Of a stretch of 64,000 nt of DNA, positions 1-64,000 are shown one piece after another. Source of the stretch: Spirosoma telluris (GTDB lineage: Bacteria; Bacteroidota; Bacteroidia; Cytophagales; Spirosomataceae). The notes beneath the pieces are model-generated. The model saw nothing but the letters and a program-made list of their open reading frames with translations. It did no database searches and was not told where the DNA came from. How positions within the stretch are numbered: position 1 is the first letter of the stretch; every line of letters starts with the position of its first letter. The translations under genes and the position numbers were made by a program. Where the stretch lies: NCBI GenBank assembly GCA_003259005.1, contig QLII01000001.1, positions 7,059,001 through 7,123,000 on the forward strand. The letters run 5' to 3'.

Positions 1-191
1 CAGCCGTTCGGCTATCTCCATAACGGCCACGGGGCCCTGCCGGGCGATGAGCACAAAAATGGTAGCCCAGCGCACGTCGAAGTTAACCCCGATTGCCGAT
101 AGGTGGCGGTTACACCCTGCCAATACACATCACTTAATCGCCTGAGTCGGCTAGCCAGCGCTAACTCGGCCATTTCGGCCATAAAATCCAT
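1..191 (-). CDS. MarR-family transcriptional regulator, N-terminal part (runs off window; frameshifted)
   Basis: The reverse strand from the ATG at 191 reads MDFMAEMAELALASRL, then, after a one-base shift at the C run at 87-90, continues VNFDVRWATIFVLIARQGP to the window edge. This is the usual start of a MarR-family winged-helix regulator (helix 1 and the lead-in to the DNA-binding helices). The C-terminal half is outside the window. As written, the first frame soon hits a stop; restoring one G on the coding strand repairs it, as in many other genes here. Two overlapping palindromes sit just upstream of the start and suggest autoregulation. Family call is fairly safe; target genes are unknown. 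Confidence 0.6.
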
Positions 192-196
192 AGTAT

Positions 197-213
197 GTAA
201 GTACTTACGTAAG
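197..213. promoter_or_regulatory. Overlapping palindromes, probable MarR operator
   Basis: GTAAGTACTTAC (197-208) is a perfect 12-bp palindrome and CTTACGTAAG (204-213) is a second perfect palindrome overlapping it by five bases. They lie 6-22 bases upstream of the MarR-type start codon, where a self-binding dimer would block transcription. Binding is inferred from position and symmetry. Confidence 0.45.
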
Positions 214-490
214 AGATAACATAGTTAGAGAAAATTTTACTACACAGCAAGAAACCATTTACTTATTTCTGCGAGCAACCGAATAACGTTACGTGTTGAT
301 TGAAGAGCTTTGGTAAAAAAACGTATTTATGTGCCATTATGAAAACTCTGTAGCCGAATACTAAAGTATTTCAAATCAGGTAGGGATTCTGAGTTCCGCT
401 TCTTATTTTTGTACTTTACTAAGAAACCAATAAGCCGCGAAGTAGTACTGGTACAATCTGTATTGAACACATCGCAAATCGTAAATCTAT

Positions 491-1801
491 ATGCAAACTT
501 CAACCTACGTCCCCTACAAGGTTAAGGACATCGCGCTGGCCGAGTGGGGCCGCAAGGAAATCAAACTTGCCGAAGCTGAAATGCCAGGCCTGATGGCCCT
601 TCGTGCTGAATACGGCCCTTCGCAACCGCTCAAAGGCGCACGCGTTGCTGGATGCCTGCACATGACTATCCAGACCGCCGTTCTCATTGAAACGCTGGTT
701 GAGCTGGGCGCTCAGGTAACCTGGTCGTCTTGTAATATTTTTTCGACGCAGGATCATGCTGCTGCTGCTATTGCTGCTGCCGGTATTCCGGTTTATGCCT
801 GGAAAGGTATGAATGAAGAAGAGTTCAACTGGTGTATCGAGCAAACGTTGTTCTTCGGCGAAGATCGTCAGCCGCTCAACATGATTCTTGACGATGGTGG
901 TGACCTGACCAACATGGTTTTCGATGTGTATCCTGAACTGATTCAGAACATCAAAGGTCTGTCGGAAGAAACCACAACCGGTGTTCACCGCCTATATGAG
1001 CGGATGAAGAATGGTACGCTGCACCTGCCTGCGATCAACGTAAATGACTCCGTAACGAAGTCGAAATTCGATAACAAATACGGTTGCCGTGAATCGCTGG
1101 TGGATGCGATCCGTCGCGCTACCGACCTGATGCTGGCTGGTAAAGTGGCCGTTGTCGCTGGTTATGGTGATGTAGGTAAAGGCTCGGCTGAGTCGCTGCG
1201 GGGTGCCGGTTGCCGGGTTCTGGTAACTGAAATCGATCCAATCTGTGCGCTTCAGGCTGCTATGGATGGTTTTGAAGTAATTCCGATGGACGAAGCTGTT
1301 CCTCGTGCGCAGATTTTTGTAACGGCAACGGGTAACGTAGGCATCATTAAAGGCCGTCACTTTGAAGCCATGCGCGACAAAGCGATTGTTTGTAACATTG
1401 GTCACTTCGACAACGAAATCGACATGGCGTGGCTGAACGAAAACTACGGTCACACAAAGAGCCAGATCAAGCCACAGGTCGACATGTATGAAGTAAAAGG
1501 CAAAGAGATCATCATACTGGCTGAGGGGCGTTTAGTGAACCTGGGTTGTGCTATGGGCCACCCTTCGTTCGTTATGTCATGCTCGTTCTCGAACCAGACG
1601 CTGGCGCAACTGGAGTTGTGGGCAAACTCGGACAAATACGAGAATAAAGTATACGTTCTGCCAAAAATCCTTGATGAGAAGGTTGCTGCTTTGCACCTTG
1701 CTCATGTAGGCGCCAAGTTGGAGCCACTGGAGCAGGCACAAGCCGATTATATCGGTGTGCCGGTTGCAGGTCCGTTCAAATCGGAAATGTATCGCTATTA
1801 A
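491..1801 (+). CDS. ahcY: Adenosylhomocysteinase (S-adenosyl-L-homocysteine hydrolase)
   Basis: Cytosolic enzyme that reversibly splits S-adenosylhomocysteine into adenosine and homocysteine in the activated methyl cycle. The 436-residue product has the full family length. Visible signatures are the substrate-side segments [16 protein letters not shown] and [10 protein letters not shown] near residues 55-150, the NAD-binding glycine motif [19 protein letters not shown] around residue 222, and [11 protein letters not shown] around 300. The C-terminus ends in KSEMYRY, like the conserved KxxxYRY tail of the family. It stands alone and is closed by a strong hairpin terminator. No SAH riboswitch was recognised in the 300-base leader. 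Very confident call. Confidence 0.97.
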
Positions 1802-1827
1802 TTAAGCATAAGATTTTCAGTACATTG

Positions 1828-1859
1828 GCGCGGCTTTGGAAACGAAGCCGCGCTTTTTT
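1828..1859 (+). terminator. Rho-independent terminator after ahcY
   Basis: GCGCGGCTT (1828-1836) pairs perfectly with AAGCCGCGC (1845-1853) around an eight-base loop and is followed by six T residues. It lies 27 bases after the ahcY stop codon. Confidence 0.9.
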
Positions 1860-1903
1860 GTAGTAAATTTGTTAGTATTGGCACAAGGAAACGACGCTCG
1901 ACT

Positions 1904-2482
1904 ATGATGTTCCCGCTAAATCCCACAATCCGCCGGGATGATCGCCTGAATGACGATGAATTTTATGCCTTCTGTCAGGCAAACCCATCGCTTCGTATTG
2001 AACGTGAAGCGGATGGTCAGATTATTTTTGAGATGCCCACTAATACAAAAACTGGATTACGAAACGCCGATCTTATCACAGAGATTGTTCTGTGGAACCG
2101 TAAAAAAAAGTTGGGATTGGTAGCTGATTCAAGCGCGGGATTTACGTTGCCTGATACGTCGGTTCGAGCGCCGGATGTGTCCTGGATTAGCCATGAACGG
2201 TGGAATGCGCTGTCTGAAAAGGAGCAGGATAAATTCGCTAAGATTTGCCCTGATTTCGTGATTGAATTAATGAGTGACTCGGATGAAAAGTACACCCTAC
2301 CCGCTAAAATGGAAAAATACCTCAGAAATGGCGTTCGGCTGGGTTGGGTAATTGATCCGTTTAGTCAACAAACAACGGTGTATCGTCCTGAGGGTGAGAT
2401 TGAAGTCGTGAATTTTACGGACATATTGTCTGGAGAGGCTGTTCTACCTGATTTTGAATTAAGACTAAGTGACTTGTTATAA
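1904..2482 (+). CDS. Uma2 family (DUF820) endonuclease-like protein
   Basis: A 192-residue protein of the Uma2/DUF820 family, which has a PD-(D/E)XK nuclease-like fold; its cellular role is not established. Supporting segments are RLNDDEFYAFCQANPSLRIE near the start, the middle block VRAPDVSWISHERW, the acidic strand CPDFVIELMSDSD, and KMEKYLRNGVRLGWVIDP, where Asp and Glu-Leu-x-Ser residues sit in the usual catalytic pattern. Such genes are often found as several copies in Cytophagales and Cyanobacteria. A TAAATTTG -7-like box lies at 1864-1871. No partner gene is adjacent. Confidence 0.88.
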   Translation: MMFPLNPTIRRDDRLNDDEFYAFCQANPSLRIEREADGQIIFEMPTNTKTGLRNADLITEIVLWNRKKKLGLVADSSAGFTLPDTSVRAPDVSWISHERWNALSEKEQDKFAKICPDFVIELMSDSDEKYTLPAKMEKYLRNGVRLGWVIDPFSQQTTVYRPEGEIEVVNFTDILSGEAVLPDFELRLSDLL

Positions 2483-2524
2483 GGTACTTATTAATACCTT
2501 TATGCTTCATTTGCATGTACGTCT

Positions 2525-3657
2525 ATGAAACGTCTGTTCCTGCTCTTGTTTCTGTCTCCTCTGCTTGGTTCGGCGCAGGTTACCATCGACACGCTACACT
2601 GGAGCGCTACCAGACGTTTGCAACTTTCCGATTTTCATTCGCCTACCCAACCCGGCCTGGGTGGCTCCGAATTTTATTACCAGATTGGGTATGAAGTCCG
2701 GCCAACGTCCATCTGGAGTCAGCCTGCTATCGAGTCATTTTGCTTAATGTTTCGCAACCTGTCGTGGGTGTCTGAAACCGCCAGGAACGAGCGAACGCTG
2801 GCTTATAATCAAATACTGTTTGATTTGGTAGAGGTGCATACCCGCCTAATGCAAGCCAAGCTGATTGCCCTCGGGGCCGATCGTCGATTTAAGCAGCAGG
2901 CCCGGCAAATTGAGTACCTGACCAACTCTGAGTTGGGGGCAGAAGTCAACCGCTTTCGGGCGGAAACAGGTGGAGGTGACGATGTAGAGGCTTTGCAAAA
3001 GTGGGAGAAGCAGATTGCCCAGCGGCTTTACGATACCCCGATCTGATTACCACATTTAGTACATCGAAAATTGGGTATGGCGTGTTCTTTGGTGGAGGTG
3101 GAATTGTAGCAACGGGAGCGCTTGCCCAAACACTTAATACATCGGCAGGCGTTGTTTTTGGAATCGATATTGCCTTTCAGCGAACGATGGTCATGTTCCA
3201 TCCAACGCTCTACAATGGTACATTACGGTCGGGTTTTTGGCATAATAACCAGCAGTGGGAAAAAGATATGCCTATTAGTCCCATGTTATTCGAGTTGGGA
3301 GTGGGCCGCGTTGTTTATGATGGGCCACGCAGTCGGATCATTCCGTATGTTGGGTATCTTTTGCTTGATTTAGCACCCCGAGACAAGAAGGATGAACGCT
3401 ACAAAGGGTTATCCTTGCTAACGCATTCACCAACCCTGGGGCTTATGTTCGATATTAAACTGGGCGACAATACGCGTAAACCCGACCTCTCGGAACATAG
3501 CTTCTGGTTTGTGCGGACAAAAGTATCCTATAGTCCTATTCTGGACGAGAAGCCTTTTTCGGGTGGCCTTTTTAATCTGCAAATCGGTCTGGGTGGCTTT
3601 GGGCGGATGCGCAAGGTGCATTATAAACCAGATCATACGGTGATTCTTACGCGCTAA
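2525..3657 (+). CDS. Secreted protein of unknown function (frameshifted in this sequence)
   Basis: One gene appears as two overlapping frames. The first starts with a clear signal peptide (MKRLFLLLFLSPLLGSAQ) and runs to YDTP. The second continues DLITTFSTSKIGYGVFFGGGG and ends near 3657. The break is at the CCCC run 3036-3039; one extra C joins the frames into 377 residues. The first half has a long charged helical stretch (residues about 85-165). The second half contains strand-like, glycine-rich segments, possibly a small outer-membrane beta-barrel. I recognise it as a conserved-looking hypothetical with no assigned function. No operon partner is evident. Confidence 0.6.
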
Positions 3658-3749
3658 GGACCTGTAAGACCGTTTTATCATTTGTACGAGCGCTTTCTAA
3701 CGATTTGTTAACGCAGGATTGCGCAGAGTTTCCGAACTTGCGAATACGT

Positions 3750-4489
3750 ATGAAAAAATACCTTCTACTGCTGGCGCTGGCTGGTCTCTCTGCCTGTAAC
3801 CCTGGCTACCACCTTACTAAACGAACGGCTAATCGTATTGGTGTAGATTCGCTGGCAGCTTCAGCTGACGCTAGTGTTGCTAACTTTCTGATACCTTATC
3901 GTGAGAAACTTGATAAGGCCATGAACGAGGTCTTGACAAGTGCAACCAAGCCTATTGAAAAAGCCTTGCCTGATGGCCCTCTCAATGATTTACTAACCGA
4001 CGCCGTGCTCCAGCAGGCGTCTCAACGCTATGGCAAACCCGTCGACTGTTCGCACCTGAACTACGGGGTATTCGGGATAACCTGCCTCAGGGTAATATCA
4101 CCATCGGTTCTGTTTTTGGCGTTATGCCATTTGATAATCAGTTGGTTATTTTGACGGTTAAGGGCGATATGCTCCTGCAATTACTCAATCATTTTACAAA
4201 TTCACACGGATTGGTTGTGGGCGGATTACGGGTTAAAATTCATGATAAAAAAGTACAGTCTGTGACCTTCACCAATGGCCGGACGCTACAGCCTGACGAA
4301 ACCTATACAATTGCCATGAGCGATTATATAGCCGATGGGGGCGATAGTGCTAATTTCCTGAAAAATGCGGTTAAGCGCGAAAATATGAACTATTTAATCC
4401 GTGATTCCCTGATCGATTATTTCCGGCAACAGGGCAAAAGCGGCCAACCTCTTACTCCTGTTTCTGATGGACGCATTAGCATCGAATAG
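3750..4489 (+). CDS. 5'-nucleotidase C-terminal domain lipoprotein (frameshifted in this sequence)
   Basis: The start at 3750 gives a lipoprotein signal, MKKYLLLLALAGLSAC, with the lipid-attachment Cys in a typical lipobox. The rest matches the C-terminal substrate-binding domain of UshA-like 5'-nucleotidases: NDLLTDAVLQQASQ, then NYGG-I, GSVFGVMPFDNQLVILTVKGDMLLQLL and YTIAMSDYIADGGD. The frame breaks at the GGGG run 4065-4068; one more G gives a continuous 246-residue protein. It overlaps the next gene, which encodes the metallophosphatase domain, so the usual single UshA chain is encoded here as two proteins in reversed order. Probably periplasmic nucleotide salvage. Confidence 0.8.
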
Positions 4490-5411
4490 ACGCCAGTTTC
4501 TGAAATTACTGGGTACAGCCGCCGTCGTTGGTTCGATTGCGCCCGATGTGCTAGCCCATTCAGACCGAGCCAGTTCAGGCCGAGCCAAAACATCATCGCT
4601 CACTATCCTGCATACAAATGATGTACATAGTCGGCTTGACCCATTCCCGATGGATGGAAGTCGTAATGCGGGGAAAGGTGGGGTCGCTCGCCGGGCGACG
4701 CTGATCAAAAAAATCAGACAGGAACAGGCGAATGTATTGTTGTTTGATGCGGGCGATATTTTTCAGGGGACACCTTATTTTAACCTCTACAAAGGCGAAC
4801 CCGAAATTCTGGCCATGAACCAGCTCGGTTACGATGCCGGAACCATTGGCAACCACGATTTTGATGGAGGAATCGACAACATGGTTACCCAATTTGGTAA
4901 GGCTAGTTTCCCGCTGTTGATTGCCAATTACGACTTCAAAAACACGGTCATGGATGGAAAAACCATGCCGTATAAAATATTCGAAAAAGACGGGATTCGA
5001 GTCGGGGTTTTTGGGTTAGGGATTCAGCCCGCAGGCTTGATTCCGAAAGAAGCGTACAAGGAAACAAAATACCTTGATCCGATTGAATTAGGCAGTGATA
5101 CCGCAGCTCAGTTGCGTCATGACAGGAAATGCGACTACGTCATCTGCCTGTCGCACCTGGGATTTAAATACAACAATGAACCTACGGTTTCTGATAACAT
5201 ACTGGCGGCTAAAACCAGGAATATTGACCTGATCATTGGTGGGCATACGCATACCTTTCTGGATGCGCCCGTAGCGGTTAATAATCTCGATGGACAGCCT
5301 GTCTGGATCAACCAGGTGGGGTTTGCTGGTATCAATCTGGGCCGAATCGACCTGGCTTTTGAACGTGGGAAAGCCGTTTCAAGTGCCGGAAAGTCCGTTG
5401 AAGTTAAGTAA
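4467..5411 (+). CDS. Metallophosphatase (5'-nucleotidase N-terminal-type), Tat-exported
   Basis: Calcineurin-like phosphoesterase of the UshA/5'-nucleotidase group, 314 residues. A twin-arginine signal, NRRQFLKLLGTAAVVGS, starts at residue 7 and predicts folded export with metals bound. All metal-ligand motifs are present: LHTNDVHSR, DAGDIFQGTPYF, GNHDFDGG, LSHLGF and GGHTHTFLD. It lacks the C-terminal nucleotide-binding domain, which is supplied by the preceding gene; the two overlap by 23 bases and are probably translated together. It likely removes phosphate from nucleotides in the periplasm. Substrate range cannot be told from the sequence. Confidence 0.92.
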   Translation: MDALASNRRQFLKLLGTAAVVGSIAPDVLAHSDRASSGRAKTSSLTILHTNDVHSRLDPFPMDGSRNAGKGGVARRATLIKKIRQEQANVLLFDAGDIFQGTPYFNLYKGEPEILAMNQLGYDAGTIGNHDFDGGIDNMVTQFGKASFPLLIANYDFKNTVMDGKTMPYKIFEKDGIRVGVFGLGIQPAGLIPKEAYKETKYLDPIELGSDTAAQLRHDRKCDYVICLSHLGFKYNNEPTVSDNILAAKTRNIDLIIGGHTHTFLDAPVAVNNLDGQPVWINQVGFAGINLGRIDLAFERGKAVSSAGKSVEVK

Positions 5412-5423
5412 CTTTGCCAAAAT

Positions 5424-5517
5424 AGCGAACGAGTGAATGAGCGAAAGAGCGAAAGATCTGGAGCGCTAAGCACTCGTTCGCTCCGTTCCGGCGGTCCGGT
5501 TCACTCTTTCGCTCTTT
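5424..5517. repeat. Nested inverted repeats upstream of purQ
   Basis: AGCGAACGAGTG (5424-5435) is repeated in inverted form at 5471-5482, and AAAGAGCGAAAGA (5444-5456) in inverted form at 5505-5517. The two pairs interleave, so both stems cannot form as a simple nested hairpin. The block fills the gap between the phosphatase gene and purQ and ends eight bases before the purQ ATG. Confidence 0.7.
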
Positions 5518-5525
5518 ACATTTTT

Positions 5526-6212
5526 ATGAAATTTGGTGTTGTTGTTTTCCCCGGCTCTAACTGCGATCAGGATGCAGTGGACACGCTGGAACTGATGGAC
5601 CAGGAGGTCGTTAAACTCTGGCACAAAGATCATGACCTGCAAGGCTGTGATTTCATTATCCTACCCGGTGGTTTCTCCTACGGTGACTACCTCCGTACAG
5701 GCGCTGTAGCCCGATTTTCGCCCATTATGAACGAGGTAATTGCCCACGCTAACCGCGGTGGCTATCTCATGGGTATCTGCAATGGATTTCAGGTGTTGGC
5801 CGAAGCGCGGTTGGTGCCGGGAGTCTTGCTCCGCAATGCGAACCAGCAGTATGTCTGTAAAAATATTTACCTGACTCCCCAGTCGCCCGATGCGCTGTTG
5901 ACCGCTGGTCTTGATCGGCCTTCTTATAAAATTCCAATGGCTCACGGCGAAGGGCGTTATTTTGCCGATGCCGATACGCTGAAATCCCTGAACGATAATG
6001 GGCAGGTTCTGTTCCGTTATTGTGACGAAACGGGAGCCATCACAGAAGCGGCCAACCCCAATGGTAGTTTAGAAAACATTGCTGGGGTGACCAATCTGAG
6101 CAAAAACGTGTTCGGCATGATGCCCCACCCCGAACGGGCTGCCGATCCTGCCCTTGGCAATATGGATGGAAGACTGATTATGGATCAGATTCTTAAGGCA
6201 GTACTGGTATAA
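5526..6212 (+). CDS. purQ: Phosphoribosylformylglycinamidine synthase subunit PurQ
   Basis: Glutamine amidotransferase subunit of the fourth step of purine synthesis; it hydrolyses glutamine and passes ammonia to the PurL subunit. The start at 5526 (MKFGVVVFPGSNCDQD) is the conserved N-terminus, so an upstream in-frame ATG at 5433 is not used. The 228-residue length is typical of the separate small subunit. Visible motifs are FPGSNCD, PGGFSYGDYLR, the nucleophile elbow GICNGFQVL with catalytic Cys, and the C-terminal MMPHPERA carrying the His-x-Glu pair. No purL or purS lies in the window. Confidence 0.96.
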   Translation: MKFGVVVFPGSNCDQDAVDTLELMDQEVVKLWHKDHDLQGCDFIILPGGFSYGDYLRTGAVARFSPIMNEVIAHANRGGYLMGICNGFQVLAEARLVPGVLLRNANQQYVCKNIYLTPQSPDALLTAGLDRPSYKIPMAHGEGRYFADADTLKSLNDNGQVLFRYCDETGAITEAANPNGSLENIAGVTNLSKNVFGMMPHPERAADPALGNMDGRLIMDQILKAVLV

Positions 6213-6218
6213 ACAATA

Positions 6219-6299
6219 GAACGCAGATGACGCAGATTTTTTATGATTTAAATGGATTTATATCCGCGTAAATCATAAAAATCCGCGTCATCTGCGTTC
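6219..6299. terminator. Long hairpin between convergent purQ and cyanophycinase genes
   Basis: Arms of about 31 bases (6219-6250 and 6269-6299) pair almost perfectly, beginning GAACGCAGATGACGC. The hairpin lies between two convergent stop codons, so it can act as a terminator for both strands. Sequence of this type also occurs at 25797-25863. Confidence 0.75.
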
Positions 6300-6302
6300 C
6301 AT

Positions 6303-7199
6303 TTATTTCGCAGGCTCGTTTGGTCGTGGTGGGCGCGTGTCGATGACTTTTCTGGCCTGCAAGTCAAATTTTTGCCCTTTGCCGAGGAAATAGAATGGGC
6401 CACCGGTACTGTTTTGTCCAGATGGATACTTCGTGCTATTGGCAATCTGATTAGCTTCGTAAATACCAACATAGGAGGCACCTAGTACGTCAAAGGTATT
6501 TTGCTGTACCACAATAGCGGTTCCTTCGTCGATAGCAATACCGAGTAATTCAGGACGGGCTTTAATGACCTCGATGAGGTCAAACTGGCGGTTCCGGCGC
6601 AGAAAGTGCTGATCGATAGTAACGTTGTGAATGAAATCCAGCCCCTGCGTGTGGTCACCCACCATAATGGAATTGCCTTTGGTATCGCCCCGCACCATAA
6701 ACGACCCCTGAATAGTAGCCCCCGCCGAGGTTCCTCCAATGACACCACCCCGACTAAGCACAGCGTTAAATTCTTTGTGCGCCAATGTATTCAGATACGA
6801 ATCGGTTAGCCGCCAATGACGGCCACCAACAAACCAAATACCCGTTGCTTTCTTCAGGGGTGCAACAAATGCTTCCTGATTGGCCACTTTCGGATCGCGT
6901 GTGTGCAGAATGGTGATGTTTTTGACACCCAGGCTAAGTAGCTTTTCTTTTTCGCGCGGAGCACTGTTGGCCGAAGAGTCTTCGCCTGCGGTTGGAATAA
7001 TAACGATGTCGGCATTGGCTGGCCCGCCTGCCAGATCAACGAAGCGAGTCCATAGGTCGGTACCCATAGCCCCTCCACCCACAATCATCAGCGCCCCTTT
7101 TTCAGGTCCCACCATCTTGGGGGTTGATGCTGTTTGCGCGTGACTTAGATCAGTAAGGAGGAATCCTAAGAAGATGAGTAAGAGGAAGTGCTTTTTCAT
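6303..7199 (-). CDS. Cyanophycinase-like peptidase, family S51, secreted
   Basis: Serine peptidase of the S51 family, which cuts cyanophycin (multi-L-arginyl-poly-L-aspartate) into Asp-Arg dipeptides; related members act on other acidic peptides. The 298-residue product has a signal peptide ending about ...LSHAQ, so it acts outside the cytoplasm. The family core is clear: GALMIVGGGAMG, VIIPTAGEDS, WFVGGRHWRLTDSYL, the nucleophile motif GGTSAGATIQGSFMVRGD, and DQHFLRRNRQFDLIE. IAIDEGTAIVV follows. It stands alone, convergent with purQ. The exact substrate is not shown by the sequence. Confidence 0.9.
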   Translation of the reverse strand: MKKHFLLLIFLGFLLTDLSHAQTASTPKMVGPEKGALMIVGGGAMGTDLWTRFVDLAGGPANADIVIIPTAGEDSSANSAPREKEKLLSLGVKNITILHTRDPKVANQEAFVAPLKKATGIWFVGGRHWRLTDSYLNTLAHKEFNAVLSRGGVIGGTSAGATIQGSFMVRGDTKGNSIMVGDHTQGLDFIHNVTIDQHFLRRNRQFDLIEVIKARPELLGIAIDEGTAIVVQQNTFDVLGASYVGIYEANQIANSTKYPSGQNSTGGPFYFLGKGQKFDLQARKVIDTRPPRPNEPAK

Positions 7200-7277
7200 A
7201 CCAGATTGTAGTTTGGTTTTACTGTGTAAGATACACCGTATCCAAAGTTAATAAGATGAGCTTGCAGATAAGACAAA

Positions 7278-7354
7278 TTTTTAGATGGGATTTGCTGGAT
7301 AAACAGGATTTAAGCACTGCAAATCCTGCTTATCCAGTAAATCCCATCTAAAAA
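7278..7354. repeat. Long intergenic hairpin between divergent genes
   Basis: Two 34-base arms (7278-7311 and 7321-7354) pair almost perfectly around a nine-base loop, with an A/T-rich edge on both sides. It lies between the cyanophycinase start and the cysteine-synthase remnant, so it does not obviously terminate either gene. Confidence 0.75.
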
Positions 7355-7395
7355 AACAAAAAAGGATACTTTTAGACTAAAATTCCGATAGCCTT

Positions 7396-7549
7396 ATGTC
7401 TCCGTCAACATCTTCCATTGCGTTCACTACATTACAAGCCATTGGGAAAACACCCCTTGTTCGTTTGAATAAAGTACCTGGCCCGAAGAGTGCAGACGTA
7501 TTCGTAAAACTGGAATAGTATAACCCCACCGGCTCTTACGGGGATTAAT
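7396..7549 (+). pseudogene. Cysteine synthase / PLP-lyase N-terminal remnant
   Basis: From the ATG at 7396 the frame reads FTTLQAIGKTPLVRLNKVPG and then DVFVKLE, which is the N-terminus of the cysteine synthase/O-acetylserine sulfhydrylase family. A TAG replaces the next codon, followed by YNPTGSYGD and a TAA. In the intact family this block is NPTGSYKDR, where Lys binds pyridoxal phosphate. Here the Lys codon reads GGG and similarity ends at once. About 45 residues remain of roughly 300-450. The AraC-type gene begins at the break, which suggests a deletion or insertion joint. This is true decay, unlike the one-base frameshifts elsewhere. Confidence 0.7.
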
Positions 7550-7571
7550 GGTCATAGACAAACTAAAGGCA

Positions 7572-8659
7572 ATGGACAACTGGAAATCAGTTATTTTTTT
7601 ACTTGCTTCGGGGCAGGGATTGTTGCTTAGTTTAGCCTTGTTGGCCAAAGGTAGGCGAGGGCAGCTATCGAATGTATTTTTGGGTCTTATCCTTTGGGTT
7701 ATTTCGCTTGAACTGCTGAACGCCTGGGGTATGCAGGTAAAGTATCATAGTTCCCCTACAGCGTTTCCGTTCTGGGTATTACAATCTTACCTGATCTTAC
7801 CGCCTTCAGTATGGCTGTTTGCCCAGTTGAGTATAAAGCCTGATTTTAAGTTCAGGCGCACGTATTGGCTGCTCTATCTGCCAAGCGGCATAGAAGTGAT
7901 TGTGCGTATAGCCAGGAGTCTTTACCATCATATAACGGGCGTATATTTACCTTCTCTTATAGAAAACTCTGCCTGGTTTTTCTTTGCCGAAATCCTGCCT
8001 ATTGGCGGTATGTGTATTGTGTTGTGGGACTATGGCCGTAAGCTGATTTTAGTCCATAAATCGTTGAAGGGGTATTCTGGCAGAGCAGAGCCTATCCGCT
8101 TTTTTAGGTTATATGGTCTATTTGGATTTCTACTCTTGCTTACCATCTTATGGGTTTTTGGCGTGGTGATTAACTTCCCGATTTTTGGCTTTATCGAACT
8201 GATCTTAACCCTTTTTCTATTTACGTTAGGGTATATTGGCTACCATGATGCTACGTTTTTTGAAGTACCCCAACTGTTTAACTATCAATCAACCGAAAAG
8301 CCTACCTTTTCCCAATACGACGATGCTAAGCAACTACAGCGTTTGACCAAAGCTTTCCAGCAGGATATGTTACATACTCAGTCTAAACTTACACTGGAAG
8401 ATTTAGCCAGTACGATTAACCTTCCTCCCCGGTATGTGTCTTACCTGATCAATACGTATCATGGCACCAACGTCAATCACTTTATTAATACCTTCCGCGT
8501 CGAAGAAGTGATCCGTAAACTAAATGATCCTGCAGAACAGCACAAGACCTTGCTGGCACTGGCTTTAGAGGCCGGCTTTAATTCCAAATCTACCTTCAAC
8601 CAGTTTTTAAAAACCACACAGGACAATCACCCTCTCAATATTTGCAGTTCCAGAAATAA
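7572..8659 (+). CDS. Membrane-anchored AraC-family transcriptional regulator (frameshifted near C-terminus)
   Basis: About 360 residues. The N-terminal 230 residues hold seven or so hydrophobic helices (SVIFLLASGQGLLLSLALL, then FLLLLTILWVFGVVI and others). The C-terminal 100 residues form an AraC-type double helix-turn-helix: LTLEDLASTINLPPRYVSYLIN, then LALEAGFNSKSTFNQ. The frame slips at the TTTTT run 8604-8608; with one more T it reads FKNHTGQSPSQYLQFQK and stops at 8659, the normal family ending. Without the repair the frame runs to 8708. It may sense a membrane signal; no target is evident. An alternative start is at 7548. Confidence 0.85.
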
Positions 8660-8831
8660 TGAATGTAGCCTGAGGGTAGGAAAGGTTTACGTAAGCCAAT
8701 GGCTGTAGGGGAGGTAAGTCCGGAAACACGATGTTGGACGTCCAGAATCCCGTTTTTGAGCGCATAGTGGCTTTGAAAAATATTGCTTTGCTGACCTAAA
8801 ATCAGTTGGCAATTTTTCAAATCGTTCATTT

Positions 8832-9992
8832 ATGCGAACAACAATCTTATCGACTATAGTTATGTTCTGGGCAGTTTATGCTGTCCATAGTCAACCCAAT
8901 ATCCAGACAAGCAACCCAAGTCGACGGATTCAAGTCCAGATTAACAAGAATGTGGAGCTGTTGGGCTTTGTCTATTTCTTAGGCTATGAAGGCCGGGAAC
9001 TGGAAAGTAATGATGAACTTTTGACTGGAAGAAGCATCAGAAAGAAAGACTGGTATGGTTACGGGCTGAACCTATATCGACAGTACAAGACCTATGAGGG
9101 AAGCCAACATTTGGCGGTTGCCATTAGCTTTGCGCAGGATATCTGGCTAGACTATTTTATCGGCCTGCTGCTTCAACTTGATGATTTTCCGAATGCGGCC
9201 CTGCCTGATGAACTCGATGAGAAATACTACATTCGATTTTCTCCGACGAGAGATGCAAAGGAAGCGAAGAAGAATGCCGCCATTTTTATTGACGCCCTAA
9301 ACCAATTATACAACGAAGTAAACTTCGACGAGTACCTAAAGCGTAACCAGAAAAAGTATGCCAATGCACTGGCGCAAGTGCAGAAGGAAATGCCGTCACA
9401 ACGGTTCATTCCGATGATGGAGAATTTTTACGGACAGCAATTCGATACCTATACGCTAGTACCTAGTTTAACGATCCCTACGGGCATGGGTTTTGGCATC
9501 AGATATACGGTAGCGAACAAAAAAAAAGCTGTTCATGTATGCGGCCCGTTCGGATTGCAAAGCTTTACTGATGAATCTAAACTCGACATGGGCTTTGCTG
9601 ATAGGAAGCATTTGCTAGAATTAAGTACGCATGAGTTTGGCCATTCTTTTGTCAACCCAGCGGTGGATCAGGCTCCTCAGGAATTGATAAAGGAAACCGA
9701 AAAACTGTTTGAGCCCATAAAAAGCGTAATGGCGAATCAAGGATATACGCAGTGGAAAGCGTGTCTGTGTGAGCACTTTGTCAGAGCGGGTGAGATTGTT
9801 ATCGCGCAAAATCTGGGGAATGTTGCTGATGCACAGCGCTTAAAGGATCAGTACATAAACGAACGCAGGTTTATTTACCTGCCGTTGATTCTTGACGAAT
9901 TAGCGACATACAATAAGAAACGAACTAACTCTTACCAGCAAACGGTAGAAATTGCCCTCAGGAAATTGGAGAAGACACTGCCTTCCAAATAA
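8832..9992 (+). CDS. DUF4932-type secreted metallopeptidase-like protein
   Basis: A 386-residue protein with a signal peptide (cleavage near AVHSQ) and a zinc-peptidase motif, THEFGHSFVNP, around residues 262-272. The N-terminal part (NKNVELLGFVYFLGYEG) and the pattern around the HEFGH box match the DUF4932 family, whose function is not known. A downstream run, ELATYNKKRTNSYQQTV, is also typical. Export and the HExxH-like motif point to a peptidase of the cell envelope, but only His, Glu and His of the motif can be seen; the third zinc ligand is not assigned. It follows the AraC-type regulator by about 170 bases. Confidence 0.78.
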   Translation: MRTTILSTIVMFWAVYAVHSQPNIQTSNPSRRIQVQINKNVELLGFVYFLGYEGRELESNDELLTGRSIRKKDWYGYGLNLYRQYKTYEGSQHLAVAISFAQDIWLDYFIGLLLQLDDFPNAALPDELDEKYYIRFSPTRDAKEAKKNAAIFIDALNQLYNEVNFDEYLKRNQKKYANALAQVQKEMPSQRFIPMMENFYGQQFDTYTLVPSLTIPTGMGFGIRYTVANKKKAVHVCGPFGLQSFTDESKLDMGFADRKHLLELSTHEFGHSFVNPAVDQAPQELIKETEKLFEPIKSVMANQGYTQWKACLCEHFVRAGEIVIAQNLGNVADAQRLKDQYINERRFIYLPLILDELATYNKKRTNSYQQTVEIALRKLEKTLPSK

Positions 9993-10165
9993 TTCCAGTA
10001 CCCCACAGGTCAGCTTCGTTCTCAAATACTACTGCAATTGGGGTGGTATGGCTTATTTTCATTCCCCAACTTTGGGCAGTTTATTTAGATTCCTTCCCAT
10101 TATATTGAAGGAATATAATCAACATGCTAAAATTGGCTGATAGCTTTACAACGGCTTGATGAACG

Positions 10166-10224
10166 AGAGGGTGTTGTGTAACGAATGAAATACGGATGTA
10201 CTTCGCCGTTACACAACACCCTCT
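10166..10224. terminator. Bidirectional hairpin between convergent genes
   Basis: AGAGGGTGTTGTGTAACG (10166-10183) pairs perfectly with its complement at 10207-10224. It lies between the stop codons of the DUF4932 gene and the Old Yellow Enzyme gene and can serve both. Confidence 0.75.
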
Positions 10225-10250
10225 ATTTTATTGGCTTAGGACCTATTCTG

Positions 10251-11340
10251 TTAAGCCTTCACTTCTTCCAATACTGGATAATCGGTATACCCTTTTTCGC
10301 CGGGCGTATAGAACGTCGAAAAGTCAGGTTGATTTAATTCGGCTCCGGTTTTCAGGCGTTCTACAAAATCGGGTTGGCAATAAACGGGCGACCAAACGCG
10401 ATCAGATCCGCTTTCCCGTTTTTCAAAGCGGCTTCGGCTCGTTCGGCATCATAACCTCCGCTCAGAATGATCGCCCCTGAATAGGCATCGCTGATCGCAT
10501 CGACAATGGCCGGATCGACAGCCGGTGCGCCCATCGACGCGTGATCGACCAGGTGAACGTACACGACATAGTCAGACAATTTTTGGGCTATGTAGTGATA
10601 GATTTTGTCGTCGTCTGGCGAATAAGGCATATCGTTAAAGACACCATAGGGCGACAGTCGGATGCCCGTCTTTTCTTTTCCGATGGCCTGTGCTATCTGT
10701 TCGGCAATCTCCAGCGCAAAACGCGCATTGTTTTCAGCCGAACCGCCATATTCGTCGGTACGTTTGTTCGAGGTAGACCGCAGAAACTGCTCAACCAGAT
10801 AACCATTCGCACCGTGAATCTCTACACCGTCGAAACCAGCGTCAATCGCGTTTTTGGCGGCCTGTACAAACTCCTGAACCGTTTTCTTTACTTCATCCGT
10901 GGTCAGCGCGCGGGCGTTGGTTGCTCCAGCATCCCTTCCGTATCTGTATAAATCTGTCCGGCAGCGGCAATGGCCGAAGGCGCTATTACTTCACCACCTT
11001 CGTGCATATTAGTCACATGACTAACACGCCCGGTGTGCATCAACTGGGCGAAAATTTTACCTCCTTTTGCATGAACCGCATCGGTAACGTCTTTCCAGCC
11101 AGCGATTTGTGCTTTTGTATAGAGACCCGGAACGCGGGCATAGCCATTGCCATTGGGGGAGGGGGCTATGCCTTCGGTTATAATCAGACCTGCCGACGCG
11201 CGTTGTGCATAATAGGTGGCCATAATCGGCGTTACTGCATGGTCAGTTGTGGCCCGGTTACGAGTCATAGGAGCCATGACAATGTGGTTTTCAAGGGTCA
11301 GGTTGCCCAGTACAGCTTTCGAAAAAAGTTTATTTGCCAT
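10251..11340 (-). CDS. Old Yellow Enzyme family alkene reductase (two frameshifts in this sequence)
   Basis: FMN-dependent NAD(P)H:flavin oxidoreductase that reduces activated C=C bonds, of the NemA/OYE group. The start MANKLFSKAVLGNLTLEN is followed by APMTRNRA, a flavin-site motif, then AQLMHTGRVSH. After a slip at 10912-10914 the next frame reads DGVEIHGANGYLVEQFLR, containing the active-site His-x-x-Asn, and RTDEYGGS. After a slip at 10371-10373 it ends TDYPVLEEVKA at 10251. Two added bases give 363 residues, the normal family length. It is downstream of, and in the same orientation as, an ArsR-type regulator, which probably controls it. Likely role is detoxification of electrophiles. Confidence 0.88.
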
Positions 11341-11433
11341 CTGTAAGTATCACTTAGGATACGAGTTAGTGTATTACATCCGGGAAAGAAACGCTTTGAT
11401 ATATTTAAAAGTTTAAATGTTTTTGGTGAAATT

Positions 11434-11703
11434 TTAGGTAAGCTTCGCCAGGAAATCGGACAACTGTCGGGTAGTATCTTTGTTAAGGCGTAAATAAACA
11501 TTCCGGCCTTCTTTTTCTGCTCGTACTAACTCGCTATCGGTCAGGAGCTTAACATGGTGTGACACGCAAGGTTGCGATAAGCCTGTCAACTCCTGAATTT
11601 CTGACGGAGTCATGCTGTCGCGTTGCGCTAATTCCAGTAAAATCGAGAGCCGGTACTTATCGGCGATAGCGCCCGTTGCCTTCTCGCATGATTTAGAATC
11701 CAT
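11434..11703 (-). CDS. ArsR-family HTH transcriptional regulator
   Basis: An 89-residue winged-helix repressor. The recognition region LTPSEIQ-type block (SMTPSEIQELTGLSQPCVSH) and HHVKLLTDSELVRAEKEGRNVYLRL are the standard ArsR fold with its beta-wing. Cys residues occur at positions 5 and in SQPCVSHH, but no classic metal-binding ELCVCDL motif is present, so the ligand is probably not arsenite or cadmium. The gene lies about 90 bases upstream of the Old Yellow Enzyme gene on the same strand and likely regulates it. Confidence 0.85.
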   Translation of the reverse strand: MDSKSCEKATGAIADKYRLSILLELAQRDSMTPSEIQELTGLSQPCVSHHVKLLTDSELVRAEKEGRNVYLRLNKDTTRQLSDFLAKLT

Positions 11704-11898
11704 AGTACAAACCTAACAAAAAACGGTTTGTTAAGGTGCAGAATTGGGGAGGCTGGTTAGAATTGTCTATAGATTAAGAGAATTCCTAATCTAGTGTCAA
11801 CCAATAGGTTGGAATAACGAAAGGATTTACGTTACGGATTTTATCAACTTTCTTTCTTTTCCATAGTTATGGTAGAGTAACTAATTTCTCAACGTATT

Positions 11899-12467
11899 AT
11901 GGAAACGCAGCAACAATTGACCGGAAAGAAAGTGGCGATTCTGCTAACCGATGGTTTTGAACAGGTTGAAATGACCGAACCGCGTAAAGCCTTACAGGAC
12001 GCCGGGGCAACCACGCACTTGATTGCACCTAAAGGGGCGACGTAAAAGGATGGGACGAAACCGAGTGGGGTGACACATTCCCTGTTGATTTGCCTATTGC
12101 GGGTGCCGACCCAAACCAGTATGATGCCTTGCTCTTACCGGGAGGAGTCATGAACCCCGACAAACTACGCACCGACCCCAAAGCTGTACAATTTGTCCGG
12201 CATTTCTTTGAGGCTCACAAGCCAGTTGCCGCCATTTGTCATGCACCGATCATGCTTATCGAAGCTGGTGTAGTTAATGGGCGAAAACTTACTTCATACC
12301 CTTCTATTCAAACTGATTTGAAAAATGCCGGTGCGAACTGGATCGATGAAGAAGTCGTAACGGATCAGGGGCTGGTTACCAGTCGTAGACCTGATGATAT
12401 ACCAGCCTTCAATCGCAAAATGATCGAAGAAATTCGGGAAGGCAAACACGACCGGCAACATGCCTAA
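11899..12467 (+). CDS. PfpI/DJ-1 family protein (frameshifted in this sequence)
   Basis: A class I glutamine-amidotransferase-like protein of the PfpI/DJ-1 type, related to general stress protein 18 and to protein deglycase/peptidase candidates. The start [25 protein letters not shown] leads to a slip at the GGGG run 12034-12037. The second frame reads [20 protein letters not shown], then [17 protein letters not shown] with the nucleophilic Cys, and [21 protein letters not shown]. One added G makes 189 residues, the family's usual size. The acidic Glu of the active site is in FEQVEMTEP. Probably cytosolic and stress related; the reaction is not settled for this family. Confidence 0.88.
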
Positions 12468-12473
12468 TAAACA

Positions 12474-12509
12474 GAAGGCCGATCCAGTAGATCGGCCTTC
12501 TTCGTTTTT
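12474..12509 (+). terminator. Rho-independent terminator after the PfpI gene
   Basis: GAAGGCCGATC (12474-12484) pairs perfectly with GATCGGCCTTC (12490-12500) around a five-base loop, followed by a T-rich tail. It can also end transcription of the convergent permease gene whose stop is at 12529. Confidence 0.88.
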
Positions 12510-12528
12510 ACCTGTCAAGAAATACAAT

Positions 12529-14919
12529 TTATTCGCTTCTGAGGCTCTTCACCGGATTCAACAGAGCGGCCCTGATTGCCTGATAACTGATTGTCAATAA
12601 AGTGATTGCCAGCGCCATGATGAGCACGATCAGAAATACGCCAATCTGAATGTTTATTTTATATGTGTAGTCTTCCAGCCACTGACTCATGGCGTACCAG
12701 GCGATGGGTGAAGCGACTAGACAGGAAATAATGACTAGCAGCACGAAGTCTTTAGACAGTAGCCCCCACACATTCGATATACTGGCGCCCAATACTTTCC
12801 GAATGCCAATTTCCTTAGTCCGTTGCTCGGCCATGAAGGAGGCCAGACCAAATAAACCCAGACACGAAATAAAGATGGCCAGCAAAGAAACAATGGCCGA
12901 CAGGTTGCCAATAAGCTCTTCGTAACTGAATTTTTTGGCGTATTCAGTATCCGAAAACTTATAATCGAACGGAAAGCCAGGATTGTATTTATCGAAAATA
13001 GGGGCCATTTTTTTGATTGCTTCCGATGAGCCTACGTTTGGATTGATGCGGACACAGACAACGCTTACCCAGTCTTTTTCAAACACAATGGTCAACGGTG
13101 AAATAGCACGGTAGGGCGATTCCATCATGATATCGGGAATTACACCAACCACTTTCCGATCTTTGCCATTCCATTTAAGCATTTCACCAACTGGATTTTT
13201 CAGCTTCATGCGTTTAACCGCTGCCTCATTTAAAATGACACCGGAGGAATCGGTCGTAAAGTCTCTGGAAAAATCACGCCCTTCCTTGAGTTTAATGCCT
13301 ATGGTTTTGATGTAATCAAAATTGGTGGCAATGGTACTAAAAACAACAGATTTTTCTTCGGGCGTTGAGCCTTTCCATTCCCAGCCATTGTTGTTGCTCC
13401 AGATTTGGGTTGGTGGCGAATTGGACTTACAAATAGAGGTTACCACACCTGAGGCCAATAATTCATTGCGAAGTGCATCAAAATGGTCAATTAAGTCTTT
13501 CGAGGAATTGACGGAAATGAGGCCTTTATTCGTAAAGCCAATGGGCCGGTTTTTGCCGTGTTGTATCTGCTGATAAATGATGATGGTCCCAATCATCAGC
13601 ACAATGGAAAAAGTAAATTGGATAACGACTAGAATTTTGCGTGGCAACGACGCACTTTTACCCACATGAACGCCCCCTTTGAGAATCTTCACTGGATTGA
13701 AGGACGATAAATAAAGCGCCGGGTAACTGCCCGCCAGCAAACCCGTGAAGATGGTGAAAACCAGCATGATGCCCCAGAAAACGGGATTGCCGAACTGAAT
13801 GGTCATCATTTTTTCGGTCAGTGTATTGAAGTAAGGGAGCGAAATCAACACGATAACCAACGCCAATAGTAGGGCCATAAAGGCAATCAGGGTTGACTCA
13901 CTTAAAAACTGCCCAATGAGCTGTTCGCGACCCGATCCAACAGCTTTGCGAACCCCCACTTCTTTCGAGCGTTTTTCGGAACGGGCCGTGCTGAGGTTCA
14001 TGAAATTGATGCAGGCAATGACTAGCACAAACAAGCCGAAAATGCCAAACAGGCGTACATATTTAATGAAGCCCCCCGTATTTTTCCCTTCAGTAAAATC
14101 AGAATAGAGCCGCCATTTTGCCATCGGATGCAGAAACACTTCGGGCTTTATGAGTTTCACCGTGTTTACATCATTTGATAAATGGGATAATACCACATCT
14201 TTTATTTTCGCATTGGTTTGTGCTGGATTGATGCCGTCTTTGAGCTGTACATAGGTCGCCCAGGAGTTATTTCCCCAATTCGGTTTATGGAATTTTGCAA
14301 TCCAGTCATAGATCTTCTCCTGCAAGCTCCAGGGAAGCAGATAATCAAATTGCAGGGTCGCATTTTTGGGCTGTTTGGCCACCACGGCCGTTACTTTTAA
14401 ATCGACCGTATTATCCATTTTTAGGGTCTTCCCAATGGGGTCCTGATTGCCGAAAATGGCCTTGGCCGTTTCATCCGTCAGTACAATGGAATAGGGTTCT
14501 TTTAGTGGATTCTTATCGCCATTCAGAATGTTCAGCGAAAACATATCAATGGCATCTTCTCCAATGAAATGACCATCTTTTAGAAATTTCTGATTGCCAA
14601 CTACCAATGACCGATTACTACCCCAATCACACATAGCGACAGCCTTAAAGTCCGGGTATTTGGACTTTAGTTCTTCGCCCATCGGGAAGGGTAAAGCGTC
14701 CTGTGTACCCCTTCGACCGTCGAAGGTTTGGTGCATTTTGACCTGGTAAAGGGTTTTGTAATTTTTGTGGTGTTTGTTGGCGGATAACTCATCGTCGATC
14801 CAGATACCAATTAGCATCGCCACAGCCATGCCCACAGCCAATCCGCCAATATTAATGGCCGAGTATGATTTGTTTTTGACCAGATTCCGAAAGGCGATTT
14901 TTAAATAATTACGGATCAT
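12529..14919 (-). CDS. FtsX/MacB-type ABC transporter permease, copy 2
   Basis: Inner-membrane permease of the MacB/FtsX group, about 796 residues from MIRNYLKIAFRNLVKNK. It has two FtsX-like halves. Each half has the N-terminal membrane helix and periplasmic MacB-PCD domain, then a three-helix block: GLFVLVIACINFMNLSTARSEKR with EVGVRKAVGSGREQLIGQFL, and later CLGLFGLASFMAEQRTKEIGIRKVLGASISN. An in-frame ATG at 14964 lies at the predicted promoter, so 14919 is preferred. It is highly similar (roughly 85-90% by eye) to the next permease upstream but lacks that protein's N-terminal prefix. No ATPase gene is adjacent. It probably exports a lipophilic or peptide substrate, or signals envelope stress. 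Confidence 0.9.
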   Translation of the reverse strand: MIRNYLKIAFRNLVKNKSYSAINIGGLAVGMAVAMLIGIWIDDELSANKHHKNYKTLYQVKMHQTFDGRRGTQDALPFPMGEELKSKYPDFKAVAMCDWGSNRSLVVGNQKFLKDGHFIGEDAIDMFSLNILNGDKNPLKEPYSIVLTDETAKAIFGNQDPIGKTLKMDNTVDLKVTAVVAKQPKNATLQFDYLLPWSLQEKIYDWIAKFHKPNWGNNSWATYVQLKDGINPAQTNAKIKDVVLSHLSNDVNTVKLIKPEVFLHPMAKWRLYSDFTEGKNTGGFIKYVRLFGIFGLFVLVIACINFMNLSTARSEKRSKEVGVRKAVGSGREQLIGQFLSESTLIAFMALLLALVIVLISLPYFNTLTEKMMTIQFGNPVFWGIMLVFTIFTGLLAGSYPALYLSSFNPVKILKGGVHVGKSASLPRKILVVIQFTFSIVLMIGTIIIYQQIQHGKNRPIGFTNKGLISVNSSKDLIDHFDALRNELLASGVVTSICKSNSPPTQIWSNNNGWEWKGSTPEEKSVVFSTIATNFDYIKTIGIKLKEGRDFSRDFTTDSSGVILNEAAVKRMKLKNPVGEMLKWNGKDRKVVGVIPDIMMESPYRAISPLTIVFEKDWVSVVCVRINPNVGSSEAIKKMAPIFDKYNPGFPFDYKFSDTEYAKKFSYEELIGNLSAIVSLLAIFISCLGLFGLASFMAEQRTKEIGIRKVLGASISNVWGLLSKDFVLLVIISCLVASPIAWYAMSQWLEDYTYKINIQIGVFLIVLIMALAITLLTISYQAIRAALLNPVKSLRSE

Positions 14920-14952
14920 AGATAGTAGGGTAGGAAAATAAGATCCCAAGTG

Positions 14953-15088
14953 TATGCTACCCACTTGCCTAGCAAATAAATTGCCAACTCGCCAAAAGAT
15001 CGTTTAGGCCGCGTAGGGAGGGTTTTTGACGGGAGAGGTAAACTAATGGCTGTCCATAAACGGACATAGTCTGTACGATTCAGGACAG
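14953..15088 (-). promoter_or_regulatory. Sigma-54-type promoter with upstream activator dyads, copy 2
   Basis: On the minus strand TTGGCAATTTATTTGC (within 14970-14987) has GG and GC dinucleotides separated by ten bases, the sigma-54 -24/-12 pattern. About 80-110 bases upstream are two dyads, TGTCCGTTTATGGACA and TGTCCTGAATCGTACA, 21 bases apart start to start. The whole 136-base block is repeated without gaps at 18238-18373. It lies just before permease copy 2, after the terminator hairpin of copy 1. Promoter type is inferred from the spacing and from the duplication. Confidence 0.7.
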
Positions 15089-15098
15089 CTTTTTAGTT

Positions 15099-15164
15099 AA
15101 ACACAGCGCCCCGGAGGACACAGAGATATTGGTCTTTTTCTGTGTTCTCCGGGGCGCTGTGTTT
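15099..15164. terminator. Long hairpin after permease copy 1
   Basis: Arms of 26 bases at 15099-15124 and 15139-15164 pair with a single mismatch (core CAGCGCCCCGGAG). On the minus strand it starts 12 bases after the stop codon of permease copy 1 and before the promoter block of copy 2, so it separates the two transcription units. Confidence 0.8.
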
Positions 15165-15175
15165 ACTAATTCTAC

Positions 15176-17857
15176 TTATTCGCTTCTGAGACTTTTGACG
15201 GGATTCAACAACGCGGCTTTAATCGCCTGGTAACTGATTGTCAATAAGGTGATTGCCAGGGCCATCATAAGCACAATCAGAAACACACCCGCCCCAATCG
15301 TTATTTTGTAGGTATAGCTTTCCAGCCACTGATTCATGGCGTACCAGGCAACGGGCGAAGCGATTAAACAGGAAATAATGACTAACAGCACGAAGTCTTT
15401 AGACAGTAGCCCCCACACACTAGTTACGCTGGCCCCCAATACTTTCCGAATGCCAATTTCTTTGGTTCGTTGCTCGGCCATGAAAGAAGCCAGACCAAAT
15501 AAACCCAGGCAGGAAATGAAAATGGCCAGTACCGAAACGATTGCCGACAGGTTGCCAATGAGTTCTTCGTAGTAGAATTTTTTAGCGTATTCGGTATCCG
15601 AAAATTTATAATCGAAGGGAAAGCCAGGATTGTATTTATCGAAAATAGGGGCCATTTTTTGAATGGCTAGGGAAGGAGCCATTGCTGGATTAATTCGCAC
15701 GCAAAGGAAACTTACCCAATTCCTATCCTTTTCAAAAATAATAGTCAACGGCCGGACGGTCTGATAAGGCGACCATTCCACGACTATATCGGGAATTACC
15801 CCAACAACGGTTCGGTCTTTCCCTGCCCATTTGAGTATCTCGCCTACGGGATGTTTCAACCCCATTCGTTTGACGGCAGCTTCATTTAAAATTACTCCAC
15901 TGGAATCGGTTGTAAAGTCCCTCGAAAAATCACGTCCTTCCTTGAGTTTAATTCCCATCGTTTTGATGTAATCAAAATTGGTGGCAATGGTCGTGAAAAT
16001 GGCGGATTTATCTTCTGGTGTTGAGCCTTTCCATGACCAGCCACCATTGGAACTCCACCATTGAGTAGGCGGTGAATTGGACTTGCAAATAGAGGATACC
16101 GCTCCCGAAGCCAATAATTCATTGCGAAGCGCTTCAAAATTGGTCGTTAAATCATTAGAGGAACTGACGGAAATAAGGCCCTGTTTAGTAAAGCCAATGG
16201 GTCGGTTTTTGCCATGCTGCATCTGCTGATAAATGATGATGGTACCAATCATTAGCACAATGGAAAAGGTGAATTGTACAACGACCAGAATTTTGCGTGG
16301 CAATGACGCACTTTTACCCACATGAACGCCCCCTTTGAGAATCTTCACTGGATTGAAGGACGATAAATAAAGCGCCGGATAGCTGCCCGCCAGCAAACCC
16401 GTGAAGATGGTGAAAACCAGCATGATGCCCCAAAAAACGGGATTCCCGAATTCGATGGCCATCGTTTTTGTCGTAAGTGAATTGAAATAAGGGAGCGAAA
16501 TCAAGACCATACCAAATGCTAGTACCAGGGCCATAAAGGCAATCAGGGTTGACTCGCTCAAAAACTGCCCAATGAGCTGCTCACGGCCCGATCCAACGGC
16601 TTTGCGAACCCCTACTTCCTTCGCCCGTTTTTCGGAACGAGCGGTGCTGAGGTTCATGAAATTGATGCAGGCTATAACCAGGATAAACAAGCCAAAAATG
16701 CCAAATAACCGAACGTATTTAATGAAGCCCCCCGTATTTTTCCCTTCAGCAAACTCGGAATATAAACGCCATTTTGCCATCGGATGTAGGAAAAGTTCGG
16801 GCTTTACGAGTTTTCTCGTATTAGGGTCATTTGATAAATGGGATAATATCACATCTTTTATTTTGGCGTTGGTTTGTGCTGGATCGATGCCGTCTTTGAG
16901 CTGAACAAAAACGCCCCAGCCATTATTTTCCCAATTTGTTTTTACATATTTAGCTACCCAGTCATACATGTTCTCCTGCAAGCTCCAGGGAAGCAGATAA
17001 TCAAATTGAAGCGTGGCATTTTTAGGCTGTTTGGCCACTACAGCCGTTACTTTTAAATCGACCTTATTATCCAGTTTGAGAATCTTGCCAATGGGATCTT
17101 GCTGGCCAAAAAGTGCCTTGGCCGTTTCGTCCGAGAGTACAATGGAATAGGGTTCTTTTAGTGGATTCTTATCGCCATTCAGAATGTTCAGCGAAAACAT
17201 ATCAATAGCCTCCTCGCCGATGAAAAGTCCTTGCTTAAGGAATTTTTGATTGCCAACGATCAACGACCGATTGCCCTCTCCTCTATCATACATAGCGACT
17301 GCCTTAAAGTCCGGGTATTTGGACTTTAGTTCTTCGCCTACCGGAAACGGCAACGCATCCTGCGTACCTCGTTGGCCATCGAAGGTTTGGCTCAGTTTGA
17401 CCTGGTAGAGAGTCTTATAGTTTTTGTGGTGCTTATTGGCCGACAATTCATCATTGATCCAGATACCAATCAGCATCGCCACAGCCATGCCCACAGCCAA
17501 TCCACCAATGTTGATGGCCGAATACGCTTTGTTTTTGACCAGATTCCGAAAGGCGATTTTTACATAATTGCGAATCATAGTAGGATGAAAGAAAAAAGGG
17601 TTAGAAACGTCATTATATCTGGTGTACCGGGCTTTGAAATTGACATTAGGTTCTCGTCGCCAGAGCCTTGGGTGAAGCAATAGGAGTAAATCCACTACGT
17701 AGAGCAGCCGGGCTTTGGGGTAGCCATGTCTCTGGGCTCGTTTTTGGAACAACTCATCCATATCTCCCTGAATCTCTTCCCGTAGATGCGGGGCGGTAAT
17801 TCGCTCCAGCAGGCGTTGCGCCCAGCCTGGCGGACGATTTGTTTGTTTCTGGCTCAT
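15176..17857 (-). CDS. FtsX/MacB-type ABC transporter permease with permease-prefix domain, copy 1
   Basis: An 893-residue permease. Residues 1-80 are a soluble prefix (RLLERITAPHLREEIQGDMDE and a short hydrophobic stretch) known from PadR-linked permeases of Bacteroidota. From MIRNYVKIAFRNLVKNKAYS onward it matches copy 2 almost throughout, with two FtsX-like blocks and the ending LLNPVKSLRSE. Its start overlaps the stop of the PadR gene by four bases (ATGA), so the two are co-transcribed and probably translationally coupled. Together with PadR this is the complete unit; copy 2 looks like a later duplicate that kept the promoter but lost the regulator and prefix. Substrate unknown. Confidence 0.92.
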   Translation of the reverse strand: MSQKQTNRPPGWAQRLLERITAPHLREEIQGDMDELFQKRAQRHGYPKARLLYVVDLLLLLHPRLWRREPNVNFKARYTRYNDVSNPFFFHPTMIRNYVKIAFRNLVKNKAYSAINIGGLAVGMAVAMLIGIWINDELSANKHHKNYKTLYQVKLSQTFDGQRGTQDALPFPVGEELKSKYPDFKAVAMYDRGEGNRSLIVGNQKFLKQGLFIGEEAIDMFSLNILNGDKNPLKEPYSIVLSDETAKALFGQQDPIGKILKLDNKVDLKVTAVVAKQPKNATLQFDYLLPWSLQENMYDWVAKYVKTNWENNGWGVFVQLKDGIDPAQTNAKIKDVILSHLSNDPNTRKLVKPELFLHPMAKWRLYSEFAEGKNTGGFIKYVRLFGIFGLFILVIACINFMNLSTARSEKRAKEVGVRKAVGSGREQLIGQFLSESTLIAFMALVLAFGMVLISLPYFNSLTTKTMAIEFGNPVFWGIMLVFTIFTGLLAGSYPALYLSSFNPVKILKGGVHVGKSASLPRKILVVVQFTFSIVLMIGTIIIYQQMQHGKNRPIGFTKQGLISVSSSNDLTTNFEALRNELLASGAVSSICKSNSPPTQWWSSNGGWSWKGSTPEDKSAIFTTIATNFDYIKTMGIKLKEGRDFSRDFTTDSSGVILNEAAVKRMGLKHPVGEILKWAGKDRTVVGVIPDIVVEWSPYQTVRPLTIIFEKDRNWVSFLCVRINPAMAPSLAIQKMAPIFDKYNPGFPFDYKFSDTEYAKKFYYEELIGNLSAIVSVLAIFISCLGLFGLASFMAEQRTKEIGIRKVLGASVTSVWGLLSKDFVLLVIISCLIASPVAWYAMNQWLESYTYKITIGAGVFLIVLMMALAITLLTISYQAIKAALLNPVKSLRSE

Positions 17858-18192
17858 GATACACCTCCTCCAAAAGCAGCTTTAGGAATATCGGCCCAGA
17901 GTTCATTCCGGATTCGTCGGGCTTCCTGCAAGACCTGCTCCCCAGCCGTAGTTACGGTAAACAGGCGTTTACGACGGCCTCCTCGTTCGGCAGTGGCCTC
18001 CCCGAATCGAGAGTGTACGAGCCTCTTTTCTTCAAGCCGCTGCATGGTTCGGTGCACCGCGCCTAAGCTCATAGGCCGTTCCAGGCGCTGACTGAGTTCT
18101 TCAACGACTGCCGCGCTGTAAGCGTCATCGTAAAGCAGGGCGATGGTCAGCAGAACAATTTCCTCAAATTCGCCTAGTTGAGTGCCTTTCAT
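17854..18192 (-). CDS. PadR-family transcriptional regulator
   Basis: A 112-residue winged-helix regulator. KGTQLGEFEEIVLLTIALLYDDAYSAAVVEELSQ is the PadR helix pair, and MSLGAVHRTMQRLEEKRLV is the recognition helix followed by the RRKRLFTVT wing and a C-terminal dimer helix. PadR proteins usually repress a neighbouring efflux gene and often themselves. Here it precedes the permease with a four-base overlap. The 136-base promoter block starts 46 bases upstream of its ATG. TATGC-N9-GCATA at 18238-18256, lying over the predicted transcription start, is a candidate operator. Confidence 0.9.
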   Translation of the reverse strand: MKGTQLGEFEEIVLLTIALLYDDAYSAAVVEELSQRLERPMSLGAVHRTMQRLEEKRLVHSRFGEATAERGGRRKRLFTVTTAGEQVLQEARRIRNELWADIPKAAFGGGVS

Positions 18193-18237
18193 AGCTAAAC
18201 TGTCTAATGAATTCTAGTCAATACACACGCACAATAG

Positions 18238-18373
18238 TATGCTACTCTTTTGCATAGCAAATAGATTGCCAACTCGAAAAAAGGTTATTTAGACCGCGTA
18301 GTATGGGTTTTTGTGGAAATAGACGAGCCAATGGCTGTCCATTACCGGACATAGTCTGTACGATTCGGGACAG
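18238..18373 (-). promoter_or_regulatory. Sigma-54-type promoter with upstream activator dyads, copy 1
   Basis: On the minus strand TTGGCAATCTATTTGC (within 18255-18272) has GG and GC separated by ten bases, as in sigma-54 -24/-12 elements. Upstream are dyads TGTCCGGTAATGGACA (18336-18351) and TGTCCCGAATCGTACA (18357-18372), 21 bases apart, placed about 100 bases from the expected start, as enhancer sites for an NtrC-type activator would be. The block drives the PadR-permease unit. The activator gene is not in the window. Confidence 0.7.
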
Positions 18374-18411
18374 GAGCCAGGGAGTAGCTTTAAACGCTAG
18401 TGACTCTACTG

Positions 18412-18842
18412 TTACAAACCAGCGGGAACTGCTCCTTCAATGAGTGAGCGGAGGGTTGTTTTTTCGTAGACGGATAGATTGGCGTCGCGCACACGGAGCA
18501 TGATGGGGCGGATAGCGCAGGTTTCCTCATCGTCGCAATCATCGCAGCGAACGTAAAAGTTGAGGGACACGCAAGGTGTAGGCGCAATGGGGCCGTCGAT
18601 TACCCGGATTATCTGCGCCAGACTGATACGTTCAGGCTCAAGCCTCAGGCTATAGCCACCCCTTTTCCTTTCTGACTTTGCAGAAGCCCGTGATTTCGTA
18701 GTTCGAGCAGGATACTTTCCAGGAATTTTTTTGGGATATTCTCCTGGGCCGAGATAGTGGCAATTAACTGGGGACCATTCCCAAATTCTTCGGCTAATAC
18801 TTTCAATGCCTTAATGGCGTATTTGGCTTTTTTTGAAATCAT
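18412..18842 (-). CDS. Rrf2-family transcriptional regulator (frameshifted in this sequence)
   Basis: The start MISKKAKYAIKALKVLAEEFG and IPKKFLESILLELRNHGLLQSQKGKGGGYSL are the Rrf2 winged-helix domain and wing. The frame slips at the C run 18659-18662; one more base continues it as LAQIIRVIDGPIAPTPCVSL and ends IEGAVPAGL at 18412, 143 residues in all. Four Cys residues cluster in CVSLNFYVRCDDCDDEETC. Their spacing differs from IscR's three-Cys iron-sulfur site, so cofactor binding is possible but unproven. It is likely a redox or sulfur-related regulator; its targets are not evident. Confidence 0.85.
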
Positions 18843-19357
18843 TGTTTCGAGTGATGGCGGTTTGTGTCGCTTAATTTCAGTGTAAAACTAAAGTACAAAT
18901 TGAACAAATGCTATTCTGTAGGAATAGTAGTCTAATAACTGTATATCTCGATAGACTAGTGGGTAAATAGTTGTTTATCAGATTTTTGTAAAAATACTTG
19001 CAAAAAGAAAAATACCTATTCACCTTTGCCTATGAACTTACAAGATTAATAAAAAGAGGCCTGTTGGTAGGTGAAAAGGTTAGGAAATCAGTTAATCAAT
19101 CGAGCGTAGATCCCGACTCCAGCTTTTGTAAAAACAGGACGTTGGTACGCTCAATGGGTTGTAGTTACTGATACCTCCTGGCGTTTGTACGCACTAGTCA
19201 GGTTATAAGTGTTCTTAGCGTTTCCAGGCTAAATTTTAGTAGGTAAACGCTATTTGTGTAATTTATATTCTACCTAATATATAGACTTTATGTAATAAAT
19301 TCGAGCCTTACTTATTTATTTCCCTTCATCTTTTAACTAACTAATTTCCAACGCGCC
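18843..19357. other. AT-rich intergenic region
   Basis: About 515 bases without a supported gene, between the divergent Rrf2 and ACT-like genes. The sequence is A/T-rich, with no convincing open frame. A CACCTTTG box at about 19020-19027 is one base off the Bacteroidota -7 consensus, but no clear -33 partner was found. I see nothing else definite. Confidence 0.4.
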
Positions 19358-19600
19358 ATGAACCTAGCCAGTCTTACGATCAATTGGCACCAGATAAGCT
19401 ACCGAGTTTCTGGATTCGACCGGTTGAATCTTGTGAGTGATATTGCCAATGCTATTCCGCAGGATGATGCCTGTCAGATTGCCAGGCTGGATTTTGAAGC
19501 CGATGGCGTGCAGGCTCGTGGATGGCTCATTATTCGGGTACGGCAGCAACAGGGATTTACTACGATACAGGATCGGCTTCGGGCCGTCCGGGTGTCGTAA
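19358..19600 (+). CDS. Small ACT-domain-like protein
   Basis: An 80-residue protein whose whole length resembles the C-terminal ACT domain of RelA/SpoT-type proteins: IRVSGFDR-type strand (SYRVSGFDRLNLVSDIANAI), a middle strand with IARLDFEADGVQARGWLII and a final helix FTTIQDRLRAV. Such domains bind amino acids or similar ligands and usually sit in larger enzymes. Here it is alone, 200 bases upstream of an unrelated oxidoreductase. The domain call rests on pattern only; it may be a free regulatory subunit or a remnant of a larger gene. Confidence 0.5.
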   Translation: MNLASLTINWHQISYRVSGFDRLNLVSDIANAIPQDDACQIARLDFEADGVQARGWLIIRVRQQQGFTTIQDRLRAVRVS

Positions 19601-19800
19601 GCGTGCAGGCCGACCCGATACATTAATACATCTACAATGTAGTTTGGACATTGATGCTTAGTCGATTTTCGCTCCTGTTTATACGGCGCAGCTAGAACGG
19701 GGTTGGGCCTAGATAAAGCGCATGTTCTGTTTGGGTATCTTTGGCATTGGAACGGCCCCCAACCGGAAATCATGAGCCGTGTCAATCCAAAACTAAATCA

Positions 19801-21270
19801 ATGAACATGCGCGATTACGATGCTGTTGTTGTGGGTTCCGGGCCAAACGGCCTGAGCGCTGCTATTGTGCTGGCACGGGCTGGTTTATCCGTGATCGTAC
19901 TGGAAGCCAGACCCACTATTGGCGGAGGAGCCAGCTCGGCAGAACTAACACTACCTGGTTTCGTGCATGATATTGGCTCGGCCATTCATCCGCTGGCGGC
20001 TGGCTCTCCCTTATTTCAGAGTTTACCCTTAGCTGAACACGGGCTGGAGTTTATTTACCCACCCATCTCTGCCGCGCACCCGTTCGATGGTGGCCGGGCG
20101 GCTACGCTCATTGGATCGGTGGAAGAAACGGCCCGCACGCTGGGTGTCGATGAAGTGGCTTACCGTACCCTGTTCGAGCCCGTTGTTCGGCACTGGCCTA
20201 CGATGGCTGCCGATATACTGGGACCATTACGTTTTCCCAAACACCCGCTCGATATGGCGCAGTTTGGTCTGGATGCTCTGCTTCCGTCGACCGTAGTGGC
20301 CAACCGATTTAAAACGACCGAAGCACGGGGCCTTTGGGCAGGTATGGCGGCTCACGCTATTCAACCGCTCACCAACCTGACTACGGCGGCTATTGCGCTG
20401 GTACTGATGACGGCGGGTCACCTACGCGGTTGGCCAATGCCAAAAGGTGGCTCACAATCCATTGCCAACGCACTGGCATCCTATTTTAAGTCGTTAGGGG
20501 GCGAAATTGAGGTTGACCGACCTGTTCGCTCTCTTCATGATCTGCCGAAAGCGCGGGTGGCCTTATTCGATCTTACACCAAAGCAACTGTTGTCCATTGT
20601 TGGTGACCGGTTTTCGAGTGGATTAGGGAACTGGATTTACCGGAGGCAACTGGAGCATTATCGCTACGGCCCCGGCATTTTCAAGATCGACTGGGCGCTG
20701 GATGGCCCCATTCCGTTTACAAACCCTGACTGCCGACGGGCTGGAACCGTTCACCTCGGTGGTACACTCGAAGAAATTGTTGAAGCCGAACAGCGAACCT
20801 TTGACGGTCAGCACCCCGACCGGCCGTATGTGCTACTGGCTCAACAAAGCCTCTTCGATCCCACCCGCGCCCCGGCGGGCAAGCATACTGCCTGGGCGTA
20901 TTGCCACGTACCCAACGGTTCGACAATAGACTGTACCGATCGAATTGAAAAGCAGGTTGAACGATTTGCACCGGGTTTTCGTGATCGGATTCTGGCTCGC
21001 CACACGATGAATACCGCCCAGGTTGAAGCCTGGAATCCAAATTACGTTGGTGGCGACATTAACGGGGGGATTATCGACATTGGTCAGTTATATACCCGTC
21101 CGACCCTTGGGTTAACTCCCTATCAAACATCGGAGCCGGGCATTTTCATTTGTTCTTCAGCGACGCCACCGGGCGGTGGTGTTCACGGGATGTGTGGGTA
21201 TCATGCCGCTCGTGTTGCGCTGCGGGAAGGCTTTGGAAAATCCGTGCCGGTAGAATTGACCCATGGCTGA
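19801..21270 (+). CDS. Phytoene-desaturase-like FAD-dependent oxidoreductase
   Basis: A 489-residue flavoprotein from the start MNMRDYDAVVVGSGPNGLSA, where the Rossmann GxGxxG motif begins at about residue 11; an in-frame ATG at 19741 would add an unneeded 20 residues. VIVLEARPTIGGGASSAELT completes the FAD-binding fold, and the C-terminus carries GIFICSSATPPGGGVHGMCGYHAA, the second FAD contact typical of the CrtI/amine-oxidase superfamily. Members include carotenoid desaturases and isomerases and pyridine nucleotide-disulfide family relatives. No carotenoid genes are adjacent, so the substrate is unknown. Confidence 0.88.
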   Translation: MNMRDYDAVVVGSGPNGLSAAIVLARAGLSVIVLEARPTIGGGASSAELTLPGFVHDIGSAIHPLAAGSPLFQSLPLAEHGLEFIYPPISAAHPFDGGRAATLIGSVEETARTLGVDEVAYRTLFEPVVRHWPTMAADILGPLRFPKHPLDMAQFGLDALLPSTVVANRFKTTEARGLWAGMAAHAIQPLTNLTTAAIALVLMTAGHLRGWPMPKGGSQSIANALASYFKSLGGEIEVDRPVRSLHDLPKARVALFDLTPKQLLSIVGDRFSSGLGNWIYRRQLEHYRYGPGIFKIDWALDGPIPFTNPDCRRAGTVHLGGTLEEIVEAEQRTFDGQHPDRPYVLLAQQSLFDPTRAPAGKHTAWAYCHVPNGSTIDCTDRIEKQVERFAPGFRDRILARHTMNTAQVEAWNPNYVGGDINGGIIDIGQLYTRPTLGLTPYQTSEPGIFICSSATPPGGGVHGMCGYHAARVALREGFGKSVPVELTHG

Positions 21271-21321
21271 TTGTTCGTAGAGCGCAACCAGATCAGCCAA
21301 TGTTTATAAAGGCTAATTAAC

Positions 21322-21373
21322 AATACTGTTTTGTAGTATGTGTTTCTGGAAACACATACTACAAAACAGTATT
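21322..21373. terminator. Perfect 24-bp hairpin after the oxidoreductase gene
   Basis: Arms 21322-21345 and 21350-21373 are exact complements with a CTGG loop, beginning AATACTGTTTTGTAG. It lies 52 bases after the stop codon. A weaker pair, ACAGGATT and AATCCTGT, follows at about 21375-21419. The rest of the 369-base gap up to 21640 shows no gene. Confidence 0.8.
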
Positions 21374-21639
21374 ACAGGATTTTAGTCAATTAAAATTCTG
21401 TTAAGTCTGTAATCCTGTGATAAAATAAACTTGTTCTACGCTTAATTGTCGGCTCGGCCTATAGAATACGGCTAAATATGTCGACATTACATGGTCAATT
21501 CAGGATGACCACCCCGCGTTAACGCATCACCAATCCATCACAGCGTAGTACTGCTGCTTAATTTGCTCATCGTACCCACTTTACTAGATAGGTATGGACA
21601 TGTCCATACCCACTCTTTACTTACCTATGAACAATACCT

Positions 21640-22062
21640 ATGGATCGACTTCAACTCTTGCTGGCCGATGACGACGAAGATGATTGTCTCTTTTTTAAAG
21701 AAGCGCTGGGTGAGTTGACCTTGGCCTCTCAGCTTACAACCGTTTATAACGGAGAGCAACTTATGCAACTGCTTGCAAAAACGACAGAAAAACTTCCCGA
21801 CGTCCTTTTCCTCGACCTCAACATGCCCCGTAAAAGCGGCTACGAATGTTTATCAGAAATTAAGAGCGACCCAAAACTTAAGCAACTTCCTGTAATTATA
21901 CTTTCTACCTCGTTTGAACAAGCTGAAGTCGATCGGCTTTGTGCTAATGGAGCGCAGTTATGCATCCGTAAACCGGCCGAATATTCACAACTCAAAGGAC
22001 TTATTCAGCAGGCTCTTACGCTACTAACACAAGATTCACAACCAACCACACACACCGAATGA
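21640..22062 (+). CDS. Response regulator, receiver domain only
   Basis: A 140-residue single-domain receiver. Acidic pocket residues are in LLLADDDEDDC, the phosphorylated Asp is in DVLFLDLNMPRKSGYE at about residue 57, the conserved Ser is in VIILSTS, and the Lys is in CIRKPAEY. There is no output domain, so it probably passes phosphate or binds a partner, as in Rcp1-like regulators. It overlaps the start of the hybrid kinase gene by four bases (ATGA), which suggests the two form one signalling unit. Confidence 0.92.
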   Translation: MDRLQLLLADDDEDDCLFFKEALGELTLASQLTTVYNGEQLMQLLAKTTEKLPDVLFLDLNMPRKSGYECLSEIKSDPKLKQLPVIILSTSFEQAEVDRLCANGAQLCIRKPAEYSQLKGLIQQALTLLTQDSQPTTHTE

Positions 22063-25000
22063 AATCCATCGACGCAATTCCCTCCACTAACTTATTTCCA
22101 GTCGTGGGGATTGGTGCGTCGGCAGGCGGATTGGATGCGTTTAAAAAATTACTCAAAGCCATTCCCGAACACTCAGGCATGGCCTATGTGTTGGTCCAGC
22201 ATTTAGTGCCTACGCACGAAAGTCTGCTACCCGAGCTTCTACAAAAGGTAACCCCTATTCCTGTATTGGAAATAACGGATGCCATTAAAGTACAGCCCGA
22301 CCATATTTATATTTTACCCAGCAATAAAATGCTGGTAGCCACTGATGGAATATTAAAGCTGAGCCCGCGTCCGACTAGCAAAAAAGAGCTGAATCTGCCT
22401 ATTGATCTCTTTTTTAAGTCGTTGGCCGAAGTGCATCGGGACTAGGCTATCGGTGTAATTTTATCGGGAACGGGTCGTGATGGGACCCTGGGACTCGAAG
22501 CGATTAAAGCAAATGGAGGCATCACCTTTGCCCAGGATGCCGATTCGGCAGCGTATGATAGTATGCCTCAACGTGCTGTGGAGGCTGGGGTAGTTGACTT
22601 TATCCTGCCGCCCCAGGAAATACCCCAAAAACTAGTCGAAATAACCCGTGGTATCGATAGGAAAGGGGGCTACCCGCAAACTAGTTCAGAACAGGATCAG
22701 GCGATTTTTTCGCAGCTACTTTCCGTGTTACATGCCCGTAAGGGAACGGACTTTACGTATTACAAACAAACCACTATTCAACGGCGAATACGGCGCCGGA
22801 TGGCGATTCATAAGATTAAGGCACCAGCCGACTATTTGACCTATTTACGCCAGGATAAACTCGAACAGGATGCTTTATACCAGGACCTGTTAATTTCGGT
22901 AACCACTTTTTTTCGGGATACAAATACCTTCGAGACTTTATGTGACACAGTTTTTCCGCTTATTATAAAAAACAAGCCAGCAGAGGAACTCATAAGGGTA
23001 TGGATAGCAGGCTGTAGTACGGGCCAGGAAGCCTTTTCAATGGCTATTTGTTTTAGCGAATTGCTAGGCGATAGCCAGCAGCGCGTACAGCTATTTGCTA
23101 CAGACTTAAGCGAACCCGCCATTGCCAAAGCACGTGCCGGAATGTATACCGCAAATGAAGTTAAAGGGGTGCCCTCCCAACGTCTGCAGCAGTCTTTACC
23201 AAAATAAAGGGCAATTATCAGGTTAATAAACCGGTGCGGGATATGTGCGTGTTTGCCCACCAAAATTTCCTGAAAGATCCGCCCTTTGGCAAAATGGATT
23301 TTGTTAGTTGTCGTAATGTGCTGATTTACATGGATGCTTACCTCCAGAAAAAGGCACTCACGACCTTTCACTACGCTTTGAATCCAACGGGATTTTTGCT
23401 GCTGGGTAAGTCGGAAACAATTAGCAGTGTAACGGACCTATTTGCTGTTGCGGAGAAAACCGAAAAAGTATTTTCCCGAAAAAATGTACCTGCCCGGTTT
23501 ATGCCGATAGCCAGCCAGCGAAGCGAACAGAACATGGGCCTCCCTCATGCCAAAACCAGCCCCGATATTATGCATGCCGATTATAAAAAAATTGCCGACG
23601 ATCTTATTCTCAGTCAATATACACCGGCTGGAGTGATCGTTAATGAGGGGCTGGATATTGTGGATTTTCGGGGTATTACCACTCCTTATCTGGAGCAGGG
23701 GCCAGGAAAGCCCAGCCATAACGTATTGCTGATGGCTAAGCCTGGGCTGGGCTTTGAACTGCGTAATCTGTTGCACAAATCAAAAAAAACAAAATCCCCG
23801 ATTCGTAAAGAAAATATACCAATCCAGCTTAATGGCCACCTAAGCGCTGTTGCTATCGAAGTCATCCCCTTACCTAACACGATTGATGCCTATTATCTAA
23901 TCCTCTTTCATACGGCTAACTCACAGGTTCTGAAATCAGGCACTATAGTCAATAAACGAGGAACGCATCTGGCTGACGAAAAGGACCAACTCATATACCA
24001 ATTAGAGCGGGAACTTGCGCAGGTACGCGAAGACATGCGGAACATTACGCAAGACCAGGAAGCTATTAACGAAGAATTGCAAAGTGCCAACGAAGAGCTC
24101 CTGAGTGGCAATGAAGAACTGCAAAGCCTGAACGAAGAATTAGAAACCAGTAAGGAAGAACAACAAAGTGCCAATGAAGCGTTAACGATGGTCAATCAAG
24201 AAATAATTGCCTTGAATGAACAGGTAACTACTACCCGGGATTATGCCGAAGCCATTATTGCCAACATGCGCGAGCCGCTGCTGGTGCTCGACAAAAGCCT
24301 GCGGATTAAAACGGCAAATAATGCATTCTATAAAACGTTTCGAGTCAATGAAAGCGAAACAGAAAATGTGTTAGTGTATGATATTGGTAACAAACAATGG
24401 GATATTCCGGAATTGCGGACTTTATTGGAGAATATCCTGCCCGAAAAATCAACGTTTACTGATTTTGAAATAACGCATACATTTACCGCAATTGGGAAGC
24501 GGTCCATGCTGTTGAATGCCCGTGAGATTATCACCCAAAATAGTTTAGAAAAATTAATCCTGCTCTCAATTGAAGATAGTACGGTAGAAATAAACCTGAG
24601 AAATCAGGAAAGGCTGGTTCAGAAACAACTCCAGTTTATTGCTGATGCCATGCCGGAGAAAGTTTGGACTGCCGATGTAGCTGGAAACGCAAATTACTTT
24701 AATCAATGCTGGCTCACCTACACCGGACTTACATTCGATGACTTAAAAGATTGGGGCTGGGAACGCATCATTCATCCGGACGATCGGGTGGAAACTCAAA
24801 AAAGCTGGCAGCATTCTGTTTATACGGGTACTGATTTTGAACTGCAACACCGCTTCCTGAATGCAGACGGTGCCTATAAATGGCATTTCAGCCGCAGTAT
24901 AGCTCAAAAAGATGAACAGGGCGTGATTCGCATGTGGATTGGTACCAATACTGAAATTCATGAGCAGAAAACCCAGCATGACGTTCTGGAAAAAGCGGTT

Positions 25001-25783
25001 GTCAGCCGAACATTTGAGTTGCAGGAAGCCAATGAAACATTGGGGGAACGAAACGAAGAACTTCAGCATATGAATAAAGAACTGGAAGCCTTTGCTTACG
25101 TATCGAGCCACGATTTACAGGAACCCCTGCGTAAAATACAAACCTTTGCCGGTCGGATACTGGAGGAGGAAAATCAACACTTAACCGATAACGGAAAGAG
25201 TTATTTACAGCGCCTGCAATTGGCCGCTGCCCGGATGCAGCAACTCATCCAGGATTTGCTGGCCTTCTCCAGAGTAAATACCGCCGAACGAAACGTTGAA
25301 CTAACCGACCTGAGTGCACTGGTTGGTGACGTACTCAGTGAAATCGAAGAAGCCATTGCCGACAAACAGGCTATCATAGACGTTTCTGAACTCGGCACCG
25401 CTTCCGTTAGTGTGTTTCAGTTTCGGCAGCTCATGCACAACCTGATTGGTAACGCACTTAAATTCTCCAACCCGGCTATATCGCCCCATATCCGGATAAA
25501 GAGTCAACTCGTCAAAGGAAGCGAGTTGCCGTATACGACTCTTTTACCTGAAAAAACCTATTGCCACATCACCATCACCGATAACGGTATTGGCTTTGAT
25601 GCCCAATACCGTGACCGAATCTTTGACGTATTTCAGCGACTGCATAGTCAGGAACAGTATAATGGTACGGGCATCGGTCTGGCGATCGCGAAAAAAATTG
25701 TCGAGAATCACAACGGTATTATTATGGCAACCAGTGAACTAAACAAAGGGGCTCAGTTTGACATCTATATTCCGGTTATCTAG
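22059..25783 (+). CDS. CheB-CheR-PAS-histidine kinase hybrid (nonsense codon and one frameshift in this sequence)
   Basis: A 1241-residue multidomain signalling protein when repaired. Order: CheB methylesterase-like domain (residues about 15-190; VVGIGASAGGLDAF with Ser, LVQHLVPTHES with His, GTGRDGTLG with Asp); CheR methyltransferase (about 210-460; TTFFRDTNTFETL, WIAGCSTGQEAFS, FVSCRNVLIYM); a coiled coil of repeated ELQSANEEL units (about 660-730); two PAS domains; HisKA with SSHDLQEPLRKIQ; and HATPase with ITDNGIGFD and GTGIGLAIAKKI. TAG at 22443 interrupts the CheB domain where CAG (Gln) is expected. A T is missing near 23193. Likely senses a stimulus and phosphorylates the preceding receiver. 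Confidence 0.88.
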
Positions 25784-25796
25784 GTATAATAGGATA

Positions 25797-25863
25797 CAGA
25801 TTTTTATGATTGATGTGATTAAAATAAGATACTAAAAATTATCATATCAATCATGAAAATCTG
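25797..25863 (+). terminator. Hairpin after the hybrid kinase gene
   Basis: Arms 25797-25819 and 25841-25863 pair over 23 bases with two mismatches. It starts 13 bases after the kinase stop codon and resembles the purQ hairpin in its CAGATTTTTATGATT core. The remainder of the gap to 26188 carries only the promoter described next. Confidence 0.65.
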
Positions 25864-26097
25864 CGTTCTAGCGCCTTTCACTTATTCGGCCTCTGCACGG
25901 AGGTTGATATATCGAGTCTTCGCTTACACGCGGGCTCGTTTCATCCAGCTTTATCGAGGGCAATTTGGGGTTAGTTCTGGCGAATCACTACGACAGTTAG
26001 AAAATGAACCCATTGACTTGCTGCGTTTATAGTGCTTGGTGTATCGGTAAATGCTGCGCCAGAATAGGTTAAATTACTGAGTAATTCTTCTTTCTTT

Positions 26098-26124
26098 TTG
26101 AGCGGTATTTTCTAGATAAATTTG
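26098..26124 (+). promoter_or_regulatory. Bacteroidota-type promoter of the sorbosone-dehydrogenase/cytochrome gene
   Basis: TTG at 26098-26100 and TAAATTTG at 26117-26124 match the -33 and -7 (TAnnTTTG) elements of primary-sigma promoters in this phylum, with a 16-base spacer. The spacing is slightly short. The expected start lies about 55 bases before the ATG at 26188. Confidence 0.45.
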
Positions 26125-26187
26125 CATCGTTACGGCAAGCGGTCTAGTTTCGCGAACTCTCAAAAAAACGTCTAACAAGTAGGAGTA

Positions 26188-28817
26188 ATGCTTCGATTTT
26201 CATTGAGTCTGGTTTATGTTGTTCTGGCCCTGATTGGCTTTGTTGAAAAATTAGGCGGTGCAGAATCCCGGCCTACCCGTCGGCTCAAGTCGATAGCCGA
26301 TGGGCCTGCTGATATTCGGATGACTACCTTTGCCGGGCCAGATCTGACGCCAAGCCCTGCCTGTCTGGCGGTCGCGCCAACCGGTGAGGTCTTTGTAGGG
26401 GTTGATATGATTGGATCGCTCGGAAAAGAACCCGGCAAAGGCTACATCATTAAACTCGTCGACCGCGATAATGATGGGAAAGTAGATCAGCATACCAAAT
26501 TTGCCATGGTCGATAACCCGCGCGGGATCATTGCCCTGCGGGACCAGGTTTTTGTCCTGCACACGACCTTCTCGAAAGAAACCGGGAAAGCCAGCAACAT
26601 GGATCTCGTTGTGTTTGAGGACGCTAACCAGGATGGTGTTGCCGACGGACCTTCGAAGCCACTCGTTCAGAATTTAAGCAATCCCAACTTCCTGCAGAGT
26701 CGGGGGACCGACCACGCGACGAATGGTATTCGGATGGGGATTGACGGCTGGATCTATATTGCCGTTGGCGATTTTGGCTTTCATGATGCCATCGACCGTA
26801 GCGGAAAGAAACTGACGATGTTAGGCGGAGGCATTGTTCGGGTTCGGCCCGATGGAACCGAAATGGAGATCTACTCGCATGGGATGCGCAACATTTACGA
26901 TGTCGCGATAGATCCCTATATGAATATTTTCACGCGGGACAACACCAATGACGGAGGGGGATGGAACATTCGGTTCAGTCATCAGATTCAGTCGGGTGAG
27001 TATGGTTATCCCGTTTTGTTTAAGCACTTTACCGACGAAATTATTCCGGCTTTGGTCGATGTGGGTGGTGGCTCTGGTACGGGATCATTGTTCATGGACG
27101 ATGCCACCTGGCCGGAGAAGTATAACCATGTGCCCATGATGGCTGACTGGGGACGGAGCCAGTTGTATATTCACCGCGTTACAGCTGATGGGCCGAGTTA
27201 TACGCAAAAAGAAGAGGAGTTTATCAAGCTGCCTCAGATCACCGATGTGGATGTAGATGCGTCGGGTCGGATGTACCTGGCAGCATGGGATGGCGCTGGT
27301 TATTCGGGTAGCCCAGCTAAGGGGTTTGTCATGCGGGCCGTTCCTGCTGAGTGGACCTATAAAGCGTTTCCTTCGCTGAAAAAAGCATCTATAAATGAAT
27401 TGAGTGGCTACCTGAAATCGGGTAGTGCGGTGGCGCGGTTGTATGCCCAACAGGAGTTGCTAACTCGTCCTGCCGATAAAGTTGCCAAAGCCACCTGGAA
27501 ACTAACTGATGACAAGCGCTTGCCGCTTTATATCCGCATCGCCAGCATGTATACCTATGCGCAGGCAGCGGGGGAAGCGGGAACGGGAAATTTAGTGAAA
27601 CTGACGGCTGAACCTGAATTTAGAGAATATGCATTGCGCGCCCTAAGCGACCGCAAGCCCTATCTGAAATCGGTGCCGATTGACCCGTTCATGCAAGCAC
27701 TTAAAGACCCATCTGAACGGGTTCGGCTGGCGGCCATGATTGGTCTGGGACGACTAGGCAAGCTAGAAGCAGCACCTGCCTTATTGCAGGTTGCCGTTCC
27801 TGCGTCGTTTGTCGAACCAGCGAAAGGTACAGAAGGGCCTCATGCCACGCCCAATGCAGCTCTCGTTCCAGCACATATCGCGGTACGAACATTAGTAAAC
27901 CTGCATGCGGTAGATGCCTGTCTGGGGGCTGTTGGAACCCCAAATTCGACCCTCGCACTCTGGGCATTGCGTTACATGCACGACCCCAAAGCCGTTGATG
28001 GGTTGATCAATGCCTATCAACGAACCACTAATGAAGCCTTAAAAAAACAAATTCTGGTTACGTTAGCACGCCTGTACAAAAAAGAAGCCGACTATGATGG
28101 CTCCTGGTGGTGGGGTACCCGGCCGATACTCATGGCCCCTATTACAAGGGAGTTGTGTGGGCTTCGTCGCCAGCGATCGAAAAGTTGCTGAAGGCAGAGT
28201 GGAGTAAAGCCGATGCCAACGGAAAGCCGTTCTTCATTGATCTGAATAGCCGACTCCGGATGGACATCCCTGAATTTGGGGTTGAAGAAGTTGTGGCGAC
28301 CAAAGAGGAACCCAAAGTCGATCTGGAGAAGATCCGAAACCAGAAAGGACAAATTGGTAAATCATCCATCGAAGACATCATGCTGGCAATGGCCAAACTT
28401 CCCGGCGATCCGCTAAAAGGGAAAGCGTTGTTTACCCAACAGGGTTGTATTGCCTGTCACAGTATAACGAAAGGCGAAACCATGAAGGGGCCGTTTATGG
28501 GACAGATTGGGTCAATCATGAACCGGGAACAGATTGCTGAGTCAATTCTAAAACCCAATGCGTCGATCTCTCAGGGATTTGCTACGGTATCCATTACGGC
28601 CAAAGGTAATAAGAGCTACACGGGCTTCATTACCGAAGAATCGGCCAGTCGGGTCGTTTTGCGCACCATCACGGGCGAAGTGTTCACCATCAAAGCGAGT
28701 GACATTCTAACCCGTAAGGAAATGGAAACGTCGATGATGCCCGATGGCCTGGCGAATGCCTTGTCTTACGAAGAATTTGCGTCGCTCATTACGTTTCTGT
28801 CTCAGCAGAAAAAATAG
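26188..28817 (+). CDS. Sorbosone-dehydrogenase-like/cytochrome c secreted protein (frameshifted in this sequence)
   Basis: An 876-residue exported protein. After a hydrophobic start (LRFSLSLVYVVLALIGF) comes a PQQ-type beta-propeller of the L-sorbosone/glucose dehydrogenase group (residues about 40-400; LIKLVDRDNDGKVDQHTKF, HGMRNIYDVAIDP, FTRDNTNDGGGWN). A HEAT-like region follows (about 420-620), then a c-type cytochrome with heme motif GCIACHSI near residue 755. The frame slips at 28123-28124; one more C rejoins the parts. This architecture is common in Planctomycetota and Bacteroidota and is thought to oxidise sugars or alcohols in the periplasm. The substrate is not known. Confidence 0.85.
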
Positions 28818-28851
28818 CTCTGTTTTTAGTTAAATGAAGTGGTTTATTAAT

Positions 28852-28913
28852 GATGCCAGGAATGTATCTGACTTTATTATTAGGGTAGTAAAATCAGATA
28901 CATTCCTGGCATC
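28852..28913. terminator. Bidirectional hairpin overlapping the end of the ECF sigma gene
   Basis: Arms 28852-28871 and 28894-28913 are perfect 20-base complements (start GATGCCAGGAATGTATCTGA). It lies between convergent genes. Its right arm is also the last six codons and stop of the minus-strand sigma factor, so the same bases code for LRCQECI and form the stem. Confidence 0.8.
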
Positions 28914-29442
28914 TTAAACTTTGTAAGGTTGCTCGAACTCTGGTTTTAACAGTACCCACCGGCATATTCAATTTTTTCGCTACTTCGACCAGTGTATATC
29001 CTTTATAGTAAATCAAATCAATTAACTGGCGTTTATGTGGTGATAATTTATTGACAAGATCAAGAATACCAAGAAGTTCTATACCTGGTTGATTTACCTG
29101 ATACTCACGGTCTATTTCGTGTTGATTCCCCGTATTGATTTCCATTACGATACCTATATTATTTTTTCGTAACTCATCTAATGCTGTATGTCGGGCAATA
29201 CAAAGTAACCATGTAAACAACCTACCCTTCGATTCGTCGTAAAGTCCGATTCGCTGATAAATTTTAATGAACGTTTCCTGTAGAACGTCCTGTGCGGTGT
29301 CTGTATTTTTGCAGATTCGGGTTATACTTCCGAAGAGAGCTGCCGAATACTGATCATATAAAATGGAAAAGGCCTTTTTACTCCCCTGCTTCAGTTCTTG
29401 AATTAATAGTTGTTCCGTGTACTGTTTCGGTAACTGTTTCAT
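28894..29442 (-). CDS. ECF RNA polymerase sigma factor
   Basis: A 182-residue sigma-70 family factor of the extracytoplasmic-function class. Region 2 is FSILYDQYSAALFGSI through AQDVLQETFIKIYQRI and RLFTWLLCIARHTALDELRK; region 4 is LSPHKRQLIDLIYYKGYTLV with helix-turn-helix VAKKLNMPVGTVKTRVRATL. It is divergent from the LuxR gene across a 253-base gap. No anti-sigma gene with a membrane helix follows directly, so its control is not visible here. The last residues are encoded inside a terminator stem. Confidence 0.93.
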   Translation of the reverse strand: MKQLPKQYTEQLLIQELKQGSKKAFSILYDQYSAALFGSITRICKNTDTAQDVLQETFIKIYQRIGLYDESKGRLFTWLLCIARHTALDELRKNNIGIVMEINTGNQHEIDREYQVNQPGIELLGILDLVNKLSPHKRQLIDLIYYKGYTLVEVAKKLNMPVGTVKTRVRATLQSLRCQECI

Positions 29443-29561
29443 AAGATTAGAGGCTATTTGGTTGTAGCTATGAGGTTAACGCTAGTTGCTACGTTTGAGG
29501 AAAATTTCGTTGTTAATCAATGTATTATGGTGCAATGTTAGCCTAGGGATAGGCGTCTCTC

Positions 29562-29633
29562 AATAGTGAAAGTCACTATTTTTTTGCTTCCATAGGAACG
29601 TATTTTTTAATTCTCAATAGCGAAAACCACTAT
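29562..29633. promoter_or_regulatory. Tandem dyads in the sigma/LuxR divergent region
   Basis: AATAGTGAAAGTCACTATT (29562-29580) is a perfect 8-bp inverted repeat around AAG. A close variant, AATAGCGAAAACCACTAT, lies at 29616-29633, 54 bases downstream and ending 62 bases before the LuxR-type start. Two spaced copies of a dyad fit operator sites for a dimeric regulator, perhaps the adjacent LuxR protein itself. Confidence 0.5.
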
Positions 29634-29695
29634 ATTTAACGGCCTAATTTTGATCGTTTGTAAAACAATAAATAGGATATTATCGACTTTTATTC

Positions 29696-30514
29696 ATGAA
29701 TAAAGATGTATATCAGGCTACGCTAAATAACTTTCGAGAAACTGATAATATTTACAAACGCGTTGTAAAACTTTCTGAACGCTTTTTTGAGGAAGATATA
29801 TTAGCGAATACAAGCAATTTTGTTCGGGAAGCAGAAGGATTACTGGAGCGGGTAAAGGGGACAGATGCGGTCATGGGTATTTTTAATCATAAAACCTGGC
29901 AGCCTATAGTTGAAGTTGGGGCCGATAAGTTTTGGGGAGAAATACCCGGTTCAAAAGAAGATAGGATTAAAATAATATTAAGTTATCTGGAAAAAGAATA
30001 CGAAAATTTTCCGGTAGATTCAGTGAAATGGCAGATAAATGTATTAAATGAAATTCCGTATGACCAACGGGTAAATTTTAAATTTCATCATTGTGGAATA
30101 CGATATAAGCGGGGAGATGGGACTCGGATATGTATTTTTTCGCAAGGCATGCCTTTTCAATACGATAAGGATCGAAATTTTACTTATACATTCAATTATG
30201 TACAAAATATTTCCTATTTACTGAAAAAGGATTTTCATTCCTATTGGATTCGCATGTCGTATGGGGTGAAAAATGAATTCGTTCGTACTTATCATTCGGC
30301 TACTGGTGAATATGCTTCCCGGGATTTGTTATCGTCGCGGGAAAAAGAAATTCTGACGTGCATAGCGGACGATCTTGATACAAAAGAAATTGCAGACCGA
30401 CTTTTTATTAGCCCTAATACCGTTGGAAATCATCGTAGTAATATGATCGAACGCTTAGGTGCCAGAGATACTACCGCCTTAGTTCAACTGGCAAAAATGG
30501 CTGGCATGATTTAG
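29696..30514 (+). CDS. LuxR-family transcriptional regulator
   Basis: A 272-residue regulator. The C-terminal 65 residues are a LuxR/GerE helix-turn-helix (LLSSREKEILTCIADDLDTK, EIADRLFISPNTVGNHRSNM). The N-terminal 200 residues are a PAS-like sensor region (TDAVMGIFNHKTWQPIVEVG, GADKFWGEIP) with no receiver-type Asp pocket. Its A/T-rich codons contrast with the neighbours. It is divergent from the ECF sigma gene and is followed by a hairpin terminator. The signal is unknown. Confidence 0.88.
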   Translation: MNKDVYQATLNNFRETDNIYKRVVKLSERFFEEDILANTSNFVREAEGLLERVKGTDAVMGIFNHKTWQPIVEVGADKFWGEIPGSKEDRIKIILSYLEKEYENFPVDSVKWQINVLNEIPYDQRVNFKFHHCGIRYKRGDGTRICIFSQGMPFQYDKDRNFTYTFNYVQNISYLLKKDFHSYWIRMSYGVKNEFVRTYHSATGEYASRDLLSSREKEILTCIADDLDTKEIADRLFISPNTVGNHRSNMIERLGARDTTALVQLAKMAGMI

Positions 30515-30552
30515 ACGAGTAAGTCGAATTTGGCCTTCTAAATAAAGATTTT

Positions 30553-30605
30553 AGGTAGAAATACGCCTTTCCTGCACACAGGGGCGTGTTTCTACCTGTT
30601 TTTTC
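30553..30605 (+). terminator. Rho-independent terminator after the LuxR gene
   Basis: AGGTAGAAATACGCC (30553-30567) pairs with GGCGTGTTTCTACCT (30583-30597) with one mismatch, followed by a T-rich run. Confidence 0.8.
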
Positions 30606-30765
30606 TTGTGAAGAATGCGCTCGTTCCCGGCTCATTTTAACCCGTTGACGGTGGACTCCCGCTCGTTGTGTATCCAAAGTCGCCTACTGCCAGTTAGGCG
30701 TTGGTGGCCGCTGGCCCTACTGTCACCTTTGTATCGGAAAGCAACTCCCTAACAACAAATTACTA

Positions 30766-31644
30766 ATGAACACTTTGTATAAAAGACTGATTGCAGTCGT
30801 TGGTTTAGCCATATCCTTAAGTGCCTGTCAGGAAAATAGTCTGGTTACTCCTGATAAGTCAGTCGATGCATCGGCTGAGGCCGTAAATGATCTCATTCCG
30901 GTGGGACTTCCCAAGAAGTATACACTGATCAAACACGGGCAGGCCACCTTAACGTATATGGGTGATGGTCGGTTGCAAAAAGTAGCTTACGGGCCAGGGC
31001 CAATTAGCTATCCTTATAATTCCGTTAGCTATACCTACGGCCCTCAGTCAATTAAAGTAACTTCATACTGGGGTAATACAGTGGTTCTGATTGAGGACTA
31101 TCAACTGGATGCCAATACCGGACGCTGTTCAGCATACAAAGAGACAAGCTTCGTTTTTTATAGTTTTGGTACCGTAACGCTGGAGCAAAACTGGGCCTTT
31201 CAATACAATGCACTAGGCCAATTGAAAACACGTGTAAGTCAGAATAACGGTGAAAAAACCACCTACACCTTCAACGCTGATGGTGACCTGAGTAAGGCAA
31301 GCTCAACCGGGATCGACGGAAATCCGTCCAAAGACATCACATTTGCCTATAATCAACCTGTGGGCGACCCGATTCTGACGGATCGTAATTTGCTTAGCTC
31401 CGAGTGGACCTCCCTGCCAGACCCTTACCTGCGTATTTTCGGCAAGTCCAGCAAACACCTGGCGAAACTCATTACGCAGAAAAGCTTCTATGGTAACCAG
31501 ATGCCATCGACCTACTATTATACGTATACACTGAATGCTGATGGCTACGTAACCGAGGAGAAAGTGTTTAACGTTGCCAATGCTGTCCTGATGTCTACGA
31601 AATCGTACAACTATCTGGTTACGAATATTGGCTTTCTGCAATAG
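30766..31644 (+). CDS. Lipoprotein with RHS-like/DUF4595-type repeats
   Basis: A 292-residue lipoprotein; the signal MNTLYKRLIAVVGLAISLSAC ends in a lipobox Cys at residue 21. The rest holds repeated short strands of the YTYG/YNALGQL/FNADGDL kind (YQLDANTGRCSAY, FQYNALGQLKTR, YTFNADGDLSK, YTLNADGYVTEEK). This resembles the YD-repeat and DUF4595 lipoproteins of Bacteroidota. It is probably anchored at the cell surface or outer membrane. No enzyme motif is visible and the role is unknown. A hairpin terminator follows. Confidence 0.75.
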   Translation: MNTLYKRLIAVVGLAISLSACQENSLVTPDKSVDASAEAVNDLIPVGLPKKYTLIKHGQATLTYMGDGRLQKVAYGPGPISYPYNSVSYTYGPQSIKVTSYWGNTVVLIEDYQLDANTGRCSAYKETSFVFYSFGTVTLEQNWAFQYNALGQLKTRVSQNNGEKTTYTFNADGDLSKASSTGIDGNPSKDITFAYNQPVGDPILTDRNLLSSEWTSLPDPYLRIFGKSSKHLAKLITQKSFYGNQMPSTYYYTYTLNADGYVTEEKVFNVANAVLMSTKSYNYLVTNIGFLQ

Positions 31645-31672
31645 GCAATCAGTAAAGCAAATTAGGGAAAGG

Positions 31673-31700
31673 TGCCTGGCTATTCAGTCAGGCATTTTTT
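31673..31700 (+). terminator. Rho-independent terminator after the lipoprotein gene
   Basis: TGCCTG (31673-31678) pairs with CAGGCA (31689-31694), extended by imperfect pairs, and is followed by six T residues. A short GC palindrome, CCGACCGTCCCGGTCGG, lies a few bases further on. Confidence 0.75.
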
Positions 31701-31839
31701 GTAGTGCCGACCGTCCCGGTCGGTTATATAGTAAGCCTCTCGCCCGATCAGGATGATCTGAGTGGACGTTGGATAGTCAAAATGTAGGAACTAGAGCAAT
31801 TTTCTTTACTTTTATATCGCTAAAAACTACTGGCTATGA

Positions 31840-32046
31840 GTTTGTTATAGTAGTCCAGCTGGTTATTATAACAATGCGCCGTTTATGGGTAAAGGATTCT
31901 CAAAAGGCTATCTGCTCCAATCAGATATGAACGGCGATAAGACAGCCGGATTTGATGTTATAATGCCTAATGGACAAGTTAAGGCAACACCGAAGAAATA
32001 CAACTTCCTTACCTATGAAAAGAACCCTGAACTTCCTCCTTGGTAG
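31840..32046 (+). pseudogene. Possible coding remnant upstream of the DUF3500 gene
   Basis: A stop-free stretch of about 65 codons reads AGYYNNAPFMGKGFSKGYLL, then SDMNGDKTAGFDVIMPNGQ and KKYNFLTYEKNPELPPW before a stop at about 32046. The composition looks protein-like, but it has no clear upstream start, matches no family I know, and overlaps the next gene. It could be the 3' end of a deleted gene. The remaining sequence between 31701 and 31840 shows nothing. Confidence 0.25.
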
Positions 32047-33082
32047 CCTCTTTTTAGCCTCTACTAGCGTCGCTCAATCGACTAGTATCCTTATCGAATC
32101 GGCCAACCGATTTCTGAGCACGCTCAGTGCTGACGAATTACAAAAGACCAACTATGCTTTTACTGACTCGCTTCGGTATAAGTGGACCAACCTGCCCGTG
32201 GGGTTAGTACCCCGGCCTGGTATTCAATACGGCTCGCTGTCTGATAAAAGTCGCATGGCCTTTCATCGGGTGCTGTCGGCTATGCTCAGTTCGCAGGGCT
32301 ATTTGAAAACAACCAGCATCATGCAACTGGATGATATTTTGAATACGCTCTATCAACAAGCCTTTGACAAAGGAGAGATTGATCAGAAAATGCTCAAAAT
32401 GATGCAGGATTTAAAATGGGCGCATGGCAACTATTACATCTCGGTATGGGGAAAACCGCAGACCAATGAAGCTTGGGGGCTCAACTTTGGCGGGCATCAC
32501 ATGGCCCTGAGCCTCACCTCCGACGGGAAGAACGTATCCATGTCGCCTTATTTTGTTGGTACGGACCCCTCGGAAGTGAAATCGGCTAAATATGCAGGAC
32601 TGCGGGTGTTAAGCAAAGAAGAAGATTATGGATTCATGCTCATCAACGCGTTAACAGATGCCCAGAAAGCCATGGCTATTCTGAAACAGGAGGTCCCTAA
32701 AGACATCATCACCAGTCCGCAAGGTAGCCAGCGAATTTCGAGCTATTACGGTATTGCGGCCGGAAAATTCACGACCGATCAGCAGGACATGCTGAAACTT
32801 CTGATTCAGGAATACACCCATAATTTTGAACATCAAAAAGCACATCAGCTTTTTGAGAAGATCCTGAAATCGGGAATTGATAAAGTATATTTTGCCTGGG
32901 TAGGTAGCCTGGACAATAACAAGCCGCATTATTACATTATCAACGGCCCTGACTTTTTGATTGAGTACGATAACGTTGGTTTTCAGAATGATGGTAACCA
33001 CATCCACGCTATTTTAAGAGAAAAAGGCAATGACTTTGGTGCTGATTTACTGAAGCAGCATTACCTGGAATCGAAGCACTGA
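32015..33082 (+). CDS. DUF3500 domain secreted protein
   Basis: A 355-residue protein from MKRTLNFLLGSLFLASTSVAQ, a clear signal peptide; the in-frame ATG at 31970 would place 15 charged residues before it and is rejected. The DUF3500 signatures are visible: WTNLPVGLVPRPGIQYGSLS, WGLNFGGHHMALSL, MSPYFVGTDPSEV and DKVYFAWVGSLDNNKPHYY, then GPDFLIEYDNVGFQNDGNHIH. The family has no established activity; the His-rich GGHH and NHIH pairs may bind a metal. Exported, role unknown. Confidence 0.88.
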   Translation: MKRTLNFLLGSLFLASTSVAQSTSILIESANRFLSTLSADELQKTNYAFTDSLRYKWTNLPVGLVPRPGIQYGSLSDKSRMAFHRVLSAMLSSQGYLKTTSIMQLDDILNTLYQQAFDKGEIDQKMLKMMQDLKWAHGNYYISVWGKPQTNEAWGLNFGGHHMALSLTSDGKNVSMSPYFVGTDPSEVKSAKYAGLRVLSKEEDYGFMLINALTDAQKAMAILKQEVPKDIITSPQGSQRISSYYGIAAGKFTTDQQDMLKLLIQEYTHNFEHQKAHQLFEKILKSGIDKVYFAWVGSLDNNKPHYYIINGPDFLIEYDNVGFQNDGNHIHAILREKGNDFGADLLKQHYLESKH

Positions 33083-33146
33083 GCCGTTCGGGGTAAAGAT
33101 ATAAGTGATTACCCTGTGAACGTGTAGAGAAGGGAGATGTAGAAAT

Positions 33147-34442
33147 TTAGGTATGGCTTATGGCAGGTAAATAAACCTGAAATGTAGCGCCTTGGCCGGG
33201 TTGGCTGGTGGCCGTAATTACTCCGCCATGATTAGTGGCAACTTTTTGGCAAATGGCCAGACCAACGCCGGTGCCCGCAAACTCATTCTTGCCGTGCAGT
33301 CGCTGGAATACCTGAAAAATACGGTCCAGGTATTTTTCATCAAAACCAATCCCATTGTCACTGATCTCAATCCGGTGATAGACCGCAGACAGACGGGCTG
33401 GTTTTAGGGTTGGTGGTAAATCCGTAGCTGTTATTTCCTGGGATCTTATGTGAATCTGAGGAGGTATACCATCCCGGTGAAACTTAAGGGCGTTACTGAG
33501 TAAGTTTTGAAATAACTGCCCAAGCTGCGAGGCTTCTCCCTCAACAATAGGGAGTGCATGGGCCTGGATTTGAGCCTGGCTTTCCTCAATGGTTAGGGAT
33601 AGATTTTCCAGGCAACTGGTAATCAGGCTCGTAAGCGCTACAGGAGTAGAAGCTTCCCGGCGAGTAGACAGACGCGAGAAACTCAATAAGTCTTTTATTA
33701 GGACCGACATCCTGTTAGCCGCCGACTGCATCCGGCTGAGATACGTCCGTGATTCGGTTGATAAATCGCTGTTACGGCTTTGGAGCAGATCGCCAAATTG
33801 CTGAATCTTGCGCAGGGGTTCCTGCAAATCATGGCTGGCAATGTAGGCAAACTGACTTAAATCCTCATTGCTCCGGTTCAGTTCACGAACAGTTGACTCT
33901 AGTTCGTGTTGCGACTGTTCTAACTTTGCTTTCGCCTGCGCAAGCTCTTCATTCTGCCGAAGCGTTTGCATCACAAGTTTTTGCGCATGGATATTAACCA
34001 CAAAACCCGTCCAGGCCGCTACTTTTTCAACGTCACTTTTTACGGGTTGAGCCGTAAACAGGTGCCATAAGTAGGATTGCGTGGTTGCATCGCGTAGGCG
34101 GCATTCATACTGAAATGGCTGATAGGTAGCCGCTTGCTTGTTCCATAATACCCAGAACCCCTCATAGTCATCAGGATGAATGGTTTTAGCCCATTTTGCC
34201 TGATTAATGACCTGAAGCGAATGGCCGGTCAGCTCCAGTAGCCAAGTGTTGGCATACAGTAGCTGACCGGCTTGATTAGCTGTAAAAATCAGGAGTGGCA
34301 ACGAATTCGTTACCCGTTGGTAATGCTGCTCACTCGCTTGTAGTCGTAAGGCTAACTCCTGTAATTGCTCATTTTTTCGTTTAATCTCGTCATAAGCCGA
34401 TAGCGGATGATTGGCATCGAATTGAGCACGCCAGTGATTCAT
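33147..34442 (-). CDS. PAS-domain sensor histidine kinase of the stressosome operon
   Basis: A 431-residue kinase: an N-terminal helix, one PAS domain (residues about 45-150; NSLPLLIFTANQAGQLLYAN, KTIHPDDYEGF), a coiled coil, HisKA with phospho-His in YIASHDLQEPLRKIQQ (about 205), and HATPase with ISDNGIGFDEKY and GTGVGLAICQKV. No membrane segments, so it senses a cytoplasmic signal. It is the last gene of the rsb-type operon and overlaps the preceding gene by four bases (ATGA). Such kinases commonly close Bacteroidota stressosome loci and may be an output or input arm. Confidence 0.9.
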   Translation of the reverse strand: MNHWRAQFDANHPLSAYDEIKRKNEQLQELALRLQASEQHYQRVTNSLPLLIFTANQAGQLLYANTWLLELTGHSLQVINQAKWAKTIHPDDYEGFWVLWNKQAATYQPFQYECRLRDATTQSYLWHLFTAQPVKSDVEKVAAWTGFVVNIHAQKLVMQTLRQNEELAQAKAKLEQSQHELESTVRELNRSNEDLSQFAYIASHDLQEPLRKIQQFGDLLQSRNSDLSTESRTYLSRMQSAANRMSVLIKDLLSFSRLSTRREASTPVALTSLITSCLENLSLTIEESQAQIQAHALPIVEGEASQLGQLFQNLLSNALKFHRDGIPPQIHIRSQEITATDLPPTLKPARLSAVYHRIEISDNGIGFDEKYLDRIFQVFQRLHGKNEFAGTGVGLAICQKVATNHGGVITATSQPGQGATFQVYLPAISHT

Positions 34443-34840
34443 CTGTTCGGCGCTTGGTTTTCTCGACGTAGGAAGGCTGTAGTATAATGTAATTTTCCCC
34501 CTTTACCGGTATTGGTTATTTCCATCTTCTCAACCAGGCGCTGCGCATACAGTAACCCCTGATTAAGCGGATTGGCCACTGGTAGATTCCGATCCTCAAT
34601 AACTGCTACTAAGAACGGATGACTTCGCAAGCGCTCGGTGCCCAGCGTTAACGTAGGGCCTGTACCCTGTTCAATGGCATAACGGGCAACCTCTGAGACC
34701 GCCGTAGCGAAGGTTGTTTGGGCCGCTAAGGACAAACCAACCAACTCGGCCAGTTTCATCGCCCGTTTATGGGCCAGAATCAGGTCCATCTCATTGTCGA
34801 GCGAAATTTTAATTAATTCCTCCATGATCTCCATGAGCAC
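34439..34840 (-). CDS. RsbT/anti-sigma-type ATP-binding protein
   Basis: A 133-residue GHKL ATPase fold protein. AAQTTFATAVSEVARYAIEQG is the N-box helix of anti-sigma/serine kinases, though the usual Asn is replaced (EVARYAIEQG for ELARNxxxYG-type). The glycine-rich lid is shortened (NQGLLYAQRLVEKMEI). The degenerate boxes suggest a regulatory rather than fully active kinase. It overlaps the phosphatase gene before it; starts at 34834 or 34825 are also possible. Confidence 0.75.
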   Translation of the reverse strand: MLMEIMEELIKISLDNEMDLILAHKRAMKLAELVGLSLAAQTTFATAVSEVARYAIEQGTGPTLTLGTERLRSHPFLVAVIEDRNLPVANPLNQGLLYAQRLVEKMEITNTGKGGKLHYTTAFLRRENQAPNR

Positions 34841-35849
34841 GACCTACGAATAAGGATGTATCATCCGTTTGACGGGAATAATCTTTGTATAAAGCCGCTG
34901 CCAATATAGTTAAATCATATCGATGGATTTGCGGGTATTTGGTATGATCCCAACGCGATTGCAACCCATCTGAACACATAATGAGCAACTGACCCCGTTC
35001 AAAGGGTAGGGTATGGTCGTTCATCGTAGCTGGCAGATTCATTCCTATAATGCCATTATAGGAAAGGAAGTTTTTGGAGGCCATGAGCCCACTGAGCCGG
35101 GTCGAAATGTTGCCAACCCCACACCAGTTCCATTGTTGATTCGCTACATCATAGACAATCACGGAGCCAACTAATCCACGCGTTTTCGTAACGGAACGAT
35201 GAATCGACCGTATAATATCGACCGGCCGATGATCGGGACAAAGTCGAAACGAATTAATGGCAGTCTGAACGGCCAGATGCGCTTCGGGCCCGTGTCCTAA
35301 ACCGTCTCCCAGAAATAGTTTGATATGGCTGGGCGTCATTTTTAGATAACAACCATCTCCACACATAGTTTCGCCGGGTTTGGCCACCAGTAAGGAGCGA
35401 AACTCAAATCCGGCTGATCGTTCGGGTGTGTGCGCAAGTTTAGGCGCCAGGAAGATCCGGGCCAGCAAAATAGTCCCCCAGCCTTTCAGGGAATAAATCT
35501 GGGTCTGATCAGCCAGTCGATTAATAGAGCCTAGCCCATGACCCAATGTGCTGGTTGTTGAAACGCCATCCTTACTCATTTTGGCGGCATCGGTCATACC
35601 GGGTCCGCTATCGATACTGATGAGTTCAAGACCCGACTGGGTACTTGACTGAAAATGCCGAACGAGCAGGTTACCTCCTCCGGCATGTTTAATGAGATTG
35701 GAGGCCATTTCGGCCACAATTAAGTCGATTTCGCTGAGTCGCTGTTGCTGAAAACCGGCCTGAATGGCGATCTGGCTGATTCCTTTTTTTAGTAGCGCTA
35801 AATAACTCCGATCGGGGGCCTGAAAGCGTATATGTACGGAGTTATCCAT
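34809..35849 (-). CDS. Fused ATPase-PP2C phosphatase, RsbX-like
   Basis: A 346-residue protein with two parts. Residues 1-130 are a GHKL ATP-binding domain (LSEIDLIVAEMASNLIKHAG, SIDSGPGMTD, LGHGLGSINRL). Residues about 150-340 are a SpoIIE/PP2C-type phosphatase (MCGDGCYLK, LFLGDGLGHGPEAHLA, LIMCSDGLQSRW, DDTSLFVGR) with metal-binding Asp residues. In classic stressosomes RsbX dephosphorylates RsbR and RsbS; here the phosphatase is fused to its own ATPase domain. It overlaps the RsbT gene by eight bases. Confidence 0.88.
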   Translation of the reverse strand: MDNSVHIRFQAPDRSYLALLKKGISQIAIQAGFQQQRLSEIDLIVAEMASNLIKHAGGGNLLVRHFQSSTQSGLELISIDSGPGMTDAAKMSKDGVSTTSTLGHGLGSINRLADQTQIYSLKGWGTILLARIFLAPKLAHTPERSAGFEFRSLLVAKPGETMCGDGCYLKMTPSHIKLFLGDGLGHGPEAHLAVQTAINSFRLCPDHRPVDIIRSIHRSVTKTRGLVGSVIVYDVANQQWNWCGVGNISTRLSGLMASKNFLSYNGIIGMNLPATMNDHTLPFERGQLLIMCSDGLQSRWDHTKYPQIHRYDLTILAAALYKDYSRQTDDTSLFVGRAHGDHGGIN

Positions 35850-36255
35850 TCTTCCATTTTAAAATGGTAATTGTTGTTCCCTGACCAACAATACTCTTAA
35901 GATCAAATTCATTAACCAGACGCTTGGTACCGGGTAATCCTAAACCGAGACTTTTTCCGGTAGAGTAACCATCCTGCATCGCCAGGTTAATATCAGCGAT
36001 TCCGGGACCTTTGTCCGCAAACGTTAATCGTACACCTGACTCGCGCCCTTTGCTGACCACTTCGATCACTACCTGTCCGCCATTAGCATAGCGAAGCATA
36101 TTTCGGGCTAATTCGCTGGCTGCGGTAATGAGTTTTGTCTGGTTAACAATGCCCATCCCAATCTTTACGGCAACTTCTTTGACCCGATTACGACAGGGAA
36201 CAACATCCTGCTCCCGCGTAACGGTCATGCTGTCTTTACTCAGTATCGTCAGCAT
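35842..36255 (-). CDS. rsbT: RsbT-like serine/threonine kinase
   Basis: A 137-residue kinase of the RsbT type, which phosphorylates RsbR and RsbS and leaves the stressosome on activation. The N-box helix LITAASELARNMLRYANGG has the conserved Glu and Asn; the G1 and G2 boxes are FADKGPGI and SLGLGLPGTKRL. A start at 36255 or 36228 fits the family length; an ATG at 36285 lies deep inside rsbS. It overlaps rsbS by about 20 bases, consistent with a stoichiometric module. Confidence 0.9.
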   Translation of the reverse strand: MLTILSKDSMTVTREQDVVPCRNRVKEVAVKIGMGIVNQTKLITAASELARNMLRYANGGQVVIEVVSKGRESGVRLTFADKGPGIADINLAMQDGYSTGKSLGLGLPGTKRLVNEFDLKSIVGQGTTITILKWKNG

Positions 36256-36634
36256 CGTCGTCCACCAGTTCGTCGTTCGGGCCAAGCTTTGTTTGTAACA
36301 GACTCATCCCTCGTTCTACGTCGAGTGCGGTATAAACGCCACTGAGTGATAACCCTAATTCAATCAGGGTAATCGCTACGGCTGGTTGCATCCCGACCAC
36401 AACGGTTTCGGCATCCAGCACCCTTGTCATACTGGCAATATTGCCCAGAATTCGACCCATAAATGAGTCCACAATCGAGACGGCCGAGATGTCGATCAAT
36501 ACACCACGGGCTCCTGTCTTGTGAACCATATTGATCAAATCCGTCTCCAGTGTTAACGCCAGCCGGTCATATAAATCAACTTGAATGGTAACCAGCAGAA
36601 AGGAACCCATTCGGAGGATAGGTATTTTTTCCAT
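36236..36634 (-). CDS. rsbS: RsbS-like stressosome STAS protein
   Basis: A 132-residue single STAS domain. It starts MEKIPILRMGSFLLVTIQVDL and contains the phosphorylation motif IDISAVSIVDSFMGRIL with Ser57 in the position of B. subtilis RsbS Ser59, followed by MTRVLDAETVVVGMQP. In stressosomes RsbS forms the core with RsbR and captures RsbT until phosphorylated. It follows rsbR by 12 bases. Confidence 0.92.
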   Translation of the reverse strand: MEKIPILRMGSFLLVTIQVDLYDRLALTLETDLINMVHKTGARGVLIDISAVSIVDSFMGRILGNIASMTRVLDAETVVVGMQPAVAITLIELGLSLSGVYTALDVERGMSLLQTKLGPNDELVDDDADDTE

Positions 36635-36646
36635 GGGTAATGTACG

Positions 36647-37513
36647 TTAACGTATAGACTTATCCGTATCCGCCCGTTTTACAGTTAGCTTATGCATACC
36701 AAAGGCATGTTTGAGGGCGCTGGCTAGTGAGGCTTTGGTGATAATGTTAGACAGGTCGATGCCCAGATGAACAACCGTTTGGGCAATTTCAGGCCGGATG
36801 CCGCTAATGATACAATCGGCCCCCATCAGGCGGGTGGCACTAACGGTCTTGATCAAATGCTGCGCCACCAGTGAGTCGACAGCCGGAACGCCCGAGATGT
36901 CCAGAATGGCAATGCTACTACCGGTATCGACAATCTTTTGCAGCAGGTTTTCCATCACGACCTGTGTTCGGGAACTGTCCAGCGTGCCAATGATGGGGAG
37001 TGCCAGAATCCCATCCCATATCTGAATAACGGGGGTAGAGATATCACTGATTTCATCATTCTGGCGAAGAATGACTTCTTCCCGACCTTTAATGAATGTC
37101 TCGAACGTAATGACAGCGAAGTTATCCAGCAACTGATTGAGCTTCCGACTCTCGGTAAAAAGCTGCATTGAATCATTGGGTATTTGCTGTTGGAGTAAGT
37201 CCAGAATAGCTTCCTTTAATCCGTATATATATAGGCCTGTTTCGCGGGGAGTAAACCCCTGCCGGGCACGTGACATTGAAATCGTTGACAGGATTTCAAA
37301 CACCTCGTCGTAATCCGTAGAATCAACCTGGCTTATATTTTCTTCTGTTATGATCTCTGCCAATGCATTGACTAACTCCTCTGATTGTGCCCGCAATTCA
37401 TCGTTCGTCATCAAATCATCCCGAAGACTTTCACTGCTTAATTGTTTTTGAAGCCAGCTGTCCAGAAGCTGGGCCTTATTCTTCTTCAGTAATTCCGTAA
37501 TTGTAGTCGCCAT
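36647..37513 (-). CDS. rsbR: RsbR-like stressosome protein (RsbRD-type sensor domain plus STAS)
   Basis: A 288-residue protein that opens the operon. Residues 1-150 are a helical RsbRD-type sensor domain (not a globin), and residues about 155-275 a STAS domain. The two positions phosphorylated in B. subtilis RsbR are visible: Thr177 in LPIIGTLDSSR, and Ser214 in GVPAVDSLVA, where B. subtilis has Thr205. With RsbS it should build the large sensor complex that holds RsbT. The upstream 390 bases to the inverted-repeat element show no clear promoter. Confidence 0.9.
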   Translation of the reverse strand: MATTITELLKKNKAQLLDSWLQKQLSSESLRDDLMTNDELRAQSEELVNALAEIITEENISQVDSTDYDEVFEILSTISMSRARQGFTPRETGLYIYGLKEAILDLLQQQIPNDSMQLFTESRKLNQLLDNFAVITFETFIKGREEVILRQNDEISDISTPVIQIWDGILALPIIGTLDSSRTQVVMENLLQKIVDTGSSIAILDISGVPAVDSLVAQHLIKTVSATRLMGADCIISGIRPEIAQTVVHLGIDLSNIITKASLASALKHAFGMHKLTVKRADTDKSIR

Positions 37514-37829
37514 TAGTAGAGATTGAAAAGGGGAAAACAGGCAAAAATAAGTAACAGATGATTAGATTAAAATTAAATAATATTACAATCGCTAACTAGA
37601 TACAGCAAGTTGCGGATTGATTAAACGAGAACAGATAGGGATGTATCTGTCAAAGAGTAAGTCAATAAAGTTACACTTTGATTAATTTTATTGCGTATTA
37701 GATTAACAGTGGTGTCAATGATGGTTTACATGTTCGCAATTTAAGAAATCCCTTGCTTAATGGATACTATAAGTGTTCATAAATTCGCTGGAACTGCACT
37801 TTTTGACGCTATTCGGGCAATCAGTAATT

Positions 37830-38016
37830 ACTCAGCTAACCTAGTACTCTTCCAGTTTAGATTCTCGGGGCGGCATCGGCCCGCAACGGCGGACCGTGTC
37901 CGACGCCCGTGCGGTAGATTCTGTTGATACTGTAGCTTCTTTTGCTACTGATTTTCAATATAGTAGATCTAAAAGAATCAATAACAACAAAAGAATCTAT
38001 TTTGGTAAAGCACTAG
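37830..38016 (-). repeat. Intergenic element, copy 1 (inverted relative to 43573)
   Basis: Read on the minus strand it begins CTAGTGCTTTACCAAAATAG and continues through a GATTCT-rich hairpin region to CTACCGCACGGGCG and then CTAAACTGGAAGAGTACTAGG. The same order is found on the plus strand at 43573-43729. The edges match best; the middle differs but keeps hairpin potential. About 38 GC-rich bases at 37864-37901 are absent from the other copy. This element takes up much of the 627-base gap between rsbR and the ABC ATPase; the rest is A/T-rich with no gene. Confidence 0.65.
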
Positions 38017-38108
38017 GCTCTGTTAACCAGCGTCTTTTGGCGAAAGGCCTGTGATCGGTGGCTTACAACCATTCATCCTAAAAAAGTATCAGTTGAGTAG
38101 GCCATCTT

Positions 38109-38116
38109 TATATTTG
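38109..38116 (+). promoter_or_regulatory. -7 box (TATATTTG) before the ABC ATPase gene
   Basis: TATATTTG matches the TAnnTTTG -7 consensus and lies 25 bases before the ATG at 38141. No well-spaced -33 TTG is present (the nearest, at 38093, is too close). Its position inside the longer open frame that starts at 38051 supports 38141 as the true start. Confidence 0.35.
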
Positions 38117-38140
38117 GTAAACGCCCCAAACTATTCCTAT

Positions 38141-39055
38141 ATGCAACTGATAATCCAGCATTTATCCAAAACCTACCCCAATGGTGTTAAAGCCTTAGAC
38201 GATGTATCCCTCACGATCCCGATGGGGATGTATGGCCTGCTGGGACAGAACGGAGCGGGTAAGTCAACGCTGATGCGAACGCTCGCCACCTTGCAGGATG
38301 CCGATCGGGGAACGGCCATGCTGGATGATCTGGACATCCTCAACCAGAAAGAGGCTGTTCGTCGGGTATTAGGTTATCTGCCGCAGGAGTTCGGCGTATA
38401 TCCCAAGGTATCGGCCACCGATTTGCTGGATCACTTCATTGTGCTGAAAGGAATCACGAACGGGCGCGAGCGGAAGGAACTGGTGGAAGCGCTGCTACAA
38501 CGAGTGAACCTCTACGAACATCGGAAGAAAGCTGTCAGTAGCTATTCCGGCGGTATGAAGCAACGCTTTGGGATTGCCCAGGCACTCATAGGCAATCCCA
38601 AACTGATTATTGTGGATGAGCCAACGGCGGGACTCGACCCCGGCGAACGGAATCGCTTTTACAACCTACTGTCGGAAATTGGCGAGAATGTGATCGTTAT
38701 CCTGTCTACGCACATTGTGCAGGATGTCATGGAGTTGTGTAATAACATGGCCATTATTCATCAGGGGCGGGTATTGTATAGCGGCTCACCAATGGCATCG
38801 GTCGTAGAACTGAAAGGTAAAATCTGGGAGAAGTCCATTGCTAAGAGCGACCTGCCAACCTACCAGCAACAATACAACGTCATTTCCAGCAAACTCGTAG
38901 CGGGCAAACCACTGGTGCATATCTACAGCGAGTCCACGCCGGGCGAATCCACGCCGGGCGACCTTGATCCCGGTGAAGGCTTCGTTTCGGCCCAGCCCGA
39001 TCTGGAAGATGTTTTCTTTTCCACCATTCAGGCCGACACACTTGTTACCCGCTGA
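38141..39055 (+). CDS. ABC transporter ATP-binding protein
   Basis: A 304-residue ABC ATPase. Walker A is GLLGQNGAGKSTLMRTL (residues about 33-49), the Q-loop is LPQEFGVYP, the signature is SSYSGGMKQRFGIAQAL, Walker B is LIIVDEPTAGLDP, and the switch His is in LSTHIVQDV. A proline/glycine-rich repeat (GESTPGESTPGDLDPGEG) lies near the C-terminus. The start at 38141 (MQLIIQHLSKTYPNG) is the family start. It is five bases upstream of the permease-peptidase fusion, so the two form one exporter-like complex. Confidence 0.95.
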   Translation: MQLIIQHLSKTYPNGVKALDDVSLTIPMGMYGLLGQNGAGKSTLMRTLATLQDADRGTAMLDDLDILNQKEAVRRVLGYLPQEFGVYPKVSATDLLDHFIVLKGITNGRERKELVEALLQRVNLYEHRKKAVSSYSGGMKQRFGIAQALIGNPKLIIVDEPTAGLDPGERNRFYNLLSEIGENVIVILSTHIVQDVMELCNNMAIIHQGRVLYSGSPMASVVELKGKIWEKSIAKSDLPTYQQQYNVISSKLVAGKPLVHIYSESTPGESTPGDLDPGEGFVSAQPDLEDVFFSTIQADTLVTR

Positions 39056-39060
39056 GCCCC

Positions 39061-42000
39061 ATGTTTCTACACCTATTTACGTTCGAGATTCGCTACTGGC
39101 TACGCCAGCCGATGGTCTATGTGTTCCTGCTCGTCAATATTCTGATGTTTACCTGGGCGGGTGCTTCCGACGACCTGACCATTGGCGGAACGTTTGGCAA
39201 TATTCATAAAAATGCGCCCTATGTCGTTCAGAATAATTATGGGATCTGGTGCATTTTTGCCTTGCTTATGACCACGGCCTTTGTGCAGAGTGCTGCCATT
39301 CGTGACTTCACCTACAAAACGAACCAGATCGTTTTTTCATCCCCCATTCGCAAATTCGATTACCTGGCAGGACGATTCTTCGGCTCCTTTCTAGTCTCCC
39401 TCATTCCGTTTCTGGGTATCTCCATCGGTATCATTCTCGGCTCCTGGGTGGGCGAGATGACCGGCGCAACCGATGCCGAACGCTACGGTCCGATCGTCTG
39501 GTCGGCGCACCTGAATAGCTTTCTGATTTTCGCCATTCCCAATACGTTTCTGGCTGGGGCATTTATTTTTATGCTGGCGGCTCTAACGCGATCAGCCATA
39601 ACGGCCTTTATTGGGGCTATTGTGTTGCTGGTGGCTCAGCTTATCGCGGGGACGTTTCTGAGCGATGTGGAGAACGAACACCTCGCCGTCTACTTCGATG
39701 CCCTTGGATACGGCCCGTTTCAGCTCATCACGAAATACTGGACCGTTAGCGACAAAAATACCCGCTCGGTGGGGCTGACCGAAGGGCAGGAACTCATTAA
39801 CCGGGTGATCTGGGTGGCGTTTGGGTTGCTGTTGCTGGCGATTACCTACGTTCGGTTCTCGTTTGAAGAGAAGGTGAAAAAAGTGCGCAAAAAACGGCGT
39901 GAGCTAGTTACTGATGATGCGGCTGCGGCCGGGAAAGCGGTTTTTGGCCCGCTCCATTCGCTGCCCAACGTCACCCTGAATTACGGCTGGTCGGCGCAGT
40001 GGGTACAAATGATCCGGGTCTTTAAAACCGATTTCTGGGGCACGGTAAAAGGCACCGCTTTTATTGTGATTCTCTTTGCCGGACTGCTCAATATGGGTTT
40101 CTCGTTACAATATGCCAGCAAGTTTTATGGTCTGAGTTCGTACCCCGTTACCTATCAGGTTATTCAACTCATTCGGGGAACTCTGGCGCTGTTTCTATTC
40201 GCCATCATTATTTTCTATTCAGGGACCATTATCTGGAAAGAGCGTGACGCCGACCTCGACCAGATTTACGACGCCATGCCGCATCGCAACTGGTCGGTGT
40301 TTGTTGGAAAGTTTCTGGCCATGATGGGGATCGTGACCATTATTCAGGTAATGTGCATTGGCGCAGGGGTGTTAACACAGGTGCTGATGAGTTATCCGAA
40401 TGTAGAACTGGGCCAGTATGTAGTTGAGTTTTTAGTAATCGACCTGCTTCGCTATGCACCGATTATCATGCTGTCGATGCTGACGCATACGCTCTTAAAC
40501 AACAAGTACGTGGCGTTTTTTATCGTTATCGCCCTGCTCATTGCCAACGCCTATGTCTGGACACCCCTGGATGTGCAGAGTAATCTGGTCCAGTATAATG
40601 CGTCGCCCAATTACCAGTATTCGGACATGAACGGCTGGGGGCCATTCGTGGCCTCGTTTGCCTGGTTTCGGGTCTACTGGTCGCTCTGGACTTCGGTGTT
40701 GGCGATGGCTGCCATTTTGTTCTGGGTACGGGGCAAGGATAGTTCATGGGATAGTCGGCTCCTGGGAGCAAAGCAGGCAATGAATGGTACAAATCGCCTG
40801 ATCGTTACGGGATTAGCTGTTGCCATATTGCTGGTGGGTGGATTCATTTTTTACAACACCAATGTTCTGAATCGCTACGAGACGGCTAAAGTGCGTGAAA
40901 AGCAACAGGTCGCTTACGAACAGAAATACAAACGCTATGCCCACCGTCCGCAACCCCGCATTGCCGATGTGAACTACACCATTGAGGTATATCCCGAGAA
41001 GCGAAACCTGATTGTAAATGGCGATTATATACTGGTAAACCGGGCCGCCACGCCAATTGATTCGGTCCATATTGTGCTACCCAATCGACTGGATTACAGC
41101 ATAAACCTGGATCGGGCAAAACTAGCGATGAATGATTCACTGCTTAGTTACCGGATTTATACACTCAGCCCCGCCCTGGCTCCCGGCGATTCACTACGCC
41201 TGCGATTCACTACCCGTAGACAGGCAATCGGTTTCGAGAATGAGGTTAAGTATACCAAGGAGGTTAACCAGAACGGTTCGTTTTTTAATAATTTTGATAT
41301 TGCCCCGCAAATCGGCTATCAGGAGCAGGGTGAGCTGAGCGATAAGAATGACCGTAAAAAATATGGCCTGCCCGAGAAAGCCCGAATGCCAAAGCTGGAG
41401 CGCAATTGCACCGGCGACTGCATGGACACGTACCTGAGCAACAATTCGGACTGGGTAATGGTCGAAACAACGATCAGTACCTCGCCCGACCAGATCGCTG
41501 TGGCACCGGGATCACTGTTGAAAGAGTGGCGGGCAAACGGCCCCGACGGGCAACCGCGACGCTATTTCCACTACAAACTCGATCACCCATCGCTTAACTT
41601 CTACTCGTTTATTTCGGCACGGTATGAGGTGGCGCGCTCGACGTGGAAAGGCATCGACGTGGAGGTGTATTACGACAAAAAGCATCCCTACAATGTCCGT
41701 GATATGACGGAGTCGATCAAAGGGTCGCTGGCTTATTTCACTGAGCACTTCGGTCCCTATTATCACAAACAGGCCCGGATTATCGAGTTTCCGCGCTATG
41801 CCAGTTTTGCGCAGGCCTTCCCGGTACGATGCCCTATTCAGAAAGCATCGGCTTTATTTCCCGGATTGATCCTGAAGAGGACATCGATATGGTGAAGTAC
41901 GTAGTTGCGCACGAAATGGGGCATCAATGGTGGGCGCATCAGGTCGTTGGTGCTTATATGCAGGGGCCACGTTGCTCTCTGAAACGCAGGCACAATATTC

Positions 42001-42697
42001 GGCCCTGATGGTGATGGAAAAAGCCTATGGAAAAGGCCGGATGAAGCGGTTTCTGAAGTATGAAATGGATCGTTATCTCTCGGCTCGCGGAACGGAATCG
42101 CTAAAGGAGGTGCCACTCGAACGGGTGGAAAATCAGGGCTATATCCATTACAACAAGGGAAGTGCGGTCATGTATTACCTGAAAGAACTGATTGGTGAGA
42201 ATGCAGTCAACAAGGCGCTGCAAACAATGGTTAGCCAATATGCCTATCGACAGCCGCCCTATCCGGTTTCGTATAATCTGGTGGATCTGTTCCGTCAGCA
42301 AACCCCCGATTCGTTACAATCAGTAATCGATGATCAGTTCGAGCGGATTACCATCTTCAACAACCGGGCAACGGCGGCTTCATCCAAAAAGCGCCCGGAT
42401 GGGCAGTATGACGTAACGATAAACGTGCAGGCTGAGAAATTCTACGCCGATTCACTCGGTCGCGAAACGCCCACGAAGCTGAACGATTTGATCGACGTGG
42501 GTGTGTATGGCAAACCGGCTGAGGGCAAAAAGCAGGGTAAACTTCTGGCCATTCGGCGGGAGCGGATGAAGCAGAAAACGGGAAAATACACCTTTGTTGT
42601 GAAAGAAGAACCGTTCGAAGCAGGCATCGATCCGATCAACTTTCTGGTCGATCGGGTGCCCGACGATAATTTGAAGCGAGTGGATAAACTAGAGTGA
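39061..42697 (+). CDS. ABC-2 permease / M1 aminopeptidase fusion (two frameshifts in this sequence)
   Basis: A 1212-residue fusion. The N-terminal half has two sets of hydrophobic helices of the ABC-2 permease type (residues about 15-270 and 310-600, for example FVIVLFAGLLNMGFSLQYAS-like runs). After a last membrane helix (VAILLVGGFIFYNTNVLN) the C-terminal half is an extracytoplasmic M1-type metallopeptidase with zinc motif HEMGHQWWAHQ and the downstream Glu in LLSETQAQYSALM. One G is missing at 41823-41824 and another at 41963-41966. Proteins of this fusion type are known in Bacteroidota; the transported or processed substrate is unknown. Confidence 0.9.
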
Positions 42698-42875
42698 TTT
42701 GACGTCGGCGATATTGGGCGCTCAAGCTGAGGAATGAAATTGAACCGGATACGATTACGGTTCCCTTTCGCAAGAAAATTATGTTCACAACAATAGATGG
42801 CCAATATCAAAAGCTTTCAGAGAACCCGTTTTGACGAATTAAAGATTTAGAAGCTTTACTCACTGACTTACCCGA

Positions 42876-43544
42876 ATGAAAACTTTACTTACCACGTTAG
42901 CTGCTCTCTGTTTGACGGTCTATAGCCTGAAGGCGCAGGAGAATTCACCGGCAAAAACAAATCAAGTCAAATTCGGTGTGTTTGCAGGCATGAACTATGC
43001 CTATTCCCTTGTAGGGTATCATTACCCAATTTATTTTAAGCCTCAAGCGAGCTTACTCGCTGGTGTTGATATTCAGTATCGCTTAACGAATCAGGCCTCT
43101 TTACATCTTCAACCATCCTGGACACAGGTTACCGATGCCAAGTCCAAGTCTAAAAATAATTACTCCACAATTAGTCTTAGCACAATTAAGCTACCCGTAG
43201 TATATCGGTATTATGTCTCCCCCAACCGAAAGTTATTTTGTATTCAAACGGGATTAAGCTATAACTATCTTACAAGCAGTAACTTCCGTGAGCAGCTAGA
43301 TGCTGTCTGCATTACGGCCCCATGTCCAGTTTTCATGGGACCTGATACGCCCTCTTCAAACAAGTCTGCGGTGAGCGGCATGGCCGGTATCGGCTTTTCT
43401 ATCGAGTTGCAAAAAATCAGCGTTCCTATTACCCTACAATACGAACGGTACTTTAGTAATTATCTATTTCCGAATCAGTATGATGCACAACCCTCGCGGG
43501 TGAAATTTGAGAGCTTTGCCCTTACAACAGGAATTAACTTTTGA
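42876..43544 (+). CDS. Outer-membrane beta-barrel (PorT-like) protein
   Basis: A 222-residue secreted protein with signal peptide MKTLLTTLAALCLTVYSLKAQ. Alternating strands with terminal aromatic residues (FGVFAGMNYAYSLV, ASLLAGVDIQYRL, ASLHLQPSW, IKLPVVYRYYV, KLFCIQTGLSYNYL) and a final SFALTTGINF predict a small eight-strand barrel. It stands between the ABC fusion and the inverted element. A short piece of a second copy of its 3' end lies at 62240-62270. Confidence 0.82.
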   Translation: MKTLLTTLAALCLTVYSLKAQENSPAKTNQVKFGVFAGMNYAYSLVGYHYPIYFKPQASLLAGVDIQYRLTNQASLHLQPSWTQVTDAKSKSKNNYSTISLSTIKLPVVYRYYVSPNRKLFCIQTGLSYNYLTSSNFREQLDAVCITAPCPVFMGPDTPSSNKSAVSGMAGIGFSIELQKISVPITLQYERYFSNYLFPNQYDAQPSRVKFESFALTTGINF

Positions 43545-43572
43545 TTGGTACGCTAAAATTAAGCTACATGCA

Positions 43573-43729
43573 CTAGTGCTTTGCTAAAATAGATTCTATT
43601 GTTTTTATTGATTCTTTGGACTCTATAGTCTCTGATTACCAGAATCAATAGAATCCAAAGAATCAATAGGGTCTACTGCGCGGGCGGCCTCGAGAAACTA
43701 AATTAGAAGAGTATTAGGCTGACTATACT
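43573..43729 (+). repeat. Intergenic element, copy 2
   Basis: Plus-strand copy of the element at 37830-38016, from CTAGTGCTTTGCTAAAATAG to CTAAATTAGAAGAGTATTAGG. It contains a perfect 15-base inverted pair, TATTGATTCTTTGGA (43606-43620) and its complement (43654-43668). It ends 46 bases before the TlpA-type gene. Confidence 0.65.
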
Positions 43730-43774
43730 GTGAAACTATAAAAATAGTTATCTTGCTACTAAATTTAACGTAGC

Positions 43775-44844
43775 ATGAGAAAGACTTTGCCTCTCAACTT
43801 ATTACTGAGTTTTTTGCTCTGGCAATTACTGGCTGCCAGCTCTACATTCGGGCAGGTACCCTGTCTGATCAACGCAACCATTAAAGGACTGGCCGAACGA
43901 TCGGTCATGATTCGGTATGTGCGGAATGGGATGTTTTTGACCGATACGATTAAAGCCCATCAGGGTCAGTTCAGGCATACACTGGCCGCAACTGATGGGA
44001 ACATTGCCACGCTGGTACTTAGCCCATCTGATCAACTTTCTTTTTGGCTTGATCCCCTGTTGTCTCAATCACTGGATCGGTGACTCCATCCCCTGTACTC
44101 AGATGCACAGGTACACCCGAAAATAACCTGCTTGAGTTGTATCGGAATACGATTGAACGACCGTATAACCTAAAAAAGAAGGGTAAATCGACTGAGGATG
44201 CTGATCGTATCGTTCTACAGGAATATCAGGCTACCCGCCAGTTTATCAGGCAGCATCCTACCACCTTAACAGCCGCCTATTTACTGTATTGGCAGGCAAT
44301 GTATGATACGACTATCTTCGACCAGCTCGATAAACTCCTGGCGAACTTGAGTCCGTCGGTTCGTGCTAGTTACTGGGCGAAAAAAGCCGAAACCCGAATG
44401 TATGCTATTCGGAATAAACCCCGCATTGGCAAAAAGTTACCTGCCTTCAGTTTGACCGATGTCACCGGTAAGTCGATCTCACTGGAGTCGTTCAAGGGTA
44501 AATACCTTTTGATTGATTTTTGGGGCACCTGGTGCATTCCCTGTATCGAAACGATTCCTGAACTAAAGGCTGTACACACAAAATATGGGAATCGCTTAGC
44601 TATTCTCAGCATTGCTATGGAGCGCCCTGCTGATCGGGAGAAATGGGTAAAGGCTATTCATAAATACGGCATGACCTGGACACAAACTGCTGAATTTACC
44701 AGCGCTAAAGAAGGGGTGAATGTGCTGTATAATGTGGTGGAATATCCTACTTTATTAGTAGCTAACCCTGATGGAATTTTTATGGCAAGAATCAAATACG
44801 GGGAGTCTATAGACGAAAAAATTAAGCGACTACTAACTAATTGA
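43775..44844 (+). CDS. TlpA-family thiol-disulfide oxidoreductase with DUF4369-type N-terminus (frameshifted)
   Basis: A 356-residue exported redox protein. A signal peptide (LLSFLLWQLLAASSTFGQ) is followed by a DUF4369-like domain (INATIKGLAERSVMIRYVRNG). The frame slips at the CCCC run 44054-44057; one more C continues the protein as VVSITGSVTPSPVLRC. Residues about 215-356 are a thioredoxin/AhpC-TSA domain with active site FWGTWCIPCIETIPEL and cis-Pro region VEYPTLLV. It probably reduces or matures periplasmic or outer-membrane proteins. It overlaps the OmpA gene by four bases. A 34-base fragment of this gene recurs at 62400-62433. Confidence 0.86.
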
Positions 44845-45989
44845 CGGATCAACTATGCCTCCATCTGAAATTATATTTTGACCGTCTGGTTTCATGTATG
44901 CAACAACGTACACCTAGTTACCAAGCTAAATCTGCACGAAGAGCAACTGGCATTATGCTGGTTTTACTCATCGTCTCGTACATAGGCGCAATGGCTCAGG
45001 AGCCACCTGGATCGGCGGCAACTGCCTATCACGTTTTCGGGCATTGTCATGATTACGGAACAGCATTGGGCTTGAAAGCTAGTGTATTTGCCGTTTTTAA
45101 GCAAGGTCGCCAGAAACTGGCAGTGTGTAAGGAAACGGGTGATTTTGACGTGCTCCTTCCTGTTTCGGCTACACACCTTGCCCTGGAGATGAACGGCTAT
45201 CGGTCAGTTAGCATACCCGTCTATTTTACGCCTGATATTCCAGCAGATGCCCGGTTCGGCATTGGTAATTGGGCCGCTATGGCCAGGTTAGATTCACTGC
45301 CCATACCAGCGGGGCAAGGTGGTTCTATTGCGTTATACTTTACGGTTACCGATAGCCTGGATATAAAATACACGTTAACCAGCCTGACCAACGCAGCAAA
45401 GAAGTTAATAGCTCCTATTTCGTACCCACGATTAAAAAATAGAAGCTTTACGTTTCCCATTACGCCAGATGATTATTTGGCCACCGTCTCGATGGCAACA
45501 ACCCCTAAATTCCAGACCGATGGGACTTTACGCTCCAGTGAAAAAATAACCCTCAAACCGGGGGTTACCTTCAAGTCTGTTCGTATCGCTAAGCCTACTG
45601 GATCGACATTGCCAGGTAGCGCTACGCCCAATTCCACGCCAATTGAACTCCCGTTAAGTATTTATATCCTGTATTTTGATCAAAGCAGCCCCAATTTACG
45701 GCCCGGCGTTAAAGCAACCCTGGATTCACTGGCTGAAAAATTGGTGAAACAGCCAACATTACTAGCGACCGTGACGGGGTACACCGACAATGTGGGCAAG
45801 CGCGAGTTGAATCTGGTGTTAGCGGAATATCGGGCTAAGGCAGTGGCCAGCTATTTAAGGCAGCGCGGTGTGCTTGCCGATCAGATCGTAGCTAAATGGG
45901 AAGGTCCTGACAAAAAAGCGTCGGCAGAAGATCCGGAAGCCGTAAAAACTATCAGTAGACGCGTTGTTGTCTTACTGGCACCCAGGTAA
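44841..45989 (+). CDS. OmpA-family protein
   Basis: About 382 residues; a shorter start at 44898 or 44955 is possible because the apparent signal (GIMLVLLIVSYIGAMAQ) lies inside. The N-terminal 230 residues are unassigned, with a repeat-like carboxypeptidase-regulatory flavour (KLAVCKETGDFDVLLPVSAT). The last 115 residues are an OmpA peptidoglycan-binding domain: ILYFDQSSPNLRPGVKATLD, VTGYTDNVGKRELNLVLAEY, RAKAVASYLRQRGV and TISRRVVVLL. It likely tethers the outer membrane to peptidoglycan. Its 3' half is duplicated at 62.6-63.0 kb. Confidence 0.85.
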   Translation: MTDQLCLHLKLYFDRLVSCMQQRTPSYQAKSARRATGIMLVLLIVSYIGAMAQEPPGSAATAYHVFGHCHDYGTALGLKASVFAVFKQGRQKLAVCKETGDFDVLLPVSATHLALEMNGYRSVSIPVYFTPDIPADARFGIGNWAAMARLDSLPIPAGQGGSIALYFTVTDSLDIKYTLTSLTNAAKKLIAPISYPRLKNRSFTFPITPDDYLATVSMATTPKFQTDGTLRSSEKITLKPGVTFKSVRIAKPTGSTLPGSATPNSTPIELPLSIYILYFDQSSPNLRPGVKATLDSLAEKLVKQPTLLATVTGYTDNVGKRELNLVLAEYRAKAVASYLRQRGVLADQIVAKWEGPDKKASAEDPEAVKTISRRVVVLLAPR

Positions 45990-46128
45990 ATTTCGTTCGG
46001 GTTGCACTTTCTAACTTATTGACAAACAGACTAAAAAAATCTAATGGCAATGGCTATTTGGTTATTCCTTATCGTCTTGATGTGGTATAGCGCTAAGGCG
46101 CTGCGAGCAAATCCGCACAAATCCAATT
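45634..46128 (+). repeat. Segmental duplication, copy 1 (OmpA 3' half and small gene)
   Basis: These 495 bases match 62607-63101 with no gap (constant offset 16,973). The OmpA-coding part is almost identical; the downstream part is more diverged. Confidence 0.85.
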
Positions 46129-46148
46129 CAACATGGAGAATAGTATAA
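46044..46148 (+). CDS. Very small membrane protein, paralogue of 63020
   Basis: A 34-codon frame, MAMAIWLFLIVLMWYSAKAL, with one hydrophobic helix followed by a basic tail. Its first 28 residues match the 48-residue protein at 63020-63166, but the end differs, so this copy may be shortened. Too short to be sure; paralogy across the duplication supports it. Confidence 0.4.
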   Translation: MAMAIWLFLIVLMWYSAKALRANPHKSNSTWRIV

Positions 46149-46553
46149 TTATCAAGTATAGTAATTAACGTAACGGACTACTGGGTTCACCAGACAAACC
46201 CTGATAATTTATTCAATGATTTAATTAGCTTACAATCAGGCTTTTAGTAGTTATTTTTATTGATAAGGTATACTAAAGATCATAATCATTCTTTTTTGGC
46301 ACTAATGTTGACTTAAAGTATGATAGTCAATTATCAACAGGTTAAGGATTGTCATTAAAATACGTCATACTCGCTAGCATGTGGTGGCTATATAGACGTT
46401 AACGTATATTAATATCTGGCAACTAATTCCAAAACCGTAGTTCAATTTTATTATGACATTTTCTTTACTGTTTTACATTGTATTGCCAAGCCTTCTTGTA
46501 TTTAATGCAGGTTATACATTCGATAAACGCTCCGTTCTAGGTTTTCCTCAGAC
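46149..46553. other. AT-rich intergenic region
   Basis: About 400 bases with no supported gene and no clear hairpin. It leads into the LuxR-type gene, whose likely start at 46659 would make the leader about 510 bases. Confidence 0.35.
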
Positions 46554-46658
46554 TTGCATGAACTATTAAACCAAGCGAATGGATGCTGTATGATGCTGCT
46601 ATTACCGAATTTATGTAAACAAGCATTTTACTTTTTCCCTACCATAAATCTCAACCGG

Positions 46659-47225
46659 ATGATTGTACTTGACATGAGCCAACGGCTCCAACAAAATCTA
46701 TTAACTCACTTTCTGAAAAATCGAGGCTTTTCTATTAGAGAACGTGAACCAGACAGTTTAACGGAATGGACATCGATTACGTTGCTTACCGATAAGCCAT
46801 CTCAGGAAATTACAACGTCGTATGGGGACCAAATTTGGCTTCTGGATAAGCATGGCGCTATGCCACTTCAGGTACCCCTTCAGGTTAAAGGGTTATTATT
46901 AAGTGATTGTGATCTTCAGGAACTGGAAATCTGCATCAGGCAGGTATTGGCTCAACAGTCTTATTTGTCGCCTGGACTGATGAGCCTCCTTAACAAACAG
47001 TCCTACCAGGCTACTACCGATCACCTAGCCTCCTTAACATCCCGTGAACGGCAGGTGTTTGAGTTGATTAAAACCGGTAGCAGCCTGCGTTCCATTGCAG
47101 ATGCGCTGTTTATCAGTGTACATACGGCTGAGAATCACCGCGCTAATATTCAGAAAAAACTAGGCTTAACGGGTCATTTAAGCTTGGTGCGCTATGCCGC
47201 AAATATTGTAACAGCTAAAAAATAG
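46659..47225 (+). CDS. LuxR/NarL-type response-regulator-like protein
   Basis: About 188 residues from MIVLDMSQRLQQNLLTHFL; an in-frame ATG at 46554 would add an unlikely Cys-rich leader. The N-terminal part resembles a degenerate receiver fold without the phospho-Asp pocket. The C-terminus is a LuxR helix-turn-helix (LTSRERQVFELIKTGSSLRS, IADALFISVHTAENHRANIQ). Its stop codon lies inside the first half of a paired motif also found upstream of the second RHS gene, so it may regulate both secreted RHS proteins. Confidence 0.85.
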   Translation: MIVLDMSQRLQQNLLTHFLKNRGFSIREREPDSLTEWTSITLLTDKPSQEITTSYGDQIWLLDKHGAMPLQVPLQVKGLLLSDCDLQELEICIRQVLAQQSYLSPGLMSLLNKQSYQATTDHLASLTSRERQVFELIKTGSSLRSIADALFISVHTAENHRANIQKKLGLTGHLSLVRYAANIVTAKK

Positions 47226-47251
47226 TGGACAACCCCTACGTAAAATAGGGG
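47219..47251 (+). promoter_or_regulatory. Paired 23-bp-spaced motif upstream of the first RHS gene
   Basis: AAAATAGTGG (47219-47228) is followed 23 bases later by AAAATAGGGG (47242-47251). The second half belongs to the dyad CCCCTACGTAAAATAGGGG (47233-47251). The same layout occurs at 56833-56864. It ends 122 bases before the RHS start. Confidence 0.6.
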
Positions 47252-47372
47252 GGAGTGTCATTGTCTTCCGAGGTCGAATGATTTCTATTTGTGGGTATCA
47301 AACCTGAACTGGCTGTGCACATAAGCTCAGGCAGTTCAGGTACCATTTTGACCACCCACCCATCGACCGATT

Positions 47373-50300
47373 ATGGCACGTCTCTACCGGCTGTTCTTGC
47401 TTCTTATTGCCCTAGTTACTGTTCAGCCTTCTCTGGCATTACCTGAAGATGGGCCAGGCAAACCCAATCCATCCAAATCCCGCATCCTCAAATCGGCGGA
47501 TTCCACCGATCTGCTTTCAAATAGAGGGCCGATAGAACCTTTGAGATCCAGACTGTTTCTTAAAGATCAAAAGCCAACTGGGCCGGACCCAATCCGGTTT
47601 ACGATGAGAGCCTCCAAGGACTCTGTTGCGATAGGAGAAGAGTTTGAAATTACAATTACAGCGGAGCTTCTGAATATTTCTCCTCAATCCATGTTTTTCT
47701 TTGAAGAGCAAAAGGCTTTTACCCTGAAACTACTTCTTCCAGAAGGTTTTCAACAGACAGGTGGTACGTATTATGATTATGTTAGTGCTAATTTATCAAA
47801 GGCTGGGCAACGCTCGGCGACTTATACCCTGAAAGGATACTTCTCATCCCAGCTATCCACTTCAACATTTACACTGCTTCGAGGACCTGGTAATGCAACT
47901 GGGTCAGATCTATACATTAAAGCGGCCACTTTAGCCATCGCTAATCAAATCGAGGAACAACCTCATGCTGCCCGGATTGCTACCACAAGCTCTACAGTTA
48001 TCTGCCAAATAGATAATGTTTACTTTACCTTGCTCTTTTCTCGTACGCAAGCGGGCAAAAGGTACATTGTTGTCAATTCTTCTTCGCATAATTCTGTTTA
48101 TGAATATAGTTTAGATCCACCAACTTATTCCTTATCAAATGTCCTGACACCTTCTGTCGATTCTGGGACCGTTTTCATTCGAATGAAGGACCGCCAGGTT
48201 TGCATGCGAAGGATTGACTATAGGTTTCCAACTGTCCTGTCAGGAGGGGGGCCTTCTTCTGGATTTGGCATGGATTGTAGTCCTTTTCAAGTAGGAAATA
48301 GTGCTTTATCAATATACGCATCGACCACCAATATATGCTCAACTAGTAGTACGCTCTTTCTTGTTGGCCTTAGCACTGATCCTACTCTAGCGCCTGATAA
48401 AGTTGAATGGTATCGCGGGGACACTAAGTTAGATTGGAGTGCTGATGATCCGGCGCGAGCTGATATTACTGTTAATCAGGAAGGTGTCTATCATGCAAAA
48501 TTGTATAAAAGCAGTTGCAGTTTTGAACCCTCAACAATACAGATAGCTACTAACTGTACGACATCCTGTACAGTGCCAGAATCCCCTACTATTTCCACGA
48601 CAAATACGACGCTATGTACGGCTGGCACGACTACAATAAATGCGACCGGTTGCTTACATTCTACAGTGTGGTATAATGAAAATGGCTATCAAGGTGAAGG
48701 AAATACTCTATCTGTCACTCAGGCAGGCAAGTATTATGCCAAATGCACGAGTGGGGCAACCTGTAATGAGTGCACTGAGTATTGTGAGGGAGCATCTTCA
48801 GGAACGGTAGTCGTTACTAGTTGTCCACCTACAGGCTGTAATTTATCCATCACCGGATTAACAAATGGCCAAACTATTGCTACAACCTGTAATAATGGAG
48901 TAACCCTTACCGGGACGTGTACAGGATCGGATTGTACGGGTGCGAGTGCCACATGGTCAGGGGCGGGTGGTTGGAGCTCAATTGGATTGTCTGCTACCAC
49001 ACCTGCCCAGACAGCTACCTCAAAGCTTCCTTATACACTCACCTTAGTCAAAGGTGCATGCACGTCATCGATCACTATTTATGTGAGCACTACCGGCTGC
49101 ACCCCAGTTGATCCCTGTGCCGGGGCATCTCCACCTACTTCGCCATCCTCTACGCAGGGCGACTCGAAGTGCTCAGGTAGTAGCTTCTCCTTATCAGCCA
49201 GTGGGTGTTCAAGTAGCTATCGGTGGTATACTGTGAGCAGTGGTGGGAGTTCATTCAATAGCAGTTCCAGCTATAGCCCTGTGTTGTCTACGGTGGGTAC
49301 AACAACTTATTATGTGAGTTGTAGCAATGCTTGTGGCGAATCGGTTACTCGTACACCTGTGTCAGCGACGGTGACTACCTGTCAGACACCTTGCACTGGT
49401 ATGCCCACGCCGACGATTACCAGTCAGACGGTTGTGTCAGGAACAACTGTGACCTGGACGTTAACTGCTCAAAATTGCGCACCGGGTCAAAGTGTCAGGT
49501 GGTATAGAGTAGGTCAAGGTAATTTCATACCAGATGAAAACCCTAAGGTTTTTACTAATCCGGAGGCTAATATGTCTGTATATGCCAAGTGTGTAAATGG
49601 AGCCTGTTTGGGGGATGCCTCCAATTCGCTCACATACAACACGACCACCCCAGTTGATCCCTGTGCCGGGGCATCTCCACCTGCTTCCCCTTCATCTACT
49701 CAGGGCGAAAGCAAGTGTTCGGGTAGTACCTTTTCGTTATCAGCCAGTGGTTGTTCGAGTAGCTATGGGTGGTATACTACTACTAGTGGGGGAGCTCACT
49801 CACTAGTAGTTCCAGTTATAGCCCTATTTTGTCGACCGTAGGTGTAAAAACCTATTATGTTAGCTGTAATGATGCTTGTGGCGAATCTATTAACCGTACA
49901 CCTGTGTCAGCGACGGTGCTTGCCTGTCAGTCACCTTGTAGTGTTACGCCAACGATTACTAGTCAAACGGTTGTCTCCGGAACAACTGTGACCTGGACGC
50001 TAACGGCTAATGGTTGTGCATCGGATCAAAGTGTTCGGTGGTTTCGGGTAAACAACGGATATTATGTTCCAGATAGAAATCCTATTGTATTTGTCAATCC
50101 TGAGGATGGGTCAGCTGTATTTGCGAAATGTATCGGCACTACGTGCCAAAGTGTAGAGTCAAATACGATTACTTATACAACTACTACTTGTACCGCACCT
50201 GGTGTTCCAACTAGTATTTATAATGATACACAGTGTATTACTAATACATTTTCTTTGTCAGCCAATTGCCAAACGAATAGTTACCGGTGGTACGATGCTA

Positions 50301-53300
50301 GTAGCGGGGGTAATTTAATCGGAACCGCAAGCATTTTCCATCCAAACCCAATCAGCACCACAACTTATTATGTGAGTTGTAGTAATTCCTGTGGCGAATC
50401 CAGTCGAATAGCAGTTACGGCGTCTGTCAACATAAATCTGAATGCGCCTACGCCCACTATTACCCGAAACCAAAACACATTGACCGCCACTGGATGTAGC
50501 CAGATCAGGTGGTTCAGGGCCGATGATAATAATTTTTTTGTGCCTGATAGACCTACCTTCGACATTTCAGACATTAATAATGGATTTCAGCTATATGCCC
50601 GTTGTGTTCAGGATGGATGCCCAGGACCGAGTTCGTCGACTTTCACAGTTGGTACTACCGACCCCTGCACGAGTATATCTAGTTTCACACCAACTGTCTC
50701 GGCGCGGGTGGCCGGCACATCCTCATCACAAAGCCTTACGCTGACGGCTTCAAATTGCCCCACAGGAAGTTCGGTTCGTTGGTATGACACAAACGGTAAT
50801 ACCGCAACGGGAAGTATATGGGCTCCTTCATTTTCGCAAACAAGCGACTATGCCGCTGTATGCGAAACGAGCAATGGTTGTCAGAGTCAACCGGGTCAAA
50901 TCCATGTAACCTTCAAGAATCCTCAAGCCCCCCTAATCCAAACAACGGCGACTCAACTCTGTGCAGGAGAGTCGGTGACACTAACCGCAACCGGCTGTCC
51001 GACCAATGTACGTTGGTCCACAGGACAAACGGGCTCTCCACTCGTACTGACGCCTAGTGCAACAACCTCCTATTGGGCGTATTGCATCGATGATGAAGTG
51101 GTAGGAAATTCGGCATCAACCGCAGTTCAGGTTACAGTAGCCAACAGCCTAACGGTGAATGGCCGTACTGATTATACCGTTGGCGAAACCATTTCCCTCA
51201 CGGCGGTCTCCTCCGTGCAGGGGGCAACGTACACCTGGTATGGCCCGTCTGGTTTTAGTCAAACCGGGCAGGTCCTCCAACGATTAGGTGCGGCTGTCAG
51301 CCAAAGTGGAAACTATACCGTGGTGGCCACGTCCGGCCAGGGGTGCGCGGGTAAGAAAACCGTGCCGATCTCGGTGACCGTATCCTCGTTTACCTGTACC
51401 TGTACCGATTGTGATTTGATCGCTGTCAAGGAAACGACCAATCCCGCTAACAAAATTGGGGACGCCAGAAATCAGGGTAGCAAGGGGCAAAACTTTGTTA
51501 CAGAAAGTGTATATCTGGAAAAAAACGGAACTAGTGTCGCCCAAACCATCAGCTATTTCGATGGACTGGGGCGGCCTAGCCAGAAAGTGAGCGTAGGTAC
51601 GGCCGGAGGAAGCAGCGCGGGCGATGTCATTGCACCCATAGTGTATGACGCCTTCGGACGGGAACCCCAGAAATACCTTCCGTATGTGGATGGAGCAACG
51701 CCGGGTACATTCCGGTTGGCAGGAGCAGGAGCCGTGCAAAGCTACTATAACGGCTTGCCGGGTAAAACAGGTACCGCTTTCTCAACCATGACCTACGAGG
51801 CATCGCCCCTCAACCGGGTGCTGACCCAGACCGCTCCGGGCAGCAATACACCGGTAAAGATCAGTTACCGCACCAATACCGCCGGTGAGGTCAAACGACT
51901 GGATGTGGGGACAACCACTGTCACCGTGGCCACCTATGATGCCAATCAGTTGTATGTGACCCAGACCACCGACGAGAACCAAAATAGCACCATCGAATAC
52001 AAAGACAAGGAAGGACGTGTTGTCTGTAAAGACGTGTCGGGACATAAAACCCTATATGGCTACGACGACCTGGGCCAACTCCGTCTGGTGGTGCCGCCCC
52101 TGGCCAGTAGCGTTCTCAGTGGCAGTTTCAACCTGTTCGACGCTGGCGATGAACTCTCGTTTGCCTACGAATACGACGCACGGGGACGAATGACCCGCAA
52201 GAAAGTACCGGGAGCGGGCATCAGCACGATGAGTTATACCAGCCACGATCTGCTGGAACGGATCACCGATGCCAATGGTGTGACAGTGGTAACTACCTAC
52301 GATTCGCTGGATCGGGTCATCTCAACCTCACTGACCAGTGGCCAGGTGTTGACCCAGACGTTCTACGATGGTAGTAATTATAGTCCAAGTAGCCCTGTAA
52401 AGTATACGGACGTTTCCGATTTGGTGGCAGACCCTTACCTACCTAAACCAAAGGGAATGGTAACAGGTACCATAGTGGCCCAACTCAATGGTGGTGCTGA
52501 TTTACAATCGGCGATATATTACGACGACCTGGGTCGTGCTGTCCAGACCGTTAGCCAGAACCACAAAGATCGTCTGGACATCTCGACCTCTAAGCTGGAC
52601 TTTGTGGGCCGGGTGCTGGAAAGCCGTCTGACGACCACCAACAGCAGCACCACCATTACGGTCGATTCCCGCACGGCCTACGAGCAGGGTGGCCGGGTGA
52701 AATCGGTTTGCCAGCGGGTGTCGGACAACCAGCAGACGCCATTGAGTAACGCCACGCTAGCCTACTGGGAGCCCGTGGCCCGCCATACCTATAATGGGAT
52801 CGGTGAGTTGACGACCAAAACCTTAGGCTGCGGTTTTCAGACCATTGATTACCAATACCAAATGCGAGGTTGGTTGAGCCAGATGAACGACCCGGCCAAT
52901 CTGAACCAGGGTACATTGCCTTCCCAGAAGGATTTCTTTGGTATGAAGCTGGCCTATGATGGAGTGGGCAACATCACCAACTGGGACTACAGCAACGCCC
53001 AAACCACCTACAGCCCTTATGGATTGAGCCAGAAACCAGCCTATCAATATGGGTTCACCTATGACAACCTGAACCGACTCACCAGTGGGGCACTCAACCA
53101 GCAGGGGCAGACTAAGTTCACCCTGAATGGGTTGACCTACGATGATAATGGCAACATCACGCATCTGAACCGGGCGATGGGCACAGCCACCGATAATCTA
53201 AGCTATAGCTATAAAAACGGGGGCAACTCCAATCAGTTAGCCAGTGTAAGTGATGGCGGCTCAGCCGACTTTGCTAAGTCCTCTACCTACAACTATGATG

Positions 53301-54628
53301 CAGTAGGGAACTTGATAAAAGACACGGGAAAAGGGATTAATTTAACTGACAATAGTCCCATCACCTACAATCACCTGAATTTGCCCAAAACGGTGATTCA
53401 CAGTGGAGGCACGGTCAATTACACCTACTCAGCCAGTGGCCAGAAGTTGAAAGCAGACTTTGGCGGGGGCAAGACGTACGACTACGTAGGGGGCTTGGTA
53501 TATGACAAAGATGGCTTAGAGTTCATTCCCACGGCTGAGGGCCGGGTATTACCCCCAGGCCGGGCCTCCACCACGGTAGCGATAGGGGGCAGTACAAGCA
53601 TCGTGGCCAGCAATAGTTTTTACCGCTACGAGTACCACTTAAAAGATCATTTAGGTAATTTGCGGGCCGCGTGCCGGTGTGGAGAGCGGCAAACGGAGAC
53701 CACGCCGGGTGATGGATATGAGCCGTTGGTGGTGCAAGAGCAGCATTATGATCCATTTGGGCTGGATTTGACGGGCTTGAGTAGCCAGCCAGGGGTAACT
53801 GGAAGTCGGTTTAAGTATAATGGGAAGGAGGAACAACAGGGATTGGGTTGGATTGATTACGGATCGAGGATGTATGATTCGGCAGTGCCTAGGTGGTTGC
53901 AGGTAGACCCTCATGCCGAGAAGTATGAATCAATTAGTCCGTTTAGCTATGGTTTCGATAACCCGATTCGGTTTGTTGATCTACAAGGTAAAGATCCTGG
54001 GGATGTTGTAGTGTTATTTGCAGGGGCTAATTTGAATCCCTCGTCAAATCCATATGGAATAACAAACCGACTTCTAAGACGATTGAACGATTCATATTTT
54101 CGTGAACATGAGGGTTCTGTAGATAAATTTATTTCTAATTATGCAGTCCCTACGAGTTCAAAGGATGGTAACCCATATCTTGATTTTAACCCGACAAGTT
54201 TAACCCAAGAAGCATATGAATATGTTAAGAATCACTTACAGGCTGATGGACGTTTAGTTGTTTTTGGCTATAGCTGGGGAGGTGTTCTTGCCAATTACTT
54301 GACAAAACGATTAAAAGAGGATGGAATTAAAGTTGATAAGCTTATCATTGTAGATGCAGCTAACGGCTTATTTAGCAAACCATTAGAAATCTCTGAAAAT
54401 AATAAAGATGTGGATAATTTTTATCAAACAAATCGAAGTATTATTGGATCAAGAGGTTATCCAGCAGAAAAGCAGTCAAAATCAACTCAGTTAAAAAATA
54501 ATCGAGTTGATTTTGTGAAGGATGGAAGTGGAAAGCTAGTAAAAGCATCTCACACAAATATTGACGATGCAAACCTTAATAAATTTGTTAAACTGATAAT
54601 AGATGCTATCAATGGGAGCCGTAAATAA
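47373..54628 (+). CDS. Giant secreted RHS protein with lipase-like C-terminal tip (frameshifted in this sequence)
   Basis: A 2418-residue protein. A signal peptide (LYRLFLLLIALVTVQPSLA) is followed by an unassigned region, then Cys-rich Ig-like repeats (residues about 390-1340; WYTVSSGGSSFNSSSSYS and YYVSCSNACGESV recur). From about 1360 a DUF6443-type start and RHS core appear (ISYFDGLGRPSQKV, DARGRMTRKKVPG), ending DHLGN, YDPFGLDL and PRWLQVDPHAEKY. The final 210 residues are a new A/T-rich domain with nucleophile elbow VFGYSWGGVLANYL, Asp in LIIVDAANG and a His in KASHTN: an alpha/beta-hydrolase. The slip is at 49788-49792. It looks like a polymorphic toxin, with the immunity gene next. 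Confidence 0.85.
49101..50192 (+). repeat. 546-bp tandem repeat encoding Ig-like modules
   Basis: The segment starting ACCCCAGTTGATCCCTGTGC at 49101 recurs at 49647, a 546-base (182-codon) period. A more diverged third unit begins near 50190. Each unit encodes two Ig-like modules with paired Cys residues. Confidence 0.75.
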
Positions 54629-54917
54629 CAAATACAACAGATCTTGGATATTAAGTTTGTGGGTTATTGTAATACCTCCTATTTGGATGTTATGTACTAT
54701 CTATTTTAATATAGAATATTATGGGGTGGGTAATCAAATAATGGCCTTTCTTGCTATGGTAATTACATTGCCTGCGCTTTTTATATTTATTTTTTTTGCA
54801 TCAAGAGATAAAAAATTGGGCAAATCGAGAAGAAATATCATTTTGCCCGCTGTAGTTTTTTCACTTCTTTGGGCTACATATTTGCTCTATGCTTTAATAA
54901 GTGGCGAGTTTGTGTAG
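54612..54917 (+). CDS. Small membrane protein, candidate immunity protein
   Basis: About 101 residues from MGAVNNKYNRSW (an ATG at 54603 adds three). Three hydrophobic helices are visible: SWILSLWVIVIPPIWMLC, MAFLAMVITLPALFIFIFFA and IILPAVVFSLLWATYLLYAL. Its start overlaps the end of the RHS gene by 17 bases, and it shares the A/T-rich codon use of the toxin-like tip. Position, overlap and membrane nature fit an immunity protein that guards against the lipase-like domain. No family is recognised, so function is inferred from context only. Confidence 0.6.
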   Translation: MGAVNNKYNRSWILSLWVIVIPPIWMLCTIYFNIEYYGVGNQIMAFLAMVITLPALFIFIFFASRDKKLGKSRRNIILPAVVFSLLWATYLLYALISGEFV

Positions 54918-55315
54918 AAGATTTTCTTAAGAGGGGAGTTTATTTTCTGCTAAGTGTAGAGTTCGCTGCAAGTTTGGGAGTGCTCAATGAACTGTGTCAG
55001 GAGGATTTACTCGAAGCGATGTGATTTAATTCGTGCTTGAAAGACAATGATGAATTAATGATCTCCCGCTAAGCGTAGAGTTGCTCTCGCTCTTCATCCG
55101 GTATAGTGCCCCGCTGAGCGTAGAGTTCGCGGCTTGTTCGGTGTAGTATTCAATACATCGTGGTGTTATCTGGTCTCTGACCGGTATGTTTGGATCTATC
55201 CATTGGAATCCTGTCCAAACCACAACCTCTTGCTGGACTAAGAAGCTAGTTAACCGGATAGATACAGTTCGCTAATACTATCGAAACTACATCTATCAGA
55301 CCTTTAGAAGGTTAG
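54918..55315. repeat. Intergenic region with three short direct repeats
   Basis: TGCTAAGTGTAGAGTTCGC (54948-54966) recurs with small changes at 55067-55084 and 55112-55130. Spacings (about 119 and 45 bases) are irregular. A related segment, GTTCGGTGTAGTGTACC, is near 56706. No gene is supported in these 398 bases; the region may be scar sequence from exchange of RHS tips. Confidence 0.5.
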
Positions 55316-55687
55316 CTATAACTCATACGGGTTTACATAACCCAGGCCAGCTATTGATTGAAAATCTTTGGTATTGCGGGTTAAGATGGTAAGCCCATGA
55401 ACAAGCGCCGTTGCGGCAATCAGGGCATCCGGCAATTTAGTTTTATGATTTTTACAGATCTCAATGCATTTTTCTACAATGCTTTCCGTCAAGTCTATCA
55501 CACGCACATCATTCATGAAACCGATAAGCAATTGATAATGCTCATTGGGCGTATTAAAGTCAAGTACTTCAATTTTAGTAATCACGGATAGATTCGGTAC
55601 AGCATCAACAACGCTGTTCATAAAGTCCATGCCAGCACCAGGAAGTTTGTTGCCGAGATAATCAATAACGGCATTCGTATCAATCAA
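55316..55687 (-). CDS. PIN-domain toxin (VapC-like), module 1
   Basis: A 123-residue PIN-domain ribonuclease. The acidic residues are in the N-terminal IDTNAVIDYL, the middle IEVLDF, and the C-terminal LPDALIAATALVHGLTILTRNTKDF. The only fitting start is TTG at 55687; upstream in the same frame an immediate stop follows. TTG overlaps the stop of the antitoxin by four bases, so translation is probably coupled. Such toxins cleave RNA when the antitoxin is lost. Confidence 0.85.
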   Translation of the reverse strand: MIDTNAVIDYLGNKLPGAGMDFMNSVVDAVPNLSVITKIEVLDFNTPNEHYQLLIGFMNDVRVIDLTESIVEKCIEICKNHKTKLPDALIAATALVHGLTILTRNTKDFQSIAGLGYVNPYEL

Positions 55688-55911
55688 ATACCGCTGTTAT
55701 TCCACTCGGTACGGCTTTGAGTTACGTAGTGTTGAAGTTCGTCTGTAATTGTAGTAGGCAGTTTACCAGCATACTTTTCCGAGAGTTTTTGCTTTGGTTT
55801 TTCCAGCGTTTTCAAGTCCTCATGTTTAGCTGTAAGGGTATTCCATTCCTCAATCGGAATCACAATGGCCGTATGTCGGCCCTGGGCATCGGAAAGATAC
55901 TGTATGTTCAT
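55684..55911 (-). CDS. Antitoxin of the PIN module 1
   Basis: A 75-residue protein from MNIQYLSDAQGRHTAIVIPI; an upstream ATG at 55953 adds 14 residues. The start resembles Phd/RelB-type N-termini (YLSDAQGRHTAIVIPIEEWN) and the C-terminus has KPKQKLSEKYAGKLP, similar to the module 2 antitoxin. It directly precedes the PIN toxin with a four-base overlap. Its N-terminus probably binds the operator and its C-terminus the toxin. Confidence 0.78.
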   Translation of the reverse strand: MNIQYLSDAQGRHTAIVIPIEEWNTLTAKHEDLKTLEKPKQKLSEKYAGKLPTTITDELQHYVTQSRTEWNNSGI

Positions 55912-55970
55912 GATGGAACGTGTTTTGCTCGCTTCAAGGTACCGCCTGTTCATATGTAGGCAACTTACCC

Positions 55971-56354
55971 CTACAAACTATGTGGGTCAATCACGTGTAA
56001 GCCTTGAATATGTTTAAAGTCGCTGTCGCTGGTAAGAAGTGTCAACGAATGAACAATAGCCGTAGCGGCAATAATGGCATCAGGGGTTTTAATTTTGCGG
56101 CTTCGTCTTATTCGGGCACATTGTCGAACAACATCGGGAGTAAGGGGCACTATGGTAGCATCGCCAATAAAATCCTTAACAACTTGCTCTTTGTTTTTAT
56201 TGGGACTAATCCAGGATAAGGCTTCAATCTCTGTAATGACAGAAATTTTAGGAATTTGATCAATAACGTCTTCGATAAAGGCCATTCCTGTTTCTGAAAA
56301 AAGCCCTGCAAAGTAATTAGCAATTACGTTATTGTCTATTAAATAGTGTCCCAT
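55971..56354 (-). CDS. PIN-domain toxin (VapC-like), module 2
   Basis: A 127-residue PIN-domain protein, MGHYLIDNNVIANYF with the first Asp, ITEIEALSW with Glu, and KTPDAIIAATAIVHSLTLLT with the C-terminal Asp, then SDSDFKHI. It is clearly related to module 1 (shared GMxF, VITxIE and PDAxIAATAxVH patterns) but diverged. It overlaps its antitoxin by 16 bases. Confidence 0.85.
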   Translation of the reverse strand: MGHYLIDNNVIANYFAGLFSETGMAFIEDVIDQIPKISVITEIEALSWISPNKNKEQVVKDFIGDATIVPLTPDVVRQCARIRRSRKIKTPDAIIAATAIVHSLTLLTSDSDFKHIQGLHVIDPHSL

Positions 56355-56554
56355 TCACTACGCATTGATTGGGCATGATCGTTAAAACTTTGGGCATCTT
56401 CTTTAGAAAATACGCCTTTGTATTTATCCGAGAGTTTAGGTTTAGAAGGAGCTATATTTTTGGTCAACACTTTTATTAAATTCAGCTCCTCTAATTCGTA
56501 TAAAAGCCTGATTGCTTTTTGGTTGGTTACTTCAATGAGCAGTGTATTTTCCAT
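56339..56554 (-). CDS. Antitoxin of the PIN module 2
   Basis: A 71-residue protein, MENTLLIEVTNQKAIRLLYE, with the C-terminal stretch KPKLSDKYKGVFSKEDAQSF and ending RSEWDTI, like module 1's TQSRTEWNNSGI. The shared LSxKYxG and SRxEW patterns place both antitoxins in one family of short toxin-binding proteins. It overlaps the toxin gene and is probably translated with it. Confidence 0.75.
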   Translation of the reverse strand: MENTLLIEVTNQKAIRLLYELEELNLIKVLTKNIAPSKPKLSDKYKGVFSKEDAQSFNDHAQSMRSEWDTI

Positions 56555-56832
56555 CTGTTAAATTAGGTTAGGCATGAACGAATGGCTAAGATTTGGTTTT
56601 GCCAATAGGGGTATGCTGGTAGTATGCAGGCCTATCCTTATTTGGTTTATCAACTCGTTGTCAAAGGCCAAAAGTTCCCACTCGGCGTAGCGTTGCCCGC
56701 TTATTGTTCGGTGTAGTGTACCTGTAAAAATAGACAATCCACTTCGGTAAAACCAATTCAGCCAGACCAGGCAGGACACTCTATCCTACACAGGATGGTC
56801 TGGCGGTTCAAGTGAATGCCCATCCCTTACGC
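56555..56832. other. Intergenic region upstream of the second RHS gene
   Basis: No supported gene. It contains a segment around 56685-56722 related to the short repeats at 54.9-55.1 kb. The following paired motif and leader carry the gap to 56968. Confidence 0.35.
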
Positions 56833-56865
56833 AAAATAGTGGCTGACCACTACACAAAATAGGGT
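56824..56865 (+). promoter_or_regulatory. Paired 23-bp-spaced motif upstream of the second RHS gene
   Basis: AAAATAGTGG (56833-56842) is followed exactly 23 bases later by AAAATAGGG (56856-56864). Both lie in imperfect dyads, CCCTTACGCAAAATAGTGG and CCACTACACAAAATAGGG. The layout equals that at 47219-47251 and ends about 103 bases before the ATG. Confidence 0.6.
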
Positions 56866-56968
56866 ACATCCCTGATTGATTGCAGTAAGGCAAAGGAGTT
56901 GCTTTGTAAACAAAACCACAACTTGTTTAGGCTAGCAAGAAACGTATGTACTGCACACCCAACCTACT

Positions 56969-59900
56969 ATGAATCGTTCGCCTTTTTATCTGAATTGCTT
57001 GTTTAGCTGGTTGCTGCTGGCGCTTTGCACTCATTCATTATTCGGTCAGGCTGGTAGCTCTTCGCTAATGGCTGGCTACGAAACAACTACCAACCGATTA
57101 CGGCTATTGCCGCCCAATGTAGCGTCTATAGAGCGTTCTGGTAATGTGCCGGTCAATTTTAATACTGGGCAACTCAACTATGGCATTCCGATACATACCA
57201 TTGAGGTTGATAACAACGTTTCGATCCCCATTCAGCTAGCGTATAATAATAGTGGCCTGAAACCCGATGAGTTGCCTACCTGGGTAGGTAACGGATGGGA
57301 CTTACACGTGGGCGGTACCATTGTCCAGACCATCAACGGGATGGACGATTTTGATGGTACAGCGGGCCTCCAGATTCAGGCTAACCGCAATGCTCTGAAT
57401 GCGTATATACAAGGGGGCATGTCGCTTACAGAGCAGTACCAGTACTGCGATGCCGTTGTTAAGAACTTGAAGGATTCACAGTTTGACACGTTTTCGTTTA
57501 ATCTGCCGGGCAAAAGTGGTAAATTTTATTTCGATAAAGCAAGCGATGGCTCGCCGAAGGCTGTGTTATATAACCAGCAGCCCCTTCGTATCAATTTTGC
57601 CAACAACCAGTTTACCATTACCGATGAACGGGGCAATGTGTATGCCTTCACGTTATCTATCAACGGTTCCGAAACCTATCCAGATTTACCTTTCCCCCTG
57701 ACTCGGACCCTCCCGAACTGAGGAGCAAAACCTGGTATCTTACCAAAATTACGACAGTCACAGGTGTAGAGGTCACTATCAACTACAATGATGATGCAAC
57801 CTATCAATTGGAAATAACGAACTATTCTTGTTCTACATCACCAGATGGCAACTATGCCAACTACAATTGTGGATCTCAAAGTTCGATTATGAGTGTGCAG
57901 CAGAAGCTCGTTTCACAGATTAGCTGGAAAGGGAAAAGGGTTGTTTTTGAGACAATTGACCGCAACGACCTATATACAACTGGAGGAGTAAAAGCAAAGG
58001 CATTATCTCGCATAAAAGTCTACAACGAAAACAATGAACTGGTGCGCCAGATCGGATTTGACTATGATAACCGTGATCGTCTGCAACTGCAAAGCCTTTC
58101 GTTCTTAGACAGAGCAACAAACAATAAGGTACAGGCTTATACTTTCGATTACTATGGTGATGCTGGCACTATAGCCATCCCTTTTCTAAGGGGAGCATCG
58201 GGCCTCAAGCCAGCCAATAATGCTATTGACCACTGGGGTATTATAACGGTAAAACAAACACGTATAAGATTCCCGCAATCGATTACACCCTATTAACACC
58301 AAGTAGAAGCCAGCCCTTATTGGCCACTGCCGACCGGTCTTCGGATGGTAGTTATTCCCTCTATGGCATGTTAAAACGGATTACGTATCCTACCAAAGGA
58401 TACACTGAAATTACCTATGAGCCCAATCGGGTAAAGTATAGCTCAATGACGCCCGTTCCCAGGTTTATGAGGGACCAGAATGTGCTGTCTGGTTATACGC
58501 TGCTTACCCAGGATGCTCTTTCAGACTGTAACCAACAAACCAAGACTGGTACATTTTCTGTAGCACAGAATCTGGTTGGCGTACGGATTAGCTGGGAATT
58601 ACAAGGGTATAGTAATCCGGGAAATAATGTTGGTTCCTCATTTGATCTGACTAATCCAACAGCAGGACTAATTCTGGTAAGCGACTCCTATGCAGGTCAT
58701 AAGACAGGATCGACAAGAATCGATTTACCCGCCGGTACCTACACCTATACATTAAGAGTCGGATGTCAAACACCACAACTAGGCCCAGCCCTTCCCACTT
58801 CCATACCAGTTGACACTAGCCAAACAGCGGCCCCTGTACTGCCTCCACCTTTAGCTTCATTTTCCGTCGGGAAACCTGTTTCGGATGATATTACCTTGGC
58901 TATAGGCGGTAATCGAGTCCAGAAGGTTGTGGATTATGACCAGAGCAAAGGCTACAATGAGCGAGTTATTACCTATAACCAGGCTACCTTACTCAATAAG
59001 CCTGATTATATAACCACCCGTGAAACACCGTCAACTACAGGGCAATTATCTGCCTGCTTTTCGTTAGGCCATACGAATGTGGTTAATGAACGAACTATAT
59101 ACAACTGGGATGGTTTTCATGTCTCTTATCGACAAGTAACGGAATCGTTTGGGCAGGGCGGCATTAATGGGCAAAAGACTTACACCTTTGATGACGTTTA
59201 TTACCTCGGAGTCAGTTTCGATCAGGCTCCCTATCCCCCCGCCCAAAATATACCCTGGCGAACAGCAAATCTATTGACTGAGAACTCGTACCGGAAAAAT
59301 CCAGACAGTTCCTTCGAACTAGTGGCCAAATCGGGTACTAGTTATACCTCAGGTAGACTAAGTGCCACCGCGAATGGAAAAAAAATTGAACGTATTCTGG
59401 CTTGCCCCACTAATAGTGGTGTCAACGAACAATCACCCAATACTTATTTTAACTCAATCACTGTACCTGTTTTTAGTGATCAGTTTGGTGTTGAGATCAA
59501 AACGGAGGAACAGTGGTTCGGTACCAATGTCCTAAGTCAATCTACCAGTTATTCCTATAATACTGACTGGCTAGTGAACCGGGTTGCTACTACCAACAGC
59601 AAAAACCAGCCCGAAGAGGTGCTTACCTATTATGCCAACGATTATGAAAATAGTGCGAGTCCTCATATTGGTTCATTGAAAACGATCAATGCAATAGGTG
59701 TACCCGTAAAGACCATACGCACCGTGAATGGTCAGGCAGTAGAAGGAGTACTGACACGAACCGATGCATTGGGTAACCCTATTGAGCTGTATCGGCTGGA
59801 TGTGGCAGCGCCTGTCACGCTCACGCATGATCGGAACACATTTATGCCATCGGGCTTCAACCTGTTTCAAAACCGCCAGTATAGTAGTAAGGGCAACATT

Positions 59901-60788
59901 ACGCAGATAACACCTCGTAATGGCCCCACACGCACCTATATTTGGGGCTACAACCATACATATCCCATTGCAGAGGTAGTAAACGCTACGCAATCTCAGG
60001 TTGAGGGAATAGGTGGAGTGGGTAGCCTGGAATCAGTAGCAACGGTGATGGCTGATGCATCGGTGCAGAATATTGGCACGGCCCTTCGTTCTGGTTTAAC
60101 CACAAGTCTGGTGACCTCCACTGTCATGCAATCGGGTGTGGGCATCAAACAGCTTACTGCACCGTCAGGTCTAAATACGAACTATGTATATGATGGTGTA
60201 AATCGTTTATCGACAATTAGTAATAACAAGAATGAAATTGTTAAAGAGTACACCTATAATTACCGAGACCCTAACGCAAGTGTCGGAACTAGTCCTGATG
60301 GTAATCAATCCCCTTCGTCAACAGGTACCATTAGCGATCAGCTTGCCACAGTTAATCAAGCCTATACGTACACAGTACTCAGTTCCTTATTTACAGACCC
60401 AGAAAACCAGGGGTTAACTTATACCGTGAGTGGTTTACCTGCGGGCCTCTCGTATTCCAATTATGTTATTAGCGGAACCCCCTCAGCCTTGGGTCAGTCG
60501 TCCGTTACAGTAACGGCTACTGATCCGGGTGGATTGTCGAGTAGTATTACCTTCTTCCTGACAGTCGGTACCTGTTTTATTACCGATCCGTATATCGTCA
60601 CCGGTAGTTTCTCTTCAGCCATATCCATTAGCGCCGTTAACCGGATCGAAACCGATGCAGTACAACAGGTGCTGGTTAATCCTAGCGCATCGTTAACGCT
60701 CAAGGCAGGTCAGTCGGTGAAGCTCAAAGCGGGCTTTGTTATCAAGCCAGGAGCCGCTTTCCGGGCGTATACAGGGCCTTGTAATTAA
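56969..60788 (+). CDS. Secreted RHS/YD-repeat protein with Ig-like and C-terminal stack domain (two frameshifts)
   Basis: A 1273-residue secreted protein when two missing bases are restored (57694-57698 and 58235-58238). It has a signal peptide ending in ...HSLFGQ, and an RHS-associated N-terminal region (NVPVNFNTGQLNYGIPIHTI, YNNSGLKPDELPTWVGNGW). RHS-type strands follow (YGMLKRITYPTKGYTEITYE, ITPRNGPTRTYIWGYNHTYP, NYVYDGVNRLSTI). Near the end lies a putative Ig domain (YTYTVLSSLFTDPENQGLTY) and a terminal LKAGQSVKLKAGFVIKPGA domain, as in other Bacteroidota surface proteins. It has no toxin tip. It is followed by the fibre-like gene with a 28-base gap. Confidence 0.82.
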
Positions 60789-60816
60789 GTATCCAATCAT
60801 AATTAATTATCAACTC

Positions 60817-62228
60817 ATGAGACATTTATTTCTTCTTATTCGTATTGTCGTATACATATTCCCAACAGTTTGTCTGGCTCAGTGGTCTAGCAGTAGTTCA
60901 ACGGTATATACAACAGATAAGAATGTTGGTATCGGTACAAATTATATGCCATCATGGACGCTTCTCCAAGTCAATGGGGCAGGTGGAATAAGTACATCAG
61001 GTACAGGCGCAGAATTTCGATTTCGGGATCAGACTTCAACGCGATCCGATTTTTGGTCAGATGAGTGGGTGTGGTATGCAAAAGATAACATTGGCCGTTT
61101 TGGTAAAGTTGGCTTTGCGAACGATATTTTCAAATTCGATCAATATGGTCGGGTTGGGGTATTTACCTCAGGTTTGCCTGAAGCCAGATTAGATGTCGCT
61201 GGTGATGCAAAAGCAAATTATTTAACTATTCGGCCACAAGGTGGACTTGATGGTGGTGAGATTAGTTTAGCAGGTTCAGTAGGAAGTCCTTCTTGGCAAA
61301 TGGACGTTTATGATAATACATTCCGTCTTCATACAAATGGTGGAATTCCCTTGCAAGTTTTCGCTAATGGTAATCTATGGACTGCTGGATCTGTTGGCAT
61401 TGGTACAACTAGTCCTTTACCTTCATACACTCGTTTTCAAGTCAATGGCGCGGGTGGAATAAGCACGACAGGTACGGGCGCTGAATTTCGTTTTGCGAAC
61501 CGGAATTCCACTCCAGGGTATTCTTATGCATGGCAGGAAGATTGGATATGGTATGCACAGGATAATATGGCTAGATTTAGCAAAGGAGGAGTTGGTGATT
61601 TAATGACTATTTCAGCTACGGGGCTGTTGGTATTGGTACAACTAGTCCTTTACCTTCATACACTCGTTTTCAAGTCAATGGCGCGGGTGGAATAAGTTCT
61701 ACAGGTACGGGCGCTGAAATTCGTTTTGCCAACCGTGATGCACCCACTGCCGGGTATTCCAATGCATGGCAGGAAGATTGGGCATGGTATGCAGTAGGTA
61801 ACATAGCGCGGTTTAGTAAAGGAGGGGTAGGTGATTTAATGACTATTTCGGCTACGGGGTCTGTTGGCATTGGTACAACTAGCCCAGGTGCCTATAAATT
61901 AGCCGTTGAGGGTAAGATTGGAGCCCGCGAAGTAGAGGTGAAAACGGGTAGTTGGGCTGATTTCGTATTCAAACCTGGGTATCAGCTTCGCCCTTTATCG
62001 GAGGTTGCTAGTTTTGTCGCGACTCATCAGCATTTGCCGGAGATTCCATCTGAAGCTGATGTTAAAGCGAACGGGATTGGTTTAGGCGAAATGAATGCCA
62101 AGTTGCTCCAAAAGATCGAAGAGCTAACCCTCTATGTAATCCAGCAGCAGAAACGAATTGAGCGATTGGAAGCCACGAATAAACCTAAACACATCCGAAA
62201 GGGTGACTTCAAGCTACATCAGCGCTGA
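60817..62228 (+). CDS. Secreted tail-fibre-like repeat protein (frameshifted in this sequence)
   Basis: A 470-residue protein starting MRHLFLLIRIVVYIFPTVCL (signal peptide); the in-frame ATG at 60736 lies inside the RHS gene and is rejected. It holds three copies of a module starting VGIGTTSPLPSYTRFQVNGA and running through GTGAEFRF to SKGGVGDLMTISATG. The C-terminus has GYQLRPLSEVASFVATHQHL, EIPSEADVKANGIGLGEMNA and a coiled coil (KLLQKIEELTLYVIQQQKRI). This is the common fibre-like protein of Bacteroidota, resembling tail-fibre or adhesin proteins. The slip is at 61620-61623. Confidence 0.82.
61395..61860 (+). repeat. Tandem repeats inside the fibre-like gene
   Basis: A block of about 230 bases beginning TGTTGGCATTGGTACAACTAG at about 61395 recurs near 61627 with few changes, and its first part again near 61862. 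A more diverged unit starts near 60925. Confidence 0.7.
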
Positions 62229-62234
62229 ATCAGA

Positions 62235-62440
62235 CCAAATTCGCCTTCACAACAGGAATTAACTTTTGATGTAGCCGCCTACTACCATAAGCCGTCAAGC
62301 CTAATTTGAACAGGTGACTTATCGGATCAATACAAACTAAAGGGCTTGCAGAACGACCGTGATTCGCCACAGGCGAAATGAACTGTTTTTTACCGATACT
62401 GTAGCGAAACGATTCCTGAACTAAAAGCCGTAGAAGGTGT
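62235..62440 (+). pseudogene. Remnants of the beta-barrel and TlpA genes in the decayed duplicate
   Basis: Bases 62240-62270 match the last codons of the barrel gene at 43515-43545 (ACAACAGGAATTAACTTTTG identical). Bases 62400-62433 match 44540-44573 of the TlpA gene (CGAAACGATTCCTGAACTAA). The order barrel end, TlpA piece, OmpA is the same as at 43.5-46.1 kb, with most of the sequence deleted between them. Confidence 0.6.
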
Positions 62441-62962
62441 TTGATTTTGGGAGTTTTTAATCGTATTGGTATGGGGAAGGTATTGATTTGCAGTGTATTA
62501 CTAATCCTTTGCGTCAGGCAGTTGGTCGCTTTTCGCATTCCGTGTAGCCCTCCATTGGGTAGTGGGTGTTTGACCATTACAACCCAATTAGATTCACTGG
62601 CTACGTCCACGCTAACTGAGCTTCCATTAAGTATTTACATCCTGTATTTTGATCAAAGCAGTCCCAACTTACGGCCCGGAGACAAAGCAACCCTGGATTC
62701 ACTGGCTGAAAAATTGGTGAAACAGCCAACATTACTAGCGACCGTGACGGGGTACACCGACAATGTGGGCAAGCGCGAGTTGAATCTGGTGTTAGCAGAG
62801 TATCGGGCTAAAACAGTTGCCAACTATTTAAGGCAGCGCGGTGTGCTTGCCGATCAGATCGTAGCTAAATGGGAAGGTCCTGACAAAAAAGCGTCGGCAG
62901 AAGATCCGGAAGCCGTAAAAACTATCAGTAGACGCGTTGTTGTCTTACTGGCACCCAGGTAG
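62441..62962 (+). CDS. Truncated OmpA-family paralogue
   Basis: A 173-residue protein. Its last 115 residues are nearly identical to the OmpA domain of the 44841-45989 protein (a few changes such as RPGD for RPGV and KTVANYL for KAVASYL). The first 55 residues differ and contain a hydrophobic start (GKVLICSVLLILCVRQLVAF) that could act as a signal or anchor. The N-terminal domain of the full-length copy is missing. It may be expressed as a small peptidoglycan-binding protein, or be a decaying duplicate. Confidence 0.65.
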   Translation: MILGVFNRIGMGKVLICSVLLILCVRQLVAFRIPCSPPLGSGCLTITTQLDSLATSTLTELPLSIYILYFDQSSPNLRPGDKATLDSLAEKLVKQPTLLATVTGYTDNVGKRELNLVLAEYRAKTVANYLRQRGVLADQIVAKWEGPDKKASAEDPEAVKTISRRVVVLLAPR

Positions 62963-63101
62963 ATTTCGTTCTGGGTGCACTTTATAAGTTGTTGACTAAC
63001 AGACTAGATTACAGATCAAATGGCAGCTATCTGGTTATTCGTTATCGTGTTAATGTGGTATGGCGCTAAGGCGTTGAGAAAAAATCCGCATAAACCCAAT
63101 T
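62607..63101 (+). repeat. Segmental duplication, copy 2
   Basis: A 495-base ungapped match to 45634-46128, including the stop codon of the OmpA domain and the start of the small downstream frame. Confidence 0.85.
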
Positions 63102-63166
63102 GGAACAAAGCTATTGCGGCTACCCTTTTATGGCCATTTTCCTTGTTTATGAAGCGATACGATTAG
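63020..63166 (+). CDS. Small membrane protein, 48 residues
   Basis: MAAIWLFVIVLMWYGAKALR is a membrane helix; the tail KNPHKPNWNKAIAATLLWPF ends in FMKRYD and has a second hydrophobic stretch. Its start is conserved with the shorter frame at 46044. The changes between the copies keep the hydrophobic pattern, which argues that it is a real gene. It is convergent with the membrane protein at 63193. Function unknown. Confidence 0.5.
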   Translation: MAAIWLFVIVLMWYGAKALRKNPHKPNWNKAIAATLLWPFSLFMKRYD

Positions 63167-63192
63167 TTGATGGCATGCTGCCACCTGTTAAT

Positions 63193-63765
63193 CTATTCCT
63201 TCTCCAGCTTTTTTCGCAAGGCTTCCAGTTCCCGTTTCTTTGCTGTATAAATGCCGTGTTCCCAGCCTCCGGCAAAATAGCTTAACGCAAAAAAGAGTAC
63301 CAGACCCAGGACTAACCAAATCGACTGACCAACTTTCCAGACGCCCAGCAGACTAAGGATGCCAACGGGCACTATATTCCAGCGCATTAATTGGGAAAGA
63401 CGAACCTGGTAGGTGGCCATTAAGACGGCATAGTCCAGTTCGCCCAGCAGCGAACGGCCAAACGTATTGCCGCCTTGCAGTCGGCGAATGCGATGCGTTA
63501 ACACATAGAAAACAGTTCCCAACATCCAGGCGGCCATCAGATATAACCATAAATTACCAGCCGTAGACTTCACTACATTTAGGCCTATCATCAGACTGCC
63601 CACGCCTGTATAGACGATCAGTATGAGTAACTCACTGAAATTAGCGATATGACTAGCCTGTTTCTTTTTGGCCAGAATATGGTTGTATAAGGCGTTTTCA
63701 TTGATTGCCCATAGGGGTTCCTTCGTCTGGGAATCCCAGATTTTCTGCAGTTCGTCAAATTCCAT
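63193..63765 (-). CDS. Membrane protein, probable anti-sigma-linked partner
   Basis: A 190-residue protein: a soluble N-terminal helix (MEFDELQKIWDSQTKEPLWA), four hydrophobic segments (LLILIVYTGVGSLMIGL, LWLYLMAAWMLGTVFYVL, WNIVPVGILSLLGVW, SIWLVLGLVLFFALSYF) and a basic coiled C-terminus (KKRELEALRKKLEKE). It overlaps the end of a sigma factor gene by 11 bases. That context, and the N-terminal segment, suggest it holds or modulates the sigma factor, but no known anti-sigma motif is present. Confidence 0.7.
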   Translation of the reverse strand: MEFDELQKIWDSQTKEPLWAINENALYNHILAKKKQASHIANFSELLILIVYTGVGSLMIGLNVVKSTAGNLWLYLMAAWMLGTVFYVLTHRIRRLQGGNTFGRSLLGELDYAVLMATYQVRLSQLMRWNIVPVGILSLLGVWKVGQSIWLVLGLVLFFALSYFAGGWEHGIYTAKKRELEALRKKLEKE

Positions 63766-64000
63766 GATAATTCTGTTGTTTAGATTTTGTGATAAGCTGT
63801 TTTTTGATTCGATTGATTTTTACCCCAATATTTGATTCGGAGATGCCGACGATGGTGGCCATCTCTTTATAACTGAACCCATCCAGAAGTAGCAAGGTGA
63901 TGGAGCGATCGACTTCATCGAGTTTGTGAATTTCTTCATAGAGCCAGGTCAGGCGTTCATCCACCTCAACTTTAGTCTCCTGCAAAATTGCCTGCACGTT
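63755..64000 (-). CDS. Sigma-70 family RNA polymerase sigma factor, C-terminal part (runs off window)
   Basis: Only the region 4 end is in the window: RLTWLYEEIHKLDEVDRSIT, then LLLDGFSYKEMATIVGISES with helix-turn-helix NIGVKINRIKKQL. This is the C-terminal half of an ECF-type sigma factor; the N-terminal region 2 lies past the window edge. It is followed with an 11-base overlap by a membrane protein gene, a usual sigma/regulator pairing. Confidence 0.85.
   Translation of the reverse strand, partial: NVQAILQETKVEVDERLTWLYEEIHKLDEVDRSITLLLLDGFSYKEMATIVGISESNIGVKINRIKKQLITKSKQQNYHGI

Follow-up and report, generated by a model that had tools for sequence, protein, structure and literature searches.

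The closest described regulators are the sigma-54 systems of the ZraSR, AtoSC, and NtrBC type, with which the system considered here shares a -24/-12 element, paired upstream dyads, an activator of receiver-AAA+-Fis architecture, and a linked kinase. It differs from them in its operator, TGTCC-N6-GGACA, in the abundance of FtsX/MacB-type permeases among its targets, and in a -12 box whose TTTG can precede any base (C, T, A, or G) across most sites of its own genome. In NCBIfam, the candidate activator comes closest to the models for the PEP-CTERM response regulator, AtoC, and ZraR, each with a score below its own cut-off. A sigma-54 link to this permease family was already proposed in a 2025 survey (PMC12316311), whose main text predicts that sigma-54 governs COG0577 permeases in Bacteroidia, Gammaproteobacteria, and Opitutia, with promoters predicted before ABC-type permeases that include an FtsX-like family; its authors claim the first evidence. 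Its passages on the COG0577 link give no activator or upstream operator, and the main text does not mention upstream activator sites (UAS), PadR, or Spirosoma. Our literature search found no account of the operator, the activator, or the PadR units, supplements and subscription papers aside.

Two described transporter groups are also close. The acidobacterial duplicated orphan permeases (ADOP, TIGR03434/TIGR03433) come close through a nearly full-length permease-model match and a PadR partner, but the permeases score 298.1 and 302.2 bits on TIGR03434 against a cut-off of 622.3, and the ADOP PadR model gives 21.7 against 101.8. The MacAB and darobactin DarBC exporters resemble the activator locus in having an adaptor, an ATPase, and MacB-like permeases, but the permease and adaptor that were scanned fall far under the equivalog cut-offs.

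Paired promoter blocks in the window

The window, the whole stretch of 64,000 nucleotides of Spirosoma telluris that was analyzed, carries two 136-base blocks, A (14953-15088) and B (18238-18373), each upstream of a permease unit on the minus strand:

12529-14919, minus strand: unit A permease with two MacB_PCD and two FtsX stretches, 796 amino acids from a putative ATG start at 14919
14972-14987, minus strand: unit A -24/-12 sigma-54-type promoter, TTGGCAATTTATTTGC, with GG-N10-GC
15051-15066, minus strand: unit A proximal dyad of the putative enhancer, TGTCC-N6-GGACA, TGTCCGTTTATGGACA
15072-15087, minus strand: unit A distal dyad of the putative enhancer, TGTCC-N6-GTACA, TGTCCTGAATCGTACA
15102-15161, minus strand: terminator-like hairpin with 22-base arms (15102-15123 and 15140-15161) and one mismatch by eye, read from the sequence
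15176-17857, minus strand: unit B permease with an N-terminal permease prefix domain 2 (NF038404), 893 amino acids
17854-18192, minus strand: PadR-family regulator (PF03551) that opens unit B and shares 4 bases with the permease frame
18257-18272, minus strand: unit B -24/-12 sigma-54-type promoter, TTGGCAATCTATTTGC
18336-18351, minus strand: unit B proximal dyad, TGTCC-N6-GGACA
18357-18372, minus strand: unit B distal dyad, TGTCC-N6-GTACA

The blocks align without a gap and are identical at 109 of 136 positions. On the minus strand, both have two dyads with starts 21 bp apart, followed by a TTGGCA-N5-TTTGC promoter whose box begins 79 bp past the start of the proximal (second) dyad and 100 bp past that of the distal (first) dyad. 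Both promoters show the GG-N10-GC at -24/-12 that defines sigma-54-dependent promoters. The alignment bears out the description in the earlier note of gap-free blocks with GG and GC ten bases apart and dyads 21 bases apart. The blocks differ at none of 30 consensus positions and at 27 of the 106 others. That the two stretches are copies of one arrangement is confirmed, and their interpretation as an enhancer with a sigma-54 promoter is supported. Transcription would be expected to start near 14960 for unit A and near 18245 for unit B.

The units differ in what follows the promoter. Behind block B lie a PadR protein (PF03551, 30.8 bits; cut-off, 27) and a permease with the prefix domain (NF038404, 65.7 bits; cut-off, 35); behind block A lies neither, and the NCBIfam profile scan did not report NF038404 for the unit A permease. 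One unit therefore has the promoter without PadR or the prefix domain, as had been noted earlier. We took the ATG at 14919 as the likely unit A start because the listed GTG at 14964 would leave almost no leader. The terminator-like hairpin follows the end of the unit B permease and precedes enhancer A.

Recurrence of the operator and promoter

The single dyad TGTCC-N6-GGACA occurs at 20 places in the genome, whereas the reversed pattern occurs at 4, and the paired operator occurs at exactly 14 places in 9.09 Mb, against 0 for the reversed control; the operator is therefore not a product of chance. The earlier note had let its proposal depend on the motif pair exceeding chance genome-wide and on the presence of rpoN; the pair is far above chance, and rpoN is present (one PF04552 match, E = 7.9e-55). 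The switch recurs across the genome before many FtsX-type permease genes: of about 27 sites, the majority head permeases, which is more than a two-gene arrangement. On the main contig, C1, 20 of 26 sites head permease runs, and these runs hold 87 of 121 MacB_PCD matches (random expectation, 2.15; reverse strand, 0); the other 34 fall outside dyad-headed runs. The genome has 122 MacB-type permease domain matches in total, and in the fetched loci most MacB-type permeases have no adjoining ATPase. A canonical promoter is absent at 3 of the 27 sites. Two sites, 2890225 and 3771642, were accepted partly on their promoter and so are not independent promoter evidence. A single dyad match at C1:56224, with no partner dyad and no promoter, was dropped, and a weak dyad-like match that falls within the PadR frame at 3907968 was attributed to chance.

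Across the order, the paired operator occurs 43 times, in 10 of the 148 genomes (control, 0). The promoter pattern lies 66 to 70 or 77 to 81 bp past the operator in 44 of 45 matches, compared with 0.995 in all for mononucleotide shuffles, and the two distance classes differ by about one helical turn. In named genomes, among the matches listed, 64 of 106 oriented matches score at least 12 at the target distances, and control distances give 1 and 0. Such constrained distances are characteristic of upstream activator sites at sigma-54 promoters.

The scan of the full collection matched at least 115 stretches, of which 80 loci were examined; a hand calculation puts the number of matches expected by chance in that collection at about 7. 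Among the matches listed, records titled Clostridia, Actinomycetota, Planctomycetota, Aminicenantes, Cloacimonadota, Tenebribacter, and Acidipila have promoter scores of 8 or less at the target distances, although in Acidipila a permease lies behind the dyads, and an Acidobacteria MAG scores 11. A MAG labeled 'Proteobacteria' (L181) has a promoter score of 13 at 79 bp with no family gene recognized, and a Lysobacteraceae MAG (L216) combines operator, promoter, HlyD, activator, and kinase; as a MAG, the latter may be misbinned. For occurrence outside the main group, we make no claim beyond these listed matches.

A candidate activator at 3.65 Mb

The earlier note had expected the activator to be encoded outside the window, and the leading candidate is a predicted receiver-AAA+-Fis protein at C1:3653581-3654966. 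Its receiver (PF00072), sigma-54 interaction AAA+ (PF00158), and Fis-type helix-turn-helix (PF02954) domains all score above cut-off, the composition of an NtrC-type response regulator. The gene is near a histidine kinase and an HlyD/ATPase/permease operon; three other frames separate it from the kinase gene (HATPase_c), at a distance of about 2.5 kb, and in two other genomes (G010 and G140) a kinase is directly adjacent to the activator relative.

Relatives of this activator adjoin the same operator in Pontibacter, Chitinophaga, Larkinella, and Runella, and operator and promoter together stand beside the activator in G010, G140, L127, L128, L129, L130 (G010 again), L131, and L134. Of the 80 named loci examined, 16 have a strong activator match among the matches listed, leaving out L211 and the second frame of L230, which are weak profile matches of about 20 bits. 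Three of the 16 (L192, L223, and L232) have no promoter at the target distance among the matches listed. A homolog at E ≤ 1e-120 is present in 10 of 10 operator-positive genomes and in 63 of 138 negative ones. A TGTCC pair lies near 6 of 10 ALYR-type activators and 1 of 19 SLYR-type activators, a helix comparison that runs along phylogeny. Ten palindrome words searched as an SLYR-type operator in the 19 loci gave isolated matches only (TGTCC 1, TGTTC 1, TGTGC 1), and no locus among these matched the strict promoter pattern; two weak dyads (L139 and L142) adjoin SLYR-type activators, without a promoter. Adjacency and co-variation tie the candidate to the TGTCC dyads, which it may bind.

The expectation that an NtrC-type gene would lie beside a motif match held in relatives of the 3.65-Mb regulator and failed in this genome, where the site before HlyD is degraded: the proximal dyad has one mismatch, the distal dyad is half lost, and there is no canonical promoter. 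The link to this activator therefore rests on the relatives. The activator loci of G029 and G059 (same genus), G045, G055, and G129 have no operator, and that of G004 has a weak dyad only, without a promoter.

We consider it highly probable that both permease units of the window are targets of one sigma-54 regulon under the 3.65-Mb activator. Computation supports this through the operator, the promoter, their spacing, regulon membership, conservation, and adjacency to the activator in relatives. The histidine kinase would phosphorylate the activator. Bound to the paired dyads as its enhancer, at about -80 to -127 relative to the start, the activator would remodel RNA polymerase-sigma-54 held at the TTGGCA-N5-TTTG promoter. 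In relatives, the switch would drive whichever HlyD or permease operon adjoins the activator; in this genome, it would act on permease-only arrays, on about a dozen units of PadR and permease, and on some small exported proteins. The two units of the window, one PadR-prefix-permease and one permease-only, would be diverged copies that both retained the switch. PadR may add local feedback, as the second layer that the earlier note proposed, and the signal is perhaps envelope or antimicrobial stress.

It is distinctly unlikely that the enhancer and promoter are real but answer to a different enhancer-binding protein of the genome, the foremost candidate being the relative at C1:627.5-628.9 kb. 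Intact PF00158 proteins number about 11 in the genome, and the 628-kb relative adjoins an ABC transporter and carries ALYR in its helix; the degraded site near the 3.65-Mb gene also speaks for such a protein. The 628-kb gene, however, is broken into two overlapping frames. Full-length comparison makes the 3.65-Mb protein the best own-regulator match of all 16 named activators among the matches listed. With the C-terminal half alone, among the matches listed, it remains best for 15, L232 being closer to the 628-kb relative, and in length-matched comparison those of G010 and G140 side with the 15. The kinases of these two genomes likewise match the 3.65-Mb kinase best, against an activator elsewhere, and in 161 kb of sequence flanking ten other regulators of the genome there is a single loose dyad.

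Dimeric repressors commonly use dyads, and a dyad lies upstream of 11 of 12 low-scoring PadR genes (the 12/5 division by score was chosen after the result was known), which would suit dyads bound by a repressor, or by PadR itself, next to TTGGCA boxes that are coincidental or belong to an ordinary promoter. Many dyad sites, however, lack PadR and stand before permeases, HlyD, or small genes, and a promoter 66 to 81 bp downstream in two helically spaced classes is what activation at a distance predicts. The primary promoter of Bacteroidota has TTTG at -33 and TAnnTTTG at -7, with which the GG-N10-G spacing is at odds, and we regard this alternative as highly improbable. That the blocks are merely a functionless trace of recent duplication, alike in any case because the permeases are identical at 691 of 796 positions, has a negligible chance of being right, since their differences avoid every consensus position and the layout is found again ahead of other genes and in further genera, which already contradicts a duplication-only reading.

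A possible shared exporter and the permease set

A broader proposal, to which we give only tentative and limited credence, is that the one activator switches on a modular export system: one adaptor/ATPase pair and some forty scattered ATPase-less permeases (the 87 MacB_PCD matches at two per permease) would be interchangeable parts of one exporter, all under the same sigma-54 switch, with a PadR of their own tuning some of them. In its support we count that, among the fetched dyad loci, a close ATPase homolog occurs at the core locus only; one other ATPase match (L019, 37% identity) points away from its dyad-headed unit. Against it we count the degraded switch at the genome's own adaptor/ATPase operon.

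With the operator defined and one activator ahead of the other candidates, control of the permease set becomes testable. The two also offer a candidate activator and enhancer for the sigma-54/COG0577 link predicted in the main text of the survey (PMC12316311).

The duplicated putative switch in the window

The earlier note had described two 136-base blocks that align without a gap, each with paired dyads and a GG-N10-GC promoter, and both were found as described, with 109 of 136 bases identical. On the minus strand, each block carries two TGTCC-type dyads at a spacing of 21 bp, referred to here as the operator, and then a TTGGCA-N5-TTTGC box containing GG-N10-GC. None of the 30 consensus positions differ between the blocks, whereas 27 of the 106 other positions do. 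The permeases of the two units have 691 of 796 residues in common. The features of this region are as follows.

14953-15088, minus strand: block A, before unit A, a permease without a prefix and with no PadR gene
18238-18373, minus strand: block B, before unit B, in which a prefix-domain-2 permease follows a PadR gene
15102-15161: hairpin (arms of 22 bases) that separates the unit B permease from enhancer A
11899-12467 and 10361-11340: two genes, each seemingly broken into two frames, which we take to be DJ-1/PfpI-like and old-yellow-enzyme-like
21326-21369: a long inverted repeat with perfect arms, downstream of a presumably oxidoreductase-like frame (19741-21270)

The hairpin is perhaps a terminator that insulates units A and B from each other.

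A predicted regulon of permease operons

The window covers positions 7059001-7123000 of the main contig (C1) in the four-contig, 9.09-Mb genome of Spirosoma telluris. Across this genome, TGTCC-N6-GGACA occurs at 20 places (reversed control, 4). The exact paired pattern (18 fixed bases) has 14 occurrences and none in the control, so that the motif pair proposed in the earlier note is indeed above chance genome-wide. Allowing up to three mismatches gave 24 forward and 22 reverse matches (control, 6 and 4). Of 148 genomes of the order, 10 carried the operator, their 46 matches falling at 43 distinct places; the control matched nowhere.

Dyads were searched for without use of the promoter, and a strict promoter pattern matched 45 times in 96 oriented sites from the genome and related loci, compared to 0.995 matches in total in mononucleotide shuffles of these sites. 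In 44 of the 45, the distance to the proximal dyad is 66-70 or 77-81 bp, two classes about ten bases, or one helix turn, apart; the remaining match lies at 112 bp. Among the matches listed from a collection-wide operator scan (80 titled loci; 106 oriented matches, each palindromic place counting once per strand), 64 scored at least 12 for a promoter at the target distances, against 1 and 0 at two control-distance sets. Spirosoma records were numerous among the matches of that scan. Of these 80 listed loci, 60 contain a match to a permease, PadR, or HlyD or a strong one to the activator.

Of 27 oriented sites in the S. telluris genome, 24 have a canonical promoter; those at 3684404 and 3780129 have score 12 variants, and that at 3657029 is ambiguous. 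On C1 lie 26 sites, together with 121 of the genome's 122 MacB_PCD matches. Same-strand permease-domain runs are headed by 20 of the 26 sites and enclose 87 of the 121 matches (random placement, 2.15; opposite strand, 0); runs were chained across gaps of up to 4 kb, and operon membership is therefore approximate. Dense FtsX/MacB-type permease arrays occupy C1:3659-3697 kb, 3748-3782 kb, and 1857-1915 kb (loci L286-L289 and L021-L023), and many of their permeases are broken into two or more open frames, representing decayed copies or sequencing errors.

Some permease-less sites stand before a protein of 124 residues that seems to have a signal peptide, present in three copies (L020, L024, and L025) and matched once in genome G029 (L114), with the same predicted switch. 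The first genes of L153, L154, L199, and L219 also encode 124 residues. The product behind one permease-less site is presumably DUF4097-like; its first 90 residues had no match in Pfam. Further permease-less sites precede other genes.

Seventeen PadR genes score above the Pfam cut-off. Operator and promoter lie upstream of 11 of the 12 low-scoring genes (27-42 bits; the exception is 1706099, and the dyad of 2890433 has two mismatches) and of none of the five high-scoring genes (60-81 bits). As the first gene of its operon, PadR could repress that operon in feedback, although its leaders are short (22-64 nt for the listed PadR starts).

Candidate activator and its relatives

One rpoN match in the genome agrees with the sigma-54 reading of the earlier note. 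PF00158 matches 19 times, and about 11 of these matches are intact activators. The candidate at C1:3653581-3654966 (the 3.65-Mb protein) combines a receiver, an AAA+, and a Fis-type HTH domain. On one side, about 2.5 kb and three other frames separate it from a histidine kinase gene; on the other, HlyD-ATPase-permease genes begin 2.2 kb away. The expectation of an NtrC-type gene next to a motif held in relatives and failed in S. telluris, where the site before HlyD is worn: its proximal dyad has one mismatch, its distal dyad is half gone, and no canonical promoter follows. Genomes G010 and G140 encode a relative of the 3.65-Mb protein (63% and 55% identical, respectively) that a kinase directly adjoins; the operator separates this relative from HlyD or a permease. 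Given the worn site, it is these relatives that suggest that the switch controls the core operon and also the activator.

A further 29 activator loci were analysed together with 1.5 kb on either side, and six of them have paired dyads and the full promoter (L127-L131 and L134; score 13 or 14, 68-80 bp), L130 being G010 over again. The dyads of L139 and L142, and a single one at the activator locus of G004, are weak and lack a promoter; the activator loci of G029, G059, G045, G055, and G129 have no operator. Homologs at an E value of ≤1e-120 occur in all 10 operator-positive genomes versus 63 of 138 negative ones. In the titled set, 16 of 80 loci have a strong activator match among the matches listed, from Pontibacter (6), Chitinophaga (2), Larkinella (2), Runella (2), Sphingobacterium (1), and MAGs of Flavobacterium, Bacteroidaceae, and Lysobacteraceae; the promoter score is at least 12 in 13 of them (not L192, L223, or L232).

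A second receiver-AAA+-Fis regulator, in two overlapping frames, lies with kinase and ABC transporter genes at C1:627.5-628.9 kb (L068:7515-8890). A search of the 16 kb around it gave no dyad pair at the thresholds applied. In full-length comparison, the 3.65-Mb protein was the best own match of all 16 listed activators (40-67% identical), and in length-matched comparison it was closer than the 628-kb relative in 15, the exception being L232 (Bacteroidaceae).

In the alignment, all 22 activators that adjoin clear paired dyads (the six at the order's fetched loci and the sixteen listed titled ones) have ALYR in the recognition helix; L139 and L142 have SLYR. Another 21 family members had no dyads within the flank retrieved. 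Of these, 17 are SLYR and 4 ALYR proteins, and the genomes of three of the latter carry the operator at another place (G029, G045, and G059). Within the order, a TGTCC pair lies near 6 of 10 ALYR-type versus 1 of 19 SLYR-type loci. This split fits direct operator recognition, but phylogeny runs parallel, and the 628-kb relative shares the ALYR helix. In the SLYR sister group (L133 and L135-L152), the TGTCC operator is mostly absent, and an operator of its own was not found in these loci.

Proposed control of the permeases

In the established manner of NtrC-type control, the kinase would phosphorylate the activator, for which the paired dyads (about -80 to -127) would be the enhancer, and the bound activator would open the sigma-54 polymerase at -24/-12. 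Since the core operon is MacB-like, the signal may be envelope or antimicrobial stress. The genome encodes nine ATPase homologs at an E value of ≤1e-30. A bolder reading is that many permeases share one ATPase, because among fetched dyad loci the core locus alone has a close ATPase homolog.

Predicted sigma-54 promoters have been placed before COG0577 genes in Bacteroidia, Gammaproteobacteria, and Opitutia, a link that its authors term first evidence; the accessible part of that article gives no activator or operator for COG0577 (PMC12316311). Among the literature matches listed, no title concerned the operator, its activator, or the PadR units. Judged by sequence, the regulon appears to be real, large, conserved, and of a known kind, with the 3.65-Mb protein as the leading candidate for its activator.
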